From positions 6,510,001 to 6,574,000 of the forward strand of contig NZ_CP090063.1 of assembly GCF_021391495.1 (NCBI RefSeq): a DNA stretch of 64,000 nucleotides, written 5' to 3'. This stretch comes from Amycolatopsis acidiphila (GTDB lineage: Bacteria > Actinomycetota > Actinomycetes > Mycobacteriales > Pseudonocardiaceae). The notes beneath the pieces are model-generated. The model did no database searches, had not been told where the DNA came from, and worked only from the letters and a program-made list of their open reading frames with translations. This document shows positions 1-64,000 of this stretch, in pieces (the stretch's first letter is position 1; every line of letters begins with the position of its first letter). Position numbers and translations under genes: made by a program.

Positions 1-411
1 GTCGCCGGTCCCGCCGCACGAAGCGGCCACCCGCTCGACCGCGTCGGTCATCAGCCGCCGCGGCACGGGGTTGATCGCCGGTTCGCCCACGGCCAGTGGC
101 AACCCGGGCAACGTCACGGTGCCGACGCCTTCGCCCGCCCGGAACGTCACCCCGCTGCCCGGCTCCCCGTGGGACACCGTCGAGAGGATCAGCGCGCCGT
201 GCGTGACGTCGGGGTCGTCGCCCGCGTCCTTGATCACGCCCGCCGTCGCGGAGTCCGCGGCGAGCGTCTCCGTCGCGAGCGCGAACGTCGGCCGCCGGTC
301 CTTGGGCAGCCGCACCTCGACCGGATCGGGGAACTCACCGGTGAGCAGCGCGGTGTACGCGGCGGTCGTCGCCGCGGTCGCGCACGCCCCGGTCGTCCAC
401 CCGTACCGCAT
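1..411 (-). CDS. cbiD: Cobalt-precorrin-5B C1-methyltransferase CbiD, 3' end beyond the left edge
   Basis: Only the first 137 codons are in the window. Reading leftward from the ATG at 411 the protein begins MRYGWTTGACATAATTAA, the glycine/threonine-rich N-terminal signature of CbiD, followed by a stretch containing HGALILSTVSHGEPG. CbiD adds the C-1 methyl group of the corrin ring with S-adenosylmethionine as donor. The name comes from the anaerobic pathway, yet the neighbouring genes include aerobic-type cobG and cobN, so here it may do the C-1 methylation otherwise done by CobF (inference). The start lies only 11-20 bases from the start of divergent cobK, leaving almost no room for separate promoters. 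The C-terminal part is not visible. Confidence 0.88.
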   Translation of the reverse strand, partial: MRYGWTTGACATAATTAAYTALLTGEFPDPVEVRLPKDRRPTFALATETLAADSATAGVIKDAGDDPDVTHGALILSTVSHGEPGSGVTFRAGEGVGTVTLPGLPLAVGEPAINPVPRRLMTDAVERVAASCGGTGD

Positions 412-415
412 GAAC

Positions 416-421
416 AGGGAG
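416..421 (+). promoter_or_regulatory. Ribosome-binding site that bears on the cobK start
   Basis: AGGGAG ends only one base before the ATG at 423, too close to serve it, but lies 10 bases before an in-frame GTG at 432. The spacing favours the GTG as the true start of cobK. Confidence 0.4.
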
Positions 422-422
422 T

Positions 423-1172
423 ATGGCTGGTGTGCAGACCGTTCTCGTCCTCGGAGGCACCGCGGAGGCCCGTGCGCTGGCCGCCGAGCTCACCGAACGC
501 GGTATTCGTGTCGTCTCGTCCCTCGCGGGCCGCGTCGCGAACCCACGCCTGCCGGTCGGCGAAGTACGCGTCGGCGGCTTCGGCGGACCCGACGGCCTCG
601 CCCGCTACCTCACCGAGAACGACATCGCCGCAGTGGTGGACGCCACGCATCCCTTCGCCGAACGGATCGGCGCGTCTGCCGCGAAAGGGACTTCCACGGC
701 GAAAGTGCCGCTGCTGCGCTTGCAGCGGAAAGGCTGGCAGGCCGGCCCCGGCGACGACTGGCACTGGGTCGGCACACTCGAAGAAGCAGCGACGAAGATC
801 ACACAACTCGGCGAGCGCATCTTCCTGACCAGCGGCCGCCAGGGGCTCGCCGCCTTCGCGCACTGCACCCGGCAGTGGTTCCTCGCCCGCTGCGTGGATC
901 CGCCGGAACCGCCGCTCCCGCCCAGGATCGAGGTCCTCCTCGACCGCGGCCCCTACGACGTCGCAGGCGAGACCGGGCTCCTGCGCGAGCACCGGATCGA
1001 CGTGCTCGTCACCAAGGACAGCGGCGGCGGCATGACCGCCGCGAAACTGGTCGCCGCACGCGAACTCGGCATACCGGTCGTCGTCGTGCGCCGTCCCGCG
1101 CGACCTGTCACCCGGACGGTCGAGGACGTGGCCGCCGCCGCGGACTGGGTGTCGGCGATGCTGAAGGCATGA
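423..1172 (+). CDS. cobK: Precorrin-6A reductase CobK/CbiJ
   Basis: A protein of 249 residues from the ATG at 423, or 246 from the GTG at 432, which has the better-spaced ribosome-binding site. The N-terminus VLVLGGTAEARALAAEL is the nucleotide-binding loop typical of CobK. ATHPFAERIGASAA (around residue 75) and the late KDSGGGMTAAKL (around residue 200) are further family motifs. CobK reduces the precorrin-6A macrocycle with NADPH. Its stop overlaps the bluB start (ATGA at 1169-1172), so the two are translationally coupled. It runs divergently from cbiD. Family assignment is firm; only the start is uncertain. Confidence 0.93.
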   Translation: MAGVQTVLVLGGTAEARALAAELTERGIRVVSSLAGRVANPRLPVGEVRVGGFGGPDGLARYLTENDIAAVVDATHPFAERIGASAAKGTSTAKVPLLRLQRKGWQAGPGDDWHWVGTLEEAATKITQLGERIFLTSGRQGLAAFAHCTRQWFLARCVDPPEPPLPPRIEVLLDRGPYDVAGETGLLREHRIDVLVTKDSGGGMTAAKLVAARELGIPVVVVRRPARPVTRTVEDVAAAADWVSAMLKA

Positions 1173-1849
1173 CGCAAGCCTTCTACGACGTCCTGCTGCG
1201 CCGCCGTGACGTGCGCGCGGAGTTCACCGGCGAGCCGATCCCGGACGACGTCCTGGCCCGGGTGCTGGAAGCCGCGCACGCCGCGCCCAGCGTCGGTCTC
1301 ACCCAGCCGTGGGATTTCGTGCTCGTGTCCGGCACCGCGACCCGGGCCGCGTTCCGGGAGCACGTGCTGACCGAAAGAGCGGTGTTCGCGCAAAGCCTCC
1401 CCGAGGGCCGGAACGCGACGTTCGACCGGATCAAGATCGAAGGGATCCTCGAGTCGAGCCTTGGCATCGTGGTCACCTACGACCCGGCGCGCGGCGCGCC
1501 CGACGTGCTCGGCAGGCATGCGATCGCCGACGCCGGGCTGTACTCGGTGTGCCTGGCCATCCAGAACCTCTGGCTCGCCGCGACCGCGGAAAACCTGGGC
1601 GTGGGCTGGGTGAGCTTCTACCGCGAGGAGTTCCTGAGCGAACTGCTCGGCATCCCGGCGGGCATCCGCCCGGTCGCCTGGCTGTGCGTGGGACCGGTCA
1701 GCCGATTGCACGAAACGCCGGATTTGGAGCGGCACGGCTGGCGCCGGCGCCGCCCGGTGGCGGCCGCAACCCATCTCGAACGCTTCGGCGAACAGGGCGG
1801 CGTGCATAATTCTTGCCCGACAGAACCCGAAGAAACCTCGACTCAGTAG
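1169..1849 (+). CDS. bluB: 5,6-dimethylbenzimidazole synthase BluB
   Basis: A protein of 226 residues whose ATG overlaps the cobK stop. BluB is a nitroreductase-fold enzyme that breaks down reduced FMN with oxygen to give 5,6-dimethylbenzimidazole, the lower ligand of B12. The motif SVGLTQPWDFVLV (around residues 41-53) and the segment SVCLAIQNLWLAATAENLG (around residues 129-147) are characteristic of BluB rather than general nitroreductases. The last 20 residues after HLERFG are low in complexity and probably disordered. Coupling to cobK supports a role in cobalamin synthesis. The use of molecular oxygen fits the aerobic pathway implied by cobG. Confidence 0.92.
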   Translation: MTQAFYDVLLRRRDVRAEFTGEPIPDDVLARVLEAAHAAPSVGLTQPWDFVLVSGTATRAAFREHVLTERAVFAQSLPEGRNATFDRIKIEGILESSLGIVVTYDPARGAPDVLGRHAIADAGLYSVCLAIQNLWLAATAENLGVGWVSFYREEFLSELLGIPAGIRPVAWLCVGPVSRLHETPDLERHGWRRRRPVAAATHLERFGEQGGVHNSCPTEPEETSTQ

Positions 1850-1867
1850 GGCGATAGCGTTCGTTCA

Positions 1868-4800
1868 ATGTGGATGGCCAGCAGGACGCCGACAGCCACC
1901 TCCGAAGAGGTGACCGATCCGGAGCAGCCACGCCCGGACACCACACCCGCCGCCGGGTCCGCCACGGTGCTGTGGCGCTGGCTGTCGGTCGTGCTCGGGC
2001 TGTTCGCCGCCCTCTGCGCGATCGCGTACCCGTTCATGCCGGTCACGCAGGACACCGCGCAGATCACCTGGCCGGTCGGCAGCGACACCCGGCCGGTCAA
2101 CGCTCCGCTCACCGGGTACTGGGCGCAGGACATGCAGGTCGACCTGCCGTGCGCGACCATCCAGGAGATCAACGGGCGGCTGCCGGGCGGCGCGCTGCTG
2201 TTCTCCACGGTGCCGGGCGCGCGCACCGGGAACGGCGCGGGCGTGTTCCTGCGGGTCGAGAAGGGCGTGCTGACGGCGTTCAACCGCGGCGAGCAGGTCG
2301 CCCGGCAGCCGTTGCCCGCCACCGGCTGCGACGTCCGGTTCAGCTCCACCGCCACGCACACCACGCTCAAGATCGGCGGCACCTCGGTCTACGACTCCGG
2401 CGGTGACGTCCGCCCGCGCGTCGTCGGGATCTACACCGACATCACCTCGGCCAAGGACCCCATCGCCGGGCTGAACGTGGCGATCACCCCGGACACCCGC
2501 TACCAGTCCTCGCCGACCGGCCTGAAGGTCGGCATCGGCGTGTTCGGCGTGCTCTCGCTCATCGGCTGCCTGATCGCGGTGAACCGGCTCGACCGCGGCG
2601 GCGCCCGCCGCGCGCCCCGCTGGGCGCCGATCGGCTGGTGGAAGCTCACGCCGCGGGACTTCACGGTCATCGGCGTGCTCGGGGCCTGGGTGTTCATCGG
2701 GCCGGTGACCTCCGACGACGGCTACATCCTGACCATGGCCAGAGTCGCCGACCAGGTCGGCTACCTGACCAACTACCAGCGCTGGTTCGGCGTCGCCGAG
2801 GCGCCGTTCGGCTGGAACGACCACATCTACGAGCTGATGTCGACGGTCTCCACGGTGCCGCCGTGGATCCGGCTCCCGTCGTTCCTGATCGCCGTCATCT
2901 GCTGGCTGCTGATCAGCCGCGAGGTCATGCCCCGGCTGGGCAACCAGGTCCGCCAGAGCCCGGCCGCGAGCTGGGCGGCGGCCATGGTGTTCCTGGTGTG
3001 GTGGCTGCCGTTCAACAACGGCGTGCGCCCCGAGCCGTGGGCCGCGCTGGGCTCGCTGCTCGCGCTCTGCGCGGTCGAGCGGACGCTGGTCACCCGGCGC
3101 CTGCTGCCGCTGTGCCTCGGCCTACTGGCCGCCGCGTTCGCCCTCGCCGCGACCCCGACCGCGCTGATCGCCGTGGCGCCGTTCCTGGTCGCCGCGCGCC
3201 CGCTGTTCCAGATGCTGCGCACCAGGGCCCGCGAGGCGGGCTGGGCGTCGGTGCTCGCGCCGATCGCGGGCGCCGGGTTCATCGTGCTCGTCGTCGTGTT
3301 CGCCGACCAGACCTTCGCCACCGTGCTGGAGGCGACCCGGCTGCGCGGCAACGTCGGCCCCAACGAGCCCTGGTACAACGAGCTGTCCCGGTACGAGCTG
3401 CTGTTCGCCAACAGCGCCGACGGGTCGATGACGCGCCGGTTCCCGGTGCTGCTGCTCATGCTGTGCACCGGCGCCTGCCTGGTCGTGCTGCTGCGCCGCG
3501 GCCGGATCCAGGGCGCCGCGCTCGGCCCGAGCCGCAGGCTCATCGGCACCACCGCGCTGTTCTTCCTGCTGCTGGCGCTGACCCCGACCAAGTGGACGCA
3601 CCACTTCGGCGCGTTCGCCGCGGTGGGCTCGGCGATGGCCGCGCTGACCGCGCTCGCGACCAGTTCGACCGTGCTGCGGTCCAAGCGCAACCGGGCGGCG
3701 TTCCTCGCCGGGCTGCTGGTGGTGGCCGCGCTCGCCGCGACGGGACCGAACGCGTACTGGTTCGTCTCGGGCCTCGGCGTGCCGTGGTTCGACAAGGCGC
3801 CGTCCATCCACGGCTTCCACCTGTCCACCCTGCTGCTGCTCGCCGCGGCCGTCGCGGCGGTGATCGCGTTCGTGGAGAACGTGAAGGCGCAGCGGCCGGG
3901 CCTGTTGCCGCCGCCGACCCATGAACGAAGGCTGCGTGCGCTGAAGCTCGGCTCGATGTCGCTCGTCGTGGTCTGCGGCATGGTGGTGGCGTTCGAGTTC
4001 GCCAGCATGGGCAAGGCGATCCAGAAGCAGTGGGACAGCTACAGCCTGGGCGCGGCGAACGTCGAGCACCTGTTCACCACCAGCTGCAACCTGTCCGACC
4101 ACGTGATGGTCGAGCAGGACCCCGTCTCCAGCGTGCTCAAGCCCGTCGCGGCGCAGACCGTGCCGCCCCAGCGGCAGCAGACCAACTCCGGGCTCCCGCC
4201 CACCGACGAGGACAACGGCAAGACCCAGGCCGGTTTCCACTCCACCGCGCAGGGCAGCGACGACCCCTTGAGCGGGCCGCCGCACGGGTTCACCACGAGC
4301 ACGGTCCCGATGTGGAGCAGCTACCACGAGAACCCGGGCACGCCGACCGGCCGCCTGCGCACCGACTGGTACGCGCTGCCGGACAACCACGCCAACGCGC
4401 AGGTGGCCGTCGCGGTCGCGGCGAAGTCGGGCAAGGCGACGAGCGTGTCGCTGGAGTTCGGCACCGAGACCCCCGAGGGCGTCAAGATCGTCAAGTCCGA
4501 GCAGGTGCTCGCGCCGGGCGTGGGCACCACCTCGGGCTCGGGTTCCAGCAGCGACACCGGCAAGTGGGCCGACGACCGCGTCCAGATCGGGGACCTGCCC
4601 AAGGACGTGACGCTGGTCCGCGTGGCCGCGAAGGACGACGACGTGACCGAGGACGGCTGGGTCGCGGTCAGCGCCCCGCGCGTCCCGACGTTCACCTCGC
4701 TCACCCAGCGCGTCGGCAACGCCCCGGTGTACATGGACTGGCCTGCCGCGTTCGTCTACCCGTGCATGAACCCGGTGGTCTCGCACGACGGGATCTCCGA

Positions 4801-5086
4801 GGTGCCGCAGTACCGCATCACCGCCGGCACCCTGGCGCCGGAGGCGGACTGGGCGAACAACGTGGGCGGCGGGCCGAACGGCTGGCTCGAGGAGGTCGCC
4901 AGCGAGCCGGAGGTGCCGAGCTACCTGGAGGGCGACCCCGGGCAGTCGTGGGGTCAGCTGATGCAGATCGAGCCGTACACCGAGGGCACGACGCCGCATG
5001 TCGAGCACGGTCAGAAGACCGTGTGGGGCTGGTGGTCACCCGGCCCCGGGCCGCAGCAGCCGAACGGGTCCACGCCCACTCGCTGA
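1868..5086 (+). CDS. Arabinosyltransferase of the EmbA/B/C family (GT53)
   Basis: A protein of 1072 residues, close to the usual Emb length. A first membrane segment lies at about residues 36-56. An extracytoplasmic domain follows, then many hydrophobic helices between about residues 215 and 710. The GT-C acidic motif GPVTSDDGYIL is near residue 280, followed by WFGVAEAPFGWNDHIYELM. A carbohydrate-binding-like C-terminal domain fills residues 715-1072. Emb proteins use decaprenyl-phospho-arabinose to build cell-wall arabinan; they are the ethambutol targets in mycobacteria. The gene starts 18 bases after bluB and shows no clear Shine-Dalgarno sequence. An ATG at 1874 is an alternative start. 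Which Emb paralogue this is cannot be decided here, and no other emb or aft gene is adjacent. Confidence 0.93.
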   Translation: MWMASRTPTATSEEVTDPEQPRPDTTPAAGSATVLWRWLSVVLGLFAALCAIAYPFMPVTQDTAQITWPVGSDTRPVNAPLTGYWAQDMQVDLPCATIQEINGRLPGGALLFSTVPGARTGNGAGVFLRVEKGVLTAFNRGEQVARQPLPATGCDVRFSSTATHTTLKIGGTSVYDSGGDVRPRVVGIYTDITSAKDPIAGLNVAITPDTRYQSSPTGLKVGIGVFGVLSLIGCLIAVNRLDRGGARRAPRWAPIGWWKLTPRDFTVIGVLGAWVFIGPVTSDDGYILTMARVADQVGYLTNYQRWFGVAEAPFGWNDHIYELMSTVSTVPPWIRLPSFLIAVICWLLISREVMPRLGNQVRQSPAASWAAAMVFLVWWLPFNNGVRPEPWAALGSLLALCAVERTLVTRRLLPLCLGLLAAAFALAATPTALIAVAPFLVAARPLFQMLRTRAREAGWASVLAPIAGAGFIVLVVVFADQTFATVLEATRLRGNVGPNEPWYNELSRYELLFANSADGSMTRRFPVLLLMLCTGACLVVLLRRGRIQGAALGPSRRLIGTTALFFLLLALTPTKWTHHFGAFAAVGSAMAALTALATSSTVLRSKRNRAAFLAGLLVVAALAATGPNAYWFVSGLGVPWFDKAPSIHGFHLSTLLLLAAAVAAVIAFVENVKAQRPGLLPPPTHERRLRALKLGSMSLVVVCGMVVAFEFASMGKAIQKQWDSYSLGAANVEHLFTTSCNLSDHVMVEQDPVSSVLKPVAAQTVPPQRQQTNSGLPPTDEDNGKTQAGFHSTAQGSDDPLSGPPHGFTTSTVPMWSSYHENPGTPTGRLRTDWYALPDNHANAQVAVAVAAKSGKATSVSLEFGTETPEGVKIVKSEQVLAPGVGTTSGSGSSSDTGKWADDRVQIGDLPKDVTLVRVAAKDDDVTEDGWVAVSAPRVPTFTSLTQRVGNAPVYMDWPAAFVYPCMNPVVSHDGISEVPQYRITAGTLAPEADWANNVGGGPNGWLEEVASEPEVPSYLEGDPGQSWGQLMQIEPYTEGTTPHVEHGQKTVWGWWSPGPGPQQPNGSTPTR

Positions 5087-5183
5087 CAACCGTTCGTCCA
5101 CTGTTGGGCTGAATGTCCCGTCCTGGTCTCCGTGGCCGGTTTGGCTCTCCTGGTCGCGTTTTACCGGACCAGGGAGGTCGGAC

Positions 5184-6557
5184 ATGGCTCTCACCCGACG
5201 GGATCTGCTGCGCACGGGCGCGCTGGGGATCGTGGTCGCCGGCAGTGTGGAGGCGATAGCCGCGCCTGTCGCTGCCGCCCAGACCCGGCGCCCGGCGGGC
5301 TACGGTGCCCTCGTGGACGACCCGGCAGGCCTGCTCGCGCTGCCGAAGGGGTTCTCCTACCGGGTGGTCGCGCAGGCGGGGGTCACGACGCTGGAAAGCG
5401 GTCAGCCGACGCCCAGCGACGCCGACGGGACGGCGTGCTTCCGTGACGGGCGCGGGTTCGTGCTGGTGAACAACCACGAGATCGGGGGCGGCGAGCCCTA
5501 TGGGGTGCCGGCACTGCCGGGGCTCAGCTACGACCCGGGCGCCGCGGGCGGGACCACGAACATCCTCGTCGACCACTCGGGCAAGCGGCTGCGCGAGTAC
5601 GTGAGCCTCGCCGGTACGCACAACAACTGCGCGGGCGGGCACACGCCGTGGAACACCTGGCTGACGTGTGAGGAGACCGAGCAGCGCGCGGGCGGGGTGT
5701 TCCAGCAGGACCACGGTTACGTGTTCGAGGTGGACCCGTTCGACCGGGCGGCGAACCGGAACCCGGTCGCGCTGAGGTTCCTGGGCCGCTACTCGCACGA
5801 GGCCGTCGCGGTGGACCCGGACGACTCGACGATCTACCTCACCGAGGACGCGAGCGGGCCCAACGGCCTGTACTTCCGCTGGACGCCGCCGCGCGGTTTC
5901 CGCGGGCGGAAGGGCGCGCTGCGGCACCTGCAGCTGACCGAGGGCGACAACGCCGGACGGTTGCAGGCGATGAGCTGTTTCAAGGGTGGCAGGCAGATCG
6001 CGGACCTGTCGGAGGCCACCCAGCCGGGCACGAGGTACCGGGTCAAGTGGGTCGACGTGCCCGACCGGCAGGCCGCGGAGGTCTCGGTGCGCAGCCAGTT
6101 CGCGCCGGGCGAGGTCACGCACAGCCGGAAGCTCGAAGGGGCGTACTGGGGTGACGGCGGGGCGTACTTCGTGGCCAGCTACGCCCGCGCGGACGACGGC
6201 AGTGTGCACGAGCACGACGGGCAGGTGTGGTTCTACGACCCGCGGTCGGAGACGGTGGAGCTGAAGACGATCTTCGGCGTGAACCCGGACCCCGACGCGG
6301 ACACCAACTACGACGGCCCGGACAACATCACGGTTTCCCCGTACGGCGGGCTGATCCTGGCCGAGGACGGGGAGGGCCTGTCACACCTGGTGGGCGTGAC
6401 CGATCGCGGCCAGGCGTACCCGATGGCGCGCAACGAGCTGAACAACAGCGAGTTCACGGGCCCGACGTTCAGCCACGACGGGCGTTTCCTGTTCGCGAAC
6501 ATCCAGACGCCGGGGTACGTCTTCGCGATCACCGGGCCGTGGGAGGAATGCCGGTAG
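5184..6557 (+). CDS. PhoX-like secreted phosphatase (DUF839), Tat-exported
   Basis: A protein of 457 residues starting at an ATG five bases after a strong AGGGAGGT. The N-terminus MALTRRDLLRTGALGIVVAG is a twin-arginine signal with a hydrophobic core and a likely cleavage near AAAQT. The mature part carries PhoX/DUF839 family motifs: VLVNNHEIGGGE, GTHNNCAGGHTPWNTWLTCE, YSHEAVAVDP, TEDASGPNGLYFRW and a late GRFLFANIQTPG. PhoX enzymes are calcium- and iron-dependent alkaline phosphatases that fold in the cytoplasm before Tat export, so this one probably releases phosphate from organic esters outside the cell. No Pho box was identified. Substrate is unknown and other DUF839 proteins have unassigned roles. 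Confidence 0.85.
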   Translation: MALTRRDLLRTGALGIVVAGSVEAIAAPVAAAQTRRPAGYGALVDDPAGLLALPKGFSYRVVAQAGVTTLESGQPTPSDADGTACFRDGRGFVLVNNHEIGGGEPYGVPALPGLSYDPGAAGGTTNILVDHSGKRLREYVSLAGTHNNCAGGHTPWNTWLTCEETEQRAGGVFQQDHGYVFEVDPFDRAANRNPVALRFLGRYSHEAVAVDPDDSTIYLTEDASGPNGLYFRWTPPRGFRGRKGALRHLQLTEGDNAGRLQAMSCFKGGRQIADLSEATQPGTRYRVKWVDVPDRQAAEVSVRSQFAPGEVTHSRKLEGAYWGDGGAYFVASYARADDGSVHEHDGQVWFYDPRSETVELKTIFGVNPDPDADTNYDGPDNITVSPYGGLILAEDGEGLSHLVGVTDRGQAYPMARNELNNSEFTGPTFSHDGRFLFANIQTPGYVFAITGPWEECR

Positions 6558-6568
6558 TCGGGGGGTCG

Positions 6569-6821
6569 GACTCGACCACCTGCATGAGGTGAGGCAGGGG
6601 CTTTTCCTGGCTCATCTTCGAGCCTGCCCGTCCGGCGAGGACTCTCTTGATCTTTTCCCCCTGCGCGCAGCGCGGGGGCGCGCTGCGCGGGGGGTCGCGG
6701 GTGGCTGGGAACGCCCGTCCCACCCCGATCGCGGAGTGTTCAGGACGCGGGGATCGGGGTTAGGGAGCGGGCTGGGCGCGGGCATTCTTGGCTGCCGTTG
6801 CCGGGTTCGCCTTCGCGGGGT
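6569..6821 (+). repeat. Dispersed structured repeat, copy A
   Basis: Fills most of the non-coding gap between the convergent phoX-like and cobIJ genes. It matches, in reverse orientation, the sequence at 53980-54209. The core at 6602-6661 differs from its partner at one of 60 positions. Directly after it is a hairpin at 6657-6678 (CCCCC, bulged T, GCGC, loop GCA, GCGC, GGGGG) that is kept in both copies. Further shared blocks include GACGCGGGGATCGGGGT and GGCTGCCGTTGCCGGG. A CCCCGATC/GATCGGGG pair flanks a 17-base stretch near 6724-6758. No conserved coding frame was found. Function unknown; a structured RNA, a terminator-like 3' element or a REP-like element are possible. Confidence 0.8.
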
Positions 6822-6841
6822 GGCCGGGCGTTGCCTGGCCG

Positions 6842-8332
6842 CTAATAGCTCCTTGGTGTCCACACCTGGCCATTGGTCACCCTGGTCCGCGACGAGCCTA
6901 CGATCAAAAGACACCGCATGTCCACAGTAGACACGTCCAGCTCGCCCAGGGTGGTCACCCGCACGGCCTCCTCCTCACCGCCGACGTCCCTTGCCACCAC
7001 CACGGGCGTCGCCGGCGCGCGGTGGCGTAGCAGTACCTCCCGTGCCTGCGCCAGCTGCGTCGTCCGAGTGCGCGAAGCCGGGTTGTAGATCGCGAGCACC
7101 AGGTCCGCCGCGCCGGCCGCGTCCAGCCGCTTTTCGATGATCTCCCAAGGCTTCAGGCGATCCGACAACGACAGGACGCAATAATCGTGCCCCAGTGGCG
7201 CGCCCACTCGCGACGCCGCGGCCTGCGCCGCCGTCACGCCGGGCAGCACGCGCACCGAGACCGCGTCCTCCTGCAGCGACGCCTGTTCCAGCACGGCCGA
7301 AGCCATCGCGAACACACCGGGATCACCGGACGAAACCACGGCCACCCGCGCCCCGCCCTGCGCCAGGGTAAGCGCTTCCCGGGCACGGTCGGCCTCCACG
7401 CGGTTGCCCGACGCGTGCCGCTGCTGCCCGGCGCGCTGCGGGACCTTCGCCAGGTACGGACCATAGCCCACCAGGTGATCCGCCGACTCCAACGCCTCCG
7501 CGGCCTCGGGCGTCAGCCACTGTGGACCGGCCGGACCAAGCCCGACGACCACGACTTCACCACCGACCGCGGGCGCCGACGCATCCACCGAGGCACCCGA
7601 CTTGCGCGAGGCGTAAGCAGGACTGGGCACGAGTGCGAGCGAGAAGTACGGCACCGACTCGGGATCGACCTCCGCGAACGGCTCTACCCGCTGAGTTTGC
7701 CACGTCGCGCGCTCCACGTAGTACGCGTCCTCGAGCTTCCCGGACTCAGCCAGCGCCTCGCGCACGGAACCGAAGGTACGCCCCAGCTTCAGCACCGCCG
7801 CGGCTTCGGTATCCGCCAACCGCCGCGCGAGCTCGGGTGCGGGCAGGGTGCCCGGCAACACCGTCAGCACCTCGTCCCGCTGCACCAACGGGCGCCCCAG
7901 CACCGCCGAAGCGGCGCTCACCGACGTCACGCCCGGCACGGCTTCCGCCTCGTACCGGTCGCACAGCCGTTCGTGCATGTACATGTACGAGCCGTAGAAG
8001 AACGGGTCGCCTTCGCACAGCAGCACGACATCGCGTCCCGCGTCGAGATGCTCGGCGAGGCGTTTGGCGCTCAGCTCGTAGAACTCGGCGATCGCGCCCT
8101 CGTACCCGCCCGGGTGATCCGTGGTCTCCGTGGTCACCGGATAGACCAGCCGCTCCTCCAGCTGCCCCTCCCGCAGGTACGGCTCGGCGACCGAACGCGC
8201 GATGCTCCGGCCGTGCCGCGCACTGTGGTACGCGATCACCTGTGCCTCGCCGATGAGCCGCGCGGCCTTGACCGTCAGCAGCTCGGGGTCGCCCGGACCG
8301 AGCCCCACACCCCACAGCTTCCCGGTGCTCAT
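6842..8332 (-). CDS. cobIJ: CobI-CobJ fusion: precorrin-2 C20- and precorrin-3B C17-methyltransferase
   Basis: A protein of 496 residues made of two tetrapyrrole methylase domains. The N-terminal half (about 1-245) begins [21 protein letters not shown] and carries [20 protein letters not shown], as in CobI (C-20 methylation of precorrin-2). The second half (about 257-496) restarts with [19 protein letters not shown] and has [20 protein letters not shown] and [15 protein letters not shown], as in CobJ (C-17 methylation and ring contraction). Fused CobIJ proteins are known in actinobacteria. It is the last gene of the leftward cobG-cobH-cobIJ operon; its ATG overlaps the cobH stop by four bases. 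Its 3' end faces the convergent phoX-like gene across repeat copy A. Confidence 0.95.
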
Positions 8333-8952
8333 TCGACCTCACTCGCCAACGCGTTCACCGCGGCGACCGCCATCGCGCTGCCGCCACGCCTGCCGTGCAC
8401 CACGAGGTACGGCGCCGGGGCCCGCTTCGCGAGCTCTACTTTGGACTCCGCCGCGCCCACGAACCCCACGGGCACCCCGATGATCGCCGCCGGCACGCCC
8501 GCGCCCTCCTCGATCATCTCCAGCAGCCGGAACAACGCGGTGGGCGCGTTGCCGATCGCGACGACCGAACCGGCCAGCCGGTCCCGCCACAGCTCCAGCG
8601 CGGCGGCCGACCGCGTGGTGCCCATGCGCTCGGCGAGGCCGGGCACCTGGGGGTCGGACAGGGTGCACACGACGTCGTTGTCCGCGGGCAGCCGTCGCCG
8701 GGTGACGCCGCTGGCGATCATCTGCGCGTCGCACAGCACGGGCGCCCCCGCCCGCAACGCGGCACGGGCGGACTCGACGAGCTCCAACGAGTACGCGAGG
8801 TCGTCCACCAGATCGACCATGCCGCAGGAGTGGATCATGCGAACCGCGACGGGCTCCAGGTCCTCCGGCAGGATCGCGACGTCGGCCTCGTCGCGGATCG
8901 TCGCGAACGAGTGACGGTAGATCTCCGCCCCGTCCTTCAGATAGTCGATCAC
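8329..8952 (-). CDS. cobH: Precorrin-8X methylmutase CobH
   Basis: A protein of 207 residues, the normal family length. CobH moves the C-11 methyl group to C-12, turning precorrin-8X into hydrogenobyrinic acid. The motif [15 protein letters not shown] (around residues 38-52) holds the catalytic histidine, His41. [34 protein letters not shown] and [14 protein letters not shown] are also family signatures. It overlaps cobG upstream and cobIJ downstream by four bases each, so the three genes are translationally coupled. Confidence 0.95.
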
Positions 8953-10010
8953 CGGTTTCCCTTCTGTCCCAGCACATCCACCAACGCCTCGACGGGCACC
9001 CAGGCCCCTTCGACGAGATATCCCCCGTCCGCGGCGACGACGTCCAGCGCGTCCCGCGGCTTACCGCACCGCCGCTCACATCCCGAGAAGTGCGCCCGCG
9101 CGGTCACCCCTCGCGCGTCGGCCCGCACGTCCGCGCGTGACTTCGCACACCCCGGCCGTCCGATGCACGCGCCGACGCCGGTGTCACTCGACAACGCCGC
9201 CAGCTCCGGCCGGTACTCCGGCACCACGACACTGCGCCACGGCGTCACCACGACGTCGCCCCGGAACGACCTCAACTGCTCCGCGCTCAGCTGTCCGAAC
9301 AGCGGCGCCACGCAGATCCCGCGGCCACCGTCGTCGCGGGCGAACGGCCCCACCGAGACCGGTCGCCGTGGCCTCGTCACCTCGGAAAACCCGGACAGCT
9401 CGCGCATCCGCCATGCGGTGCCCCGGACCTCCAGGAACCGCGACGCCTCCCGCACCAGCGCCTCGACAGCGTCGGCGATGGGCACTCGCGACCCGGGCGC
9501 GCCCGCACGCAACAGCACGCCCGTGCGGTCGTCCAGCGCCTGCCAGCACAGGTCGGCGTCCTCGGCGGCGACGTCGCCGCGGCCGTCGTCGAGGGCGAAG
9601 AGGAACCGGCCCGGCAGCCCGGCCAGCTCCGGCGCGGCGCACACCGCCGCGTCCAGCTCGGCGACCAGCGGCCGCACGTCCACCACCCCGCCGACGAGTC
9701 CACTGAGCGGCGACGCGAGGAAGTTGCGCACTCGCTCGTGTGCGGGTGCGGGCAGCAGGCCCGCGTCGGACAGCCGTCCCACCAGCTCGCCCGTGTCCCG
9801 CGAAAGCCCACGCAGCTGCACGTTCCCCCGCGACGTCAGATGCGCCGAGCCGTCGCCCAGCTCCTCCGCGCAGCCCGCCAGCACGTCCAGCTGCGCCGCG
9901 GTGACCCGGCCGCCCGGCAACCGCACCCTGGCCAGCGCGCCGTCGGCGGCGTCGTGGGTCGCGAACACGCCGGGGCACGCGTCCGGACGAGCGCGCGCGG
10001 AGATGGACAT
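8949..10010 (-). CDS. cobG: Precorrin-3B synthase CobG
   Basis: A protein of 353 residues related to sulfite/nitrite reductases. CobG is the oxygen-dependent enzyme that hydroxylates precorrin-3A to precorrin-3B before ring contraction and is the marker of the aerobic cobalamin route. Early [14 protein letters not shown] and late cysteines in [13 protein letters not shown] and [15 protein letters not shown] (around residues 280-320) match the siroheme/iron-sulfur binding half of this family. It is the first gene of the leftward operon. No B12-riboswitch consensus was recognised in the 110 bases between it and the divergent exporter gene. Confidence 0.92.
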
Positions 10011-10056
10011 GGCCCCAACTGTAAACGCCGGTTCACCACGCAGTGGAAAGCAGCAC

Positions 10057-10086
10057 TTGGATCAGATGTAGTACACCTGCTACATT
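10057..10086 (+). promoter_or_regulatory. Candidate promoter with overlapping TGTAG-N8-CTACA operator
   Basis: TTGGAT (10057-10062) and TACATT (10081-10086), 18 bases apart, resemble a housekeeping promoter for the rightward exporter operon. A perfect inverted repeat, TGTAG at 10067-10071 and CTACA at 10080-10084, lies over the spacer and the -10 box, where a bound protein would block transcription. The small XRE protein encoded at the end of the same operon is the obvious candidate (inference). Confidence 0.5.
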
Positions 10087-10120
10087 TCATCGCAGGATTT
10101 CAACAATGGGGAGAACAGCT

Positions 10121-11131
10121 ATGACAGTCGTCAACGGGGCGCGGGGGGTCGTGCACCCGGTGAGACCCGCGGCGGACAACGCCGTCCTCGACGTGCGTGA
10201 CCTGCGGATGCGCTACGGCAGCACCGACGTGCTCAAGGGGGTGGGCTTCACCGCCCGGCGCGGTGAGGTCGTGGCACTGCTGGGCCCGAACGGCGCGGGC
10301 AAGACCACCACGATCGAAATCCTGGAGGGGTTCCGCATGCGCTCGGCCGGGGAGGTCCAGGTGCTGGGAGTGGACCCCGCCCACGGGGACGAGGCGTGGC
10401 GGGCCCGGCTCGGCGTGGTCCTGCAGTCCTGGCGTGACCACGCGAAGTGGCGCGTCCGCGAGCTGCTGCAGCACCTCGGCTCGTACTACCGCGACTACTC
10501 GACCGACCACGTCCAGCGGCCTTGGGACGTGGACGAGCTGATCACGGCCGTCGGGCTGACCGAGCACGCGCACAAGCGGGCGGGCTCCCTCTCCGGCGGT
10601 CAGCGACGGCGGCTGGACGTGGCGATCGGCATCGTCGGGCGGCCGGAGCTGCTGTTCCTCGACGAGCCGACCGCCGGTTTCGACCCGGAGGCCCGCCGCG
10701 AGTTCCACGACCTGGTGCACCGGCTCTCCGACGACGACGACACCACGATCCTGCTCACCACGCACGATCTCGACGAGGCGGAGAAGCTGGCGGACCGGAT
10801 CCTGATCCTGGCAGGCGGTTCGATCATCGCCGACGGCTCCGCCGACGAGCTGTCGCGCCGGATGGCCACCGGGGCCGAGGTCAAGTGGACCCGCGACGGC
10901 CAGCGCTTCGTGCACTCGACCGTCGAGGCGACGAGGTTCGTACACGAGTTGTTCCTGCAGTACGGCGAGGAGATCGCCGACCTCGAGGTGCGCCGCGCGA
11001 GCCTCGAAGACACGTACATGGCGATGGTCCGGGAATTCGAGGACCACATGCCAGGCACGCGGCGCAGGAGCTGGCCACAGGAGGACCGATCGGGCGCGGG
11101 TGTCCCGCAGGACATCAGGGGGTCGAAATGA
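10121..11131 (+). CDS. ABC-2 type exporter, ATP-binding subunit
   Basis: A protein of 336 residues from the ATG at 10121, which has GGGGAG seven bases upstream; earlier in-frame ATGs have no such site. Walker A is LLGPNGAGKTTTIE (around residue 52), the Q-loop region VVLQSW, the signature SLSGGQRRRLDVA, and Walker B LLFLDEPTAGFDPEARRE followed by TTHDLDEAEKLADR. The C-terminal extension is typical of drug or antibiotic exporters of the DrrA type. Its stop overlaps the permease start. Cargo is unknown: it could be a drug, lipid or natural product. Confidence 0.92.
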   Translation: MTVVNGARGVVHPVRPAADNAVLDVRDLRMRYGSTDVLKGVGFTARRGEVVALLGPNGAGKTTTIEILEGFRMRSAGEVQVLGVDPAHGDEAWRARLGVVLQSWRDHAKWRVRELLQHLGSYYRDYSTDHVQRPWDVDELITAVGLTEHAHKRAGSLSGGQRRRLDVAIGIVGRPELLFLDEPTAGFDPEARREFHDLVHRLSDDDDTTILLTTHDLDEAEKLADRILILAGGSIIADGSADELSRRMATGAEVKWTRDGQRFVHSTVEATRFVHELFLQYGEEIADLEVRRASLEDTYMAMVREFEDHMPGTRRRSWPQEDRSGAGVPQDIRGSK

Positions 11132-11979
11132 GCGTGCTCGTCAACGCCGGCCGGGCCGGCTTCGTCCGGGGCCGCATCGAGCTCCGGCAGACCTTCACCA
11201 ACAGCCAGGACCTGTGGTCCTACCTGTTCCCCGCCGTCCTGCTGACCGTCGTGATGAGTTTCATGCGGGGCTCCAGCGTGCCGGGTATGAACTTCTCCCT
11301 CAGCTCGCTGACGCTGCCCGGCGTGCTCGGCATGAACATCGCCTTCGGCGGCCTGGTCAACCTGGCCCAGCAGCTGGTGACCGAGCGCGAGGACGGCACA
11401 CTGCTGCGGGCCAAGGCGGTCCCCAACGGGATGCTCGGCTACCTGGTCGGCAAGATCGTCCAGGTCTCCGGGATGTCGCTGATCGGCTGCGTGCTCGTGC
11501 TGATCCCCGGGCTCTTCGTGGCCAAGGGGCTCGACCTGGGCGCCGGCTCCTGGCTGGCCCTGCTCGGGGTGGTCGTGCTGGGGCTGGTCGCGACCATGCC
11601 GCTCGGCGCGATCATCGGCTCGCTGATGTCCAGCCCGCGCAGCATGGGCCTGGTGATGCTGCCCATCATGGGGCTCATCGGCATCTCCGGGATCTTCTAC
11701 CCGATCACCAGCCTGCCGAGCTGGGTGCAGGGCATCGGGCAGCTGTTCCCGGTCTACTGGCTGGGGCTGGGCATGCGCTCGGCGCTGCTGCCGGACACGC
11801 TGTCCGCGATCGAGATCGGGCACTCGTGGCGGCACCTGGAAACCGTCGGCGTGCTCGGCCTGTGGACGGTGGCCGGCCTGGTACTGGCGCCGATCGTGTT
11901 GCGTAGGATGGCGCGTCGCGAGTCCGGCTCGACCGTGGCCGCTCGCCGGGAGAAGGCCTTGCAGCGGATGCCGCGATGA
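11128..11979 (+). CDS. ABC-2 type exporter, permease subunit
   Basis: A protein of 283 residues with about six hydrophobic helices between residues 25 and 265. The segments ALLTEREDGTLLRAK-like (here QLVTEREDGTLLRAKAVP) and SGIFYPITSLPSWVQGIGQLFPVYW are typical of ABC-2 permeases (DrrB-like). It overlaps the ATPase upstream and the XRE gene downstream by four bases each, so the three form one coupled operon. The N-terminus is short and cytoplasmic. Confidence 0.9.
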   Translation: MSVLVNAGRAGFVRGRIELRQTFTNSQDLWSYLFPAVLLTVVMSFMRGSSVPGMNFSLSSLTLPGVLGMNIAFGGLVNLAQQLVTEREDGTLLRAKAVPNGMLGYLVGKIVQVSGMSLIGCVLVLIPGLFVAKGLDLGAGSWLALLGVVVLGLVATMPLGAIIGSLMSSPRSMGLVMLPIMGLIGISGIFYPITSLPSWVQGIGQLFPVYWLGLGMRSALLPDTLSAIEIGHSWRHLETVGVLGLWTVAGLVLAPIVLRRMARRESGSTVAARREKALQRMPR

Positions 11980-12212
11980 GCGCTGAGACGATCTACAACC
12001 GGATCGCGATGCTGCGCGCGGAACGGGGTATCTCACGGCGCCAGCTGGCCGAGGCGCTGGGCGTGCACTACCAGACGATCGGCTACCTCGAACGCGGCGA
12101 GTACAGCCCGAGCCTCTACCTGGCGTTGAAGATCGCACAGTACTTCGAGGTCGGCGTGGAGGTGATTTTCTCCACTGACCCGTTCCCCCGGCTCGGCGAG
12201 CGATCGGCTTGA
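11976..12212 (+). CDS. Small XRE-family HTH regulator of the exporter operon
   Basis: A 78-residue protein that is almost wholly a Cro/C1-type helix-turn-helix: MLRAERGISRRQLAEALGVH followed by YQTIGYLERGEYSPSLYLAL. No ligand-binding or dimerisation domain is present beyond a short C-terminal tail. It is translationally coupled to the permease (ATGA overlap). A likely role is repression of its own operon, possibly at the TGTAG-N8-CTACA site before the ATPase gene. That link is inferred from position alone. Confidence 0.88.
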   Translation: MSAETIYNRIAMLRAERGISRRQLAEALGVHYQTIGYLERGEYSPSLYLALKIAQYFEVGVEVIFSTDPFPRLGERSA

Positions 12213-12213
12213 C

Positions 12214-12264
12214 GCGGGGCCGCCCGCCCCCGGAGAGTGAGGGGCGAGAACTAGGAGGCCCCGC
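12214..12264 (+). promoter_or_regulatory. Nested hairpin in the cobN leader that partly hides its ribosome-binding site
   Basis: GCGGGGCC (12214-12221) can pair with GGCCCCGC (12257-12264), and inside it CGCCCC (12225-12230) with GGGGCG (12241-12246). The right outer arm includes the last two bases of the cobN AGGAGG (12253-12258) and ends one base before the GTG. Folding would therefore reduce cobN translation. It shows no similarity to a B12 riboswitch that I can recognise. Confidence 0.45.
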
Positions 12265-15200
12265 GTGATCCTGCTGCTGTCCACTTCGGACACCGACCTG
12301 CTCAGTGCCAGGGCGAGCTCCGCCGGGTACCGGCTGGCGAACCCGGCGCGGCTCGACCTCGGCGAGCTGCCCGCGCTGCTCGACGGCGTGCGGATCGTGG
12401 TGGTGCGCATCCTCGGGTCGGCGCGGACGTGGTCCGACGGCCTGGCCGCGGTCCGCGCGAGCGGCGCGCACGTCGTGGTGCTGGGCGGCGAGCAGGCCCC
12501 CGACGCGGAGCTGATGGAGCTGTCCACCGTGCCGGCGGGGATCGCCACCGAGGCACACGCCTACCTGGCGCAGGGCGGCCCCGAGAACCTCACCCAGCTG
12601 CACCGGTTCCTCTCCGACACCCTGCTGCTGACCGGCGACGGCTTCGAGCCGCCCGCGCCGCAGCCGATGTGGGGCGTGCTCGAACGGCAGCCGCGGCGTA
12701 CCGAGGGCCCGGTGGTAGCGATCCTGTACTACCGGGCGCACCACCTCTCGGGCAACACGGCGTTCGTCGAGGAGCTGGCGCGGGCGGTCGAGGACGCGGG
12801 CGGCCAGGCCCTGCCCATCCACTGCGCGTCGCTGCGCACGCGTGAACCGGCGATGATGGTGGAGCTGGGCAGGGCGGACGCCTTGCTGGTCACCGTGCTC
12901 GCGGCCGGTGGCACCCGGCCGTCGGCGGTCGGCGCGGGTGGCGACGACGAGGCGTGGGACGTGGCGGAGCTGGCCGCGCTCGACATCCCGATCCTGCAGG
13001 CGCTCTGCCTCACCAGCGACCACGAGACCTGGCAGGGCAGCAACGAGGGTCTGTCCCCTTTGGACGCCGGGAACCAGATGGCGGTCCCGGAGTTCGACGG
13101 GCGGATCATCACGGTTCCGTTCTCCTTCAAGGAGCTCGACGAGGACGGCCTGCCGCACTACGTGCCCGACACCGAGCGCGCCGCCCGTGTCGCACGCATC
13201 GCGCTGGCGCACGCGCGGCTGCGCCACACCCCGCCCGCCGAGCGGCGGATCGCGCTGATGCTCTCCGCGTACCCGACGAAGCACTCGCGGGTCGGTAATG
13301 CGGTCGGCCTGGACACGCCCGCGTCCGCGGTGAAGCTGCTGCGCCGGATGATCGAGCAGGGCTACGACCTCGGCCCGGAACCGTTCCCCGGCATCGAGTC
13401 CGGCGACGGCGACGAGCTGATCCACGCGCTCATCGCGGCGGGCGGGCAGGATCCCGAGTGGCTGACCGAGGAACAGCTTGCGGGCAACCCGATCCGAGTC
13501 CCCGCCGATCGCTACCGCGAGTGGTTCGCGGCACTTCCCGAACAGCTGCGCGCGGAGATGGAGCAGCACTGGGGCCCACCGCCCGGCGAGCTGTACGTCG
13601 ACGGTGGGGACATCGTGCTGGCGTCGCTGCAGGCGGGCAACGTCGTGCTGATGATCCAGCCGCCACGGGGGTTCGGCGAGAACCCGGTCGCGATCTACCA
13701 CAACCCGGACCTGCCGCCGAGCCACCACTACCTGGCGGCCTACCGCTGGCTGGAGGCGGAGTTCGGCGCGCACGCGGTGGTGCACCTGGGCAAGCACGGC
13801 TCGCTGGAATGGCTGCCGGGCAAGACCGCCGGCCTGTCGGCGTCCTGCGCACCGGACGCGGTGCTGGGCAACCTGCCGCTGATCTACCCGTTCCTGATCA
13901 ACGACCCCGGCGAGGGCGCGCAGGCGAAGCGGCGTGCGCACGCCACGATCGTCGACCACCTCATCCCGCCGATGGCCCGCGCGGAGAGCTACGGCGACCT
14001 GGCGCGGCTGGAGCAGCTGCTCGACGAGCACGCGAACATCTCGGCGATGGACCCGGCGAAACTGCCCGCGATCCGCGCCCAGATCTGGACCCTGATCCAG
14101 GCCGCCAAGCTCGACCACGACCTCGGCATCGCGGAACGCCCGCACGACGTGGAGTTCGACGACTTCCTGCTGCACATCGACGGCTGGCTGTGTGAGGTCA
14201 AGGACGCGCAGATCCGGGACGGGCTGCACATCCTCGGCGAGGCGCCGACCGGCGAGGCACGGGTGAACCTGGTGCTCGCGATGCTTCGGGCGCAGCAGAT
14301 GTGGGGCGGGCAGGCCGGTGCGGTCCAGGGGCTGCGTTCCGCGCTGGGCCTGAAGGAGGACGCCCCGCTGTCCGATGTGGACGCGGTCGAGCGGACGGCG
14401 AGGCAGCTCGTGCTGGACATGGAGGCCGCGGACTGGTCGGTCGACGCGATCACCGTCGAGGAGCCGGTGGCGAGCGTGCTGCGGTTCGCGGCGACGGAGA
14501 TCGTGCCACGGCTGGCGGGCACGACCGGTGAGATCGACGCGGTCCTGCACGCGCTCGACGGCGGGTACATCCCGGCCGGGCCGAGCGGTTCTCCGTTGCG
14601 GGGCCTGGTGAACGTGCTGCCGACGGGCCGCAACTTCTACACGGTCGACCCGAAGGCGATCCCGAGCCGGCTCGCCTGGGAGACCGGCCAGGCGCTGGCG
14701 GACTCGCTGCTGCGGCGGTACCGGGAGGACACCGGGGACTGGCCGCAGTCGGTCGGCCTGTCGGTCTGGGGCACGTCGGCGATGCGCACGTCGGGCGACG
14801 ACGCGGCGGAAGTGCTGGCGCTGCTGGGCGTGCAGCCGGTGTGGGACGAGGCGTCCCGGCGGGTCACCGGTCTCGAGCCGGTCCCGCTCGCCGAGCTGGG
14901 CAGGCCGCGGATCGACGTGACCGTGCGGATCAGCGGGTTCTTCCGGGACGCGTTCCCGCACGTGATCGACCTGCTCGACGACGCCGTGCGGCTCGTGGCA
15001 GCGTTGGCCGAACCCGTTGAGAGCAACTACGTCCGGGCCCACTTCCTGTCCGATATGGACACTCACGGTGACGAACGCCGTGCCACGACCCGGATCTTCG
15101 GCTCGAAGCCGGGCGCCTACGGTGCGGGGCTGCTGCCGCTGATGGACTCCGGCAACTGGCGCGACGACGCGGACCTGGCGGAGGTGTACGCGACGTGGGG

Positions 15201-15807
15201 CGGCTACGCCTACGGGCGGTCGCTGGACGGGAAGCCCGCGCGGGAGGACATGGAGAGCTCGTACCGGCGGATCGTCGTCGCGGCGAAGAACACCGACACG
15301 CGCGAGCACGACATCGCCGACTCCGACGACTACTTCCAGTACCACGGCGGCATGATCGCCTTCACCCGCGCGCTGACGGGCCAGGCGCCGGCGTCGTACA
15401 TCGGCGACTCGACGAGCCCGGACGCGGTCCGCACGCGCTCGCTGCACGAGGAGACGGCGCGGGTGTTCCGGGCCCGGGTCGTCAACCCGCGCTGGCTCGC
15501 CGCGATGCGCAAGCACGGGTACAAGGGCGCCTTCGAGCTCGCCGCGACGGTCGACTACCTGTTCGGCTTCGACGCGACGGCCGGCGTGGTGGACGACTGG
15601 ATGTATGAGAAGCTGTCCGAGTCGTACGTGCTGGACCAGCAGAACCAGGAGTTCCTGGCGAAGTCCAACCCGTGGGCGCTGCGCGGGATCGTCGAGCGGC
15701 TGACGGAGGCCGCGGACCGTGGCCTGTGGGCCGAGCCGGACCCGGAGCTGCTGGCGCAGCTGCGCGAGGTCTACCTCCGCACGGAGGGCGACCTGGAGGG
15801 GTCGTGA
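12265..15807 (+). CDS. cobN: Cobaltochelatase large subunit CobN
   Basis: A protein of 1180 residues, the normal CobN size. The GTG start has AGGAGG six bases upstream. CobN is the tetrapyrrole-binding subunit of the ATP-dependent complex that inserts cobalt into hydrogenobyrinic acid a,c-diamide with CobS and CobT, or a ChlI/ChlD-type pair. Family motifs include IALMLSAYPTKHSRVGNAVG, HHYLAAYRWLE, VVHLGKHGSLEWLPGK, GNLPLIYPFLINDPGEGAQA and SVWGTSAMRTSGDD. No chelatase AAA subunits lie nearby. The gene follows the exporter operon by 52 bases; that gap holds a hairpin over the start region. A magnesium-chelatase role (BchH-like) is less likely given the cob genes around it. Confidence 0.95.
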   Translation: MILLLSTSDTDLLSARASSAGYRLANPARLDLGELPALLDGVRIVVVRILGSARTWSDGLAAVRASGAHVVVLGGEQAPDAELMELSTVPAGIATEAHAYLAQGGPENLTQLHRFLSDTLLLTGDGFEPPAPQPMWGVLERQPRRTEGPVVAILYYRAHHLSGNTAFVEELARAVEDAGGQALPIHCASLRTREPAMMVELGRADALLVTVLAAGGTRPSAVGAGGDDEAWDVAELAALDIPILQALCLTSDHETWQGSNEGLSPLDAGNQMAVPEFDGRIITVPFSFKELDEDGLPHYVPDTERAARVARIALAHARLRHTPPAERRIALMLSAYPTKHSRVGNAVGLDTPASAVKLLRRMIEQGYDLGPEPFPGIESGDGDELIHALIAAGGQDPEWLTEEQLAGNPIRVPADRYREWFAALPEQLRAEMEQHWGPPPGELYVDGGDIVLASLQAGNVVLMIQPPRGFGENPVAIYHNPDLPPSHHYLAAYRWLEAEFGAHAVVHLGKHGSLEWLPGKTAGLSASCAPDAVLGNLPLIYPFLINDPGEGAQAKRRAHATIVDHLIPPMARAESYGDLARLEQLLDEHANISAMDPAKLPAIRAQIWTLIQAAKLDHDLGIAERPHDVEFDDFLLHIDGWLCEVKDAQIRDGLHILGEAPTGEARVNLVLAMLRAQQMWGGQAGAVQGLRSALGLKEDAPLSDVDAVERTARQLVLDMEAADWSVDAITVEEPVASVLRFAATEIVPRLAGTTGEIDAVLHALDGGYIPAGPSGSPLRGLVNVLPTGRNFYTVDPKAIPSRLAWETGQALADSLLRRYREDTGDWPQSVGLSVWGTSAMRTSGDDAAEVLALLGVQPVWDEASRRVTGLEPVPLAELGRPRIDVTVRISGFFRDAFPHVIDLLDDAVRLVAALAEPVESNYVRAHFLSDMDTHGDERRATTRIFGSKPGAYGAGLLPLMDSGNWRDDADLAEVYATWGGYAYGRSLDGKPAREDMESSYRRIVVAAKNTDTREHDIADSDDYFQYHGGMIAFTRALTGQAPASYIGDSTSPDAVRTRSLHEETARVFRARVVNPRWLAAMRKHGYKGAFELAATVDYLFGFDATAGVVDDWMYEKLSESYVLDQQNQEFLAKSNPWALRGIVERLTEAADRGLWAEPDPELLAQLREVYLRTEGDLEGS

Positions 15808-15825
15808 CGATTTCCGGCCGCGAGC

Positions 15826-16200
15826 CTAGGTCCTGATCCACAGGCAGAACGGGTGCCCCGCCGGGTCGAGGTACACGCGGACGTCGTCCTGCGGCTGGTA
15901 CTTCGCGAGGACGCCGCCGGCGGCCTCGACGACCTCGCTCGCGGCGGCGAGGTCGTCGACCTCGATGTCGAGGTGCAGTTGCATCTGCTGCTCGTCCCGG
16001 CCTGCGGGCCACGCCGGCGGCGCGTGCTCGCTCTCCAGCTGGAACGACAGCCCGGCGCTGCCGTCGGCCGGGCGCAGTGTCACCCACTCCGGCTCGTAGC
16101 TGCCGACCGGCCAGCCCAGGATCTTCCGGTAGAAGTCGGCCAGGCCCCGGGGATCGGGGGTCCCGAGGACCGTGGAGGTCAGCTTGAACGTCGGCGTCAC
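15826..16200 (-). CDS. VOC (glyoxalase/bleomycin-resistance fold) protein
   Basis: A 124-residue protein with the two beta-alpha-beta halves of the vicinal oxygen chelate fold. The N-terminal half has VLGTPDPRGLADFYRKILGW and a later DGSAGLSFQLE. The C-terminal half has MQLHLDIEVDDLAAASEVVE and ends YLDPAGHPFCLW, which supplies the usual late metal or substrate residues. Such small VOC proteins are often annotated as glyoxalases but rarely have a known substrate. It ends 18 bases after convergent cobN and is preceded by a decayed kinase gene on the same strand. Confidence 0.85.
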   Translation of the reverse strand: MTPTFKLTSTVLGTPDPRGLADFYRKILGWPVGSYEPEWVTLRPADGSAGLSFQLESEHAPPAWPAGRDEQQMQLHLDIEVDDLAAASEVVEAAGGVLAKYQPQDDVRVYLDPAGHPFCLWIRT

Positions 16201-16239
16201 CCCCCGAGCGTAAACGCTGCCCGGCCCGCCGGGCGGAGA

Positions 16240-16790
16240 TCACCGCCGGGCCGACGGCACCGCGATCGTGAACGCCGCACCACCCTCGGGCGCCGGGCCC
16301 GCGGTGATCGTGCCGCCCATCCGGGTCACCAGGCCGTGCGCCAGCGCCAGCCCGACCCCCCGAGCCGACCGGCCGCCGCCCCCGGTACTTCGCGTTCAGC
16401 GCGCCGCGCTCGAAGGCCATCGCGTAGTCCTCCGGCGCGAGACCCGGACCGCCGTCGCGGACCTGCAGGACGCCGGAATCGTTGAGCGACAACGTCAATG
16501 GCGCCCGCGCGGGGGTCACCCGCAACGCGTTCTCCGCCAGCCCGTCCAGCACCTGCCGCAACCGCCGGGCGTCCACCACCGCGACGTCCGCCGTGCGGCG
16601 CAGTGGCCGCGCCAGCAGGCGCCCGAGCAGGAGCGCGGCCACCGCGGCCGGTCCCACGGACCTCGACGAGGTCCGCCTGCCCGGACACCGTGCGGGTGGC
16701 CGAAATCGACTGCCCCGCGCCGATCCCCTTCGCCCCGGCGACCGCGAGACACACCGTGGTGATCCGGAAGGCGAGCGACCGGCGCATCAC
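16240..16790 (-). pseudogene. Decayed sensor histidine kinase
   Basis: Kinase sequence is spread over three frames. The first piece starts at the ATG at 16790 (MMRRSLAFRITTVCLAVAGA, a first membrane helix). Near 16655 the frame changes to a second helix and HAMP-like start (AVAALLLGRLLARPLRR) and an ATPase part with RQVLDGLAENALRVTP (N box) and VRDGGPGLAPED (G1 box). A second shift at a run of five C on the + strand (16379-16383) leads to GVGLALAHGLVTRMGGTI (G2 box) and the stop at 16240-16242. Most of the sensor domain and the histidine phosphorylation domain are absent; about 183 codons remain where 350 or more are usual. The start overlaps the response-regulator stop, so this was its partner. 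Confidence 0.85.
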
Positions 16791-17485
16791 GCCCCGTCCG
16801 CCGCGTACCCGACGCCGCGAACCGTCCTGATAGGACTAGCCGGTCCGAGTTTCGCCCGCAGCTGGGCGATGTGCACGTCCACCGTCCGCGTCCCGGCCGA
16901 CGCCGAGTAGCCCCACACCGCGCTGAGCAGCTGGCCGCGCTCGAACACCCGCCCGGGCTGCCGCAGCAGCTGCGCGAGCAGCTCGAACTCGGTCGACGTC
17001 AACGCGACCTCCTGCACACCGGCCCACACCCGGCGCTGCGTGACGTCCAGCCGGACCTCCCCGGCGGTGAACACCTCGGCCCGCGCGCCCGGGCCCCGGC
17101 GGAGCACGGTGCGTACCCGTGCCGCCAGTTCCCGCGGGGAGAACGGCTTCGTCACGTAGTCGTCGGCACCGAGCTCGAGCCCGAGCAGCCGGTCGACCTC
17201 GTCGTCGCGAGCCGTCACGAACAGCACCGGCGTCCAGTCACCGGCGGCGCGCATGGTCCGGCAGACCTCTGCACCGTCCATCCCGGACAGTCCGATGTCG
17301 AGCACCACCGCCACCGGCCGCAATCGCCGGACGGCGGCGAGCGCGGCGTCCCCGTCGGACTCGCGGTGCACGGCGAACCCGTCCCGCCGCAGGTAGAGCG
17401 CGATGAGCTCGGCGATCGCGGTCTCGTCCTCGACGACGAGTACCAGACCGCGGCCGGGTGCGGACATCGGGTCTCCCGGGCTCAC
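16787..17485 (-). CDS. OmpR-family response regulator
   Basis: A protein of 232 residues from the ATG at 17485, or 226 from an in-frame ATG at 17467. The receiver domain (about 14-125) has the acidic pair VEDE, the phospho-acceptor Asp63 in VLDIGLSGMDG, Thr91 in FVTARDDE and Lys113 in YVTKPFSPRELAAR. The C-terminal winged helix (about 140-230) ends TVDVHIAQLRAKLG...IRTVRGVGY. It appears fully intact although its coupled kinase gene downstream is broken, so it must be phosphorylated by another kinase, act without phosphorylation, or be on the way to loss. It overlaps the small lipoprotein gene upstream by four bases. Confidence 0.93.
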   Translation of the reverse strand: MSPGDPMSAPGRGLVLVVEDETAIAELIALYLRRDGFAVHRESDGDAALAAVRRLRPVAVVLDIGLSGMDGAEVCRTMRAAGDWTPVLFVTARDDEVDRLLGLELGADDYVTKPFSPRELAARVRTVLRRGPGARAEVFTAGEVRLDVTQRRVWAGVQEVALTSTEFELLAQLLRQPGRVFERGQLLSAVWGYSASAGTRTVDVHIAQLRAKLGPASPIRTVRGVGYAADGA

Positions 17486-17664
17486 GGCGAGCCGTCGCCC
17501 GCCATCTCCGAATCGATCGCGTCCAGCGTAGTCCGGATCTGGCTCAGTTCGTCCTGCGGTCGCGGCGCGGACGGGCTGCTCGTGGCGTGGTCGCGGCAGC
17601 CGGTGCAGCCGAGCGCCAGCGCGAGCAGCGCGGCAGCGGTCACGACACTCCTGCGCACGGTCAC
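17482..17664 (-). CDS. Small exported protein, probable lipoprotein
   Basis: A 60-residue product from a GTG at 17664. The N-terminus VTVRRSVVTAAALLALALGC is positively charged, then hydrophobic, and ends in an imperfect lipobox before Cys20; Cys23 follows. The mature peptide is only about 40 residues and polar, ending in an acidic helix-like segment. The coding frame overlaps the response-regulator start by four bases and the end of the secreted-protein gene by four bases, so all are co-transcribed with the two-component genes. It could be an accessory to the former sensor. No family was recognised. Confidence 0.65.
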   Translation of the reverse strand: MTVRRSVVTAAALLALALGCTGCRDHATSSPSAPRPQDELSQIRTTLDAIDSEMAGDGSP

Positions 17665-18065
17665 TTCGCCTCGCAGTGCGAGTTCCTGAAGTTCGTCAGC
17701 CGGTCCTGGATGGACTCGAGGTCGTCCACCCGCCCGGCCCGCCGGTCGGCCCGCCGCGCCAGCTGGTCGGCGAGCTGCGGGTGCCCCTTCGCGCGCTGGC
17801 CGTCCGCGCGCGCCCGCAGCCACGCGACCGAACCGGTGGTGTTCGCGTCGCCGTTGATCCGCGTGGTCAGCTTGGCGGTGCGATCGGCAAGGCGGGGCAG
17901 CAGGTCGGCGCACAGGTACTGCGACTCCTCGGGACTGAGTGTCACCTGGCCGTAGCCGGGTGTCGTAGGCTCGGGGGTCTGAGCGGACGCGACGGGGACG
18001 CTGACGGCGAGCACGGCGGCGGTCCCGCAGCCCACGACCGCGACCCGGCGAAGGGAGACGAGCAT
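17661..18065 (-). CDS. Secreted protein of unknown function, first gene of the two-component operon
   Basis: A 134-residue protein whose ATG follows a strong AGGAGG. The N-terminus (about residues 1-29) is a Sec signal peptide ending VPVASAQT, with likely cleavage after ASA. The mature part is charged and mostly helical, with one cysteine in QYLCADLLPRLADR and a second near the end in NFRNSHCEAK, which could form a disulfide. No known domain was recognised. It starts the leftward operon of secreted protein, lipoprotein, response regulator and broken kinase. A role as an extracytoplasmic sensor partner or a regulated target is an inference from position. Confidence 0.75.
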   Translation of the reverse strand: MLVSLRRVAVVGCGTAAVLAVSVPVASAQTPEPTTPGYGQVTLSPEESQYLCADLLPRLADRTAKLTTRINGDANTTGSVAWLRARADGQRAKGHPQLADQLARRADRRAGRVDDLESIQDRLTNFRNSHCEAK

Positions 18066-18167
18066 GATTCCTCCTCGTTCGGTTGGTGCCATCCACCGTC
18101 TCGCGCGCGGGTTCGAGGACGATCGGTGCCGTGTTCGGGGTTTGCAAGGATCAGGGAAGGCGAGAAG

Positions 18168-18938
18168 TTGATCGACTTGAACAGTGACCTCGGCGAGGGC
18201 TTCGGCATCTGGCCGCTGACCCACGACGACGCCCTGCTGGACATCGTGACCAGCGCGAACGTGGCATGCGGCTTCCACGCGGGCGACCCGAGCGTGCTGC
18301 GCAAGGTGACCACGCGCGCCGCCGAGCGGGGCATCGCCGTGGGCGCGCAGGTCGCCTACCGCGACCTCCCCGGGTTCGGCCGCCGGTTCATCGACGTCGA
18401 TCCCGCCGAACTGGTCAACGACGTGATCTACCAGATCGCCGCGCTCGACGGCTTCGCCCGCGTCGCCGGCACGCGGGTGAGCTACGTGAAGCCGCATGGC
18501 GCGCTGTACAACGCGATCGTGCAGCACGCCGAGCAGGCCGCCGCCGTCGTCGAGGCCGTGCGGACCTACGACGCGAGCCTGCCGGTGCTGGGCCTGCCGG
18601 GTTCGGAATGGTTGCGCCAGGCCGAAGCCGCGGGCCTGCGGCCCATCCGGGAGGCCTTCGCCGACCGCGCCTACACCCCTGAGGGCACGCTTGTTTCGCG
18701 GCGACAGCCCGGTTCCGTCATCCACGACGCCGACGAGGTCGTGCGCCGGGTCGTGCGAATGGCCACCGAGGGCACGGTGACCGCGATCGACGGAAGCGTG
18801 GTCCAGGTCGAACCGGAGTCGGTGTGCGTGCACGGCGACACCCCTGGCGCGGTCGAGATCGCGCGCGGGGTCCGCGAGGCGCTGGTGGCGGCCGGCGTGT
18901 CGCTGAGCCCGTTCACCAGCACAGCGGAAGATGCGTGA
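18168..18938 (+). CDS. pxpA: 5-oxoprolinase subunit A, LamB/YcsF family
   Basis: A protein of 256 residues starting at a TTG that lies seven bases after AGGGAAGG and begins the standard family sequence (M)IDLNSDLGEGFGIW. PxpA with PxpB and PxpC opens 5-oxoproline to glutamate using ATP. The motifs ANVACGFHAGDPSVLR, GAQVAYRDLPGFGRR and SYVKPHGALYNAI are diagnostic. VCVHGDTPGAVEIA near the C-terminus is also conserved. No pxpB/pxpC pair lies beside it, which is unusual since they are often linked. Its last 26 bases overlap the 3' end of the convergent P450 gene. Confidence 0.9.
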   Translation: MIDLNSDLGEGFGIWPLTHDDALLDIVTSANVACGFHAGDPSVLRKVTTRAAERGIAVGAQVAYRDLPGFGRRFIDVDPAELVNDVIYQIAALDGFARVAGTRVSYVKPHGALYNAIVQHAEQAAAVVEAVRTYDASLPVLGLPGSEWLRQAEAAGLRPIREAFADRAYTPEGTLVSRRQPGSVIHDADEVVRRVVRMATEGTVTAIDGSVVQVEPESVCVHGDTPGAVEIARGVREALVAAGVSLSPFTSTAEDA

Positions 18939-20148
18939 TGCCGTTGATGAAGTTCGACGTCAGGTGCCGCACCTCGCCGTCAAGGCGCACCTCCGGCAGC
19001 TGAGCGAGGAACTCGCGGAAGAAGACCCGCAGCTGCAGCCTGCCGAAGTGCGCGCCGAGGCACAGGTGCGGCCCCTGGCCGAACGCGAGGTGGTCGTTCG
19101 GTTCGCGGGTGACGTCGAACCTGTGCGGCTCCGGGAAGGCCCGCTCGTCGAAGTGGGCGGACGCGAAGTAGACAACCACCTTGTCGCCCGCGCGGATGCG
19201 CTGCCCGGACAGCTCGGTGTCCTGGCTCGCCGTCCGGCGGAACGTCAGCACCGGCGCGTGCCAGCGCAGCATTTCCTCGATCGCGCCGGGCAGCAGCGCC
19301 GGATCCGCCCGCAGCCGCCGGTACTCGGCGGGATGCTCCAGGAGCGCGAGCACCCCGCCCGGCAGGGCGCTGCGGACGGTGTCGTTGCCCGCGATGACGA
19401 CGAGGAAGAAGAACATCTGCAGCTCGGCGTCGTCGAGGGCGCGCCCGTCGACCTCGGCCCGCACGAGCGCGGTCATCAGGTCGTCGGCCGGGTTCGCCCG
19501 CTTCTCGGCGGCGAGCTCCTGCGCGTAGCCGAACATGTCCGCGAGCATCGCGGGCGAGCGCGGGTTGACCGGCCTGCCGCGGGCGTCGCGGACGATCTCC
19601 GCGTGCTCGGGGTCCTGGTAGCCGATCACCCGGTTCGTCCACTTCAGCAGCAGGCCGCGGTCCGCGGGCGGGACGCCGAGCAGGTCCGCGAGGTTGAGCA
19701 GCGGGAAGTCGTCGGTCACCTGCGCCGGCAGGTCGCAGTGCCCGCGCGGCACGACGTTCCCGAGCAGCTGCCGGGCGCGCTCGGCGATCTGCTCGGCGAA
19801 GCGTTCCAGCCGTCGCCGGGTGAACACGGCCGAGACGATCCGCCGCAGCCGGTTGTGCTCCGGCGCGTCCATGTTGAGGATCATCCGGCGGATGAACGCG
19901 AGGTCGTCCGGCTCCGGGTCGCGGATCTGCGTGGCGCCCAGCCAGGAGGAGTAGACCTCCGGGGTGCGCAGCACGTGCCGGACGTCGGCGTACCGGGTCA
20001 CCGCCCAGTAGCCGGGGCCCGCCGGCCAGTCGAGGACCTCGTGTTCCTCTTGCCAGGCAACGGGTTCCTCGTCGCGCAGGCGACGGAACTCGGCATGCGG
20101 CAGGCCCCGCGCGAACACCCTCGGGTCGAAGACGTCCGCGGCTGTCAT
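18913..20148 (-). CDS. Cytochrome P450
   Basis: A protein of 411 residues, the usual bacterial class I size. The I-helix oxygen-binding motif is AGNDT (residues 253-257), the K-helix ExxR lies in EEMLRWHAP, and the heme loop is FGQGPHLCLG with Cys363 as thiolate ligand. It needs a ferredoxin and a reductase, neither of which is adjacent. Sequence features such as MILNMDAPEHNRLRRIVSAVF are close to steroid- and lipid-oxidising CYP125/CYP124-like enzymes, but the substrate cannot be fixed from sequence alone. Its ATG overlaps the stop of the upstream alpha/beta hydrolase by one base, so the two form an operon. Confidence 0.93.
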   Translation of the reverse strand: MTAADVFDPRVFARGLPHAEFRRLRDEEPVAWQEEHEVLDWPAGPGYWAVTRYADVRHVLRTPEVYSSWLGATQIRDPEPDDLAFIRRMILNMDAPEHNRLRRIVSAVFTRRRLERFAEQIAERARQLLGNVVPRGHCDLPAQVTDDFPLLNLADLLGVPPADRGLLLKWTNRVIGYQDPEHAEIVRDARGRPVNPRSPAMLADMFGYAQELAAEKRANPADDLMTALVRAEVDGRALDDAELQMFFFLVVIAGNDTVRSALPGGVLALLEHPAEYRRLRADPALLPGAIEEMLRWHAPVLTFRRTASQDTELSGQRIRAGDKVVVYFASAHFDERAFPEPHRFDVTREPNDHLAFGQGPHLCLGAHFGRLQLRVFFREFLAQLPEVRLDGEVRHLTSNFINGITHLPLCW

Positions 20149-20909
20149 CAGTGCTGGTCCAGGAACACTTCGATCGCGTTGGCCAGCGTCACGGGCACCT
20201 CGTCGGCCGCGTAGTGCCCGGCGTCGGGAAGCACCTCCAGCTCGAGCTTCGGGTACCAGCGCACGAAGGTGTCCAGCATGGCCTGCTCGCCCAGCGCCGG
20301 GTCATGCTCGCCGACGAATACCTTGACCGGCACCTCGGCCCCGGCGATGCGGTCGGAGAAGTCGGTGTGCGCCCAGGCTTCCAGGTACTCGGCGAACGCC
20401 TGCTTGTCGGAGTTCTCCTCCGAGTGCAGCACCATCCCGTCGAGCCAGGCGTCGGGATGCCGCCCGCCCGTGGTGAAGTCGATGATCGCCTTGCGGTTCG
20501 CGGAGTCCTCGGCCGCGCCGGAGAACAGCTTCCAGCCGTCCTCGTCGAACTGCACCCCGCTCGCGGGCACGGGCGACACGCCGACGAGGGCACGCACGCG
20601 GTCCGGCGCGTCGGCGTACACCCACTGCATGATGCTGCCGCCCATCGAGTGGCCGACGAGCGAGAACCGCTGCGCGCCCAGCTGGTCGGCGAGCGCGAGG
20701 ACGTCGGACGCGGCCTCGGCGATGGTGTGCTCGCCGGGCTCGTCCTGGCGCGCGCCGTAGCCGCGATATTCGGTGAAGACGTAACTGAAGCGTTCGTCGT
20801 CGAGGTGCGGGATCAGGTTGTCCCACGCCTTCGCGGAACCGAACCATCCGTGCAGCACGAGGACCACGTGCTCGCCGGTGCCGACGCGTTCGAAAACCGA
20901 GCTGGTCAC
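20148..20909 (-). CDS. Alpha/beta hydrolase
   Basis: A protein of 253 residues from a GTG start. The oxyanion region is VLVLHGWFGSAKAWD, the nucleophile elbow GHSMGG gives Ser88, and Asp203 (VGEHDPALG) and His232 (PDAGHYAADE) complete the triad. It is first in a two-gene operon with the P450. A joint role in breaking down an ester, lactone or hydrophobic compound is possible, but the substrate is unknown. Haloperoxidase-like and epoxide-hydrolase-like relatives share this layout. Confidence 0.9.
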   Translation of the reverse strand: MTSSVFERVGTGEHVVLVLHGWFGSAKAWDNLIPHLDDERFSYVFTEYRGYGARQDEPGEHTIAEAASDVLALADQLGAQRFSLVGHSMGGSIMQWVYADAPDRVRALVGVSPVPASGVQFDEDGWKLFSGAAEDSANRKAIIDFTTGGRHPDAWLDGMVLHSEENSDKQAFAEYLEAWAHTDFSDRIAGAEVPVKVFVGEHDPALGEQAMLDTFVRWYPKLELEVLPDAGHYAADEVPVTLANAIEVFLDQH

Positions 20910-20986
20910 TACGCCTCCTCATCGAGTGCGGCTCCGAGCTTGGCACATCCCGATGAGTTCCGCACCGTGCGCGAGTCCGCCCAGGT

Positions 20987-21484
20987 ATGGAGACTCGACT
21001 GGACACCCGGTACAGCGCGGACGACGCGACGGCCATCCCGTGGGCGCAGGCACGCAAGGTGCTGACCGAGGCGGAGGTGTCGTGGCTGACCACGATCCGC
21101 CCCGACGGCCGCCCGCACGTGACGACCCTGCTCGCCGTTTGGCTCGACGACTCCGCGTACTTCTGCACCGGCGCCGAAGAGCGCAAGGGCCGCAACCTCG
21201 CCGAGAACCCCCACGTCGCCTTGACAACCGGCTGCAACCGGCTGCACGAAGGCCTCGACGTCGTGCTGGAAGGCGACGCCGTCCGCGTCCGCGACACGGC
21301 GAAGCTGCGCCGCATCGCGGAAGCCTACGAAGCGAAGTACGGCAGCGAGTGGCGCTTCACCGTGAGCGACGACGGCGCCTTCCTCAACACCTACGGCGAC
21401 GAGGCACTGGTGTACGAGATCGCGCCGGTGACCGCCTTCGGCTTCGGGAAGGGCCTGTACAGCCAGACCCGCTGGCGGTTCTGA
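20987..21484 (+). CDS. Pyridoxamine 5'-phosphate oxidase-fold flavin or F420 enzyme
   Basis: A 165-residue split-barrel protein. LTTIRPDGRPHVTTLLAVWL at about residues 34-53 is the standard N-terminal strand pair of the family, followed by GAEERKGRNLAENPHVALTTG, which binds the flavin phosphate. The C-terminal GFGKGLYSQTRWRF is typical of actinobacterial members, many of which use F420 or act as heme- or FMN-binding reductases. It runs divergently from the hydrolase gene across 77 bases. Substrate not identifiable. Confidence 0.85.
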   Translation: METRLDTRYSADDATAIPWAQARKVLTEAEVSWLTTIRPDGRPHVTTLLAVWLDDSAYFCTGAEERKGRNLAENPHVALTTGCNRLHEGLDVVLEGDAVRVRDTAKLRRIAEAYEAKYGSEWRFTVSDDGAFLNTYGDEALVYEIAPVTAFGFGKGLYSQTRWRF

Positions 21485-21501
21485 GCCTTTGCGGACGCTC
21501 C

Positions 21502-21735
21502 CTACCCGCCCTTGACCGTGCCGTGGTGCTCGAACGGCCACTGGTGCACCGGCCTGGCCAGCAGCTCCGCCGGCGGCTCCGGCAGCTTCTCCACGCCACG
21601 GGCGATCACCACGATCCGCTCCTCGCCGCCGAGGTAGATGTCGGCATCGCGGTCCAGGGTGTCCTCCACCCAGCGCAGCAGCTCCTCGCGGCGGCCCGGC
21701 GTCGCGCGGACCTCCCACATCAGCGTGTCGCTCAT
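21502..21735 (-). CDS. Small conserved-looking protein, last gene of the decarboxylase operon
   Basis: A 77-residue protein. MWEVRATPGRREELLRWVED and the later strand ERIVVIARGVEKLPEPP suggest a small ferredoxin-like alpha/beta fold like those of dimeric alpha-beta barrel or monooxygenase-accessory proteins, but I cannot assign it. Its ATG overlaps the stop of the subunit D gene by four bases, which ties it to the UbiX/UbiD/D decarboxylase operon. A fourth subunit or a product-handling role is an inference. Confidence 0.7.
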   Translation of the reverse strand: MSDTLMWEVRATPGRREELLRWVEDTLDRDADIYLGGEERIVVIARGVEKLPEPPAELLARPVHQWPFEHHGTVKGG

Positions 21736-21959
21736 CGGCCCGCTCGCAGCGGCGGGACGGCCGGGACCTCCGGCGCGTGGTCGATTTCGGCCTGGGTCAT
21801 CCGGAACTCCTCGGGGTAGCGCGCACGCTCGGTGCGTCGTGCGGGTTCGGTACTACGCCAGGTGTACAGGCACAACTGGCACTGGTGCACCTCCCACACG
21901 CCGGGGACGGGCGAATCGGCCAGCTTGGCCAGGACTTCGTGGCCACAACGGGGACACAT
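21732..21959 (-). CDS. vdcD: Non-oxidative hydroxyarylic acid decarboxylase subunit D (VdcD/BsdD)
   Basis: A 75-residue zinc-ribbon-like protein beginning MCPRCGHEVLAKLADSPVPG and continuing WEVHQCQLCLYTWRSTEP. The two CxxC pairs (CPRC, CQLC) are the hallmark of the small D subunit found with vanillate/4-hydroxybenzoate decarboxylases. It lies 13 bases after the subunit C gene and overlaps the next small gene. The D subunit is needed for full activity in studied Streptomyces and Bacillus systems, though its exact role is not settled. Confidence 0.9.
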   Translation of the reverse strand: MCPRCGHEVLAKLADSPVPGVWEVHQCQLCLYTWRSTEPARRTERARYPEEFRMTQAEIDHAPEVPAVPPLRAGR

Positions 21960-21972
21960 CGGACTTTCCTCC

Positions 21973-23397
21973 TCAGCGGTCGGCGAGCATGCCCCGCAGC
22001 CTGGTCAGCCAGGCGTCCGCCTCGGGCAGGTCCCGCACGGGCTGGCTGTAGTGGCCGCGGTTGTCGGGGGCGACGGGCGTGGTCGCGTCGATGATCAGCT
22101 TGTTGGTGATCCCGGCGGGCTGTGAACCGGGATCGAGCTCCAGCACGGGCAGGTTGGGGATGTTCACCAGGTCCCCGGCGGCGTTGACCTTCGTGGACAG
22201 CGCCCACATCACCTGCGGCAGGTTGAACGGGTCCACGTCCTCGTCCACCATGATCACCAGCTTCAGGTAGCCGAGCCCGTGCGGCGTGGTCATCGCGCGC
22301 ATGCCGACGGCCTTGGCGAACCCGCCGTAGCGTTTCTTCGTCGAGATGATCGCCAGCAGCCCGTGGGTGTACATCGCGTTGACCGCCTGCACCTCGGGGA
22401 ACTCCGCCTTGAGCTGCTGCTGGATCGGCACGCAGGTGCTGGCGCCGATGAGGTAGTCGACCTCGGTCCACGGCATGCCGAGGTACAGCGTCTCGAAGAC
22501 GGGGTTGCTGCGGAAGGAGATCCGGTCGATCCGCACGACGGTCATGTTCCGCCCGCCCGAGTAGTGCCCGGTGAACTCCCCGAACGGCCCCTCGATCTCG
22601 CGCTTGCGGCCCTCGATCACGCCCTCCAGCACGACCTCCGACCCCCACGGCACGTCGAGCCCGGTCAGCGGGGCGGTCGCGACCGGCGCGGGCGCGCCGC
22701 GCAGGGCGCCCGCCATCTCGTACTCGCTCTGGTCATAGGCCATCGGCGTGGCCGCGACGATCGAGATCACCGGCTCGTTCCCGAGCGTGATCGCGACCGG
22801 CAGGTCCTCGCCCGCCTGCTCGGCCTTGTTCAGGTGCAACGCGATGTCGTGCATCGGCACCGGCTGCAGACCCAGCTTCGCCCGGCCCTTGACCTCCATC
22901 CGGTACACGCCCACGTTCTGCTTGCCGAAGTCGCCCGGGTCCTCGGGGTCCCGCGAGACCACCGCCGCCTTGTCGAGGTAGAACCCGCCGTCGCCGTCGT
23001 TCAGCCGGAACAGCGGCAGCACCTTGAACAGGTCCACGTCCTCGCCTTCGAGCACGTTCTCCGCCCACGGCGGGTTCTCCCGCCGCTCGACCGGCACCGG
23101 GAACGTCTCCCAGCGGCGGATGAACTCCGTGACCTGCTCCCGGACGGGCGTCTCGCTGGGCAGACCGAGCGCGAGCGCGTGGTTGGCCCAGGAGCCGTGC
23201 ACGTTCAGCGCGACACGCGCATCGGTGAACCCGGTGATGTTGTCGAAGTACAGCGCGGGCGCCTTGTCGCCGAGGCGCGCGGCGGCGTTCGCGGCCGCGC
23301 CGAGGTCGGGTTCGGGGTCGACCTGCTCCGGGATCCGCAGCAGCTGCCCGTCCTTCTCCAGTGTGTCCAAAAAGGACCGCAAATCGTCGTGGACCAT
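21973..23397 (-). CDS. vdcC: UbiD-family hydroxyarylic acid decarboxylase, catalytic subunit C (VdcC)
   Basis: A protein of 474 residues, the same size as VdcC. It starts MVHDDLRSFLDTLEKDGQLL. UbiD enzymes use prenylated FMN to decarboxylate aromatic acids reversibly. The acid/base and cofactor region includes EIEGPFGEFTGHYSGG and, later, GMPWTEVDYLIGASTCVP; MVDEDVDPFNLPQVMWAL is also typical. It follows the UbiX-like gene by eight bases and precedes subunit D. The B-C-D arrangement points to vanillate or 4-hydroxybenzoate as substrate rather than ubiquinone synthesis. Confidence 0.93.
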   Translation of the reverse strand: MVHDDLRSFLDTLEKDGQLLRIPEQVDPEPDLGAAANAAARLGDKAPALYFDNITGFTDARVALNVHGSWANHALALGLPSETPVREQVTEFIRRWETFPVPVERRENPPWAENVLEGEDVDLFKVLPLFRLNDGDGGFYLDKAAVVSRDPEDPGDFGKQNVGVYRMEVKGRAKLGLQPVPMHDIALHLNKAEQAGEDLPVAITLGNEPVISIVAATPMAYDQSEYEMAGALRGAPAPVATAPLTGLDVPWGSEVVLEGVIEGRKREIEGPFGEFTGHYSGGRNMTVVRIDRISFRSNPVFETLYLGMPWTEVDYLIGASTCVPIQQQLKAEFPEVQAVNAMYTHGLLAIISTKKRYGGFAKAVGMRAMTTPHGLGYLKLVIMVDEDVDPFNLPQVMWALSTKVNAAGDLVNIPNLPVLELDPGSQPAGITNKLIIDATTPVAPDNRGHYSQPVRDLPEADAWLTRLRGMLADR

Positions 23398-23405
23398 GGT
23401 TCCTC

Positions 23406-23972
23406 CTATCGGTCCAGGCCGGACCAGCGCCGCGCCCGTGGTGCGGGCAGGTCGAACTGGTCCAGCACGCGGGCGACGAGGTGGTCGAGCACGTCGTCCA
23501 CGGACTCCGGGTGGTTGTAGAAGGCGGGCATCGGCGGCACGAGCACCACGCCCATCCGCGCCAGCGCGAGCATGTTCTCCAGGTGGATCTCGCTCAGCGG
23601 CGTCTCGCGCGGGACCAGCACGAGCTTGCGGCGCTCCTTGAGCACGACGTCGGCGGCGCGGCCGACCAGCCCGTCGGCGTAGCCCGCGCGGATCCCGGCG
23701 AGCGACTTCATGCTGCACGGGATCACGATCATCCCGTCGGTGCGGAACGAACCGGAGGAGATCGACGCGGCCTGGTCGCCCGCGCCGTGCACGACGTCGG
23801 CGAGCTTGCCGACCTCCCGGGCGCTGTACGGCGTTTCGAGCTCGATGGTGGTGCGCGCCCAGCGACTGAGCACCAGGTGCGTCTCCACGTCGTCCAGCTC
23901 GCGCAGCGCCTCGAGCAGGCGCACGCCCAGCGGCGCCCCGGTCGCTCCCGTCATCCCCACGATGAGCCGCAC
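23406..23972 (-). CDS. vdcB: UbiX-like flavin prenyltransferase, subunit B (VdcB)
   Basis: A 188-residue protein from a GTG start five bases after AGGAGG. MRLIVGMTGATGAPLGVRLL is the flavin-binding start of UbiX, with IVIPCSMKSLAGIRAGYADG, LVLVPRETPLSEIHLENMLA and PPMPAFYNHPESVDDVLDHL as further conserved blocks. It makes the prenylated FMN used by the UbiD partner encoded just downstream. First gene of the operon; a perfect palindrome lies between it and the divergent MarR gene. Confidence 0.94.
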   Translation of the reverse strand: MRLIVGMTGATGAPLGVRLLEALRELDDVETHLVLSRWARTTIELETPYSAREVGKLADVVHGAGDQAASISSGSFRTDGMIVIPCSMKSLAGIRAGYADGLVGRAADVVLKERRKLVLVPRETPLSEIHLENMLALARMGVVLVPPMPAFYNHPESVDDVLDHLVARVLDQFDLPAPRARRWSGLDR

Positions 23973-23990
23973 GGCGCCCTCCTCGCTTTA

Positions 23991-24004
23991 GTTCGTATAC
24001 GAAC
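23991..24004. promoter_or_regulatory. Perfect 14-base palindrome, probable MarR operator
   Basis: GTTCGTATACGAAC is a complete palindrome in the 59-base gap between vdcB and the divergent MarR gene. Its position lets one bound dimer control both directions. Confidence 0.7.
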
Positions 24005-24031
24005 CTTTCGTGTTCACACTACCATCGGCCC

Positions 24032-24436
24032 ATGGCCCGGGTCGACGAAGCGGTGTTCCATCTCATGCGACGCGTACTTCAGGAACACGGCGCGCGCTGG
24101 CAGGCGAAACTGCCGAACCTGACGAAGCCGCAGTACGCGGTGCTGATCGTGATCGACGAGGGCGAGGAGGTCGACCAGGTCACGGCAGGCCAGCAGGCGG
24201 CGATCGACAAGGCGACGCTGGCCGGGCTGATGTCGCGGCTGGAGCAGCGCGGGCTGATCACGCGCACGGTCGGCGAAGATCGCAGGCGGCGCATCGTGCG
24301 GCTCACCGACGCCGGCCGCGAGGCCCTGCGGGAGGCGAAAGCCGTCGCCGACGTGGTGAACGGCTCGATGCTGCGACGCCTGGACCAAGAAGAAAGCACC
24401 CGGCTACGGGAGCTGCTCGCGAAGCTGGCGAACTGA
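24032..24436 (+). CDS. MarR-family regulator of the decarboxylase operon
   Basis: A 134-residue winged-helix protein. It has LTKPQYAVLIVIDEG before the DNA-binding part, the recognition helix region AIDKATLAGLMSRLEQRGLI and the wing GEDRRRRIVRLTDAGREALRE. It lies divergently from vdcBCD with the GTTCGTATACGAAC palindrome between. MarR proteins beside aromatic-acid genes usually repress until an aromatic ligand binds, so a hydroxybenzoate-type inducer is a fair inference. A strong bidirectional terminator follows its stop. Confidence 0.9.
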   Translation: MARVDEAVFHLMRRVLQEHGARWQAKLPNLTKPQYAVLIVIDEGEEVDQVTAGQQAAIDKATLAGLMSRLEQRGLITRTVGEDRRRRIVRLTDAGREALREAKAVADVVNGSMLRRLDQEESTRLRELLAKLAN

Positions 24437-24474
24437 AGGAGGGCCTCCCGGACGATGCCGGGAGGCCCTCCTTC
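24435..24474. terminator. Bidirectional intrinsic terminator
   Basis: A perfect 17-base-pair stem (24435-24451 with 24458-24474) around a six-base loop, ACGATG, sits between the convergent MarR and azoreductase genes. The stem is GAAGGAGGGCCTCCCGG and its complement, so A/T bases flank it on both sides; there is no long T tract. Confidence 0.85.
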
Positions 24475-24483
24475 GCGAATGGA

Positions 24484-25125
24484 TCAGGCCATCGCCCTGG
24501 CCCAGAGCCCGTCGATCTCGCGCTCCGCCGCCGCGAGGCTCTCCTCGGCCAGCGGGATCAGCGACTCCATCGCGGGGTTGGACGCGGCGAGCGTCAGCTC
24601 CGCGGTGATGAACCGCGGCTCGAGACCGGTCATGGCCAGCCCGTGCGGCAGCCACTGTTCGGCGTGGTCCCACCCCTCGCGCGGAGTGCCCTCGCCGTAC
24701 CCGCCACCGCGGGCGGCCAGCACCAGGAACTCACGGCCGCCGAGCAGGCCCGTTCCCGTCGCGGGGTCGAAGGCCAGCCCGGGGACGATCAGGTGGTCGA
24801 CCCAGGACTTCACGCTGCTCGGCGGGCCGTAGTTGTAGAGCGGCAGGCCCAGCAGGAGGACGTCGGCCCGCTTGATCTCGTTCACCAGCTCCTCGCTGAC
24901 CGCCCAGGACTCCGCCTGCGCCGGGGTGTGCTCGTCGGGCGCGACCAGGCGCGCCAGCCCGCCGAACGCGTCGAGGTGTGGCAGCGGCTCTGCGGCGAGG
25001 TCCCGGTAGGTCACCGTGCCGTCGGGGTGCGCGGCCCGCCAGGCCGCGGCCACCCGCGCGGTGAGCTTGCGGGTCACCGACTGCTCACCCTGGATGCTCG
25101 AGTCGATGTGCAGGAGATGAGGCAT
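24484..25125 (-). CDS. FMN-dependent NADH-azoreductase-like flavodoxin-fold enzyme
   Basis: A protein of 213 residues from the ATG at 25125, or 217 from the ATG at 25137. MPHLLHIDSSIQGEQSVTRKL is the AzoR N-terminus, LLGLPLYNYGPPSSVKSWVD holds the flavin-binding loop, and LVLAARGGGYGEGTPREGWD follows. Such enzymes reduce quinones and azo compounds by two-electron transfer from NAD(P)H. It is divergent from a MarR gene with an operator-like inverted repeat between, the usual arrangement for quinone- or electrophile-induced reductases. Confidence 0.9.
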   Translation of the reverse strand: MPHLLHIDSSIQGEQSVTRKLTARVAAAWRAAHPDGTVTYRDLAAEPLPHLDAFGGLARLVAPDEHTPAQAESWAVSEELVNEIKRADVLLLGLPLYNYGPPSSVKSWVDHLIVPGLAFDPATGTGLLGGREFLVLAARGGGYGEGTPREGWDHAEQWLPHGLAMTGLEPRFITAELTLAASNPAMESLIPLAEESLAAAEREIDGLWARAMA

Positions 25126-25143
25126 GTCTTTGACCATTCGTAG

Positions 25144-25166
25144 ATGACTTGTGTAGGACAAATCAT
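25144..25166. promoter_or_regulatory. Operator-like inverted repeat between azoreductase and MarR genes
   Basis: ATGACTTGT (25144-25152) and ACAAATCAT (25158-25166) form nine-base arms that match at eight positions around a five-base centre. It lies in the divergent gap, 18 bases upstream of the azoreductase start. Confidence 0.65.
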
Positions 25167-25201
25167 TGATACCACGCCGACCGCTGGTTCGCACGTAGAC
25201 T

Positions 25202-25678
25202 GTGGCCATGGCCTCCCTGCCGGTCGCCAACCAGCCGCCCCACCGCTCGGGCGCGCTGCTCGACCACCTCGCCCGGCGGATCCGCCTGCGCTCGGAGTCC
25301 GTGCTGGCGCCGATGGGGCTGCGCCCGCGGCACCTGCTCGCGCTGACCCTGCTGCGCGACCTCGGCGGCAGCAGCCAGCAGGCGCTGGCCCAGACGCTGG
25401 AGATGGACAGCACGAACATCGTCGGCCTGCTCAACGACCTGGAAGGCGACAACCTGGTCGAGCGCCGGCGCTCACCCGAGGACCGCCGCCGGCATGTCGT
25501 GGAGCTCACAGATGTCGGCGCGAAGAGGCTCGCGAAGGCCGAGTTCGCGCTCGCGGCCGTCGAAGACGAGGTACTGGCGGCCCTCGACAACGAGCAACGT
25601 GAACAGCTCTACGCACTGCTGCACCAGGCGAGCAACTGCCCGCCACCGACGTGCTCCGAAATCGTCGAGTCCTGCTGA
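25202..25678 (+). CDS. MarR-family regulator, divergent from azoreductase
   Basis: A 158-residue protein (156 from a second ATG at 25208). The winged helix shows SSQQALAQTLEMDSTNIVGL followed by LNDLEGDNLVERRRSPEDRR and the wing RHVVELTDVGAKRL. The C-terminus has a cysteine pair-like end, SNCPPPTCSEIVESC, with three cysteines in the last 14 residues. Thiol-based sensing of quinones or oxidants, as in some MarR relatives, is possible but unproven. It probably represses the azoreductase gene through the inverted repeat between them. Confidence 0.88.
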   Translation: MAMASLPVANQPPHRSGALLDHLARRIRLRSESVLAPMGLRPRHLLALTLLRDLGGSSQQALAQTLEMDSTNIVGLLNDLEGDNLVERRRSPEDRRRHVVELTDVGAKRLAKAEFALAAVEDEVLAALDNEQREQLYALLHQASNCPPPTCSEIVESC

Positions 25679-25682
25679 GCCG

Positions 25683-25931
25683 CTAACTCCAGAGCCGCAG
25701 TTCGTGCCCCTGCCACAGCAGCGCCTGGTGCAGCGCCTGGACCAGCCGCTCGTCGTCCTCGTCGGAAGGGTCGTCCCCGAAGGGCACCCAGCGCTCGCAC
25801 ACCTGCTCGCCGTCCTCGGAGCCGGTGAGTAGAATTCCGGGGTAGGAAAAGGAAACGGGCGTGCCGCCGGCGTCGACGGTGACGTGCCTCAGCTGCACCT
25901 CCACGTGTACCGCCCGTTCGGACATGTGCAC
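25683..25931 (-). CDS. Small hypothetical protein
   Basis: An 82-residue acidic protein (80 from an ATG at 25925). It has alternating strands early ([20 protein letters not shown]) and an acidic middle ([20 protein letters not shown]) before a helix and [12 protein letters not shown] do not recognise a family. It ends four bases from the convergent MarR gene and has no partner on its own strand. Confidence 0.6.
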
Positions 25932-26090
25932 CTACCGAGTGTCGCGCGGGCGTCGATACCCCACAGTCGCGCCACACCGGCTTTTGGTTACTGGACGGTC
26001 GCTTCGTTTTGGGCAACCCTGTCCGGACGGGTCGTCTTGTGCGCAGGCACAATGCAGGCCGGACTTTCGACCAGGGAGTGGATCAGGAAC

Positions 26091-28448
26091 GTGACAGGCA
26101 GCTTGCCGAGTGCCGTGCAGTCGATCGAGCAGAGGATCGCCGAGGAGCTCGGCGTGCGCGAGGGGCAGGTCAAGGCGGCCGTCGATCTCCTCGACGGCGG
26201 CTCGACGGTGCCGTTCATCGCGCGGTACCGGAAGGAAGTGACCGGCACGCTCGACGACGCGCAGCTGCGCACGCTCGAAGAGCGGTTGCGGTACCTGCGG
26301 GAGCTGGACGAGCGGCGGGACGCCGTGCTCGACTCGATCCGGACCCAGGGCAAGCTGACGCCCGAGCTGGAGGAGCAGATCCGGCTCGCCGACACGAAGG
26401 CCCGGCTGGAGGACATCTACCTGCCCTACAAGCCGAAACGACGTACGAAGGCGCAGATCGCCCGCGAGGCGGGCCTCGAGCCGCTGGCCGACGGCCTGCT
26501 GAACGACCCGACCACCGACCCGCACGCCGCGGCCGCGGTGTTCGTCGACGCCGAGAAGGGCGTGGCCGACGCGCAGGCGGCACTCGACGGCGCCCGCGCG
26601 ATCCTGGTGGAGCGCTTCGGCGAGGACGCCGACCTGATCGGCGAGCTGCGCGAGAAGATGTGGGCGCAGGGGCGTCTGGCGTCGAAGGTGCGCGCCGGCA
26701 AGGAGACCGACGGCGCCAAGTTCGCCGACTACTTCGACTTCTCCGAGCCGTTCACGAAGATGCCCTCGCACCGCGTGCTGGCGATGTTCCGCGGCGAGAA
26801 GGAGGAGGTCCTCGACCTCACCATCGAGCCCGAGGAGCCGTCCGACGAGCCGCGGGTCGGCCCGACCGAGTACGAGCGGCGGATCGCGCAGCGCTTCGGC
26901 GTCGCCGACCAGGGCCGTCCCGGCGACAAGTGGCTGCTCGACACCGTCCGCTGGGCGTGGCGCACGAAGATCCTGCTGCACCTGGGGATCGACCTGCGGC
27001 TGCGGCTGCGGCAGTCCGCCGAGGACGACGCGGTGCGCGTGTTCGCGGCGAACCTGCGTGACCTGCTGCTGGCCGCGCCGGCCGGCACGCGCTCGACGAT
27101 GGGTCTCGACCCCGGGTTCCGCACCGGCGTGAAGGTCGCCGTCGTCGACGCGACCGGCAAGGTCGTCGCGACGCACACCATCTACCCGCACCAGCCCGCC
27201 AACAAATGGGACGAGTCGATCGCCGTGCTGGCGAAGCTCGCCGCGCAGCACCAGGTCGAGCTGATCGCGATCGGCAACGGCACGGCCTCGCGCGAGACCG
27301 ACAAGCTGGCACTCGAGCTGATCAAGAAGCACCCCGAGCTCAAGCTCACCAAGGCCGTGGTCTCCGAGGCCGGGGCGTCGGTGTACTCGGCGTCGGCGTT
27401 CGCCTCACAGGAGCTGCCGGGCATGAACGTCTCGCTGCGCGGCGCGGTGTCCATCGCGCGCCGCCTGCAGGACCCGTTGGCTGAGCTGGTCAAGATCGAC
27501 CCGAAGTCGATCGGCGTCGGGCAGTACCAGCACGACATTTCCGAGGTGTCGCTTTCGCGTTCGCTGGACGCCGTGGTCGAGGACTGCGTGAACGCCGTCG
27601 GGGTGGACGTCAACACCGCCTCGGCACCACTGCTGACCAGGGTCTCCGGGATCACCTCGAGCCTGGCCGAGAACATCGTGAGCCACCGCGACTCCAACGG
27701 CCCGTTCCGCTCCCGCGAGGTGCTCAAGCAGGTGCCGCGCCTGGGCCCGAAGGCGTTCGAGCAGTGCGCGGGCTTCCTGCGCATCCGCGAGGGCGACGAC
27801 CCCCTCGACTCCTCCAGCGTGCACCCCGAGTCCTACCCCGTGGTGCAGCGGATCCTCTCGGCCGCGGGCAAGCAACTGCGCGAGCTGATGGGCAACGAGC
27901 GGGCGCTGAAGTCGGTGCGGCCCGAGCAGTTCGTCGACGAGAACGTGGGTCTGCCCACGGTCACCGACATCCTGTCCGAGCTGGAGAAGCCGGGCCGCGA
28001 CCCGCGTCCGGCGTTCAAGACCGCCACATTCGCCGAGGGCGTCGAGAAGCTCGCGGACCTCAAGCCCGGGATGCGGCTGGAGGGCGTGGTGACGAACGTA
28101 GCCGCGTTCGGCGCGTTCATCGACATCGGCGTGCACCAGGACGGGCTCGCGCACGTGTCGGCGTTGTCGAAGAACTTCGTCAAGGACCCGCGCGATGTGG
28201 TCAAACCGGGAGACATCGTGAAGGTCAAGGTGCTCGATGTGGACATTCCGCGGAAGCGGATCTCGCTGACTCTCCGTCTCGACGACGAGGTCGGCGGGAA
28301 GCCCGCGCGGCAGCAGGGCCAGGGTGAGCGGCAGGGCCAGGCGCCGCGCAAGGGCGGCGGGCAGCAGTCCCGCAACCGCCGGGACTCGGGTAACGCCGCC
28401 GCTGGCGCACTGGCCGACGCACTCCGCCGAGCCGGTTACGGACGCTGA
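26091..28448 (+). CDS. tex: Tex-family S1 RNA-binding transcription accessory protein
   Basis: A protein of 785 residues from the GTG at 26091; an in-frame ATG at 26052 would add 13. The N-terminal helical part has [20 protein letters not shown] YqgF/RNase H-like domain starts near residue 337 ([17 protein letters not shown]). Helix-hairpin-helix repeats follow ([38 protein letters not shown]). The S1 domain is near residues 659-730 ([34 protein letters not shown]). A basic glutamine-rich tail (about 735-770) is lineage-specific. Tex acts on RNA and transcription and is related to eukaryotic Spt6. It stands alone here. Confidence 0.95.
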
Positions 28449-28561
28449 TTCCCCGGACCGGTGCTCACCCTGCGTCAACGGCCGGCGGGCGTTACACGCC
28501 ATCCGGCGGAACAATTCGCCCCCGGCTGGCGCAAGGGCGGGCACCGGCTCATCATCAGACC

Positions 28562-28984
28562 ATGGGCTGGGCCGATTATCTGGCTGACCGTTCCGCCCGG
28601 CGCTGGTTCTACGGACTCGCCGGGCGCCTCGATCCGGGCTGGTCCGCTCTCGCGGTGGATCCCGGGTTGTGGCGCGCGTACGACCGGCACGCGTCCGCCG
28701 TGGCCGACGCGGTGCGCTGCGAGGATGATCTGGTGGCCCGCCAGGAGCCGGTGAGTGACCTGGTGCTGATCGCCTCCCACGCCCATGACGTGTGGACCGG
28801 GGCGGATGCGCGGGGCTGGACGCCGCCCGCCGACGTCTCCCGCTGGACGCCCGAGGAGTGGACCGGCCTGCGGTTGCTGGCGTGCTTGCGGCTGGCGGCG
28901 GCGGAACCCCGCGGTCCGCGGCTCAGCCCGGCGGCGGCGGAGTTGCGCCGTGAGTCGGTGGCGGCCCGCAAGCGCGTGCGCTGA
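28562..28984 (+). CDS. Hypothetical protein
   Basis: A 140-residue soluble protein rich in Trp, Ala and Arg with mainly helical character. It starts MGWADYLADRSARRWFYGLA and has no signal peptide or membrane segment. Codon use matches its neighbours. No family recognised. It lies 113 bases after tex and upstream of the broken SARP-type gene on the same strand. Confidence 0.6.
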   Translation: MGWADYLADRSARRWFYGLAGRLDPGWSALAVDPGLWRAYDRHASAVADAVRCEDDLVARQEPVSDLVLIASHAHDVWTGADARGWTPPADVSRWTPEEWTGLRLLACLRLAAAEPRGPRLSPAAAELRRESVAARKRVR

Positions 28985-29012
28985 CGCGCGCCGGCCCGTG
29001 CCGCGGGCGCGA

Positions 29013-29039
29013 ATGTCCTAACCGTTCACGGTTGGACAT
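29013..29039. promoter_or_regulatory. Inverted repeat before the SARP-type gene
   Basis: ATGTCCTAACCGT (29013-29025) and ACGGTTGGACAT (29028-29039) pair over 12 bases with a single bulged T, around a two-base centre. It lies 24 bases before the GTG at 29064. It could be an operator or a terminator for the gene at 28562; the very short loop favours a protein-binding site. Confidence 0.5.
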
Positions 29040-29063
29040 ACGAAAGGTGCTAGCGGGGTAACG

Positions 29064-30434
29064 GTGCCGCCCAGACGATCCGATCCGGTGATTCACTTCC
29101 GCGTTCTGGGGCCACTCGAAGTCGCGGTGGCGGGCCGCGCAGTGACACTGGGCGGCCCCAAACCCCGCTTGCTGCTGGCGGCGCTTCTCCTGCAGCCCAA
29201 CGTGGTCGTCTCCACCGACGCACTGGTCGAGGTGCTCTGGCCGGGCTCGGCGCCACGCTCCGCGGCGGCGAACATCCGCACCTACGTCCATTCCCTGCGC
29301 CGCCGGCTCGCCGAAGCCGCCCCGGAGCTCGAAGAAAGAATTCACGGCCGTGCGGGCGGTTATGTCGTCACGGTTTTCCGGAAGAGCTCGATTCCGCACT
29401 GTTCGAACGGCACGTCACCGTTGCCGAAGCCGCATCGGACCCGCACACGGCGCTCGCCGCTCTCGGCCGCGCCGCCGCGGTCTGGCGCGGGGACGTGCTG
29501 GAGGACCTTCCCCACAGCCACAAAGGGAATTTGTGTCGATCCCGGCACGTGGTTCGACGCGGAGCTGCGCACCGGCGTCGCGCTGGTGGAGCTGGCGGCG
29601 GCGTGGGGACTGGACGATCTCACGTGGCGGCTCACCGCCGCCTTCACGCCGTACTTCGATCTGCGCGGACATCACGACGACTGGCAGCACACGCACGAGA
29701 TCGCGCTCGCCGCGGCCCGCCGCGCCGGAAACTTGCACGGCCAGCCGATCGTGTTGCGCAACCTCGGTCAGATCGACCTGTACCGCGACGCCGGGCTCGG
29801 TACCGTCCGCCACGTCGGTGGTCAGAACGACCGCGCGCTCGACCACCGCCATGAGACGCTGGCACTGTTCGCCCGCGCCGGGGATCCGCATGGCGAGGCG
29901 GCCGCGCGGATCGCCGTCGGCACGGTGTGGCTGGCGCAGAACTGTTACGCCACAGCGGATCGCTGGTTCTCCGACGCGTACGAGCTGGCCGCGGGGATCG
30001 GTGACCGGCACCGGGAATCCCATGCGCTGCAACGGCTCGCGCTGCTGCACCAGAGCCGGGGCAACCTCGGCGCGGCCCGCGAGGAGCTCGACCGGGCGAT
30101 CGCGATCTTCGACGAGCTGGGCGACGACCACTGCGTCGGCTACGCCCACCAGAGCCCCGGCAGGCTGTACCTCGTCAGCGGCGACCTCGCGCACGCCCGG
30201 CTACTGCTGGTGAACTCCCTGTCGGTGCATCAGCGCAACGGCGACCACCGCTCCGAGGCGGAGGCGGCCGAGCTGCTCGAGCGGCTCGAGCAGCCGGTGA
30301 AGGCGCGCGAATACCTGCTGCTGTCACTGGGTATCTGGCGGAACCTGCAGGCGGGAGTCCAGGAGGCCGCGCTCACCGAACGCCTGCGGGCGCTGGGCGG
30401 TGCCGTCGATCTGCTGAGCATGCCGGGCGCCTGA
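29064..30434 (+). pseudogene. Disrupted SARP (AfsR/DnrI-type) regulator with TPR tail and no NB-ARC domain
   Basis: The frame from the GTG at 29064 (or 29088) gives an intact N-terminal winged helix (VIHFRVLGPLEVAVAG, LLLAALLLQPNVVVSTDALV, ANIRTYVHSLRRRLAE). At about 29378, in a run of four T, the bacterial transcription-activation sequence moves to another frame, which reads FPEELDSALFERHVTVAEAA and LGRAAAVWRGDVLEDL. Near 29520 the first frame resumes with TPR-like sequence to 30434. The central NB-ARC ATPase expected in large SARPs is missing. The uninterrupted frame of 456 codons is therefore chimeric between about 29378 and 29525. Either it is a pseudogene or the junctions contain sequence errors. 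Confidence 0.75.
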
Positions 30435-30444
30435 CCGCGGGGCA

Positions 30445-30464
30445 TTGACCACAAACTTGGTCAA
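30445..30464. promoter_or_regulatory. Operator-like inverted repeat before the NmrA-like gene
   Basis: TTGACCA (30445-30451) and TGGTCAA (30458-30464) are perfect seven-base arms with a six-base spacer, 39 bases before the start at 30504. No regulator gene lies next to it except the broken SARP-type gene upstream. Confidence 0.5.
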
Positions 30465-30503
30465 GGCCATCCTGTTCCCCACGAGCGAGTCGGGGAGGCA
30501 CCG

Positions 30504-31142
30504 ATGAGCAGTTTCGTGGTGGTCGGCGGCACCGGGCGGACCGGAAGCCGGATCGCCGAACGGCTCACCGCGGCGGGGCACGACGTCGTGGTGTCGAGCC
30601 GGGAGCCGGCGGGCGCGGAGGCGGTGCGGCTGGACCTCGCCGCGCCCGACCCGGCGGTGTTCGCCGGCGCCGACGGGATCGTGATCAGCGTCGAGCCCCC
30701 GAAGGACGCGGCCGACGCGGAGGCGGTGATGCACCACGGGGTCGCCGCCATCGCGGCGGTCGCCGCGCGGGAGGACGTCCCGGTGGTGCTCGTCTCGCAG
30801 ATCTACGTGACCAGGGCGGCGGAGCATCCGGAGATGGCCGCCCGCATCGAGGCGCGGGCGCGGGGCGAGCAGACGCTGCGGGACAGCGGCGCGCAGTACA
30901 CGATCGTCCGGCCGAGCTGGCTGCACGATCTCGCGACGGGCGGGGTCCGCATCGAACAGGGCGACACCGGTGAGGGCCGCATCAGCCGCGACGCGGTGGC
31001 GGCGGCCGCCGTCGCCGCGCTGTTCGACCCGTCCGCCTCGGGCAAGACGTTCGAGCTCTACGACGACCAGGAGTCCCCGGAGCCCGACTGGTCGACGGTG
31101 TTCGCGGCGCTGAGCCCGGACCCGGAGTCGGCGGACCTCTAG
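30504..31142 (+). CDS. NmrA-like NAD(P)-binding Rossmann protein
   Basis: A 212-residue protein of the atypical short-chain dehydrogenase group. SSFVVVGGTGRTGSRIAERL is the GxxGxxG dinucleotide-binding loop. YTIVRPSWLHDLATGG and ISRDAVAAAAVAALFD are the usual second half of NmrA/HSCARG-like proteins. These lack the SDR catalytic tyrosine and act as redox sensors or as NAD(P)H-dependent reductases. RBS-like GGGGAGG lies just upstream. The last four bases overlap the convergent Lrp gene. Confidence 0.88.
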   Translation: MSSFVVVGGTGRTGSRIAERLTAAGHDVVVSSREPAGAEAVRLDLAAPDPAVFAGADGIVISVEPPKDAADAEAVMHHGVAAIAAVAAREDVPVVLVSQIYVTRAAEHPEMAARIEARARGEQTLRDSGAQYTIVRPSWLHDLATGGVRIEQGDTGEGRISRDAVAAAAVAALFDPSASGKTFELYDDQESPEPDWSTVFAALSPDPESADL

Positions 31143-31603
31143 GGAACGTCCGCCAGCGGTTCGAGCACCGGCTTGCGCAGGTGCTGGTAGATGATCGACG
31201 TCCGGAACCCGACGATCTCCCGGCGGCTGGTGAACCGGTCGAGCAGGAACGCGTGCAGGTGGTCGATGTCCTGCGCGGTCACGTGCACGAGGAAGTCGTC
31301 GCTGCCCGCCATGGTGAACACCGACAGCACCTCCGGCAGCCGCGCCACCGACCGTTCGAACGACTGCACCACCGACCGGCTCAACGGCCGGACCTGCACC
31401 GCCACCATCGCCTGCACGCCGCGGTTCAGCGCCGGCAGGTCCACCTCCGCGTGGTAACCGCGGATCACCCCGCGGGCGCGCAACAGCCGGGTGCGCTCGA
31501 GGCAGGTCGAGGGCGCGATCCCCAGCTTGCGCGCGATGTCCCGGTTGGACTGGCGGGCGTCCTCCTGCAGATTCCGGACGATCGCCGAATCAAATTCGTC
31601 CAC
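31139..31603 (-). CDS. Lrp/AsnC-family regulator
   Basis: A 154-residue protein. The N-terminal helix-turn-helix is in IVRNLQEDARQSNRDIARKL and GIAPSTCLERTRLLRARGVI; the C-terminal RAM domain includes VAVQVRPLSRSVVQSFERSV and VTAQDIDHLHAFLLDRF. It lies divergently from a leucine/valine-type dehydrogenase gene, with a perfect palindrome between them. Control of branched-chain or aromatic amino acid oxidation is a reasonable inference. Confidence 0.92.
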   Translation of the reverse strand: MDEFDSAIVRNLQEDARQSNRDIARKLGIAPSTCLERTRLLRARGVIRGYHAEVDLPALNRGVQAMVAVQVRPLSRSVVQSFERSVARLPEVLSVFTMAGSDDFLVHVTAQDIDHLHAFLLDRFTSRREIVGFRTSIIYQHLRKPVLEPLADVP

Positions 31604-31624
31604 GTTCGTGCCGACTCCATCCTC

Positions 31625-31643
31625 GCCGAACGATGTTCGGCGC
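31625..31643. promoter_or_regulatory. Palindromic site between Lrp and dehydrogenase genes
   Basis: CGCCGAACGATGTTCGGCG has perfect eight-base arms around GAT. It lies 21 bases from the Lrp start codon in the divergent gap, and is the likely binding site of this regulator. Confidence 0.65.
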
Positions 31644-31732
31644 CAGGCCCCTCCTCGGTGATCGTCATCCTAGCTTCGAGGCATGGAGCATGAAGATGTG
31701 ACGATCCGGCGCGGGCGCCGGTCGGGCTGACG

Positions 31733-32677
31733 ATGATGATCGCCGTGCACTCGCGGGTGCTCGGCCCGGCGGTCGGCGGCGTCCGGCTGCGCCGCTACGC
31801 CGGCTGGCGCGACGGCCTGGAGGACGCGCTACGGCTGGCGGAGGCGATGACGTACAAGTGCGCCGCGGCCGGACTGTCGTTCGGCGGCGGGAAGACCGTG
31901 ATCGCGCTCGACGAGGACGTCCCGCTGACCCCGACGCTCCGGCAGGCGGCGCTGGAGGACCTCGGCGAGTTCATCGAGTCCTTCGGCGGCTCGTACCTCG
32001 CGGGCCCGGACGTGGGGACCGGGCCGGCGGACATGGTGGTGCTGCGCCGGAAGACGGCCCACGCGTTCTGCGTGCCGGAGGAGCACGGCGGCACCGGGTC
32101 CTCGAGCATCCCCACCGCGGCCGGGGTGCTCGCGGCGCTGCGAGCCGGGGTGCGGCACGTGTTCGGCGCCGACTCCGTCGACGGTCTCACCGTCGTGGTC
32201 AGCGGGATGGGGTCGGTGGGTTCCCTTGTCGCGGCGGGACTTCCAGGAGCACGGATCATCGTGTCCGATGTGGACGAGACCAAACGCGACGATCGCTTCG
32301 AGTGGGTCGGCCCCGGCGAAGCGCTGCGCACGCCCGCGGACATCTTCGTACCGGCGGCTGTCGGCGGGGTGCTCGGCCCCGACACCGCCGGGGAGGTCGA
32401 AGCGCGACTGGTGGTCGGCCCCGCGAACAACCAGCTGACCACCGACTCGGTCGCGGATCTGCTGGCGGCGAAGGGAATCACGTGGATCCCCGACTTCGTC
32501 GCGAGCGCCGGCGGCGTCATCTACACACTCTGCCGCGAGATCGAAAAGCTCAGCCATGACGAGGCGATGACGCGCGTGGAGACGATCGGCGCCACCGTCG
32601 ACACCATCCTCACCGCGAACACCACCCCGCTCGCCGCAGCCATGGACCTGGCGACCGCTCGACTCAAAACCACCTGA
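31733..32677 (+). CDS. Glu/Leu/Phe/Val-type amino acid dehydrogenase, N-terminus probably frameshifted
   Basis: A 314-residue product from the ATG at 31733 (or 31736). HSRVLGPAVGGVRLRRYA, the catalytic-lysine region AAAGLSFGGGKTVIAL, GSYLAGPDVGTGPADMVVL and the NAD-binding loop VVVSGMGSVGSLVAAGL are family motifs. PDFVASAGGVIYTLC near the end is also typical. The enzyme deaminates a branched-chain or aromatic amino acid with NAD. The family normally has about 15-20 more residues before this point. Another frame from the ATG at 31683 reads MEHEDVTIRRGRRSG and then stops; adding one C near 31727 would join it to this frame. So the gene has either a true one-base deletion or a sequence error. 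Confidence 0.85.
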   Translation: MMIAVHSRVLGPAVGGVRLRRYAGWRDGLEDALRLAEAMTYKCAAAGLSFGGGKTVIALDEDVPLTPTLRQAALEDLGEFIESFGGSYLAGPDVGTGPADMVVLRRKTAHAFCVPEEHGGTGSSSIPTAAGVLAALRAGVRHVFGADSVDGLTVVVSGMGSVGSLVAAGLPGARIIVSDVDETKRDDRFEWVGPGEALRTPADIFVPAAVGGVLGPDTAGEVEARLVVGPANNQLTTDSVADLLAAKGITWIPDFVASAGGVIYTLCREIEKLSHDEAMTRVETIGATVDTILTANTTPLAAAMDLATARLKTT

Positions 32678-32680
32678 CGG

Positions 32681-32720
32681 CTGGTCCGCGCCGATGCCCG
32701 GCGGCACCGGCGCGGACCAG
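32681..32720. terminator. Bidirectional terminator-like hairpin
   Basis: CTGGTCCGCGCC (32681-32692) pairs perfectly with GGCGCGGACCAG (32709-32720) around a 16-base GC-rich loop that can itself fold (TGCC with GGCA). It lies between the convergent dehydrogenase and flotillin genes. There is no T tract. Confidence 0.75.
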
Positions 32721-32724
32721 CTCC

Positions 32725-33837
32725 CTACTCGCCCTCGGTCAGCTGCTGGTTCGCGGGCCGGTCGCTGAGACCCTTCTTCACCGAGTCGAGGATGGCGAGA
32801 CCCTGGCCGACCAGGCCGGACGCCAGCTCGCCCAGCCCGTCGGCGCCGTTGAGGATGTTGACGTTCGCCCCGGACAGGCCGCGCGCCGCCTCCTTGACGA
32901 TCTGCGGCAGCTGGTCGATGACCATCCGGTCGAGCGCGACCCGGTTGTTCGACGCGGCGGCTTCGGCCTGGACACGGATCTTCTCCGCCTCCGCCTGCGC
33001 CAGGATCCGCACCCGCTCCGCCTCCGCGTCGGCGGGCTTGACGACCTCGGCCACGAGCTGCTGCTGGCGCAGCTCGGCCTCGCGCTGGGCCAGTTCCGTC
33101 TGCATCGCGATCACCTCACGCTGGGCCTGCGCCTGCGCGAGCGGCCCGGCCTGCGACGCCTCGGCCTGCGCCCGGTCGACCTCCGCCTTGTACTGCGCCT
33201 GCACGACCGCGGTCTGGCGCGCGTACTCGGCCTGCCGCCGCTGCGACTCCTGCTCCGCCTCGGCCGCGGCCTGGTTGGCCTGCGCCTGCGCGATCTGCGC
33301 CTGCCGCTGGATGGCCGCGTTGTGCGGGGCCGCCATCGCGGCGATGTAGCCGAGCTTCATGTCGTCGATCGACTGGATCTGCAGCGAGTCCACGGTCAGC
33401 CCGATCTTCCCCATCTCGGCCTTCGACCCATCGAGCACCTCGGTGGCGAGCTTCTGCCGCTCGGTCACGATCTCCTCGACCGTCATCGACCCGATGATCG
33501 AGCGCAGGTGCCCGGCGAAGATCCGTCCGGTCAGCACCGACATCTGGTCCTGATCGGACAGAAAGCGCTGTCCGGCGTTGACGATGCTCTCCTCGTCGTT
33601 GCCGACCTTGAACGCGATCACCGCGCGCACGTTGAGCGCGATGCCCTGTTTCGTCACGCACGCCTCGGCCACCTCGGCCTCACACATGGCGAGCGTGAGG
33701 AACCGGACCTTTCGAAAGAACGGCATGGCGAAGCTTCCGTGCCCGGTCACGACCCGGAACGGACTGTCCCCCATGCTCCCCTTGCCGCCCGAGATCAGCA
33801 TCGCCTGATCGGGCGCCGGAACGTGATAGCCGAACAT
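32725..33837 (-). CDS. Flotillin-like SPFH-domain protein
   Basis: A 370-residue protein. The SPFH/band 7 domain fills about residues 1-170 (QAMLISGGKGSMGDSPFRVV, GIALNVRAVIAFKVG, VLTGRIFAGHLRSIIGSMTV). A long Ala/Gln/Glu-rich coiled coil with repeated QAQA and AEAE stretches covers about 175-310. The C-terminal oligomerisation part has VNILNGADGLGELASGL. Flotillins scaffold membrane microdomains. Unlike many, it lacks a clear N-terminal membrane helix, so attachment may be peripheral. An NfeD-like gene lies 15 bases upstream, the usual partner. Confidence 0.92.
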   Translation of the reverse strand: MFGYHVPAPDQAMLISGGKGSMGDSPFRVVTGHGSFAMPFFRKVRFLTLAMCEAEVAEACVTKQGIALNVRAVIAFKVGNDEESIVNAGQRFLSDQDQMSVLTGRIFAGHLRSIIGSMTVEEIVTERQKLATEVLDGSKAEMGKIGLTVDSLQIQSIDDMKLGYIAAMAAPHNAAIQRQAQIAQAQANQAAAEAEQESQRRQAEYARQTAVVQAQYKAEVDRAQAEASQAGPLAQAQAQREVIAMQTELAQREAELRQQQLVAEVVKPADAEAERVRILAQAEAEKIRVQAEAAASNNRVALDRMVIDQLPQIVKEAARGLSGANVNILNGADGLGELASGLVGQGLAILDSVKKGLSDRPANQQLTEGE

Positions 33838-33852
33838 TTCGCAGTCTCCTCG

Positions 33853-34080
33853 TCATCGAGCGCCGGGAAGGTCCGACCAGGGCACGACGCCGACGGTCCG
33901 CGCCCCGCGCGATTCGACGACGAGGACGCATGTGCCCAGCGGGAGCGGTTCCTCGGACCAGGCCAAGTAGATCTCCGTGCCACCGCGAATCCGTAACCGC
34001 ACCTCGCCGGGGCCGTCGGGGCCCCGGGTCGCGTGGACGAGTTCGCCGACCCGGCCCACGGCGGAGGAATCGCCGTTCAC
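33853..34080 (-). CDS. Short NfeD-like (OB-fold) protein
   Basis: A 75-residue protein that looks like only the soluble OB-fold domain of NfeD: VGRVGELVHATRGPDGPGEV, then TEIYLAWSEEPLPLGTCVLV and a final strand GARTVGVVPWSDL. The membrane segments of full NfeD proteins are absent. Its place next to a flotillin gene supports the call, since NfeD OB domains pair with SPFH proteins. It starts nine bases after the M20 peptidase stop. Confidence 0.7.
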   Translation of the reverse strand: MNGDSSAVGRVGELVHATRGPDGPGEVRLRIRGGTEIYLAWSEEPLPLGTCVLVVESRGARTVGVVPWSDLPGAR

Positions 34081-34089
34081 AGTGCGAAT

Positions 34090-35520
34090 CTACGCCTCGC
34101 GAGGATCAGCGGCAGGAGAATTCGACATCCGGGCAAATGGGGTTGATTCCCCCAAATCCCAGAAGAGTCCCGCCATCATGCGAAGCGCTTCACGCGCGAC
34201 CGGCGCCAGCAGATGCTCGTCCGGCGCGTGCTGCGAGCACGCCGGGTAGGAGTGCGGAAGCCAGAGGGTGCACAGCCCCAGCTCTTCGGCGAACGCGTCG
34301 TTGGGAATGCTGCCACCGAGGTTGGGCAGCAGTGCCGGCTGCGCACCGGTCGTGGCCGCCACCGAGCTTTCCGCCCAGCGCACCCAGGCGTTGTCCGGGT
34401 CGGTCCGGGTCGGCCGCATGGTGCGGCCGACTTCGACCGTCACCATCGGAAACCCGTGCCGGTCGAGGTGTGCGCACAGGACCGGGCCCACACTGTCCAC
34501 TTCGGTCCCCACGACCGAACGCAGCTGGCAGTGCGCGTGCGCCGAGCCGGGGATGGCGTTGACGGGCGTGTCCGGGTTTCCCGCCGACAGCGACAGCACC
34601 TCGACGGTGTTCCACCCGACGAGCCGTTCGGCCGGGCTCAGCCCGGGTTCACCCCAGCCGTCGTCGATCGCCGGATCGTCCGGACCGCCGCCGATTTCGA
34701 TGTCCCGCAACGCTTTTCGCACGTTCTCCGGGATGTCGGGCGGCCGGAGGCCCGGCACCAGGATGCGGCCACGCGCGTCGACGATCGTGGCGAGCGCATT
34801 GGCGAGCACGGTCGCCGGGTTGCGCAGCAGGCCGCCCCAGTTCCCCGAGTGGTGCGCGCCGTCCCGGAGGTCGAGCCGCAGGGTGAACGGCGTCGACCCG
34901 CGGGAGCCGAGGAACAACGTCGGCCGGCCGGCGGCCACGCGCGGGCCGTCCGAGGCGATGAACACGTCCGCCGCGAGCTCGTCCGGACGCAGTGCGCACA
35001 CCTGCCGCAGGCCGGGCGAGCCCGCCTCTTCCCCGGTCTCCACGAGGAACTTCAGGTTGAACCCCAGCTTTCCGCGCACGAGCAGGACCTGTTCGAGCGC
35101 GGCGAGGTTGATCGTGTGCTGGCCCTTGTTGTCCGCCGTGCCGCGGCCGTACCAGCGCTCGCCTTCGACGACGACGTGCCACGGGTCCAGCCCGGGCCGC
35201 CAGCGTTCCGGCTGCCCTAGTACGACGTCGCCGTGTCCGTAGCAAAGCACGGTGGGCAACGCGGCGTCCTCGTGCCGGGTGGCGATCAGGAACGGCCAGC
35301 GGCCCGCCGGGTTCGCCACGATCTCTGTCGTGCAACCGAACCGGGCCAAGGCCGGGGCGAGCTCGTCGGCGAGGTAGCACCGCAGGACGTCCTCGGCGGC
35401 CGGATTCTGGCTCTCCGTGGGAAAAGCGACGCGGCGGCGCAGCTGTTCGAGGAACTGCCCGGAATCGAAGTAGCCGCTGACGGCCTCGATCGCGGCAGCC
35501 CGGCTCCCGGCCGCCGTCAC
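34090..35520 (-). CDS. M20-family metallopeptidase (dipeptidase-like)
   Basis: A 476-residue protein from a GTG that overlaps the aminotransferase stop. Zinc-ligand motifs are visible: VLCYGHGDVVLGQP, YGRGTADNKGQHTIN, FLVETGEEAGSPGLRQ and FIASDGPRV. The dimerisation-domain histidine lies in DGAHHSGNWGG, and the late HSYPACSQHAPDEHL gives the final metal histidine. Close families are carnosinase-like dipeptidases and ArgE/DapE-type deacylases. Coupling to a class III aminotransferase suggests release and use of an amino acid from a dipeptide or acyl conjugate (inference). Confidence 0.9.
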   Translation of the reverse strand: MTAAGSRAAAIEAVSGYFDSGQFLEQLRRRVAFPTESQNPAAEDVLRCYLADELAPALARFGCTTEIVANPAGRWPFLIATRHEDAALPTVLCYGHGDVVLGQPERWRPGLDPWHVVVEGERWYGRGTADNKGQHTINLAALEQVLLVRGKLGFNLKFLVETGEEAGSPGLRQVCALRPDELAADVFIASDGPRVAAGRPTLFLGSRGSTPFTLRLDLRDGAHHSGNWGGLLRNPATVLANALATIVDARGRILVPGLRPPDIPENVRKALRDIEIGGGPDDPAIDDGWGEPGLSPAERLVGWNTVEVLSLSAGNPDTPVNAIPGSAHAHCQLRSVVGTEVDSVGPVLCAHLDRHGFPMVTVEVGRTMRPTRTDPDNAWVRWAESSVAATTGAQPALLPNLGGSIPNDAFAEELGLCTLWLPHSYPACSQHAPDEHLLAPVAREALRMMAGLFWDLGESTPFARMSNSPAADPREA

Positions 35521-36773
35521 AGCTTGAGCGCCAGCTCGTCCAGCCCGCCGGCGAAGGCCTCGCCGATCTCCCGCAGCTGCTCGGTCTGGATGGTCAGCGG
35601 CGGCGACACCGCCAGCGCCTTGCCGAGCGGGCGCAGCAGCACACCCCGCTGCCGTACCAGCATTTGCAGGTCGTTCACCGCCGAGGGCAGCCGCCGCAGC
35701 AGCTCGGGATCCAGCTCCACGGCACCGAGGAGCCCGATCCCCGCCCGGACCTCGGCGACCAGCGAGTGCTCCGCGAGCGGCGCCAGCGCCTCGGCCAGCA
35801 CGCCCTCCATGGTCCGGCCGCGCTCGACAAGCCCATCGCGCTCCAGCAGGTCGATGTTGACCAACCCGGCGGCGCAGGCAGCTGGGTGACCCGAGTACGT
35901 CGCGCCGTGGCGCAGCGCGTTGCCGCCCCGCTCCCAGAACGGCTCCGCGACCCGGCCGTGCGCCACGACGCCGCCGAGCGGCAGGTACCCGCTCGTCACG
36001 CCCTTGGCGAAGGTGATCAGGTCGGGCTCGGCGTCCCAGCGCTCGACGCCGAACCAGGTGCCGAGGCGGCCGAACCCGCAGATCACCGCGTCCGCGATGG
36101 CGAGCACGCCGTACTCGTGGCAGACCTCGATCACGCCCCGCAGGTAACCCTCCGGCGGCGGGAGCACGCCACCGGCACCGATCACCGGCTCGAACAGGAA
36201 GGCCGCGACGTTCTCCGGCCCGACCCGCAGGATCTCCTCGCGCAGCGCGTCGACCGAGTCGTACCGCACCCGGGAGGACGACGGCAGGATCTCGCCGAAC
36301 CCGCTGCGGTTGGCCTCGATACCTGCGATACCGGTGCCGATCCCGTTGGTGCCGTGGTAGGACTGCGCGCGGCTGATCACGTGCACGCGGCCGGGCTCGC
36401 CCTGCGCGTCGTGGTAGCGGCGGGCGATCTTCACCGCGGAGTCGATGGCCTCGCCGCCACCGGTGGTCAGGAAGACCTTCGCGTCGGGCAGCGGCGCGAG
36501 ACCGGCGATCCGGTTCGCGATCGCGCGGGCGGGCTCGTTCGCGAAGTCGCCGAAGATCGAGTAACCGGCGAGCTTGCGCATCTGCTCGGCCGCGGCGTCG
36601 GCGATCTCGCGGCGGCCGTGCCCCACGTTGACGTACCAGAGGCTGGCTGTGGCGTCGAGGTAACGGTTGCCGTCGGTGTCGTAGACCCACACGTCCTCGC
36701 CGCGGTCGAGGACGAACTCGCCCTCCCGCACGGCCGCCATGTCCGAGAACGGGTGCCACAGTGCTGTCTCCAT
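35517..36773 (-). CDS. Class III PLP aminotransferase (omega-amino acid type)
   Basis: A 418-residue protein. It starts METALWHPFSDM, typical of omega-amino acid:pyruvate or adenosylmethionine-type transaminases. Cofactor residues are visible: TTGGGEAIDSAVKIARRYH phosphate loop, SRAQSYHGTNGIGTG with the ring-stacking tyrosine, Asp228 in AIADAVICGFGRLG, and the PLP lysine Lys257 in LITFAKGVTSGYLPLGG. The residue after Asp228 is Ala where Glu is most common. It overlaps the M20 gene downstream and lies four bases after the FAD oxidase gene. The substrate is not identifiable; beta-alanine, GABA or a polyamine would fit. Confidence 0.92.
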   Translation of the reverse strand: METALWHPFSDMAAVREGEFVLDRGEDVWVYDTDGNRYLDATASLWYVNVGHGRREIADAAAEQMRKLAGYSIFGDFANEPARAIANRIAGLAPLPDAKVFLTTGGGEAIDSAVKIARRYHDAQGEPGRVHVISRAQSYHGTNGIGTGIAGIEANRSGFGEILPSSSRVRYDSVDALREEILRVGPENVAAFLFEPVIGAGGVLPPPEGYLRGVIEVCHEYGVLAIADAVICGFGRLGTWFGVERWDAEPDLITFAKGVTSGYLPLGGVVAHGRVAEPFWERGGNALRHGATYSGHPAACAAGLVNIDLLERDGLVERGRTMEGVLAEALAPLAEHSLVAEVRAGIGLLGAVELDPELLRRLPSAVNDLQMLVRQRGVLLRPLGKALAVSPPLTIQTEQLREIGEAFAGGLDELALKL

Positions 36774-36777
36774 GAGA

Positions 36778-38130
36778 TCAGCATGGCGGGCGGCGGAGCA
36801 CTTTTCCAGGGTTGAGGATCCCGCGCGGATCGAAGGCCTGTTTGACCGCCTGGTGCACGGACAGCCCGACCTCGCCCAGTTCGGTCTCCAGCCAGGGCTG
36901 CTTGAGCGTGCCGATGCCGTGCTCGCCGGTGATCGTGCCGCCGAGGCGCAGGCCGAGCTGCATGATCGCGTCGAAGGCCGCCTGGCCGCGTCGCACCGAG
37001 TCCGGATCGGCGGCGTCGAACACGACCGTCGGGTGCATGTTCCCGTCGCCGGCGTGGCCGCAGCACGGGATGCGCACGCCGTGCTCGTGCCCGATGGCGG
37101 CGATCCCCTCGACCAGCTCGGCCAGCCGCGACCTCGGCACGCACACGTCGTCGACCAGCTGATCGCCGAGCTCCCCGACCGCGTCGCCGACGAGCCTGCG
37201 CGCTTCGATCAGCAGGTCCGCCTCGGCCTGGTCGGTCGCGACGAACACCTCGGTCGCGCCGTGCTCCCGGGCGACCTTCGCGAACGCGTCGAGATCGTCG
37301 TGCGCCGCCGGACCGCGGTCGGACTGGGCGATGAGGACCGCGCCGACGTCGTCCGGGAAGCCGAGGTCGCGGTAGGCGGAGACGGCGTCGACGGTCGCGG
37401 AGTCCATGAACTCCAGCACCGACGGCCGCCGCCCGCTGCTCAGGTAGTCGCCGACCACCCCGCACGCGGCGGCCGGGGTGGCGAAGAAGGCGAGCGCGGT
37501 CAACGGTCTCTCCGCCGCGGACCGCAGCGCGACGGTGACCTCGGTGACGACGCCGAGGGTGCCCTCGGAGCCGGTGAACAGCCGTACGAGGTCGTACCCG
37601 GCGACCCCCTTCGCGGTGCGGCGGCCGGTGCGCAGGATCCGCCCGTCCGCCAGCACGACCTCCAGCTCCCGGACGAAGTCGCTGGTCACGCCGTACTTCA
37701 CGCAGCACAGGCCGCCCGCGTTGGTGGCCACGTTGCCGCCGATGGTCGAGATCTGCCATGACCCGGGGTCGGGCGGGTAGAACAGGCCCTTCTCGGCGAC
37801 GGCCGCGGACAGCACTGCGTTGATCACGCCGGGCTCGACGGTGGCGGTGTGGTTGAGCTCGTCGATCGCGAGGATCCGGTCCATCCGCTCCAGTGACAGC
37901 AGGATCGCGCCCTCGACCGCGGTGGCCCCGCCGGACATGCCGGTGCGCGCGCCCTGCGGGACGACGGGGATCCGGTGCTCGTGCGCGAACTCCAGGACGC
38001 GGGCGACCTCGGCGGTCGACCGCGGCCGGGCGAGCGCGGCGGGTCGTCCGGCGACGACGAACCCAGCGCGATCGGACCGGTAGGCCTCCAGCACGTCGGG
38101 GTCGGTGGTCACGTAATCGGCTTCGATCAT
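36778..38130 (-). CDS. FAD-linked oxidase, GlcD / D-2-hydroxy-acid dehydrogenase type
   Basis: A 450-residue protein with an N-terminal PCMH FAD-binding domain (IPVVPQGARTGMSGGATAVE, EPGVINAVLSAAVAEKGLFY, TIGGNVATNAGGLCCVKYG) and a C-terminal FAD-oxidase domain (IPCCGHAGDGNMHPTVVFD, GGTITGEHGIGTLKQPWL). The His-rich late motifs match metal- and substrate-binding residues of glycolate and D-lactate dehydrogenases. First gene of a tightly spaced leftward run. A divergent TetR gene and an inverted repeat lie upstream. Confidence 0.92.
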   Translation of the reverse strand: MIEADYVTTDPDVLEAYRSDRAGFVVAGRPAALARPRSTAEVARVLEFAHEHRIPVVPQGARTGMSGGATAVEGAILLSLERMDRILAIDELNHTATVEPGVINAVLSAAVAEKGLFYPPDPGSWQISTIGGNVATNAGGLCCVKYGVTSDFVRELEVVLADGRILRTGRRTAKGVAGYDLVRLFTGSEGTLGVVTEVTVALRSAAERPLTALAFFATPAAACGVVGDYLSSGRRPSVLEFMDSATVDAVSAYRDLGFPDDVGAVLIAQSDRGPAAHDDLDAFAKVAREHGATEVFVATDQAEADLLIEARRLVGDAVGELGDQLVDDVCVPRSRLAELVEGIAAIGHEHGVRIPCCGHAGDGNMHPTVVFDAADPDSVRRGQAAFDAIMQLGLRLGGTITGEHGIGTLKQPWLETELGEVGLSVHQAVKQAFDPRGILNPGKVLRRPPC

Positions 38131-38176
38131 CGGGCTCCCCTCGTCGGCTCGACCATAGCGTTACTCATGCTTGGCA

Positions 38177-38220
38177 TTTCTTACTTGGTTGAGGTACCGT
38201 TTCCTCGTGCAGGTAAGAAG
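38177..38220. promoter_or_regulatory. Imperfect inverted repeat across the TetR start
   Basis: Arms at 38177-38194 and 38203-38220 (outer part TTCTTAC against GTAAGAA) match at 13 of 18 positions around an eight-base centre. The site covers the TetR GTG at 38207, so binding would shut off its own gene and could also repress the divergent FAD oxidase operon. Confidence 0.5.
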
Positions 38221-38794
38221 CTTCACCGCCGAGGCGCGGCGGACGCAGATCGTGGGGGCGGCGATCGAGGTGATCGCCGAGGTGGGCTATCCACAGGCGT
38301 CGTTCGCGCGGATCGCCGAGCGCGCGCGGCTGAGCAGCACGCGGCTGATCTCGTACCACTTCGCGGGCAAGAAAGAGCTGATCGAAGAGGTCGTGGCGCA
38401 GCTGTACCGGGAGATCGGCGGCCACATGTCCGAGCGGGTGTCCGCGGCGGCCACGCCCTTGGCGGCGCTGCACGCGTACATCGAGGGGTACGTCGAGTTC
38501 GTCGCCGGGCACCGGACGCAGATGAAGGCGCTGCTGAGCATCTTCCTCAACGGCGCGCTGGAGTTCGACCCGGCCGAGCAGGAGGCCGTGGTGCTGTCGC
38601 CGGTGGAGCAGATCCTGCGGGACGGCCAGGCCGCGGGTGCCTTCCGCCAGTGCGACCTGCGGGTGGCGGCCGCGGCGGTGCAGCGGAGCCTCGACGGGAT
38701 CCCGCTGATGCTGGAGTCCCATCCGGACCTGGACCTGGAAACCTGTGCGCGCGAACTCGTGACCCTCTTCGACCACGCGCTGTGTGCGTCATGA
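38207..38794 (+). CDS. TetR-family regulator
   Basis: A 195-residue protein from the GTG at 38207; an ATG at 38171 would add 12 residues of poor match. The helix-turn-helix is in AEARRTQIVGAAIEVIAEVG and ASFARIAERARLSSTRLISY, followed by HFAGKKELIEEVV. The C-terminal ligand domain is helical (ALHAYIEGYVEFVAGHRTQM). It overlaps the following membrane protein gene by four bases and faces the FAD oxidase operon. Control of both units is likely. Confidence 0.88.
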   Translation: MQVRSFTAEARRTQIVGAAIEVIAEVGYPQASFARIAERARLSSTRLISYHFAGKKELIEEVVAQLYREIGGHMSERVSAAATPLAALHAYIEGYVEFVAGHRTQMKALLSIFLNGALEFDPAEQEAVVLSPVEQILRDGQAAGAFRQCDLRVAAAAVQRSLDGIPLMLESHPDLDLETCARELVTLFDHALCAS

Positions 38795-39492
38795 GCGGGG
38801 AGCAGCGTGGCGGCACGCGTAACGCCGAAGCCTCACCCGCACCCGCACGGCGCCTGCGGCAGAGCGGCGTCATGGCGTTCGACATCGCAGCGCCGATCGG
38901 GTTGTACTACGTGCTCCGCGCCGCTGGGGTGAGCGTGTACCTGGCCCTGCTGGTCAGCGCCGTGCTCCCCGTACTCAGCACCGTCGTGCAGATCCTGCGC
39001 CGGCGCAGGCTCGACCAGCTGGGTGCCTTCATGGCCGGGATGATGATCATGTCCGCCCTCGTCGCGCTGATCAGCGGCAGCGAGCGCTTCCTGCTCGCCA
39101 AGGACGGCTGGCTCACCGCCGTCGCCGGTCTCTGGATGCTGGCCACCACGCGTGCGCGCCGCCCGTTCGTCTACCACTTCGCCCGGGTGCTGCTCGAGGG
39201 CAGGGTGGGTCCGCGGGGCGAGTCCTTCGAGTCGCTGTGGGACCGGCTGCCCGCGTTCCAGCACCTCTGGCGGGTGGCCTGCGTCATCTGGGGCACCGCG
39301 ACCCTGCTCGACGCCGGCGTCCGCATCACGATGGCCTACACGCTGCCGGTCAACCTGGTGCCCGCGCTGAACGGCGTGCAGTACGGCGTGCTGTTCGTGC
39401 TCCTGCAGGTCGCGACCAACATCTACTACTTCCGCGCAGGCCTGTTCAACCCACGCTCCCGGCTCTACCAGCCACTTCAGCCCGCGGGCTGA
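38791..39492 (+). CDS. VC0807-like membrane protein
   Basis: A 233-residue protein with about five or six hydrophobic helices. After a 25-residue polar start come GVMAFDIAAPIGLYYVLRAA and YLALLVSAVLPVLSTVVQIL, then FMAGMMIMSALVALISGSER and two or three C-terminal helices ending NIYYFRAGLFNPRSRLY. The layout matches the VC0807 family of integral membrane proteins, function unknown. It is translationally coupled to the TetR gene and may be its regulated target. Its 3' end overlaps the convergent DivIVA-like gene by 16 bases. Confidence 0.75.
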   Translation: MSGEQRGGTRNAEASPAPARRLRQSGVMAFDIAAPIGLYYVLRAAGVSVYLALLVSAVLPVLSTVVQILRRRRLDQLGAFMAGMMIMSALVALISGSERFLLAKDGWLTAVAGLWMLATTRARRPFVYHFARVLLEGRVGPRGESFESLWDRLPAFQHLWRVACVIWGTATLLDAGVRITMAYTLPVNLVPALNGVQYGVLFVLLQVATNIYYFRAGLFNPRSRLYQPLQPAG

Positions 39493-40358
39493 ACAGCCGG
39501 TTGCTTGCGCGGCTCGGGCACGATCTCGATCCGTGGCGGTGGCGGCTCGACCTGCAGCAGCGGGGTCGCATCGGCGAGGAGCTGCTGCGTGGCGTGCAGC
39601 TGATCGGTGGTGCGCCGGCGCAACGCGTCGAGCGCGTCGGCCTTGCGTTGTGCCTGATCGAGCAGCTGCCGGGCCTTCTCCTCGGCCTCGGCGACCAGCC
39701 GTTCACACCTGGCCGCCGCCTTCTTCTCCTGCTCCTCGACGGCCGCGATGGCCGCCGCCCGGCGGACCCCCATCGCCTCCTCGAAGTCCTTCTCGACGTC
39801 GTGCCGCCGCCGCGCCGCATGCTCGTCCAGCCGGTGCCTGGTCTCGGCTGCCTCGCTGGTCAGCGCCGCGACCTGGGCCCGCGTACGGCGCATCAGCTCT
39901 TCGTGCTCGGCGGTGGCCTGCTTGCGCCGCGCGTCCACCTCCGCGACCAGGTGTTCGTGCCGCTCCCGCAGCCGCTGCGCGGCCTGCTCGGCCGCCGCCC
40001 AGCTGCGCTCGGCGGCGGCACGCGCCCGCTCGGTGATCTCGGTGGCCTCGTCCTCGGCCAGCTCGACCATCCGCAGCAGCCGTTCGCTGAGCCCGTCCGC
40101 CTCGATGGGCGTGCGGCTGATGCGGTCGATCTTCGCGCGCAGCCGGTCGTTCTCACTGCGGAGATCTTCCAGCCGCCGCGCGAGGTTCTCCGCGCTGGCG
40201 GCCGCCGCGTCCCGATCGGCGATCACCATCCGCAGGTCCGCCTCGACCCGCTGCACGTACTCCCGGACCTGGCGCGCGTCGTACCCGCGCCAGGACCGGT
40301 CGAAATCCGTACTGAGCGGAACCAGATCCTCACGAGAGTCAACGCCGGCCATCAGCAC
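39477..40358 (-). CDS. DivIVA-like coiled-coil protein
   Basis: A 293-residue protein (291 from an ATG at 40352). STDFDRSWRGYDARQVREYV resembles the DivIVA membrane-targeting N-terminus, in which a GYD/QVD motif precedes the coil. Residues 40-265 are an almost continuous charged coiled coil (many EA, RA and AE heptads, for example ERARAAAERSWAAAEQAAQR). The Pro-rich tail (EPPPPRIEIVPEPRKQ) is probably disordered. It is shorter than Wag31 and may be one of the polar-growth or cytoskeleton-associated coiled-coil proteins of actinobacteria (inference). Confidence 0.78.
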   Translation of the reverse strand: MLMAGVDSREDLVPLSTDFDRSWRGYDARQVREYVQRVEADLRMVIADRDAAAASAENLARRLEDLRSENDRLRAKIDRISRTPIEADGLSERLLRMVELAEDEATEITERARAAAERSWAAAEQAAQRLRERHEHLVAEVDARRKQATAEHEELMRRTRAQVAALTSEAAETRHRLDEHAARRRHDVEKDFEEAMGVRRAAAIAAVEEQEKKAAARCERLVAEAEEKARQLLDQAQRKADALDALRRRTTDQLHATQQLLADATPLLQVEPPPPRIEIVPEPRKQPAVQPAG

Positions 40359-40402
40359 CTCCCGAAGCGACAGTCCTTAGTGGACTATCAAGTCAAAACC
40401 CG

Positions 40403-41638
40403 TTATTGCCAAGCATCCTCTTTCCGAGGCCGTCCGTCCACCAGCATGGCCGCATCGGCGTAATTTTCCAGTGTGACGCCGTCCGCCTTCCCCTGGAGGT
40501 CACCGGTCAGCATGGACCGCCAGGGCCCGGCGAGCATCAGCTTGGTCAGCACGTTGCCCGCCGTGATCATCGCCCGGCCCTTGGGCAGGAACAGGTTTGT
40601 CCCGCCAGGCATGGGTTTCCTGTTCTCCGTGACGTAGCGGTCGAGAACGTCACGGTAGCGGGCGAACGCCCGAGCGTGCTCACCTCCGGCCGCCGCAAGC
40701 TCGGCCGCGAGGACGTAGGCGCCGACGACGGCCATGCTCGTGCCCATGCCGGCCGACCCGCCGAACGCGGCGTCGCCGACGAGCGCGACCCGGCCCCTCG
40801 ACCACTCCTCGATGGTGACCATGCTCTCCCGGTCGAAGTAGAAATCCGTTGTCTCCCACATGGATTCCAGCATCCGGGGCACCTGCCAGCCCTCGCCGGC
40901 CATCGCCTCGGCGACTATCTGCTTCTGCCGGGCGACGTCGCGCCGGTCGTAGTCGAGCGGCGGCCCGGCGAAGAAGAACATGCCTCGCGTCCGCCCGGTC
41001 CGGGTCGGATAGAGCGCCGCCCGCTTGCGGCCGGGCATCACGTACATCAACTGCCAGTCCGTCAGCGGGACGTCCGCGTCCGTCGCGAAGATGACCTTGT
41101 AGTACCCCTGGTCCCGGGTGAACCCGGACGCGGGGCCGAAGGCGAGGCGGCGGACTCCCGAATGCAGCCCGTCCGCGCCCACGACGACGTCGAACCGACG
41201 TGACGTCCCGCCGGCAAACGTCACGTCCACCCCATCGGCGTCCTGACGCAGTGCGGCGATGGACTCGTCGAAGAGGTATTCGACGTCTTCGCGAGTGGCG
41301 TCGTACAAGATCCGGCCGAGGTCGGCGCGCAGGATCTCGATGTCGGCGATGATCCCGCCGGAGTGACCGCTCAGGTCGCTGCCCCAGTTCCACAGCCGCC
41401 GGTTGTCCCGGTCGACCGCACTCATTCCGACCACGCCGGTGTGGCAGGCGCGGACCTGCGGCATCAGACCCATCCGCTCGATCACCTCGCGGGCCACGCC
41501 GCGCAGGTCGACCGCCTGCCCGCCCTCCCGTGGTGCCGGGGCCCGTTCGACGACGGTGACGGTGCAGCCGTAACGGCGCAGCCAGTAGCCCAGCGTCGGT
41601 CCGGCGATGCTCGCTCCAGAAATCAGTACGTTAGTCAT
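40403..41638 (-). CDS. FAD-dependent aromatic monooxygenase (PHBH fold)
   Basis: A 411-residue protein from the ATG at 41638. The dinucleotide fold starts MTNVLISGASIAGPTLGYWL with the GxSIAG variant common in TetX-like and rifampicin-monooxygenase-like enzymes. VVVGADGLHSGVRRLAFG is the DG motif, and GRVALVGDAAFGGSAGMGTS the GD motif. The enzyme hydroxylates a small molecule, possibly an antibiotic or phenol; the substrate is unknown. It faces a divergent GntR-TetR fusion regulator, a pattern common for drug-modifying flavoenzymes. Confidence 0.9.
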   Translation of the reverse strand: MTNVLISGASIAGPTLGYWLRRYGCTVTVVERAPAPREGGQAVDLRGVAREVIERMGLMPQVRACHTGVVGMSAVDRDNRRLWNWGSDLSGHSGGIIADIEILRADLGRILYDATREDVEYLFDESIAALRQDADGVDVTFAGGTSRRFDVVVGADGLHSGVRRLAFGPASGFTRDQGYYKVIFATDADVPLTDWQLMYVMPGRKRAALYPTRTGRTRGMFFFAGPPLDYDRRDVARQKQIVAEAMAGEGWQVPRMLESMWETTDFYFDRESMVTIEEWSRGRVALVGDAAFGGSAGMGTSMAVVGAYVLAAELAAAGGEHARAFARYRDVLDRYVTENRKPMPGGTNLFLPKGRAMITAGNVLTKLMLAGPWRSMLTGDLQGKADGVTLENYADAAMLVDGRPRKEDAWQ

Positions 41639-41679
41639 GCGTACACCGTACGAACACTTGCGGTACGATGTAAAGTTTC

Positions 41680-41725
41680 CTAGTGCACCTACTCCGAAGT
41701 GCGAGAACACAGACAAGCGCACTAG
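41680..41725. promoter_or_regulatory. Operator-like repeats between monooxygenase and fusion regulator
   Basis: CTAGTGC (41680-41686) and GCACTAG (41719-41725) are a perfect inverted pair 32 bases apart. Between them AAGTGCG and, at the right arm, GCGCACT repeat the AGTGC half-site. The gap (41639-41744) is clearly lower in GC than the genes. Confidence 0.5.
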
Positions 41726-41744
41726 TACACTGAAGGGCTCCAGA

Positions 41745-42638
41745 ATGCCGCACCCGTACGCCAGGATCGTCGCCGAGCTGCAGCGCCGAATCGCCACCGG
41801 CGAGCTGCGCCCGGGTGACCGGGTCCCCTCGACGCGCCAGCTGACCCAGGAATGGGGCGTCGCGATGGCCACCGCGACCAAGGCGTTGTCGACCCTGCGG
41901 CAGCAGGGGCTGGTGCGGGCGGTGCAGGGCGTCGGCACGGTCGTCGCGGACGGGCGGCGGGCTCCGCGCGCCGAGCCCGAGCAGGAGCTGACCCGAGAGC
42001 GCGTGGTGGCCGCGGCCATCCAGGTCGCCGACGCCGAGGGCATGGCGAACGTGTCGATGCGCCGGATCGCGACCGAGCTGGGCGTCGCGACGATGTCGCT
42101 GTACCGGCACGTGCCCGGCAAGGAGGAGCTGGTCGTGCTGATGGTCGACACCGCGATCGCGGAGGAGAGCCTGCCGGAGACGCCGCCGGACGGCTGGCGC
42201 GCGCGGCTCGAGCTGTCGTCGCGGCTGCAATGGCGCCTCTACCGCAAGCACCGCTGGCTGGCTCCGGCGATCTCGATGACCAGGCCGCAGGCCCTGCCGA
42301 ACGCGCTCAACCACACGGAATGGTCCCTGCGGGCGCTGGCGGGCGTGGAGCCGAAGGCCAGGCTCTACGCCTACCTGACCGTCTTCGGCTACGTCCGCGG
42401 GGTGGCGATGAACCTGGAGGCCGAGGCCCAGGCGGAGCAGGACACCAGGCTGACGCCGGACGAGTGGATGGACACCCAGGAGGACTTCCTGAAGCCGCTC
42501 GTCGACAGCGGGCGGCTGCCCGCGTTCGCCGAGCTCGTCACGCACGACATAGATTTCGAGCTGGAGGACCTCTTCGAGTTCGGCCTGGCGCGGGTACTCG
42601 ATGGGCTGGAGAAATTGGTCGTACCGCCGATGCGGTGA
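41745..42638 (+). CDS. GntR-TetR fusion transcription regulator
   Basis: A 297-residue protein with two DNA-binding domains. Residues 1-70 are a GntR winged helix (YARIVAELQRRIATGELRPG, DRVPSTRQLTQEWGVAMATA, LRQQGLVRAVQGVGTVV). Residues about 80-130 are a TetR helix-turn-helix (TRERVVAAAIQVADAEGMAN, VSMRRIATELGVATMSLYRH). The rest resembles the TetR C-terminal ligand domain of tetracycline-repressor type. Two reading heads may bind the spaced half-sites seen upstream. It is divergent from the FAD monooxygenase, so it likely controls that gene in response to its substrate. Confidence 0.88.
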   Translation: MPHPYARIVAELQRRIATGELRPGDRVPSTRQLTQEWGVAMATATKALSTLRQQGLVRAVQGVGTVVADGRRAPRAEPEQELTRERVVAAAIQVADAEGMANVSMRRIATELGVATMSLYRHVPGKEELVVLMVDTAIAEESLPETPPDGWRARLELSSRLQWRLYRKHRWLAPAISMTRPQALPNALNHTEWSLRALAGVEPKARLYAYLTVFGYVRGVAMNLEAEAQAEQDTRLTPDEWMDTQEDFLKPLVDSGRLPAFAELVTHDIDFELEDLFEFGLARVLDGLEKLVVPPMR

Positions 42639-42690
42639 CACGCAGGGTAGCTCCGTGATCGTTCCCGGGTCGACGCCGTAGCCTGACCGG

Positions 42691-44094
42691 GTGACCGGGA
42701 CGGAAAACCAGGCCGAGGGACGTCTGATCGCCGGCCGGTACCGGCTGGAGCGCCGCATCGGCGGCGGGGCAATGGGCGTCGTGTGGCTCGCGAAGGATGA
42801 GCTGCTCGACCGGACCGTTGCGCTGAAACACCTTCTCCTGACCGCCGGACTGAGCGCCGAGGAGGCCGAACACGCGCGCAAACGCTCCTCGCGCGAGGCC
42901 CGGATCGCGGCGCGGCTGCAGCACCGGCACGCCATCACCGTCTTCGACGTCGCCGACGACGACGGCATGCCCGTGCTGGTCATGGAGTACCTGCCCTCGC
43001 AGAGCCTCGCCGAGGTGCTCACCGCGCGCGGCCCACTGCCGCCGGAGGAGGTCGCCCGCATCGGCGCGCACGCCGCGTCCGCGCTCGCCGAGGCCCACGC
43101 CGCGGGAATCGTGCACCGGGACGTGAAGCCCGGGAACATCCTGCTCGGCGAGGACGGCACCGCGAAGATCACCGACTTCGGCATCTCGCGCGCCACGGAC
43201 GACGGCACCCTCACCGGCAGCGGCGCCTTCGCGGGCACGCCCGCGTTCCTCTCGCCCGAAGCCGCCCGCGGCGAGCGGCCGACCGCCGCGTCGGACGTCT
43301 TCTCCCTCGGGGCGACGCTCTACGCGATCGTCGAGGGCCGCTTCCCCTATGGCGACTCCGACAACCAGATGGCGCTGCTCTACTCTGCCGCCGCGGGCCG
43401 GGTGAACCCGCCGCAGCAGGCCGGCCCGCTGACCGCGGTGCTGGACCGGATGATGCGGGTCGACCCCGAGGAGCGGCCGACCATGGCCGAGGTCGCCACC
43501 GAGCTGGAGAAGCTGGCGAGCCCGACGCCGGAGGAGCGCCGCCGCAGCCGGGCGCTGGTCTGGGCGGGGGCCGGCGCGGTGGTGCTCGTCGCGGCCGTCG
43601 TGACCACCCTGCTGCTGGTGAACAACGGCTCCGGCGGGCAGAACGCGTCGCCGCCCGCATCGTCGGCCCAGCAGCCGGCGCCGTCCTCCCAGCAGCAGGC
43701 TCCGCCGCCGACGACCGGCCGGACGACCAGCTCGTCGTCCTCGGCTCCGCCGTCGAGCACGTCGCACCCCAGCACGAGCGCCGCGACCACCACCGATCCC
43801 GTGCAGTTCATGCGCGACTACTACGCGGCGATGCCCGGCGGGATCAGCGCCGGCTGGGCCAAGCTCAGCCCGGCGATGCAGGGGCAGGTCGGGTACCCGT
43901 ACTACCAGCGGTACTGGAGTGAGATGAGCAGCTTCCAGGTCGTCAGCGGCCCCCAGCTGGTCGGCGCGAACACCGTCGAGTCCACCCTCGACTTCGTGCA
44001 GCGCGGCCAGCACTTCCGGGAGCGCCACCGGGTGACGCTGATCGAGAGCGACGGCCGCCTGCTCGTCAACAGCGACTCCTCGTCGAACGCCTAG
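42691..44094 (+). CDS. Membrane Ser/Thr protein kinase, PknB-like
   Basis: A 467-residue protein from a GTG. The kinase domain (about 14-275) has the Gly loop RRIGGGAMGVVW, Lys46 in TVALKHL, catalytic Asp144 in IVHRDVKPGNILL, DFG at 162-164 and the APE-like FLSPE. A single membrane helix spans about 288-310. Outside the cell come a Ser/Pro/Thr-rich linker (about 315-365) and a compact domain with PVQFMRDYYAAMPGGISAGW, which looks like an NTF2-type fold. No PASTA repeats are present. The extracellular ligand is unknown. Confidence 0.93.
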   Translation: MTGTENQAEGRLIAGRYRLERRIGGGAMGVVWLAKDELLDRTVALKHLLLTAGLSAEEAEHARKRSSREARIAARLQHRHAITVFDVADDDGMPVLVMEYLPSQSLAEVLTARGPLPPEEVARIGAHAASALAEAHAAGIVHRDVKPGNILLGEDGTAKITDFGISRATDDGTLTGSGAFAGTPAFLSPEAARGERPTAASDVFSLGATLYAIVEGRFPYGDSDNQMALLYSAAAGRVNPPQQAGPLTAVLDRMMRVDPEERPTMAEVATELEKLASPTPEERRRSRALVWAGAGAVVLVAAVVTTLLLVNNGSGGQNASPPASSAQQPAPSSQQQAPPPTTGRTTSSSSSAPPSSTSHPSTSAATTTDPVQFMRDYYAAMPGGISAGWAKLSPAMQGQVGYPYYQRYWSEMSSFQVVSGPQLVGANTVESTLDFVQRGQHFRERHRVTLIESDGRLLVNSDSSSNA

Positions 44095-44849
44095 GGCAGG
44101 TAGTACATCGGGTTCGGCAGCTTCACGCCCTTCTCGGCGTGGCCGCCCTCGAGGTCGCTGTACTGGTCGCCCAGGTTGAGCACGATGTCGGCCCCGGTCG
44201 ACTCGATGTGCGCGCGGGTCTCGGACTTGTACTGCACAGTGGTGCACGTCAGCCCGCAGTCAAGGTATGCGGGCGCGGTGCCTTCGGGCTTGAAGTAGGC
44301 CTCGGCCGGCGCGGGGTAGCCCTCGTTGGCCAGGTTCTTCAGCGAGGCCGGTCCCTGGTGCTGGCTGCGCCCGGTCAGGAAGTACACCTTGACGCCGTGC
44401 TGCGCGGCCCAGTTGGCCAGGTGCAGCGTCGGCTTGATCGCCGGGAAGGTGCCGTTGTCGATCGCCTGCTGCTGCTTGACCGGGTCGAAGCCGAAGTCGT
44501 TGTCGGCCTCCCAGCCGTAGGTGACCTCGGAGGTGTCGTCGACGTCGAGCACGATCGCCGGGTTCCGCACCCCCTGCTGCAGCCGCCGCGCGAGGTACTG
44601 CTGTGCCTGGTCCGCCTGGCGCTGGGTGTCCCGGGCCCAGCGGCTGGTGTCCGACTCGTGGTGGTGCCCGGCCGCGTCCACGGTGTCGCCGTAGTAGGCC
44701 TTCACGTCGAGCTTGACCTGACCGATGTTGGCCGGCTCGTGGCTCCCGCCGCCCTGGGTGGCGAGCGCGGTGGCGCCGCCCGCGACGGTCGCCCCGATCG
44801 CGGCCGCGGCGGCGAGCTTCACCAGACCGGACATCCTGCGCACAAACAT
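44091..44849 (-). CDS. Exported HAD-family acid phosphatase (class B / IIIB)
   Basis: A 252-residue protein (247 from an ATG at 44834). A signal peptide covers about residues 1-31 (LVKLAAAAAIGATVAGGATA). The HAD nucleophile motif is AIVLDVDDTSEVTYG (DxDxT), motif II is VKVYFLTGRSQHQGP, and the late acidic motif IVLNLGDQYSDLEGG completes the site. Plant vegetative storage protein-like and lipoprotein e(P4)-like phosphatases share this layout. It probably removes phosphate from nucleotides or sugars outside the membrane. It overlaps the end of the convergent kinase gene by four bases. Confidence 0.9.
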   Translation of the reverse strand: MFVRRMSGLVKLAAAAAIGATVAGGATALATQGGGSHEPANIGQVKLDVKAYYGDTVDAAGHHHESDTSRWARDTQRQADQAQQYLARRLQQGVRNPAIVLDVDDTSEVTYGWEADNDFGFDPVKQQQAIDNGTFPAIKPTLHLANWAAQHGVKVYFLTGRSQHQGPASLKNLANEGYPAPAEAYFKPEGTAPAYLDCGLTCTTVQYKSETRAHIESTGADIVLNLGDQYSDLEGGHAEKGVKLPNPMYYLP

Positions 44850-44893
44850 GTCTTGGCTCCCAACGTGAAGTGAACGTTAGGCAAACTACGTCA

Positions 44894-46042
44894 TCACGCA
44901 GGAATCCGGGACGCTTGGCACAAAAAATTCACGGGCGAGCGGCCGATCCGGGTCAGCACGACCGTCGCCTCGCGCGGGCCGCCGAGCTTGAGCCGCTTGC
45001 GCAGGGCGTCCGGGTCGAGGTCCAGACCGCGCACGAGGATCTCCAGTCGGCCGATCTCGTGCCGCTTCAGCAAGGCCCGCAAGGACTTCTCCTGGTACGG
45101 CCCGTGCTCGACGATCCGGAACGCGCGCACCCCGGGCGGCGGCTCGTCGCCGGTGAGGTAGGCGATCCGCTCGTCGAGCTGCCACAGGCCGTGCCGCGCG
45201 CCGTAGTGCTTGACCAGCCCGGCCCGGACGACGGCGCCGTCGGGGTCGATGATCCACTCCCCCGGCTCGCCCGCGCCGACGTCGTCCGGCTCGTCGCTGG
45301 TGACCGTCCACTGTGGACCATCGCTGCGCAGGACCGTCGCCCGGCGCGCGGCGGTGGCGAGGTCGCCGGTCCACAGGCACGCCTCGCGGACCTGCCCGTC
45401 CAGCGACACCAGCTCGACCTCGTCCGCCCACGGCAACGCGGCCCGGTCCAGGCCCGGGGACACCTTGACCGCCAGCTCCCGCCCCGCGTACACCTCGGCG
45501 AGCTCGCCGAGCGGTGGCGCGAAGTCCTCGGGCCGCCAGCGCCGGCCCCTGGCGTCGCGGCGCGCCGGGTCGGCGACGACCACCGTGCCGCGGCTCACCG
45601 GACGCAGCGCGTCCGCCCGCACCAGGGGCACGCCGGGGCAGTTGTGCCGGGCCATCGCCAGCCGCACCTCGTCGAGGTCCGACCCGACCACGCGCCGGGC
45701 GACCCGCGCCAGCTCCGCGAGGTCGGCGCCGATCGAGCAGGTCACGTCGTGCACATCCAGGCCTTCGAGCCGGGCCGCGCGGTGCCGCGCCACCGCCGAC
45801 GCGCTCGCCTGCTGCAGCGCGTCACCCGTGAACAGCCAGTCGTCCGCGTCGAGCTTCGCCCGCGCTTTCCGGCGCAGTGCCACGGTTTCCAGCACGGCGG
45901 CCGCGCGCTCGCCGACGATCCGGCGAGCGGCCTCGACGTCGGCGATGCGCGTGGGGTCCAGCTCCGCGCATCCGGCGAGCGCGTTCCTGCCCTCGGCCGA
46001 GCGCAGGAACGCGACGTCGCCGAGCGAGAACGCGTAGGCCAA
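44894..46042 (-). CDS. THUMP-like SAM-dependent methyltransferase
   Basis: A 382-residue protein. The central Rossmann part has GLDVHDVTCSIGADLAELAR and VVGSDLDEVRLAMARHNC, the SAM-binding strands, then TVVVADPARRDARGRRW. The C-terminal part (GRLEILVRGLDLDPDALRKR) is the THUMP-like region of this actinobacterial family, related to mycobacterial Rv3037c. It follows the other methyltransferase gene without a spacer base. Target unknown; an RNA substrate is possible from the THUMP-like part. Confidence 0.82.
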   Translation of the reverse strand: MAYAFSLGDVAFLRSAEGRNALAGCAELDPTRIADVEAARRIVGERAAAVLETVALRRKARAKLDADDWLFTGDALQQASASAVARHRAARLEGLDVHDVTCSIGADLAELARVARRVVGSDLDEVRLAMARHNCPGVPLVRADALRPVSRGTVVVADPARRDARGRRWRPEDFAPPLGELAEVYAGRELAVKVSPGLDRAALPWADEVELVSLDGQVREACLWTGDLATAARRATVLRSDGPQWTVTSDEPDDVGAGEPGEWIIDPDGAVVRAGLVKHYGARHGLWQLDERIAYLTGDEPPPGVRAFRIVEHGPYQEKSLRALLKRHEIGRLEILVRGLDLDPDALRKRLKLGGPREATVVLTRIGRSPVNFLCQASRIPA

Positions 46043-47011
46043 CTACAGCTCGACCGGCGCGGACGGCTTGCGGCCGGTGATCATCACGTTGTAGAACAGC
46101 TCCCGCGGCAGCACCTTCGACAGCAGCTTGCGGTCCAGCGCCGACAGCCGCAGCCACAGGTGGTAGGCGAACATCCGCCACCGCACGGTCAGCTTCTCCT
46201 GCGGCACCGCGGCTTCGAAGGTGCGGATCGGCCAGCCCGCCAGCGCCGCCGCGAACTCCTCGGTGACCGCCTTGACGTCCACCGCGCCGGCGCCGAGCGA
46301 CATCCGCTCCAGCTCGCTCGGGTCGAAGGTGTGGATGTCGACCACGGCCTCCAGCGCGGCGGCCCGCGAGGACTCGTCGAGCTCCTCCTGCGGACGGCGC
46401 CACGAGTTCAGCGGGCCGAGCTTCGTCACGTTCGTGGTCAGCCACCAGGTGAACTGGCCCAGCTTGCGGGCGTAGAAGTCGCCGACCTTCGTCGGCTCGC
46501 CCGCGAACACGAACCGCCCGCCCGGCTTGAGCACCCGCAGCACCTCGCGCAGCGCGGCGGGCACGTCCGGGATGTGGTGCAGCACCGCGTGCCCCACGAC
46601 GAGGTCGAAGCTGTCGTCCGGGTACGGGATCCGCTCCGCGTCCGCGACCCGGCCGTCGACGTCGAGGCCCAGCTTCTCCGCGTTGCGCAGCGCCACCTGC
46701 ACCATGCCCGGCGACAGGTCGGTGACCGAGCCCTTCTTGATCACGCCGCCCTGCATCAGGTTCAGCAGGAAGAACCCGGTGCCGCTGCCCAGCTCCATCG
46801 CCGTCGGATAGGGCTGGCCGTCCTCGCCCGCGACCGCGTTGAACACGTCGGTGGCGTAGGAGATGCAGCGCTCGTCGTAGGAGATCGACCACTTCTCGTC
46901 GTAGGTGCCGGCCTCCCAGTCGTGGTAGAGGACGTTGGCCAGCTTCGGATCGGCGTAGGCGGCCTGGACCTCTTCGGCGGTGGCGTGCGGGTTCGGGGCG
47001 GGATCGGACAC
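46043..47011 (-). CDS. Class I SAM-dependent methyltransferase
   Basis: A 322-residue protein. AMELGSGTGFFLLNLMQGGV is the SAM-binding loop (motif I), VTDLSPGMVQVALRNAEKLG motif II, and DLVVGHAVLHHIPDVPAALR motif III. The C-terminal third is helical and specific to this family. It lies one base after the enoyl-CoA hydratase gene and directly abuts the THUMP-like gene. The trio matches the order Rv3039c-Rv3038c-Rv3037c in M. tuberculosis as I recall it. Substrate unknown. Confidence 0.88.
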   Translation of the reverse strand: MSDPAPNPHATAEEVQAAYADPKLANVLYHDWEAGTYDEKWSISYDERCISYATDVFNAVAGEDGQPYPTAMELGSGTGFFLLNLMQGGVIKKGSVTDLSPGMVQVALRNAEKLGLDVDGRVADAERIPYPDDSFDLVVGHAVLHHIPDVPAALREVLRVLKPGGRFVFAGEPTKVGDFYARKLGQFTWWLTTNVTKLGPLNSWRRPQEELDESSRAAALEAVVDIHTFDPSELERMSLGAGAVDVKAVTEEFAAALAGWPIRTFEAAVPQEKLTVRWRMFAYHLWLRLSALDRKLLSKVLPRELFYNVMITGRKPSAPVEL

Positions 47012-47012
47012 G

Positions 47013-47792
47013 TCATTTCCCTTCGAAGGTGGCCTTGCCCGGGCCGTTCTCGATGAAGGACTGCATCCCGTTGGTCTGGTCCTCGGTGGCCCAGAGCGCG
47101 GTGAACAGGTACGTCTCGAGCTTGAGCCCGCTCGCGAGGTCGCCGTCGAGACCGCCGTCGATCGCCGCCTTCGCGTTGGCGAGCGCGACCGCGGGGCCGT
47201 TCGCGAACTGCGCGGCCCACTTATGCGCGGCGGTGTAGACGTCGTCCGGCGCCACCAGCTCGTCCACGATGCCCAGGCTCAGCGCCTCCTCGGCCTTGGC
47301 GAACCGGCCGGTGAACACCAGGTCCTTCGCCTTGCTCGGGCCGACCAGCCGCGCGAGGCGCTGCGTGCCGCCGGCACCGGGGATGATGCCGAGCAGGATC
47401 TCCGGCTGGCCCACCTTCACGTTGTCCCCGGCGATCCGCCGGTCCGCGGCCAGCGCCAGCTCCAGGCCGCCGCCGAGGGCGTAGCCGGTGATCGCGGCGA
47501 CGGTCGGCTTCGGGATCGCGGCCACCGCGGCGACCGTGTTCTGCAGAGCCGTGCCGAAGGAGCGCATCTCGGCGTAGGACCGGGCGGCCATCTCCTTGAC
47601 GTCGGCGCCGCCGCAGAAGGTCTTCTCGCCGCCGTAGAGGATCACCGCGCGCACGTCGGCCCGCTCGGTGGCCTCCTCGGCCGCCTCGCCCAGCTCGGCC
47701 TGCACCTGGTTGTTGATGGCGTTGACCGGCGGGCGCTCCAGCCGGATCGTGCCGATCCCGCCGTCCACCTCGAGCCGTACGAACTCGCCCAC
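47013..47792 (-). CDS. Enoyl-CoA hydratase/isomerase (crotonase family)
   Basis: A 259-residue protein. Crotonase motifs: IRLERPPVNAINNQVQAEL, YGGEKTFCGGADVKEMAARS (oxyanion region 1), AITGYALGGGLELALAADRR with the first catalytic glutamate, and LGIIPGAGGTQRLARLVG. It hydrates 2-enoyl-CoA in beta-oxidation or a related pathway. Probably the orthologue of mycobacterial EchA17, because of the two methyltransferase genes that follow. First of a three-gene near-contiguous run. Confidence 0.93.
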   Translation of the reverse strand: MGEFVRLEVDGGIGTIRLERPPVNAINNQVQAELGEAAEEATERADVRAVILYGGEKTFCGGADVKEMAARSYAEMRSFGTALQNTVAAVAAIPKPTVAAITGYALGGGLELALAADRRIAGDNVKVGQPEILLGIIPGAGGTQRLARLVGPSKAKDLVFTGRFAKAEEALSLGIVDELVAPDDVYTAAHKWAAQFANGPAVALANAKAAIDGGLDGDLASGLKLETYLFTALWATEDQTNGMQSFIENGPGKATFEGK

Positions 47793-47828
47793 GCTGGCTT
47801 CCTCCTCAAATGGTTACTGGCCGGTACC

Positions 47829-48665
47829 CTACCGCCGCCGCGCGAAGAACCGGTCGCCCGAGCGCTCGAGCAGCAGGTCCTGGTCGAACGTCTTGGACAG
47901 GTTCTCCGCCGTCAGCACATCGTCGATCAGCCCGGCCACCACCGCACGGCCGTCGCGCAGCAGGAGCGCGTGGGTGAAGCCGGGCGGGATCTCCTCGACG
48001 TGGTGCGTCACCAGCACCATCGCCGGGGCGTCGGGGTCGAGCGCCAGCGCGGACAGCCGCGCCACCAGGTCCTCGCGGCCGCCCAGGTCCAGGCCGGCGG
48101 CCGGCTCGTCCAGCAGCAGCATCTCCGGGTCGGTCATCAGGGCACGCGCGATCAGGACCCGCTTGCGCTCGCCCTCGGACAGGGTGCCGAAGGTGCGCTC
48201 CGCGAGATGCGTCACACCGAGCGCGCCGAGCAGCTCCAGCGCGCGGTCCATGTCGAGGGTGTCGTACTCCTCGCGCCACCGGCCGAGGACCGCGTACCCG
48301 GCGCTGACCACGACGTCCCGGACCAGTTCGTCGCCGGGGACGCGGCCCGCGAGCGCGGCCGAGGTGAAGCCGATGCGCGGGCGCAGCTCGAAGATGCCGA
48401 CCTTGCCGATCCGCTCGCCGAGCAGGTCCACGGTGCCGGTGGTGGGGTGCAGCTCCGCGGCCGCCAGGCGCAGCAGCGTGGTCTTGCCCGCGCCGTTGGG
48501 GCCGAGCACCACCCAGCGCTCGTCCAGTTCCACGGCCCAGTCGAGGCCCGCGAGCAGTTCGGTGCTGCCGCGGCGGACCCCCACGCCCGACATCCGCACC
48601 ACGAGGTCGTCAAGGTTGTCCGTCTCGCTCACGCGCCCATTGTGGTCATAGTTGCCGGTCCCCAT
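47829..48665 (-). CDS. Stand-alone ABC transporter ATP-binding protein
   Basis: A 278-residue protein (267 from a GTG at 48632). Walker A is VVLGPNGAGKTTLLRLAA, the signature FGTLSEGERKRVLIARALM, and Walker B EMLLLDEPAAGLDLGGRED followed by VTHHVEEIPPG. No permease gene is near. It resembles the ModF/Rv3041c-type ATPases whose partner is unknown. The order hydratase-ABC matches the mycobacterial locus except that a Nudix gene is absent here. Confidence 0.9.
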   Translation of the reverse strand: MGTGNYDHNGRVSETDNLDDLVVRMSGVGVRRGSTELLAGLDWAVELDERWVVLGPNGAGKTTLLRLAAAELHPTTGTVDLLGERIGKVGIFELRPRIGFTSAALAGRVPGDELVRDVVVSAGYAVLGRWREEYDTLDMDRALELLGALGVTHLAERTFGTLSEGERKRVLIARALMTDPEMLLLDEPAAGLDLGGREDLVARLSALALDPDAPAMVLVTHHVEEIPPGFTHALLLRDGRAVVAGLIDDVLTAENLSKTFDQDLLLERSGDRFFARRR

Positions 48666-48725
48666 GGCAGCGGCCCCGTACCAGAACGTGAGACGTCACG
48701 AGGGGTAGCCGGAAGCCGTGGCAGG

Positions 48726-49004
48726 ATGCGGTTCGTGATCGCTTCGCCGTCCCAGCAGCTCGCGGGTGACTTCTGGCGTGATCGCACCGTCGACCTGCTC
48801 CTGGTCGCGTCCTGCGGCTGTACCGGCCCGTCCGCCGTGTCCCGCAGTCCACTAGTTCCAGGAGCCTTCGTTGACCCAGTCCGTCCTCGACATCGAGATC
48901 CATCCGCAGCTGTCCGGCGTGCTCACGCACGAGCTGCTCGACCCTTCGCGTCTACTGTGGACCTCCAGTCAGCTGGCCGCGCTGACCGGCCGGGTCGCGC
49001 GTGA
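48726..49004 (+). other. Possible upstream leader frame with a sulfur-gene leader-like motif
   Basis: An open frame from the ATG at 48726 (or GTG at 48735) encodes RDRTVDLLLVASCGC at 48777-48821. This resembles the RRxVDLxRVxSAxC core of short cysteine-containing leader peptides often found before sulfur-metabolism genes in actinobacteria. The next genes are cysteine dioxygenase and rhodanese, which fits. Unlike typical leaders it has no early stop and runs on in another frame over the start of the dioxygenase gene to 49004. It may not be translated in full. Weak support. Confidence 0.3.
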
Positions 49005-49410
49005 GCTGACCGGCCCGCTGCACGAGATCCTGCACTTCGACGTCGACCAGCGCTGGTGGGCCCGCCTCGCGCTGACCGACGGCGTGGAGCTGTGGCTGCT
49101 GTCCTGGCTGCCCGGCCAGCAGACCAAGCCGCACGACCACGGTGGCGCCGCCGGCTCGTTCACCGTCCTGCGGGGCGAGGTCACCGAGGAGTACCGCTAC
49201 CCCGGCGGGCCGATCCGGACCCGCACCCACGGGACCGGGACGGGCATCGGGTTCGGCGCGGGACGCGCACACCAGGTGACCGGCGCCGGGACCGAACCGG
49301 CCGCGACCGTGCACGCCTACTCGCCGCCGCTGGTGCCGACCAGGGAGTACCGGTCGCTGGCCGATGTGCCGGCCGAGATCCCGCCGCTGCCGGTGATACT
49401 CGAACGATGA
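48871..49410 (+). CDS. Cysteine dioxygenase-type cupin
   Basis: A 179-residue protein from a TTG seven bases after AGGAG. The cupin has LPGQQTKPHDHGGAAGSFTV with the iron-binding HxH pair, EVTEEYRYPGG, and a late ATVHAYSPPLVPTREYR with the third histidine. Cysteine dioxygenase oxidises cysteine to cysteine sulfinate. The ATGA overlap with a rhodanese gene supports a sulfur role. Other thiol dioxygenases, for example those for 3-mercaptopropionate, cannot be excluded. Confidence 0.9.
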   Translation: MTQSVLDIEIHPQLSGVLTHELLDPSRLLWTSSQLAALTGRVARELTGPLHEILHFDVDQRWWARLALTDGVELWLLSWLPGQQTKPHDHGGAAGSFTVLRGEVTEEYRYPGGPIRTRTHGTGTGIGFGAGRAHQVTGAGTEPAATVHAYSPPLVPTREYRSLADVPAEIPPLPVILER

Positions 49411-49901
49411 GGGATGACGACCGCAGGGAGGAATCACTCCGATCGGCACAGCCGGCTCGTGCCTCGCGGCCATTGTCGCTCACCGAGGAACGAGGGGAGG
49501 CGAGAACGGCCGTGAGCGTGGAGGAGATGCTCGCGGCCGCCCGGTCCCGGCTGGACCGGGTCGACCCCGCGGGCGCGCGGGCGCTGCAGGAGCAGGGCGC
49601 GCTGATCGTGGACATCCGGCCGGCCGACTACCGGGCGGCCGAGGGCGAGATCCCCGGCTCGGTGCCGATCGAGCGCATCCACCTGGAGTGGCGGCTCGAC
49701 CCGGCGGGCTCGCACCGGTTGCCCGAGGCGCGGGCCGAGCGCCCGGTCGTGGTGGTCTGCAACGAGGGCTACGCGTCGAGCCTCGCGGCGGCGTACCTGC
49801 AGCGCCTGGGCGTCCGGGCGACCGATCTCGACGGCGGCTTCCGGGCCTGGGCCGCGGCCGGGCTGCCCACCCGGGACGGCCCCACCCCGGCCGTGCCCTG
49901 A
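49407..49901 (+). CDS. Rhodanese-domain sulfurtransferase
   Basis: A 164-residue protein from the ATG overlapping the dioxygenase stop. A GTG at 49512 would start it at VSVEEMLAAARSRLDRV, which is where the rhodanese fold begins; the 35 residues before are low in complexity. GALIVDIRPADYRAAEGEIP is the first rhodanese motif. The active loop is VVVVCNEGYASSLAAAYL with Cys118, and DLDGGFRAWAAAGLPT closes the domain. It transfers sulfane sulfur and probably works with the dioxygenase in cysteine or sulfide breakdown. Confidence 0.9.
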   Translation: MRDDDRREESLRSAQPARASRPLSLTEERGEARTAVSVEEMLAAARSRLDRVDPAGARALQEQGALIVDIRPADYRAAEGEIPGSVPIERIHLEWRLDPAGSHRLPEARAERPVVVVCNEGYASSLAAAYLQRLGVRATDLDGGFRAWAAAGLPTRDGPTPAVP

Positions 49902-49910
49902 CGCGTCCCG

Positions 49911-52442
49911 CTACGCCAGGACCACCTTCCCCAGCTCCGCCGCGGTGGCCAGCAACGGATGCTTCGGCAGCACCCGCACCGTGTAGCCGAGCGAACCGGC
50001 GTGCGGCAGCCGCAGCGTCGCGGTGAACAGGCCGATGCCGGCCTGTGTCATCGGCACCGTGACCGGCTCGTGCAGGTCGTCGGTGTCCCCGACGCGGCCG
50101 ACCACCGCCTGGACGTCCACTTCGGACACGTCCAGGCCCGCGAGGTCGATGCGCGCCTGCACGTGCACCTCGCTGCCCACGACGAGGGTCTCCGCGGTCA
50201 GCTCGGTGTCGAAGATCTTCACCTGCGGCCACAGCGTGTCGATCCGCTTGCGGTACTCCGACAGCGACCGCGCGCCCTCGAAGGAGTTCCGGGTCGCGGC
50301 GTCGACCGTGCTGGCCGCCGGGTGGTAGCAGGTCTCGACGTACTCCCGCACCATCCGCGACGCCTGCACGCGCGGCCCGAGGGTGTCCAGCGTGTGCCAC
50401 ACCATCGACATCCAGCCCTCGGGCACGCCGTTCCCGTCGCGGTCGTAGAACAGCGGCGCGACCTGCTGCCCGAGCAGGTCGTAGAGCGCCGCGGACTCCA
50501 GCTCGTCCCGGCGCAGCGGGTCGCGGATGCCGTCGGCGGTCGGGATCGCCCAGCCGTTGCTGCCGTCGTAGCACTCGTCCCACCAGCCGTCCCGGATCGA
50601 CAGGTTGAGCCCGCCGTTGAGCGCCGACTTCATGCCCGACGTGCCACACGCCTCCAGCGGCCTCGTGGGGTTGTTCAGCCACACGTCGCAGCCGCGGTAG
50701 AGGTACCGGGCCATCGACATGTCGTAGTCGGGCAGGAACACCATCCGGCGCCGGACGTCCGGGTCGTCGACGAACCGGACGATCTGCTGGATCAGCTGCT
50801 TGCCGCCCTCGTCGGCCGGATGCGACTTGCCCGCGACGACGATCTGGATCGGCCGGTCCTCGTCCAGCAGCAGCGCCCGCAGCCGTTCGGGGTCGCGCAG
50901 CATCAGCGTGAGCCGCTTGTAGGTGGGGACGCGGCGGGCGAACCCGACGGTCAGCACGTCCGGGTCGAACACCGTGTTGATCCAGCCCAGCTCCAGCGCC
51001 GACGCGCCGCGCTGCAGCCACGCGTCGCGCACGCGGCGCCGCACCTCCGCGACGAGCTTCTGCCGCAGATCCCGCCGCAGCGCCCACAGCTCCTCGTCGG
51101 ACACCCCCTGCCGGCTCGGCAGCTGCCCACGGTGTCCCCATTCCTTGTGCTTACCGCCGAGCAGCGCGGTCAGCTCGCGGGCGACCCAGGTCGGGCCGTG
51201 GACGCCGTTGGTGACCGACGTGATCGGCACCTCGTCCTCGTCGAACCCGGTCCACAGCCGGGCGAACATCCGCCGCGAGACCTTGCCGTGCAGGGCCGAC
51301 ACCCCGTTGGCGCGCTGCGCGAGCCGCAGGCCCATGTGCGCCATGTTGAACATGCCCGGGTTGTCCTCCGCGCCGAGCGCGAGCACGCGGCGGGTCTCGA
51401 TACCGGGCAGCAGGCGCCCGTCGCCGAAGTAGTGCTGCACGAGGTCCACCGGGAAGCGGTCGATCCCGGCGGGGACCGGCGTGTGCGTGGTGAACACCGT
51501 GCCGGCGCGCACCGCGGAGAGCACCTCGTCCAGGCCCAGTCCGTGCTCGGCGATGATCTCGCGCGCCCGCTCCAGGCCCAGGAAACCGGCGTGGCCCTCG
51601 TTGGTGTGGAACACCTCCGGCTGCGGATGCCCGGTCAGCTCGCAGTACCGGCGCACCGCGCGCATGCCGCCGATCCCGGCCAGGATCTCCTGGCGGATGC
51701 GGTGGTCGGCGTCGCCGCCGTAGAGCCGGTCGGTGACCCGGCGCAGGTCCTCGTCGTTCGCGTCGACGTCGGTGTCCAGCAGCAGCAACGGCACCCGGCC
51801 GACGTGCGCCTGCCAGACCTGCGCGTACAGGTCGCGCCCGCCGGGCATCGCGACGTCGACCAGCACGGGCTCGCCCGCCTCGTCGGTCAGCAGCTCCAGC
51901 GGCAGTGCGTTCGGGTCGATGACCGGGTAGTGCTCGAGCTGCCAGCCGTCCAGGGACAGCCCCTGGCGGAAGTAGCCCGCGCGGTACAGCGGTCCGACGC
52001 CGATCATGGGAACGCCCAGGTCGGACGCGGCCTTGAGGTGGTCCCCCGCGAGCACGCCGAGGCCGCCGGAGTAGTTCGGCAGGGCCTCGTGCACGCCGAA
52101 CTCCATGCAGAAGTAGGCGATGCCCTTCGGCGCGTCCGCCGCGGCCTGGTGCTCCTGGTACCAGCGGTCTTCGGTGAGATAGCGCTCGAGATCCTCCGTC
52201 GCCGCGCGGGCCCTCGCCAGGAAGTCCTCGTCCGCGGCCAGCCTCTCGAGCCGGGCCGGTGCGACGGCCAGCAGCATCCGCAGCGGGTCCCGGACCCGGC
52301 GGAACAGCTCGTCGTCCATGGACGCGAACAGGTCCCGGGTCGGCGGATGCCAGGTCCAGCGCAGGTTGGTCGCCAGGGCCCGCAGGCCGGCCAGCGATTC
52401 CGGCAGGCTCGCGCGAACGGTGAACCGACGGATTGCTCTCAT
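49911..52442 (-). CDS. glgP: Alpha-glucan (glycogen/maltodextrin) phosphorylase GlgP
   Basis: An 843-residue protein of the shorter, glgP-type family. It begins with the domain SLAGLRALATNLRWTWHPPT (DUF3417). IAYFCMEFGVHEALPNYSGG, VFHTNEGHAGFLGLERAREI, TSVTNGVHGPTWV and GFARRVPTYKRLTLML are conserved. The PLP lysine lies in LEACGTSGMKSALNGGLNLS near residue 603. It releases glucose 1-phosphate from alpha-1,4-glucan. No glgE, glgB or glgX gene is next to it. Divergent from the lipoprotein protease gene. Confidence 0.95.
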   Translation of the reverse strand: MRAIRRFTVRASLPESLAGLRALATNLRWTWHPPTRDLFASMDDELFRRVRDPLRMLLAVAPARLERLAADEDFLARARAATEDLERYLTEDRWYQEHQAAADAPKGIAYFCMEFGVHEALPNYSGGLGVLAGDHLKAASDLGVPMIGVGPLYRAGYFRQGLSLDGWQLEHYPVIDPNALPLELLTDEAGEPVLVDVAMPGGRDLYAQVWQAHVGRVPLLLLDTDVDANDEDLRRVTDRLYGGDADHRIRQEILAGIGGMRAVRRYCELTGHPQPEVFHTNEGHAGFLGLERAREIIAEHGLGLDEVLSAVRAGTVFTTHTPVPAGIDRFPVDLVQHYFGDGRLLPGIETRRVLALGAEDNPGMFNMAHMGLRLAQRANGVSALHGKVSRRMFARLWTGFDEDEVPITSVTNGVHGPTWVARELTALLGGKHKEWGHRGQLPSRQGVSDEELWALRRDLRQKLVAEVRRRVRDAWLQRGASALELGWINTVFDPDVLTVGFARRVPTYKRLTLMLRDPERLRALLLDEDRPIQIVVAGKSHPADEGGKQLIQQIVRFVDDPDVRRRMVFLPDYDMSMARYLYRGCDVWLNNPTRPLEACGTSGMKSALNGGLNLSIRDGWWDECYDGSNGWAIPTADGIRDPLRRDELESAALYDLLGQQVAPLFYDRDGNGVPEGWMSMVWHTLDTLGPRVQASRMVREYVETCYHPAASTVDAATRNSFEGARSLSEYRKRIDTLWPQVKIFDTELTAETLVVGSEVHVQARIDLAGLDVSEVDVQAVVGRVGDTDDLHEPVTVPMTQAGIGLFTATLRLPHAGSLGYTVRVLPKHPLLATAAELGKVVLA

Positions 52443-52500
52443 GAGGATCGACGATATCGGTTACTGTCCTGTGTCCGAAGCTGATCAGGGAGCGGGTGGG

Positions 52501-53922
52501 ATGCGCGCAGGGGGACTGGCTGTCGCGATGGCCGGGGTGCTGGTACTCGGTCTCACGGCGTGCGGCGGTGGTGCAACGAACACCGCGGCCGCTTCGGTGG
52601 CAGGCCTGCCCGTCACCCACTTCCAGAGCGGCCTGCGCGCGAACGCTCCCACGCCCGACCTGCAGGTGGAGAACGCCGGCGACGACGAGGCCGACAAGCT
52701 CGCGACCGCCACGATCGCCGACGTCGAGGACTACTGGAGCAAGCAGCTGCCCGACGACTTCGGTGTCGCCTTCGAGCCGGTGAAGTCGCTGCTGTCCTAC
52801 GAGTCGAACGGCGCCAACCAGGAGAACGGCTGCGGCGACACGAAGCGGAACGTGAACGCGTTCTACTGCGGTCAGGACGACTCGGTCGCGTGGGACCGGG
52901 GTGTGCTGCTGCCCACGATGATCCAGCAGTTCGGGCCGTTGTCGGTGGTGACGGTGCTGTCGCACGAGTTCGGCCACGCCGTGCAGTACCGGCTGCAGGA
53001 CAAGGCCGGGATCACCCGCAGCACGCCGACGATCGTCAAGGAGCAGCAGGCGGACTGCTTCGCGGGCAGCTACTACCGGTGGGTCGCCGAGGGCAACAGC
53101 AAGTACTTCACGGTGTCCACCGCGGAGGGGCTGAACTCGGCCCTGTCCTCGCTGTTCCTGGTGCGCGACAGCGCGGGGACCTCGGCCGAGGACAGGCAGG
53201 CGCACGGCACGGCGTTCGACCGGATCTTCGCGTTCCAGCTCGGCTTCGAGAAGGGGCCGAAGGAGTGCGCGGGGATCAACATGGAAAACCTGCAGCCGCG
53301 GCTGACCGAGCGCCCGTTCGACCCGGACGACAACAACAAGGGCACGCTCGACATCGACGAGCAGACCGTCGGTTACCTGCAGGACAGCCTGAACGCCGCG
53401 TTCGCCGGGGCGAATGTGGCGGCGCCGAAGATCGTCGACGGGGGTGGCAGCTGCCAGGGTGGGCCTGCCACGCCGCCGGCGTCGTACTGCTCCTCCGACA
53501 ACACGGTGAACATCGACCTGGCGACCCTGGCGGAGCTCGGCAAGCCGGTGGACCAGGACGCGGAGTGGAACGGCCAGGACAACGGTGGTCGAGGTGACTT
53601 CGCGGCCCTGTCGGAGATCGCCTCGCGGTACGCGCTGGCGATCCAGAACGGCGTCGGCGCGTCACTGGACAACGCGAACGCCGGTCTGCGGACGGCATGC
53701 CTGGTAGGCGCCTGGGCCGCGGCGGCGAACAAGCTGGGGGACACGAAGCTGCGCCTTTCCGCGGGTGATCTCGACGAGGCGATCTCGGACCTCCTGCGCC
53801 CGGACAGCCTCGTCGCGGCGGACGTCAACGGCAAGCGGGTCGATGCGGGCTTCACCAGGGTCGAGGCCATGCGCACGGGATATCTGGAAGGTTCCTCGCC
53901 GTGCAGTAAGCAGTACGGCTGA
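52501..53922 (+). CDS. Lipoprotein neutral zinc metallopeptidase
   Basis: A 473-residue protein from the ATG at 52501. A lipoprotein signal ends VLVLGLTACGGG with lipid-bearing Cys21. The zinc-binding motif is VVTVLSHEFGHAVQYRL (His155, Glu156, His159), and KEQQADCFAGSYYRW supplies the third ligand region, as in the predicted neutral zinc peptidase family (YpfJ-like). Several paired cysteines (CGDTKRN, FYCGQDD, ECAGIN, SYCSSDN) suggest disulfides outside the cell. Substrate unknown. Repeat copy B begins 57 bases after its stop. Confidence 0.88.
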   Translation: MRAGGLAVAMAGVLVLGLTACGGGATNTAAASVAGLPVTHFQSGLRANAPTPDLQVENAGDDEADKLATATIADVEDYWSKQLPDDFGVAFEPVKSLLSYESNGANQENGCGDTKRNVNAFYCGQDDSVAWDRGVLLPTMIQQFGPLSVVTVLSHEFGHAVQYRLQDKAGITRSTPTIVKEQQADCFAGSYYRWVAEGNSKYFTVSTAEGLNSALSSLFLVRDSAGTSAEDRQAHGTAFDRIFAFQLGFEKGPKECAGINMENLQPRLTERPFDPDDNNKGTLDIDEQTVGYLQDSLNAAFAGANVAAPKIVDGGGSCQGGPATPPASYCSSDNTVNIDLATLAELGKPVDQDAEWNGQDNGGRGDFAALSEIASRYALAIQNGVGASLDNANAGLRTACLVGAWAAAANKLGDTKLRLSAGDLDEAISDLLRPDSLVAADVNGKRVDAGFTRVEAMRTGYLEGSSPCSKQYG

Positions 53923-53979
53923 GGTCAGCTGCCCAGCCCCCAGCCGAGGCTCCCCCGACGCTGCCCAGCGCCCACCAAC

Positions 53980-54209
53980 GGCGACCCGGCAACGGCAGCC
54001 AGGAATGGCCGCGCCCGGCCGCCCCCTTACCCCGATCCCCGCGTCCTTCAGCGGTCGGGGTGGGGCGGCCCACCTCGCGCTCCGCGCGAGGTCCCCGAAA
54101 CCCCCGCGCCGCGCGCGGGGGAAAAGATCAAGAGAGTCCTCGCCGGACGGGCAGGCTCAAAGATGAGCCAGGAAAACCGCCTACGTCACCTTCTCGACGT
54201 GGTCGAGTC
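53980..54209 (-). repeat. Dispersed structured repeat, copy B
   Basis: Reverse-oriented partner of copy A at 6569-6821. The core is at 54117-54176, identical to copy A at 59 of 60 positions. Next to it are the kept hairpin at 54101-54121 (CCCCC GCGC, loop CGC, GCGC GGGGG) and a second perfect nine-base-pair hairpin at 54072-54092 (ACCTCGCGC, loop TCC). GACGCGGGGATCGGGGT and the terminal CCGTTGCCGGG block are also shared. It lies between the convergent metallopeptidase and thioredoxin genes, the same kind of site as copy A. Confidence 0.8.
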
Positions 54210-54324
54210 GTGTGGCCATCCCGTCGCCTGCGGTCTGTGCATATCACTTTGACCCAGACCCGCAAGCTTTGGTCTTTGAAGCTGCGGAATCGTCCCGTGT
54301 CAGGCGACGGGATGACCACCCAAC
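54207..54324. repeat. Long-armed inverted repeat beside repeat copy B
   Basis: Arms at 54207-54230 and 54301-54324 match at 21 of 24 positions (inner 18 at 17). They enclose 70 bases that can fold again (CCGCAAGCTT near 54261 with AAGCTGCGG). It fills the rest of the convergent gap before the thioredoxin gene. It could be a terminator-like RNA structure or the remains of a small inverted-repeat element. No open frame was recognised inside. Confidence 0.65.
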
Positions 54325-54349
54325 TCTGGGGGTTTACCTGAGCTACCGC

Positions 54350-55309
54350 TCAGAACAGGGCCGACGCCAGGTCGCGCCTCGCCTTGGCCACTCGCTCGTC
54401 CGCCGGGTCGAAGAGGTCGAACAGGCCCACCAGGTGCTCCCGCACTCGGTTGCGGTCGTCGCCGAAGGTGCGGCGGACCGTGCCGATCAGCCGCGCGAAC
54501 GCGTCCTCGACCTTGTTCTCCGCGACCTCGAAGTCCGCAGCCGCGAGCTGGGCCTCCAGGTCGTCCGGGTTGGCGTTCGCGCGGGCCACGGCCGACGGGT
54601 CGGCGGCCTCCGCACGGGCGGCGAAGCGCACCTGCGTCAACGCCGCCTTCGCGAGCTCGTTCGCCGGCTCCACGTCGAGGATGCGCTGGTACGCCGCCTC
54701 GGCAGCCGCGTAGTCGCCGCGCTCGAAGGCGTCCTCGGCCTCGGTGAAGCGCGGGTCCTCCGGCTCCTCGACCTCTTCGGGCCGGGCGTCCTGAACCCCC
54801 GGCAGCTTGTCCTTGAGCGCGTCGAGCAGGGCGCCCAGCCACTTCTTGATCTCGGGCTCCGGCAGCGCGCCCGCGAACGCGTCGACCGGCTGGCCGCCGG
54901 CGATCGCGACGACCGTCGGGATGGACTGCGCGCCGAACAGCTGCGCGATCCGCGGGTTCGCGTCCACGTCGACCTTCGCGAGCACCCACGCCCCGCCGGA
55001 CTGCGCCGCCAGGCGCTCCAGCACCGGGCTGAGCTGCTTGCACGGCCCGCACCAGTCGGCCCACAGATCGACGATCACCAGCTGCTGCAGGGACCGTTCG
55101 ACCACGTCCGCCTGGAACGAGGCCTCGGTGACCTCGAAGACGGCACCGCCGCCACCGGCAGGCGCCTGCGGCCCTGCCCCGGGCGGCGAGGCGGCCGGCT
55201 GCTGGCGCGCGGCGTCCGCGCGTGCCTTCAGCGCGGACAGATCGACCGCACCCGACAGCGCGGCCGACATGGCTGCTGAGTTCGCTGCTGATCCGCGTGG
55301 GTTCGTCAC
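54350..55309 (-). CDS. Thioredoxin-TPR protein (YbbN/CnoX-like)
   Basis: A 319-residue protein from a GTG at 55309. After an Ala/Pro-rich start, a thioredoxin domain (about 55-160) carries [20 protein letters not shown] with an intact WCGPC at residues 86-90. The C-terminal half has TPR-like helices ([40 protein letters not shown]). E. coli CnoX is a related chaperone-redox protein, but its motif lacks the full pair, whereas this one should be redox-active. Similar to mycobacterial Rv1324 by my recollection. Confidence 0.9.
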
Positions 55310-55340
55310 GGTTCCATCCTGGCACGCGTTCCCGCGGGAA

Positions 55341-55637
55341 TCACCGCAGGTGCTGTTCCACCCGCTCGACCTTCGCCGTGAGCTGCCCCTCATAGCCCGG
55401 CCGGATGTCGGCCTTCAGCACGAGCGACACCCGCGCGGCGCCCTCACCTGCCGCCTCGACGGCGCGTTTGACCACGTCCATGACCTCGTCCCAGTCGCCC
55501 TCGACGTTGGTGAACATGGCGTTCGTCGAGTTCGGCAGGCCCGAGTCCCGCACCACCTTGACCGCCCGCGAGACGGCTTCGCTCACCCCGCCGTCCGGGT
55601 CTCCGCCGGCCGGGCTGACGCTGAATGCGACGAGCAT
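55341..55637 (-). CDS. MTH1187/YqgV-family small protein (thiamine-binding type)
   Basis: A 98-residue protein. [20 protein letters not shown] starts the ferredoxin-like fold, and [20 protein letters not shown] and [15 protein letters not shown] are family motifs. Members form tetramers and some bind thiamine or related molecules. The ATG follows GGAAGGGAA. It lies 31 bases upstream of the thioredoxin-TPR gene on the same strand and diverges from a MarR gene. Confidence 0.87.
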
Positions 55638-55709
55638 GGCGTTCCCTTCCCTCGTTATGGGCACTACCCTGCCCCATCGACCGGATACGCGCTGGTAGCT
55701 TCCCAGCTC

Positions 55710-56210
55710 ATGAACCGCCCACTGCCGTTCGACCCGATCGCCCGCGCCGCGCAGCTGTGGGAGGACCGGGTCGGCCCTTCCGGCACGATGGCCGCGGTCA
55801 CCGGGCTGATGCGCGTCCAGCAGATCATCCAGTCCGCCGTGGACGGCGCGCTGAAGCCCCACGGGCTCACCTTCGCCCGCTACGAGGCGCTGGTGCTGCT
55901 GTCCTTCGCCCGGCGCTCGAGCCTGCCGATGCGGGTGATGGGCGAGCGCCTGCAGCTGCACCCGACGAGCGTCACCAACATCGTCGACCGGCTGGAGCGC
56001 GACGGGCTGGTCAAGCGGGTCCCGCATCCGACGGACCGGCGCACGACGCTGGTCGAGATCACCGACGACGGTCGCGCCCGGCACGTCGAGGCGACCAAGG
56101 CGGTCACGTCCATCGACTTCGGCCTGGTCGGCCTCACGCCGAACCAGACCACTCAGCTCACCGAGCTGCTGACCAAGATCCGCAAGGCGACCGGGGACTT
56201 CGAGGACTAG
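55710..56210 (+). CDS. MarR-family regulator
   Basis: A 166-residue protein. The DNA-binding wing is visible in LPMRVMGERLQLHPTSVTNI, VDRLERDGLVKRVPHPTDRR and TTLVEITDDGRARHVEATKA. The N-terminus (PFDPIARAAQLWEDRVGPSG) forms the dimer helix common to actinobacterial MarR proteins linked to lipid or acyl-CoA genes. It diverges from the MTH1187-type gene by 72 bases, and no palindrome stands out between them. A strong terminator follows. Confidence 0.9.
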   Translation: MNRPLPFDPIARAAQLWEDRVGPSGTMAAVTGLMRVQQIIQSAVDGALKPHGLTFARYEALVLLSFARRSSLPMRVMGERLQLHPTSVTNIVDRLERDGLVKRVPHPTDRRTTLVEITDDGRARHVEATKAVTSIDFGLVGLTPNQTTQLTELLTKIRKATGDFED

Positions 56211-56217
56211 CGGAAAC

Positions 56218-56248
56218 AGCCCCCGCCCCGGACGACGGGGCGGGGGCT
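56218..56248. terminator. Bidirectional intrinsic terminator
   Basis: AGCCCCCGCCCCG (56218-56230) pairs perfectly with CGGGGCGGGGGCT (56236-56248) around a five-base loop. It separates the convergent MarR and DUF3817 genes. Confidence 0.85.
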
Positions 56249-56256
56249 TTCCGGAA

Positions 56257-56619
56257 TCAGGCCGCGGCGGTCTCGCGGACGAACAGGCCGGTGCCGCCGT
56301 AGCTGAGCCGGCCGGGGCCGTCGAGCTTGCCGGTGCGCAGCGCCCACTTCTCGAACCACCAGGTGAACAGCGGCGGGATGCTGGCCAGCAGTGCCATCAG
56401 CAACGTCTTCGGCTTCCACCCGAGGGGCTTGAACACGGCGAGCGTCACCAGCACGTAGCAGATGAAGATCACCCCGTGGACCATGCCCAGCACCGGGACG
56501 CCACCCTCGTGGGACGCGGAGAAGCCGTACTTCAGGATCATCCCGATCACCAGGGCGGCCCAGGAGAACGCCTCGGCGACTGCGGCCACGCGGAATACGA
56601 GAGCGGCCTTGCTGGACAC
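56257..56619 (-). CDS. DUF3817-family membrane protein
   Basis: A 120-residue protein from a GTG at 56619, seven bases after AGGAGG. It has three hydrophobic helices: VFRVAAVAEAFSWAALVIGM, VLGMVHGVIFICYVLVTLAV and LLMALLASIPPLFTWWFEKW. The EAFSW and GMVHG motifs are typical of DUF3817 proteins, which also occur as the YdzA-like part of some transport systems. Function unknown. It ends next to the MarR terminator. Confidence 0.85.
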   Translation of the reverse strand: MSSKAALVFRVAAVAEAFSWAALVIGMILKYGFSASHEGGVPVLGMVHGVIFICYVLVTLAVFKPLGWKPKTLLMALLASIPPLFTWWFEKWALRTGKLDGPGRLSYGGTGLFVRETAAA

Positions 56620-56670
56620 TGCTTTCCTCCTCAGTGGATTACACACAAAAATCGCCCGGCTACGTGACTC

Positions 56671-56692
56671 CGTAAGAGACGGATCCCTTACG
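56671..56692. promoter_or_regulatory. Inverted repeat upstream of the DUF3817 gene
   Basis: CGTAAG (56671-56676) and CTTACG (56687-56692) flank ten bases, 52 bases before the GTG at 56619. A possible operator; short arms make it weak. Confidence 0.35.
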
Positions 56693-56751
56693 TCAACCAC
56701 ACTGTCGGACGTTTCGGTGTCCAGTGTGCGCCGTGACCGCGCTCACCGGAA

Positions 56752-56787
56752 CATCGGGGGTCGTGATTGTTCTCACGGCCCCCGATG
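56752..56787 (-). terminator. Terminator after the mannosidase operon
   Basis: Arms at 56752-56766 and 56773-56787 pair at 14 of 15 positions around TTGTTC. It lies just past the stop of the GH92 gene ending at 56795, in the direction of its transcription. Confidence 0.75.
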
Positions 56788-56794
56788 CCCGTGA

Positions 56795-59158
56795 CTAGCT
56801 CGCGCAGGGCGAAAGTGGCGCCCCACCAGGGCCGGTCGCCCAGTTGGCACTGGTGGCATCCGTGGTGAGCCGGAAGTCCAGCGTGGAGCCACGGGTCAAC
56901 TGCTCGAGCCCGATGTAAGCACGGTCACTGCCGACCCCGTTCACCCGCAGCCCCTGCACGTACTGGGTCCGCGCCGCGTCCGCACCGCCGGCTTCGAGCA
57001 CGATGTCCCGCCCGTTTTCCAGGTGCACCACGGCCTTCGGGAACTGCGGCGCGCTCAGCACGAACTGTCCGGTGCCCGGCACCGCGGGGTAGAGCCCGAG
57101 TGAGCTGAAGACGTACCAGGCCGACATCTCGCCCAGATCGTCGTTGCCGGTCACGCCGTTGGGCGCGTTCGTGAACAACGTGTGCGCCGCCCGGAGCACC
57201 GCGGAGGTCTTCCACGGCTGCCCGACGAGGGTGTACATCCACGGCGCGTGCAGATCCGGTTCGTTGTTCGGGTTGTACCGGAACTGGTTGTAGTAGTTGT
57301 ACGGCCCGGTGACCCATTCGTCGCGCACCGTGCCCGCCGGATCGGCCAGCAGGTCGGGGTAGGCGAAGAAGTCGTCGAGCCGGGCCGCGGTCGCCTGCGG
57401 CCCGCCCATCCGCTGCACCAGCCCGGGGATGTCCTGCTGGGTCAGCCACTGGTACTGCCAGGCCGTGCCCTCGTGGAACCCGTCCTGGCCTTCCGGCGTG
57501 TACGGCCCGGTCGCCGGGGTGAACCAGTCGCCGCCGGTGACCTTGGGCCGCGGGAACCCGGTGAACCCGCGGTCGGAAACGGTGCTGTCCCACAGGTTCT
57601 GGTAGCTGTGCCCCTTCGCCGCGAGCTGCTGCGCGTCCTGCGTCCGGCCGAGGCCGCCCGCCATGATCGACAGCGAGCAGTCCGCCAGCGCGTACTCCAG
57701 GGTCGCCGAGGCACCGTGCGCCGGGTCGGTGTCCTGGCCCTTCTTCGGGAAGTCCGGGTCGTACTGGACGAACCCGTTCGCCTGGTAGCTCTCGTTGCCC
57801 GCCCGGCCCTGGAACGGCGACGAGGCAGGCGGGAGCTGCGTGGAGTTCTGCAGCAACGCCTGGTACGCCTGGCCTTCCATGCCACGCAGGGCGCCGAACC
57901 GCCACAGGTCGACCAGGAACGGCGTGACCGGGTCGCCGGTCATCGTGTTCGTCTCCTGGTTCGCGTAGGCCCACCGCGGCAGCCAGCCGCCCTGGTCGTG
58001 GATCGCGAGGAGGCTCCGCGCGATGTCCCGTGCCCGGTCCGGCCGCAGCAACGCCAGCAGCTGGTTCTGCGAGCGGTAGGTGTCCCAGAGCGAGAAGTAC
58101 TGGTAGTACGTCCAGCCCACGGCGCGGTGGACCTGGTCGTCGAAGCCGCGGTAGCGGCCGTCGACATCGTTGCCGGTCAACGGTTGCAGCAGCGTGTGGT
58201 ACAGGGAGGTGTAGAACACCGTCCGGTTGTCCGTCGAGCCGCCAGTGATGTCCACAGTGGACAACTCGCGTTGCCAGGTTCGCTGGGTGGTGGCCTTCAC
58301 ACGGTCGAAGGACTGGCCGCCTTCGGCCGCCAGGTTCCTTCGGGCGCCGTCGGCGTCCACATAGGAGATCGCCGTGGTGGCGGTGACCGAGCCGGGGTCG
58401 GCGAAGGTGAGCCACGCGCCGCGCAGGCCCGCCCCGCCGGAGGACTCGCGGCTGCCCGGGGTGCCACCGGTCGGCGACCAGGTGCCGTAGGAGGCGAACG
58501 GCTTGTCGAAGGTGGTCCGGAAGTACGTGGTGTACGGCTTGCCGCCGCAGAACGCCTGCGACTCCACGGTTCCCTCGACCGTCCGGTCGTCCACGACCCG
58601 GACGCCGCTGCCGGTCACCGGTTCCTTGTCGTTCGCCTGACCGGTGTTGACGAACACGTGGGCCGGACCGGCCTGGTCGAACGTGTAGCGCTCGACACCG
58701 GTGTGGGTCGTCGCCGTGGTCTCGACGTCGATCCCGCCGTAGCCGGTGAGGTGCACCTTGTAGTAGCCGGGCTTGCCGACCTCGCCGTCGTGGGTGTACG
58801 GCGAGGCGTACCGGGTCTGGTCGAAAGTGGACGGATCGGCGGGATCGAAGGTGCCGGTGGTGGGCAGGGTCGACACCAGTCCGCCCTGTTCCCAGCACCC
58901 GGCGCCGGAGAGGAAGAAGTGCCCGAACCCGCGGATCGCGGTGTCGGTGTACTGGTATCCCGCGTAGTGCGAGCCGATCGGGCTCACCTGGGTCATCCCG
59001 AACGGCGCCGAGGCGCCGGGGAACGTGTTGCCCTCGTCCTGCGTGCCGATGAACGTGTTGACCGCGTCGAGCGCGTCCGTCGGCGCGGCCGCCGCCACTG
59101 GAGTGACGACGGCCGCCGGAACGAGGGCGGCAGCGAGCACTGCCACCAGTTTCCGCAT
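56795..59158 (-). CDS. Secreted GH92 alpha-mannosidase (second gene)
   Basis: A 787-residue protein with a Sec signal (about 1-25, VPAAVVTPVAAAAPTDA). GH92 motifs run through it: VNTFIGTQDEGNTFPGASAP, FGHFFLSGAGCWEQGG, YFSLWDTYRSQNQLLALLRP. GFHEGTAWQYQWL near residue 563 carries the probable acid Glu. GNDDLGEMSAWYVFSSLGLY near residue 671 carries the probable base Asp and calcium ligands. GH92 enzymes are calcium-dependent inverting exo-mannosidases. It follows the larger GH92 gene by two bases. Linkage preference (alpha-1,2 or other) cannot be read from the sequence. Confidence 0.93.
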   Translation of the reverse strand: MRKLVAVLAAALVPAAVVTPVAAAAPTDALDAVNTFIGTQDEGNTFPGASAPFGMTQVSPIGSHYAGYQYTDTAIRGFGHFFLSGAGCWEQGGLVSTLPTTGTFDPADPSTFDQTRYASPYTHDGEVGKPGYYKVHLTGYGGIDVETTATTHTGVERYTFDQAGPAHVFVNTGQANDKEPVTGSGVRVVDDRTVEGTVESQAFCGGKPYTTYFRTTFDKPFASYGTWSPTGGTPGSRESSGGAGLRGAWLTFADPGSVTATTAISYVDADGARRNLAAEGGQSFDRVKATTQRTWQRELSTVDITGGSTDNRTVFYTSLYHTLLQPLTGNDVDGRYRGFDDQVHRAVGWTYYQYFSLWDTYRSQNQLLALLRPDRARDIARSLLAIHDQGGWLPRWAYANQETNTMTGDPVTPFLVDLWRFGALRGMEGQAYQALLQNSTQLPPASSPFQGRAGNESYQANGFVQYDPDFPKKGQDTDPAHGASATLEYALADCSLSIMAGGLGRTQDAQQLAAKGHSYQNLWDSTVSDRGFTGFPRPKVTGGDWFTPATGPYTPEGQDGFHEGTAWQYQWLTQQDIPGLVQRMGGPQATAARLDDFFAYPDLLADPAGTVRDEWVTGPYNYYNQFRYNPNNEPDLHAPWMYTLVGQPWKTSAVLRAAHTLFTNAPNGVTGNDDLGEMSAWYVFSSLGLYPAVPGTGQFVLSAPQFPKAVVHLENGRDIVLEAGGADAARTQYVQGLRVNGVGSDRAYIGLEQLTRGSTLDFRLTTDATSANWATGPGGAPLSPCAS

Positions 59159-59160
59159 GG

Positions 59161-62100
59161 CTATCCGATTCCGATCGCGAACACGTGCAACTGTCCGCCC
59201 GAGACGCTTGACGGCAGGGTGACGCTCTTGACCGTCTTGCCCGCCGCGAGCGCGATCGGCGCGCTCGCGAACACATAGGTGTTGATCTGCTGCGAATCGC
59301 CGCCGACGCTGTTGCGGTACGGCGTGCGGAACGCAACCTGGTTGCCGAACGCCGGCTGCGCGGCACCGGCACCGAGTGTCCAGTCCGAGAACCCGAGGTT
59401 CGCGGTGCTGGTGGTGCCGTCGGTGTAGGTGACCGTCACGGTGCCGGACGCGTTGCCGTTCGCCGCGGCACCGAGGAACGCCAGCTGCCCGCTGCCCGAC
59501 ACGTTCACCGTCTGGCCCTGTGCGATCACGTTGTCCGGCGAACCGGCCGGGTAGTTCGGCCAGCTGTAGGACAACCCGTTCACCGTCACCGTGCTGCCCG
59601 CCTTGGCACCGGCCGCGGCCAGTGCGTCGGAGGAGTAGCTGAAACCGACGCCGTCGAAGTTCGCGGCTGCGGGCTTGGCGTCCGGCGAGATACCCGCGTT
59701 GTTCACCGTGGCGAGCCAGCTGCCGGGCTGTGCCACGAGCACGCCGAGCGTCGCCGTCAACGACGACTGCCCGCTCGCGCTCATCGTGATCGGCACCTGG
59801 TACGAACCTTCGGCGGTGCCGCCCGCCACGCTCACCGTGACGTTCGCCTGAGCCTTGCCGCCGGCGGGAACCGCGAGGTCACCGGAGGACGGGGTGACCG
59901 TGACGCCCGCCGGCGGCGCGGCAGTCCAGTGCCAGGTCCGGGCGGTGCCGGACAGGTCCTGCGCGCCGACCGCCGCGGTGCCGGTGGCGCCACCCGGCAC
60001 CACCACCCGAGCCGGGTCCACAAAGGACCTCGCCGGTGTCTCACCCTCGCGGAACGAAGGCGGGGCGTCACTCGGCGAGCTGCCCCACGAGGTGTTCGGC
60101 GTGCCGGACAGCGTGTAGTCGAGCGTGCCGCCGGTCGTGACGAACGACTCCGGCAGCCACGGCTTGGTCGTCGTGGCGCCGTTGACCTTCAGTGTGGACA
60201 CGTACTGGCCGGCGCCGCTGGAGCTGATCGTGATCTTCTTGCCGGCACCGGTGGTCAGCACGACCTTCGAGAACAGCGGCGAGCCGAGGACCAGCTCCGC
60301 GCGACCCGGGATCTCCGGGTACATGCCCAGTGCCGACCACACGTACCAGGAGGACATCTGCCCGAGGTCGTCGTTGCCGACCAGGCCCTCCGGGTTCGGG
60401 TTGTACAGCTCGGTCATCGCCCGCCGCACGATCGCCTGTGTCTTGTACGGCGCACCGGCGAAGTCGTACAGCCACGGCGCGTTCGCGTTGGGCTCGTTGC
60501 CCATGAACGCGTGCGGGTCCGCCGTGCCGGCGTTGAGCTCGGTGAAGAACTCGTCCAGACGGGACTGGACCGCCTGGTCCCCGCCGAACGCCGTGATCAG
60601 GCCCGCGGCGTCGTAGGGCACCATCCAGCTGTACTGCGCGCCGTTGCCCTCGACCCAGCCCGAGGAGCTGGCCGGGTCGTACGGCGTGCTGAACGTGCCG
60701 TCCGCCTGGCGCGGCTGCAGATAACCGCTCGCGGGGTTGTACAGGTTCTGCCAGTTCTGCGCCCGCTTCATGAAGTTCTGGTACGTCGAGCTGTCGCCGA
60801 GCCGCTGCGCGAGCTGCGCGATGGAGAAGTCGGCACTCGTGTACTCCAGCGTGTCCGCGCCGGCGCCCGGCACGTACCCGAGGTTCTGGTAGTCCGCCAG
60901 CCCCGGGCGTTCGGTGTAGCCCTGGGTGTTCGGCTGCGTCGCGCCGCGGATCATGGACAGCAACGCGTTGTTCGCGTCGAAGTCCTTGGCCCCGAAGGCG
61001 TACGCGCTGGAGACGATGATGTGGTACGGGTCGCCGTTCATCACGCCCGTGTAGTCGTTCGCCACCGTCCAGCGGTCCCAGGACCCGCCCTGCGCGGCAT
61101 ACGCGGTCATCGACCGGGCGATGTCGGAGGTCTCCTTGGGCGCCAGCATCGCCAGCAGCTGGATCTCCGAGCGGTAGATGTCCCAGCCGGAGAAGTTGGT
61201 GTACATCGCGTGGCCCTTGTCGGCGCTGTGCACGCGGCCGTCGAAGCCGGTGTACTGCCCGTCGGCATCGGAGAACACGTTGGGCTGGATCAGCGAGTGG
61301 TACAGCGCGGTGTAGAAGGTGGTCTTGTCCGCGTCCGAACCGCCGGTGACCTGGACCTGGTTGAGCCGGTCGTTCCACGCCTCGCGCGCCGCGGTGGCGA
61401 CGTCGTCGAAGGAGCGGTGGTTGTTCTCCGTCTTGAGGTTCGCCTGCGCGCCGTCGGTCGACACGAACGAGACGCCGACCTGGACGTTGACCTGCGCGCC
61501 GGGCGCGAAGGTCACGTAACCGCCGCTGCCGGGACCGCTGACGGTGGTGTTCGTCGGCTTCTTGGACTCCGAGCGCGCGACGTTGGCCTGCGGTGCGACC
61601 TTCGCCTGAGCGCCGCCGTTCGCGGTCGCCTGGTTCGGCGTGACCGTGCCGTTGCGCCAGGTGCCGATCGAGGCGAACGGGGTGTCGAACTTCGCGTAGA
61701 AGTAGACGCGGTAGTGCGAGTCCGTGCCGCAGAACCGGCCGCTGGACGCCCAGCCGCTGACGCTGTCCCTGCCGATGGTGACCTGCGCGTCGTCCGTGCC
61801 CATGATCGAGCCGGAGCTGTTGATCAGCAACGTCGCCGGGCTGTTCTGCGGGTAGCTGAACCGGCCCGAGCCGGTGCGCTGGGTGGCGCTCAGCTCGACG
61901 TTCACGCCGCTGTCGAGCTTGACCGCGTACTTGCCTGCGGTCGCCTGCTCGTTCACGTGCGAGAACGGCAGCGTGTAGCGGCCGGGGTCGGTGGCGGGCG
62001 AGGTCGTGACCTGGCCCGCATAGGGGATGAACGGGATGTCTTCATAGGTGTCGCAGCCCGCGCCCGACAGATGCGTCAGGCTGAAACCCTTGAGGGCGGT

Positions 62101-62388
62101 GCTGTCGTAGTAGTAACCGCCGTGCTGTTCGGTGACCGTGTCCGGGCTCCACTGCACCATCCCGAACGGCACCACCGCCCCGGGGAAGGTGTTCCCCGCG
62201 CCGCCGCCCGTGCCCTGGTCCTCGCCGCCCGGCCGGGTGCCGACGAAGGGGTTGACCCACTTCGCCAGATCCTGCGCGGGCGCCGCGTCCGCCTGCACGG
62301 CCGGCATGACCATTGAGGTAACCACGAGGCCGGCGGCGAGCGCCAGCCCCCTTCTGACTCGCGAAAGCCTCATCCGGCACCCACTCAC
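59161..62388 (-). CDS. Secreted GH92 alpha-mannosidase with C-terminal accessory domains (first gene)
   Basis: A 1075-residue protein. The GTG at 62388 has AGGAGG five bases upstream; an ATG at 62373 would be less well placed. A signal peptide ends near VQADAAPAQD. The GH92 core (about 40-770) has KWVNPFVGTRPGGEDQG, EGNGAQYSWMVPYDAAGL (probable acid Glu near 579) and GNDDLGQMSSWYVWSALGMY (probable base Asp near 672). The C-terminal 300 residues add a NEW3-like beta domain (VTVTPSSGDLAVPAGGKAQA) and a final beta domain starting about 900 (NNAGISPDAKPAAANFDGVG) that may bind sugar. First gene of the two-gene mannosidase operon. Confidence 0.92.
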   Translation of the reverse strand: MSGCRMRLSRVRRGLALAAGLVVTSMVMPAVQADAAPAQDLAKWVNPFVGTRPGGEDQGTGGGAGNTFPGAVVPFGMVQWSPDTVTEQHGGYYYDSTALKGFSLTHLSGAGCDTYEDIPFIPYAGQVTTSPATDPGRYTLPFSHVNEQATAGKYAVKLDSGVNVELSATQRTGSGRFSYPQNSPATLLINSSGSIMGTDDAQVTIGRDSVSGWASSGRFCGTDSHYRVYFYAKFDTPFASIGTWRNGTVTPNQATANGGAQAKVAPQANVARSESKKPTNTTVSGPGSGGYVTFAPGAQVNVQVGVSFVSTDGAQANLKTENNHRSFDDVATAAREAWNDRLNQVQVTGGSDADKTTFYTALYHSLIQPNVFSDADGQYTGFDGRVHSADKGHAMYTNFSGWDIYRSEIQLLAMLAPKETSDIARSMTAYAAQGGSWDRWTVANDYTGVMNGDPYHIIVSSAYAFGAKDFDANNALLSMIRGATQPNTQGYTERPGLADYQNLGYVPGAGADTLEYTSADFSIAQLAQRLGDSSTYQNFMKRAQNWQNLYNPASGYLQPRQADGTFSTPYDPASSSGWVEGNGAQYSWMVPYDAAGLITAFGGDQAVQSRLDEFFTELNAGTADPHAFMGNEPNANAPWLYDFAGAPYKTQAIVRRAMTELYNPNPEGLVGNDDLGQMSSWYVWSALGMYPEIPGRAELVLGSPLFSKVVLTTGAGKKITISSSGAGQYVSTLKVNGATTTKPWLPESFVTTGGTLDYTLSGTPNTSWGSSPSDAPPSFREGETPARSFVDPARVVVPGGATGTAAVGAQDLSGTARTWHWTAAPPAGVTVTPSSGDLAVPAGGKAQANVTVSVAGGTAEGSYQVPITMSASGQSSLTATLGVLVAQPGSWLATVNNAGISPDAKPAAANFDGVGFSYSSDALAAAGAKAGSTVTVNGLSYSWPNYPAGSPDNVIAQGQTVNVSGSGQLAFLGAAANGNASGTVTVTYTDGTTSTANLGFSDWTLGAGAAQPAFGNQVAFRTPYRNSVGGDSQQINTYVFASAPIALAAGKTVKSVTLPSSVSGGQLHVFAIGIG

Positions 62389-62399
62389 GTCTGCCTCCT

Positions 62400-62411
62400 G
62401 ACAACCTTGTC
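62400..62411. promoter_or_regulatory. LacI-type operator before the GH92 operon
   Basis: GACAACCTTGTC, a near-perfect palindrome with one central mismatch, sits directly beside the AGGAGG of the first GH92 gene. It matches the site at the lacI start in all but one base. Confidence 0.75.
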
Positions 62412-62534
62412 GCGCGAGTCACTTTCGTTACCGGCTGACGAGGCGGTCAAGGATCGTGACGGATCCTGTCTTGTTCCGGACAGCCCGATACTCCAAGTGG
62501 CGCAAGGGATGCGGAGGGCATCGCACGCACACCA

Positions 62535-62563
62535 TTGACAACCGGACGGCGACGGTGTGGAAT
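62535..62563 (+). promoter_or_regulatory. Promoter of the LacI regulator gene
   Basis: A perfect -35 box TTGACA (62535-62540) is 17 bases from TGGAAT (62558-62563), which keeps four of six -10 bases. Transcription would start near 62570, only about four bases before the ATG at 62574, so the message would be nearly leaderless. Confidence 0.65.
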
Positions 62564-62573
62564 CCGCTGCATT

Positions 62574-63608
62574 ATGACAACGTTGTCGGACGGGCATCGT
62601 GGGCCGGTCAGTCGCCGGGCCACGATGAGTGACGTCGCCCGGCTGGCGGGGGTCAGCATCAAGACCGTGTCCCGGGTCGTCAACGACGAACCCGCGGTGC
62701 ATCCGGAGACCGCCCGGCGGGTGCTGGCCGCCATCGAACAGCTCGGGTTCCGGCGCAACCTCGGCGCCCGCAACCTCCGCCGCGGCTCCACCACCGGCAC
62801 CATCGGCCTGGTCGTGGAGGACGTCGGCAACCCGTTCTACTCCGAGCTCAACCGGGCCGTGGAGAAGATCGCCGGTTCCTACGGCCGGCACGTGCTGACC
62901 GGTTCCTCGGACGAGAACTCCGAGCGGGAACGCGAGCTGGCGCTGGAGTTCTGCTCGCGCCGCGTCGACGGGCTGCTGATCGTGCCCGCGGGCGCGCAGC
63001 ACCACTACCTGGTGCCGGAGATGCGGGCCGGTACGCCCGTGGTGTTCCTCGACCGCCCGGCCGGCGACATCGTGGCCGACACCGTGCTGGTGGACAACCT
63101 CGGCGGCACCATCGAAGCGGTCGCGCACCTGGCGCGCCAGGGACATCGCCGCATCGCGTTCCTCGGCGACCGGCCGGACATCTTCACGGCCGGCGAGCGC
63201 CTGCGCGGGTTCCGCGAGGGCTGCGTGCGCGCGGGACTGCGCTACGACGAACGGCTCGCGGTGCTGCGGGCGCCGACGCGGGAGAACGTGCTCGACGCGG
63301 TGAACCGCCTGCTGACCGGTCCCCGCCGCGCCACCGCTGTCATCGCGGGGAACAACCGGGTCGCCGTGCACCTGCTGCGCGCGCTGACCCACGTGACCCC
63401 GCGCCCGGCGCTGGTGAGCTTCGACGACTTCGAGCTCGCCGACCTGCTCGACCCGCCCGTCACCGTGATCGGCCACGACGTGGGCCGGCTCGGCAAGGCG
63501 GCGGCCGAGTTGTTGTTCGCCCGGATCCACGGCGAGGATTCCCCGCCGAGAAAGGTAGTTCTGCCCGTGCACCTCGTACCCCGCGGCTCCGGTGAGGTCG
63601 CCCCGTGA
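62574..63608 (+). CDS. LacI-family regulator of the mannoside locus
   Basis: A 344-residue protein. The helix-turn-helix is in MSDVARLAGVSIKTVSRVVN followed by the hinge helix LGARNLRRGSTTGTIG. The periplasmic-binding-protein-like part has EDVGNPFYSELNRAVEKIAG, RRVDGLLIVPAG, and GHRRIAFLGDRPDIFTAGER. It lies divergently from the two GH92 genes and overlaps a mannose-6-phosphate isomerase gene downstream (GTGA). The palindrome GACAACGTTGTC covers its first codons. A mannose-derived effector is likely. Confidence 0.93.
   Translation: MTTLSDGHRGPVSRRATMSDVARLAGVSIKTVSRVVNDEPAVHPETARRVLAAIEQLGFRRNLGARNLRRGSTTGTIGLVVEDVGNPFYSELNRAVEKIAGSYGRHVLTGSSDENSERERELALEFCSRRVDGLLIVPAGAQHHYLVPEMRAGTPVVFLDRPAGDIVADTVLVDNLGGTIEAVAHLARQGHRRIAFLGDRPDIFTAGERLRGFREGCVRAGLRYDERLAVLRAPTRENVLDAVNRLLTGPRRATAVIAGNNRVAVHLLRALTHVTPRPALVSFDDFELADLLDPPVTVIGHDVGRLGKAAAELLFARIHGEDSPPRKVVLPVHLVPRGSGEVAP
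62576..62587. promoter_or_regulatory. LacI-type operator over the regulator start
   Basis: GACAACGTTGTC is a perfect 12-base palindrome with the central CG step typical of LacI sites. It overlaps codons 1-5 of the regulator gene, just past the predicted transcription start. Confidence 0.75.
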
Positions 63609-64000
63609 CCAGCCCCAGCAAGCTTGCGGCCAACCAGCCGCCCCAGTTCTACCGCGGCGGCGCGGCCATCGCCGCCCTCCGAGGCGCCGCCGACGGCAAG
63701 GAGTTCGGCCCCGAGGACTGGGTCGCCTCCACCACGACGCTGTTCGGCCAGGAGGAAACCGGCCTGTCCCGGCTGCCCGACGGCCGGTGGCTGCGGGACG
63801 CGGTCCGCGCCGACCCGGAGTCCTGGCTCGGCGCCAAGCACGTGGCGGCTTTCGCCGGCTCCACCGCACTGCTGGTCAAGCTGCTCGACGCCGGGCAGCG
63901 GTTGCCGGTGCACTTCCACCCGTCGAACTCCTTCGCCCGGAAGCACTTCGACTCCCACTTCGGCAAGACCGAGGCCTGGATCGTGGTCGGCACGAGCGGG
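63605..64000 (+). CDS. Mannose-6-phosphate isomerase-like protein, cut by the right edge
   Basis: The first 132 codons of an open frame that has no stop before the window ends. It starts at a GTG overlapping the lacI stop. The sequence has the class I isomerase layout: an early WGG-like replacement YRGGAAIAAL, FGPEDWVASTTTLFGQEETG, then LVKLLDAGQRLPVHFHPSNS with the zinc-binding HxH, and the downstream KTEAWIVVGTSG with the metal-binding Glu. It converts mannose 6-phosphate to fructose 6-phosphate, linking released mannose to glycolysis. Its place in the lacI operon supports mannose use. The C-terminal part is not visible. Confidence 0.88.
   Translation, partial: MTSPSKLAANQPPQFYRGGAAIAALRGAADGKEFGPEDWVASTTTLFGQEETGLSRLPDGRWLRDAVRADPESWLGAKHVAAFAGSTALLVKLLDAGQRLPVHFHPSNSFARKHFDSHFGKTEAWIVVGTSG

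Follow-up and report, generated by a model that had tools for sequence, protein, structure and literature searches.

The window analyzed here is a 64,000-nt stretch of the Amycolatopsis acidiphila chromosome (NZ_CP090063.1, positions 6,510,001 to 6,574,000). It holds two copies of a non-coding repeat, copy A and copy B, each in a gap between two genes that end facing each other (Table 1). The convergent neighbor of copy A presumably encodes a cobalamin-pathway methyltransferase. We take the gene ending towards copy B to encode a zinc metallopeptidase and its convergent neighbor a thioredoxin-like protein.

A preliminary description of the window, made from its sequence alone, reported that the stretch at 6569-6821 (+) recurs inverted at 53980-54209 (-), and alignment bears this out (80% identity over 258 aligned columns, E 5e-55). 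As described, the 60-base core differs between the copies at a single position, the C5-GCGC hairpin carries an extra T in copy A, and both copies occupy gaps of convergent genes. Two points required revision. The stretch given for copy B is real; its upstream end was placed too short, and the element reaches about 54327, including a reduced D1. The parts described as diverged GC-rich spacers are variable hairpin modules.

Table 1. Modules of the two repeat copies in the window and the genes that flank them
Feature	Positions	Strand	Basis
Copy A D2, short hairpin ACCACCTGCATGAGGTG; D1 absent (5'-truncated)	6569..6598	+	alignment, sequence
Copy A D3 core, GGCTC..GAGCC and GTCC-GGCGA-GGAC hairpins followed by TCTCTTGATCTTT	6599..6658	+	genome search, alignment
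Copy A D4, variable GC-rich hairpins including C5-GCGC	6659..6715	+	alignment, sequence
Copy A D5 remnant, arms CCCCGATCGC...GGATCGGGG, inner TCAAGG/CCTTGA hairpin missing (limits approximate)	6716..6770	+	
Copy A D6, tail GGCTGCCGTTGCCGGGTTCGCC (limits approximate)	6771..6821	+	
Copy B D1, outer arms, most of inner stem deleted; upstream of the end first described	54205..54327	-	
Copy B D2	54181..54204	-	
Copy B D3, conserved core	54121..54180	-	
Copy B D4, GC-rich hairpins	54064..54120	-	
Copy B D5 remnant and D6 tail	53980..54063	-	
Gene ending towards copy A (host context, not element)	5184..6557	+	codon-usage gene call
Convergent neighbor of copy A	6842..8332	-	codon-usage gene call
Gene ending towards copy B	52597..53922	+	codon-usage gene call
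Convergent neighbor of copy B	54350..55270	-	codon-usage gene call

Modules, copy number and gene context

The element is a mosaic of modules D1 to D6, of which both window copies are truncated versions; fuller copies of several hundred nt lie elsewhere in the genome. D1 is a hairpin of ~145 nt at the 5' end whose outer arms are GAGTTGGGTGGTCATCCCGTCGCCTG and its complement, D2 is a short hairpin, D3 the core, D4 a set of variable GC-rich hairpins, D5 a hairpin around TCAAGG...CCTTGA and D6 the tail. The core nearly duplicates the left arm of D1 and could compete for the right arm; its positions 44-87 (query numbering) are the part matched most often in relatives. D1 has been lost between direct repeats of GGTCATCCCG in three loci (L091, L135, L169), and one more copy, at position 2,273,682 of the genome, has D4-D6 and no core. 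A coding repeat was rejected, in agreement with the preliminary description, which had found no conserved reading frame: across D1-D3, with the best frame of six taken, 4/14 A. acidiphila copies and 7/30 of all copies are open, and copy lengths fall into all three classes modulo 3. A known Rfam family was likewise rejected. The window has no Rfam match at gathering score, and a search of six loci at E <= 0.5 returned three tRNAs over threshold and two matches below it, all within the tRNA stretch of one locus (L047) and none over the element. Within the TTGATCTTT of the core (window 6647-6655), shared by the cores of this family generally, lies GATCTT. This hexamer agrees with GATC(A/T)T, the published consensus of Gbn, a nucleoid protein of Streptomyces (PMC9239103).

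Throughout the A. acidiphila genome (8,183,622 bases), the core was found in 26 places at E <= 3.1e-7, the next match having E 0.013, which places the similarity far above chance, as had been supposed. Half of these cores (13/26) lie on the + strand of the chromosome, and a bias by chromosome strand was rejected. None occurs from 2.57 to 5.69 Mb, and the copies are spread over the remainder; a gap that large (3.1 Mb) arose in 0.015% of uniform simulations.

Gene context was assigned with a purpose-written codon-usage script trained on Amycolatopsis loci. Among 27 A. acidiphila loci (L001-L026 and L028; a degenerate locus, L027, and the overlapping L029-L030 were left out), 19 are convergent, seven co-directional and one divergent, against 25/249 convergent and 101/249 divergent for background gaps (>= 50) drawn from the same loci and 70/489 convergent for all adjacent pairs (Fisher p 1e-11 for 19/27 vs 25/249). 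Divergent gaps are avoided (3/105 loci in partly overlapping sets, p 2e-15). A second set, labeled 'named', comprises 81 cores, of which 20 have no called gene on one side and one was called inside a gene; 36 of the 60 classifiable loci are convergent. A set from relatives has 25 loci, seven of them with no called gene on one side and with L031 and L049-L052 left out, and overlaps the 'named' set in part. Orientation to co-directional neighbors is mixed, the with/against counts being 5/2 in A. acidiphila, 7/2 in relatives and 10/12 in the 'named' set, with loci partly shared. The preliminary view of a dispersed, non-coding, structured repeat holds, with stem covariation and, in this genome, a strong preference for convergent gaps: further copies exist, a single one of the 81 'named' cores falls within a gene and no frame is kept.

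Orthologous gaps differ in occupancy between species. The gene ending towards copy B has an ortholog in 19/19 genomes of the genus and keeps its convergent neighbor in 12, the other seven having a different neighbor or a contig end. Among the 12 syntenic gaps, the element is present in A. acidiphila, G006 and G016 and as an internally deleted version in G007; G009 has D5/D6-like sequence alone, inverted; six gaps (G018, G012, G001, G008, G003, G004) span 7-91 bp and contain a short palindrome or nothing; and that of G011 spans 233 bp with none of the modules recognized. The copy A gene has orthologs in 11/19 genomes with the neighbor kept in four; the gap is occupied in A. acidiphila and G007, measures 6 bp in G006 and holds a different repeat array in G004. 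Loci of the relatives G010, G005 and G006 are flanked by sequence 100% identical to that of loci in A. deserti, A. thermalba and Amycolatopsis sp. GM8, in line with Amycolatopsis as the genus they share with the window. Where A. acidiphila has a site in common with GM8 or A. thermalba, each species has its own version of the element. At one of the A. acidiphila sites (L017), the element is inverted in A. deserti and A. thermalba (L098, L145), which may reflect inversion or independent insertions. Retention at shared sites could mean a host function. We found neither a target duplication nor an exact insertion boundary, the occupied and empty orthologous gaps being too diverged for a boundary to be read.

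Other repeats and insertions were seen at these loci. In some Amycolatopsis, convergent gaps are occupied by arrays of a short repeat around GTGTTTGCC / GGCAAACAC (L269, the copy A gap of G004; L258, the copy B gap of G009; L041; L155), a second dispersed repeat. In A. thermalba the D5 hairpin is interrupted directly after GGCGGGAAAG in three copies (L099:7441, L132:594 and L134:2677, oriented locus coordinates), and the same first 14 bases as in this insertion occur at L162:7761. From its translated start, we take the insertion to be an IS3-family element; copies of the repeat act as insertion-sequence targets.

A related form in conjugative elements and its descent

AICEs are pSAM2-like conjugative elements of actinomycetes that replicate by the rolling-circle mechanism. 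A D1 model matches 122/297 genomes and 32/46 genera of the Pseudonocardiaceae, with few matches per genome in many genera (counts take in both strands and stop at 10 per genome); in a sample drawn from the class it matches 3/394 genomes, two of which are Pseudonocardiaceae. In the genera with few matches the element that was read is a low-copy, non-coding form of ~400 nt, here called P-type, which consists of D1, D3 and a conserved 3' tail. The tail CCTTGAACAAG...GAAACTCTGAACAC, as well as the reading CCTTGAACAAG...TGAACAC, is kept in 13/14 loci. The D1 hairpin and D3 core are common to the P-type and to the window family, here called A-type. GATCTT is absent from the equivalent place of the core in 13 aligned P-types. 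This homology formed no part of the preliminary description, and its detection needs other genomes.

One P-type adjoins genes for GntR, FtsK/SpoIIIE, DUF2637, RepSA (E 3e-152) and tyrosine integrase proteins by Pfam search, and the same kinds of protein lie alongside other P-types, as judged by eye. In 30 genomes, chosen from the 122 with a match and all low in matches, 28/56 low-copy sites have a pSAM2-type RepSA gene no more than 16 kb away on the same contig, against about 0.7 expected by a rough estimate; the count omits a few short RepSA fragments. Of these 28, 26 are on the strand of rep with rep downstream, one is on the opposite strand and one has its nearest RepSA fragment upstream. 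The usual position is 2-10 kb upstream of repSA. The other 28 sites have no RepSA within 16 kb, five of them being in genomes where RepSA had no match at all. Location in an AICE, with fixed orientation, holds for about half of the low-copy sites. Among 13 RepSA regions from five Amycolatopsis genomes, four (one each in G003, G017, G009 and G001) have D1, core and tail on the strand of rep. The four RepSA regions of A. acidiphila lack such an element, and 0/26 cores of this genome lie within 16 kb of them, so that placement upstream of repSA is seen at 26/56 low-copy sites and at none of these cores. For one A. acidiphila copy, on the opposite strand, the distance to a RepSA gene is 16.3 kb. 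The genome also has a degenerate P-type (L027, G000:C1:6926469), distant from all of its RepSA genes.

Plasmid and phage records were also searched. A 16.3-kb circular Streptosporangium plasmid contains a diverged D1 and core, and is the sole record in the plasmid collection that matches the A-type, over 36 bases of the core. Six Streptomyces plasmid records match the P-type at its tail end alone. The three that were read (L222:5520-6060, L223, L224) have a hairpin-rich non-coding stretch near a helix-turn-helix gene, ending in CCGCCTTGATCAAGTAAAGAAACTCTGAACA, nearly the P-type tail; this is possibly the Streptomyces counterpart of the P-type. Neither form has a match in 50,697 phage records (blastn, E <= 1e-3), and a phage origin was rejected.

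Five genomes of three further genera (g13, g53, g55) have 7-48 D1 matches each, both strands counted. The copies there consist of D1 and a core variant, without the P-type tail and without D5. Thirty of their loci (L299-L328, from G199, G154, G153, G093 and G030) were read as dispersed D1-core repeats, four of these genomes having 11-48 matches. Convergent gaps are less strongly preferred in these genera (8/20 classifiable loci, with four divergent).

The relationships were inferred with FastTree from 107 D1-D3 rows: 41 A-type, 35 low-copy, 30 from the high-copy genera and one outgroup. From 44 low-copy candidates, five without both arms were left out and four duplicate loci removed; the label 'P' in the tree denotes low copy, RepSA linkage not always being present. 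Copy B (L004) and two loci of relatives (L032, L039) were also left out. All 41 A-types group in a single clade (local support 0.90), whose sister is a Qaidamihabitans AICE copy that lies 8 kb upstream of RepSA (1.0). The g13 clade is placed beside a RepSA-linked copy of G116 (0.97) and that of g53 next to a congeneric copy (0.93), and g55 stands apart (1.0). A-type and P-type are thus homologous, and the dispersed copies form separate clades beside AICE or low-copy relatives. These separate clades imply dispersal at least four times, and a single dispersal limited to Amycolatopsis was rejected. Support at the deep nodes is low (0.15-0.82) and the rooting depends on a single diverged plasmid sequence, so that we infer the direction from AICE to repeat on the basis of the wide occurrence of the AICE forms.

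Selection on the fold

The D1 alignment comprises 47 of 85 distinct rows, copy B not being among them, and has two-sided changes at 22/40 pairs. Of the inner-stem cells, 97.8% are paired in A-types vs 89.0% after shuffling (43 rows), and 95.1% vs 92.1% in A. acidiphila copies (14 rows). Column divergence in A-type D1 is 0.008 in the outer stem, 0.095 in the inner stem and 0.28 at unpaired positions (43 rows). Counted as distinct pair positions on the + strand, G-U exceeds A-C by 16 to 4 in all rows (p 0.006), by 12 to 3 in A-types and by 10 to 3 in A. acidiphila copies. The direction of this bias holds with the predicted fold of the other strand (9 G-U vs 20 A-C from that strand). For the P-type the counts are 37 vs 12 with the + strand fold and 19 vs 26 when the other strand and its fold are used, and the consensus folds at -292 vs -270 kcal/mol (+ vs other strand). 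Across D1-D3 the bias is weak (29 vs 17, p 0.05), and D5 has none (8 G-U vs 11 A-C). Folding energy of D1 alone is equal between strands (-146.2 on + vs -146.7), + being lower in 21/47 single rows. In the core hairpin, a paired double deletion (GTCC/GGAC to GCC/GGC) occurs in L033, L053, L248 and L251. The maintained pairing of D1, together with its surplus of G-U over A-C, means that one strand is selected for its fold. In our reading this strand is selected as RNA or as single-stranded DNA, and the case is strongest for D1 and the P-type.

Origin of the repeat and alternative explanations

Our preferred explanation, to which we assign a probability of about 60%, is that the window repeats are a dispersed non-autonomous family related to, and most likely descended from, the P-type, an AICE cis-element and putative single-strand origin. 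In being non-coding, folded in a strand-specific way and placed on the rep strand of rolling-circle elements, the P-type resembles such an origin (sso). The P-type would serve as the AICE single-strand (minus) origin, its hairpins on the displaced strand starting second-strand synthesis. Pieces of it would have left the AICE, multiplied in chromosomes and survived mainly in the gaps of convergent genes, presumably because insertion there spares promoters and coding sequence. The mosaic copies of the window would result from subsequent module loss, in part between GGTCATCCCG direct repeats, and the palindromes may double as two-way transcription stops. A mobilizing enzyme for the repeat was not found.

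The P-type shares with the ssos of rolling-circle plasmids and ICEs its non-coding nature, several hairpins, a rolling-circle carrier and a fixed orientation. The likeness drawn here is one of features. TAGCG(A/T), the hexamer of Firmicute ssos, is absent from 13/13 full P-types on either strand. The window copies differ from an sso in being chromosomal and without a replicon, and from their AICE relatives in having no nearby RepSA and no P-type 3' part. For comparison, sso1 of ICEBs1 is reported as orientation-specific with three predicted stem-loops (PMC4595007), and sti/sso of pIJ101 as the single-strand origin of a rolling-circle plasmid (PMC4170104). MITEs too are short, non-coding and dispersed with inverted-repeat structure, but the present element has the D1 hairpin at its 5' end and the D6 tail at its 3' end in place of TIRs at both, and no related insertion sequence was seen. 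REP/BIME and other extragenic palindromes are likewise dispersed, intergenic, palindromic and mosaic, and REPs are said to be insertion-sequence targets (PMC1525189), a property shared by the present repeat. The preliminary description had proposed a REP/BIME-like site; mobilization of such a family by a RAYT (Y1) transposase is now very improbable and largely refuted. The element is far longer (several hundred nt, D1 alone being ~145) than the 20-50 nt given for most REPs (PMC12306157), is mosaic and is kin to a conjugative-element cis-site, and no Y1_Tnp (PF01797) match at E <= 1e-5, and hence no RAYT gene, was found in 6/6 genomes including A. acidiphila, while 5/14 control genomes match.

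Convergent gaps may serve the repeat as refuges; alternatively, its palindromes may have been recruited as two-way terminators. As the whole explanation, a domesticated two-way terminator or insulator, kept at gene ends because its palindromes stop transcripts from both convergent genes, seems unlikely to us. It would account for the convergent enrichment in Amycolatopsis, for the short palindrome that stands in for the element in the copy B gap of G001, G012 and G008, and for the long hairpins that D1 and D5 form on both strands. Two-way function alone, however, predicts no strand bias, and D1 shows one, so that such recruitment alone does not fit whether the bias is inherited or maintained. 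Some element gaps (L024 and L006 of A. acidiphila) also have a separate terminator-like hairpin, element-free orthologous gaps of 6-7 bp exist, and convergent preference is weaker in other genera. A role of the P-type in transfer, as a clt locus bound by FtsK-like Tra, or as a double-strand origin (dso), with the chromosomal copies as clt-like sites, is rather unlikely. AICEs require both a clt and a dso, and the conserved P-type tail would suit either; a large, folded, strand-specific structure is unexpected for double-strand binding repeats. Chromosomal clt-like sites have been reported for a Streptomyces TraB (PMC3218068).

Strand-specific tolerance of G-U, covariation, the paired double deletion in the core hairpin and the possible competition of the core for the right D1 arm would all suit a functional structured RNA from the + strand, either a trans-acting sRNA or a 3' element, with the AICE copies also acting as RNA. 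The preliminary description had suggested a functional RNA; we find it quite unlikely and not the simplest reading. Single-stranded DNA accounts for the same signal, location in AICEs on the rep strand points to replication, orientation to co-directional neighbors is mixed, modules are often lost and no Rfam family matches. An improbable but consequential extension of descent from AICEs is that these elements repeatedly seeded chromosomes with their own single-strand origin or transfer site. A rolling-circle Rep acting in trans on the hairpin, as in one-ended transposition, would multiply the copies, which would in turn serve the AICE as chromosomal initiation or docking sites.

The repeat belongs to a known kind, that of dispersed extragenic repeats; its link to a conjugative-element cis-site is unusual. 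A literature search, with limited reach into subscription papers, found no prior description of the A-type or P-type. The P-type is a candidate replication cis-element of Pseudonocardiaceae AICEs found by conservation alone, with D1 in 32 of the 46 genera sampled, and it has turned into a dispersed repeat in no fewer than four lineages. The candidate origin and the route of spread are testable, as is the preference for convergent gene ends. Should the seeding of chromosomes by AICEs prove true, AICE-derived chromosomal copies would help to move host DNA between cells.
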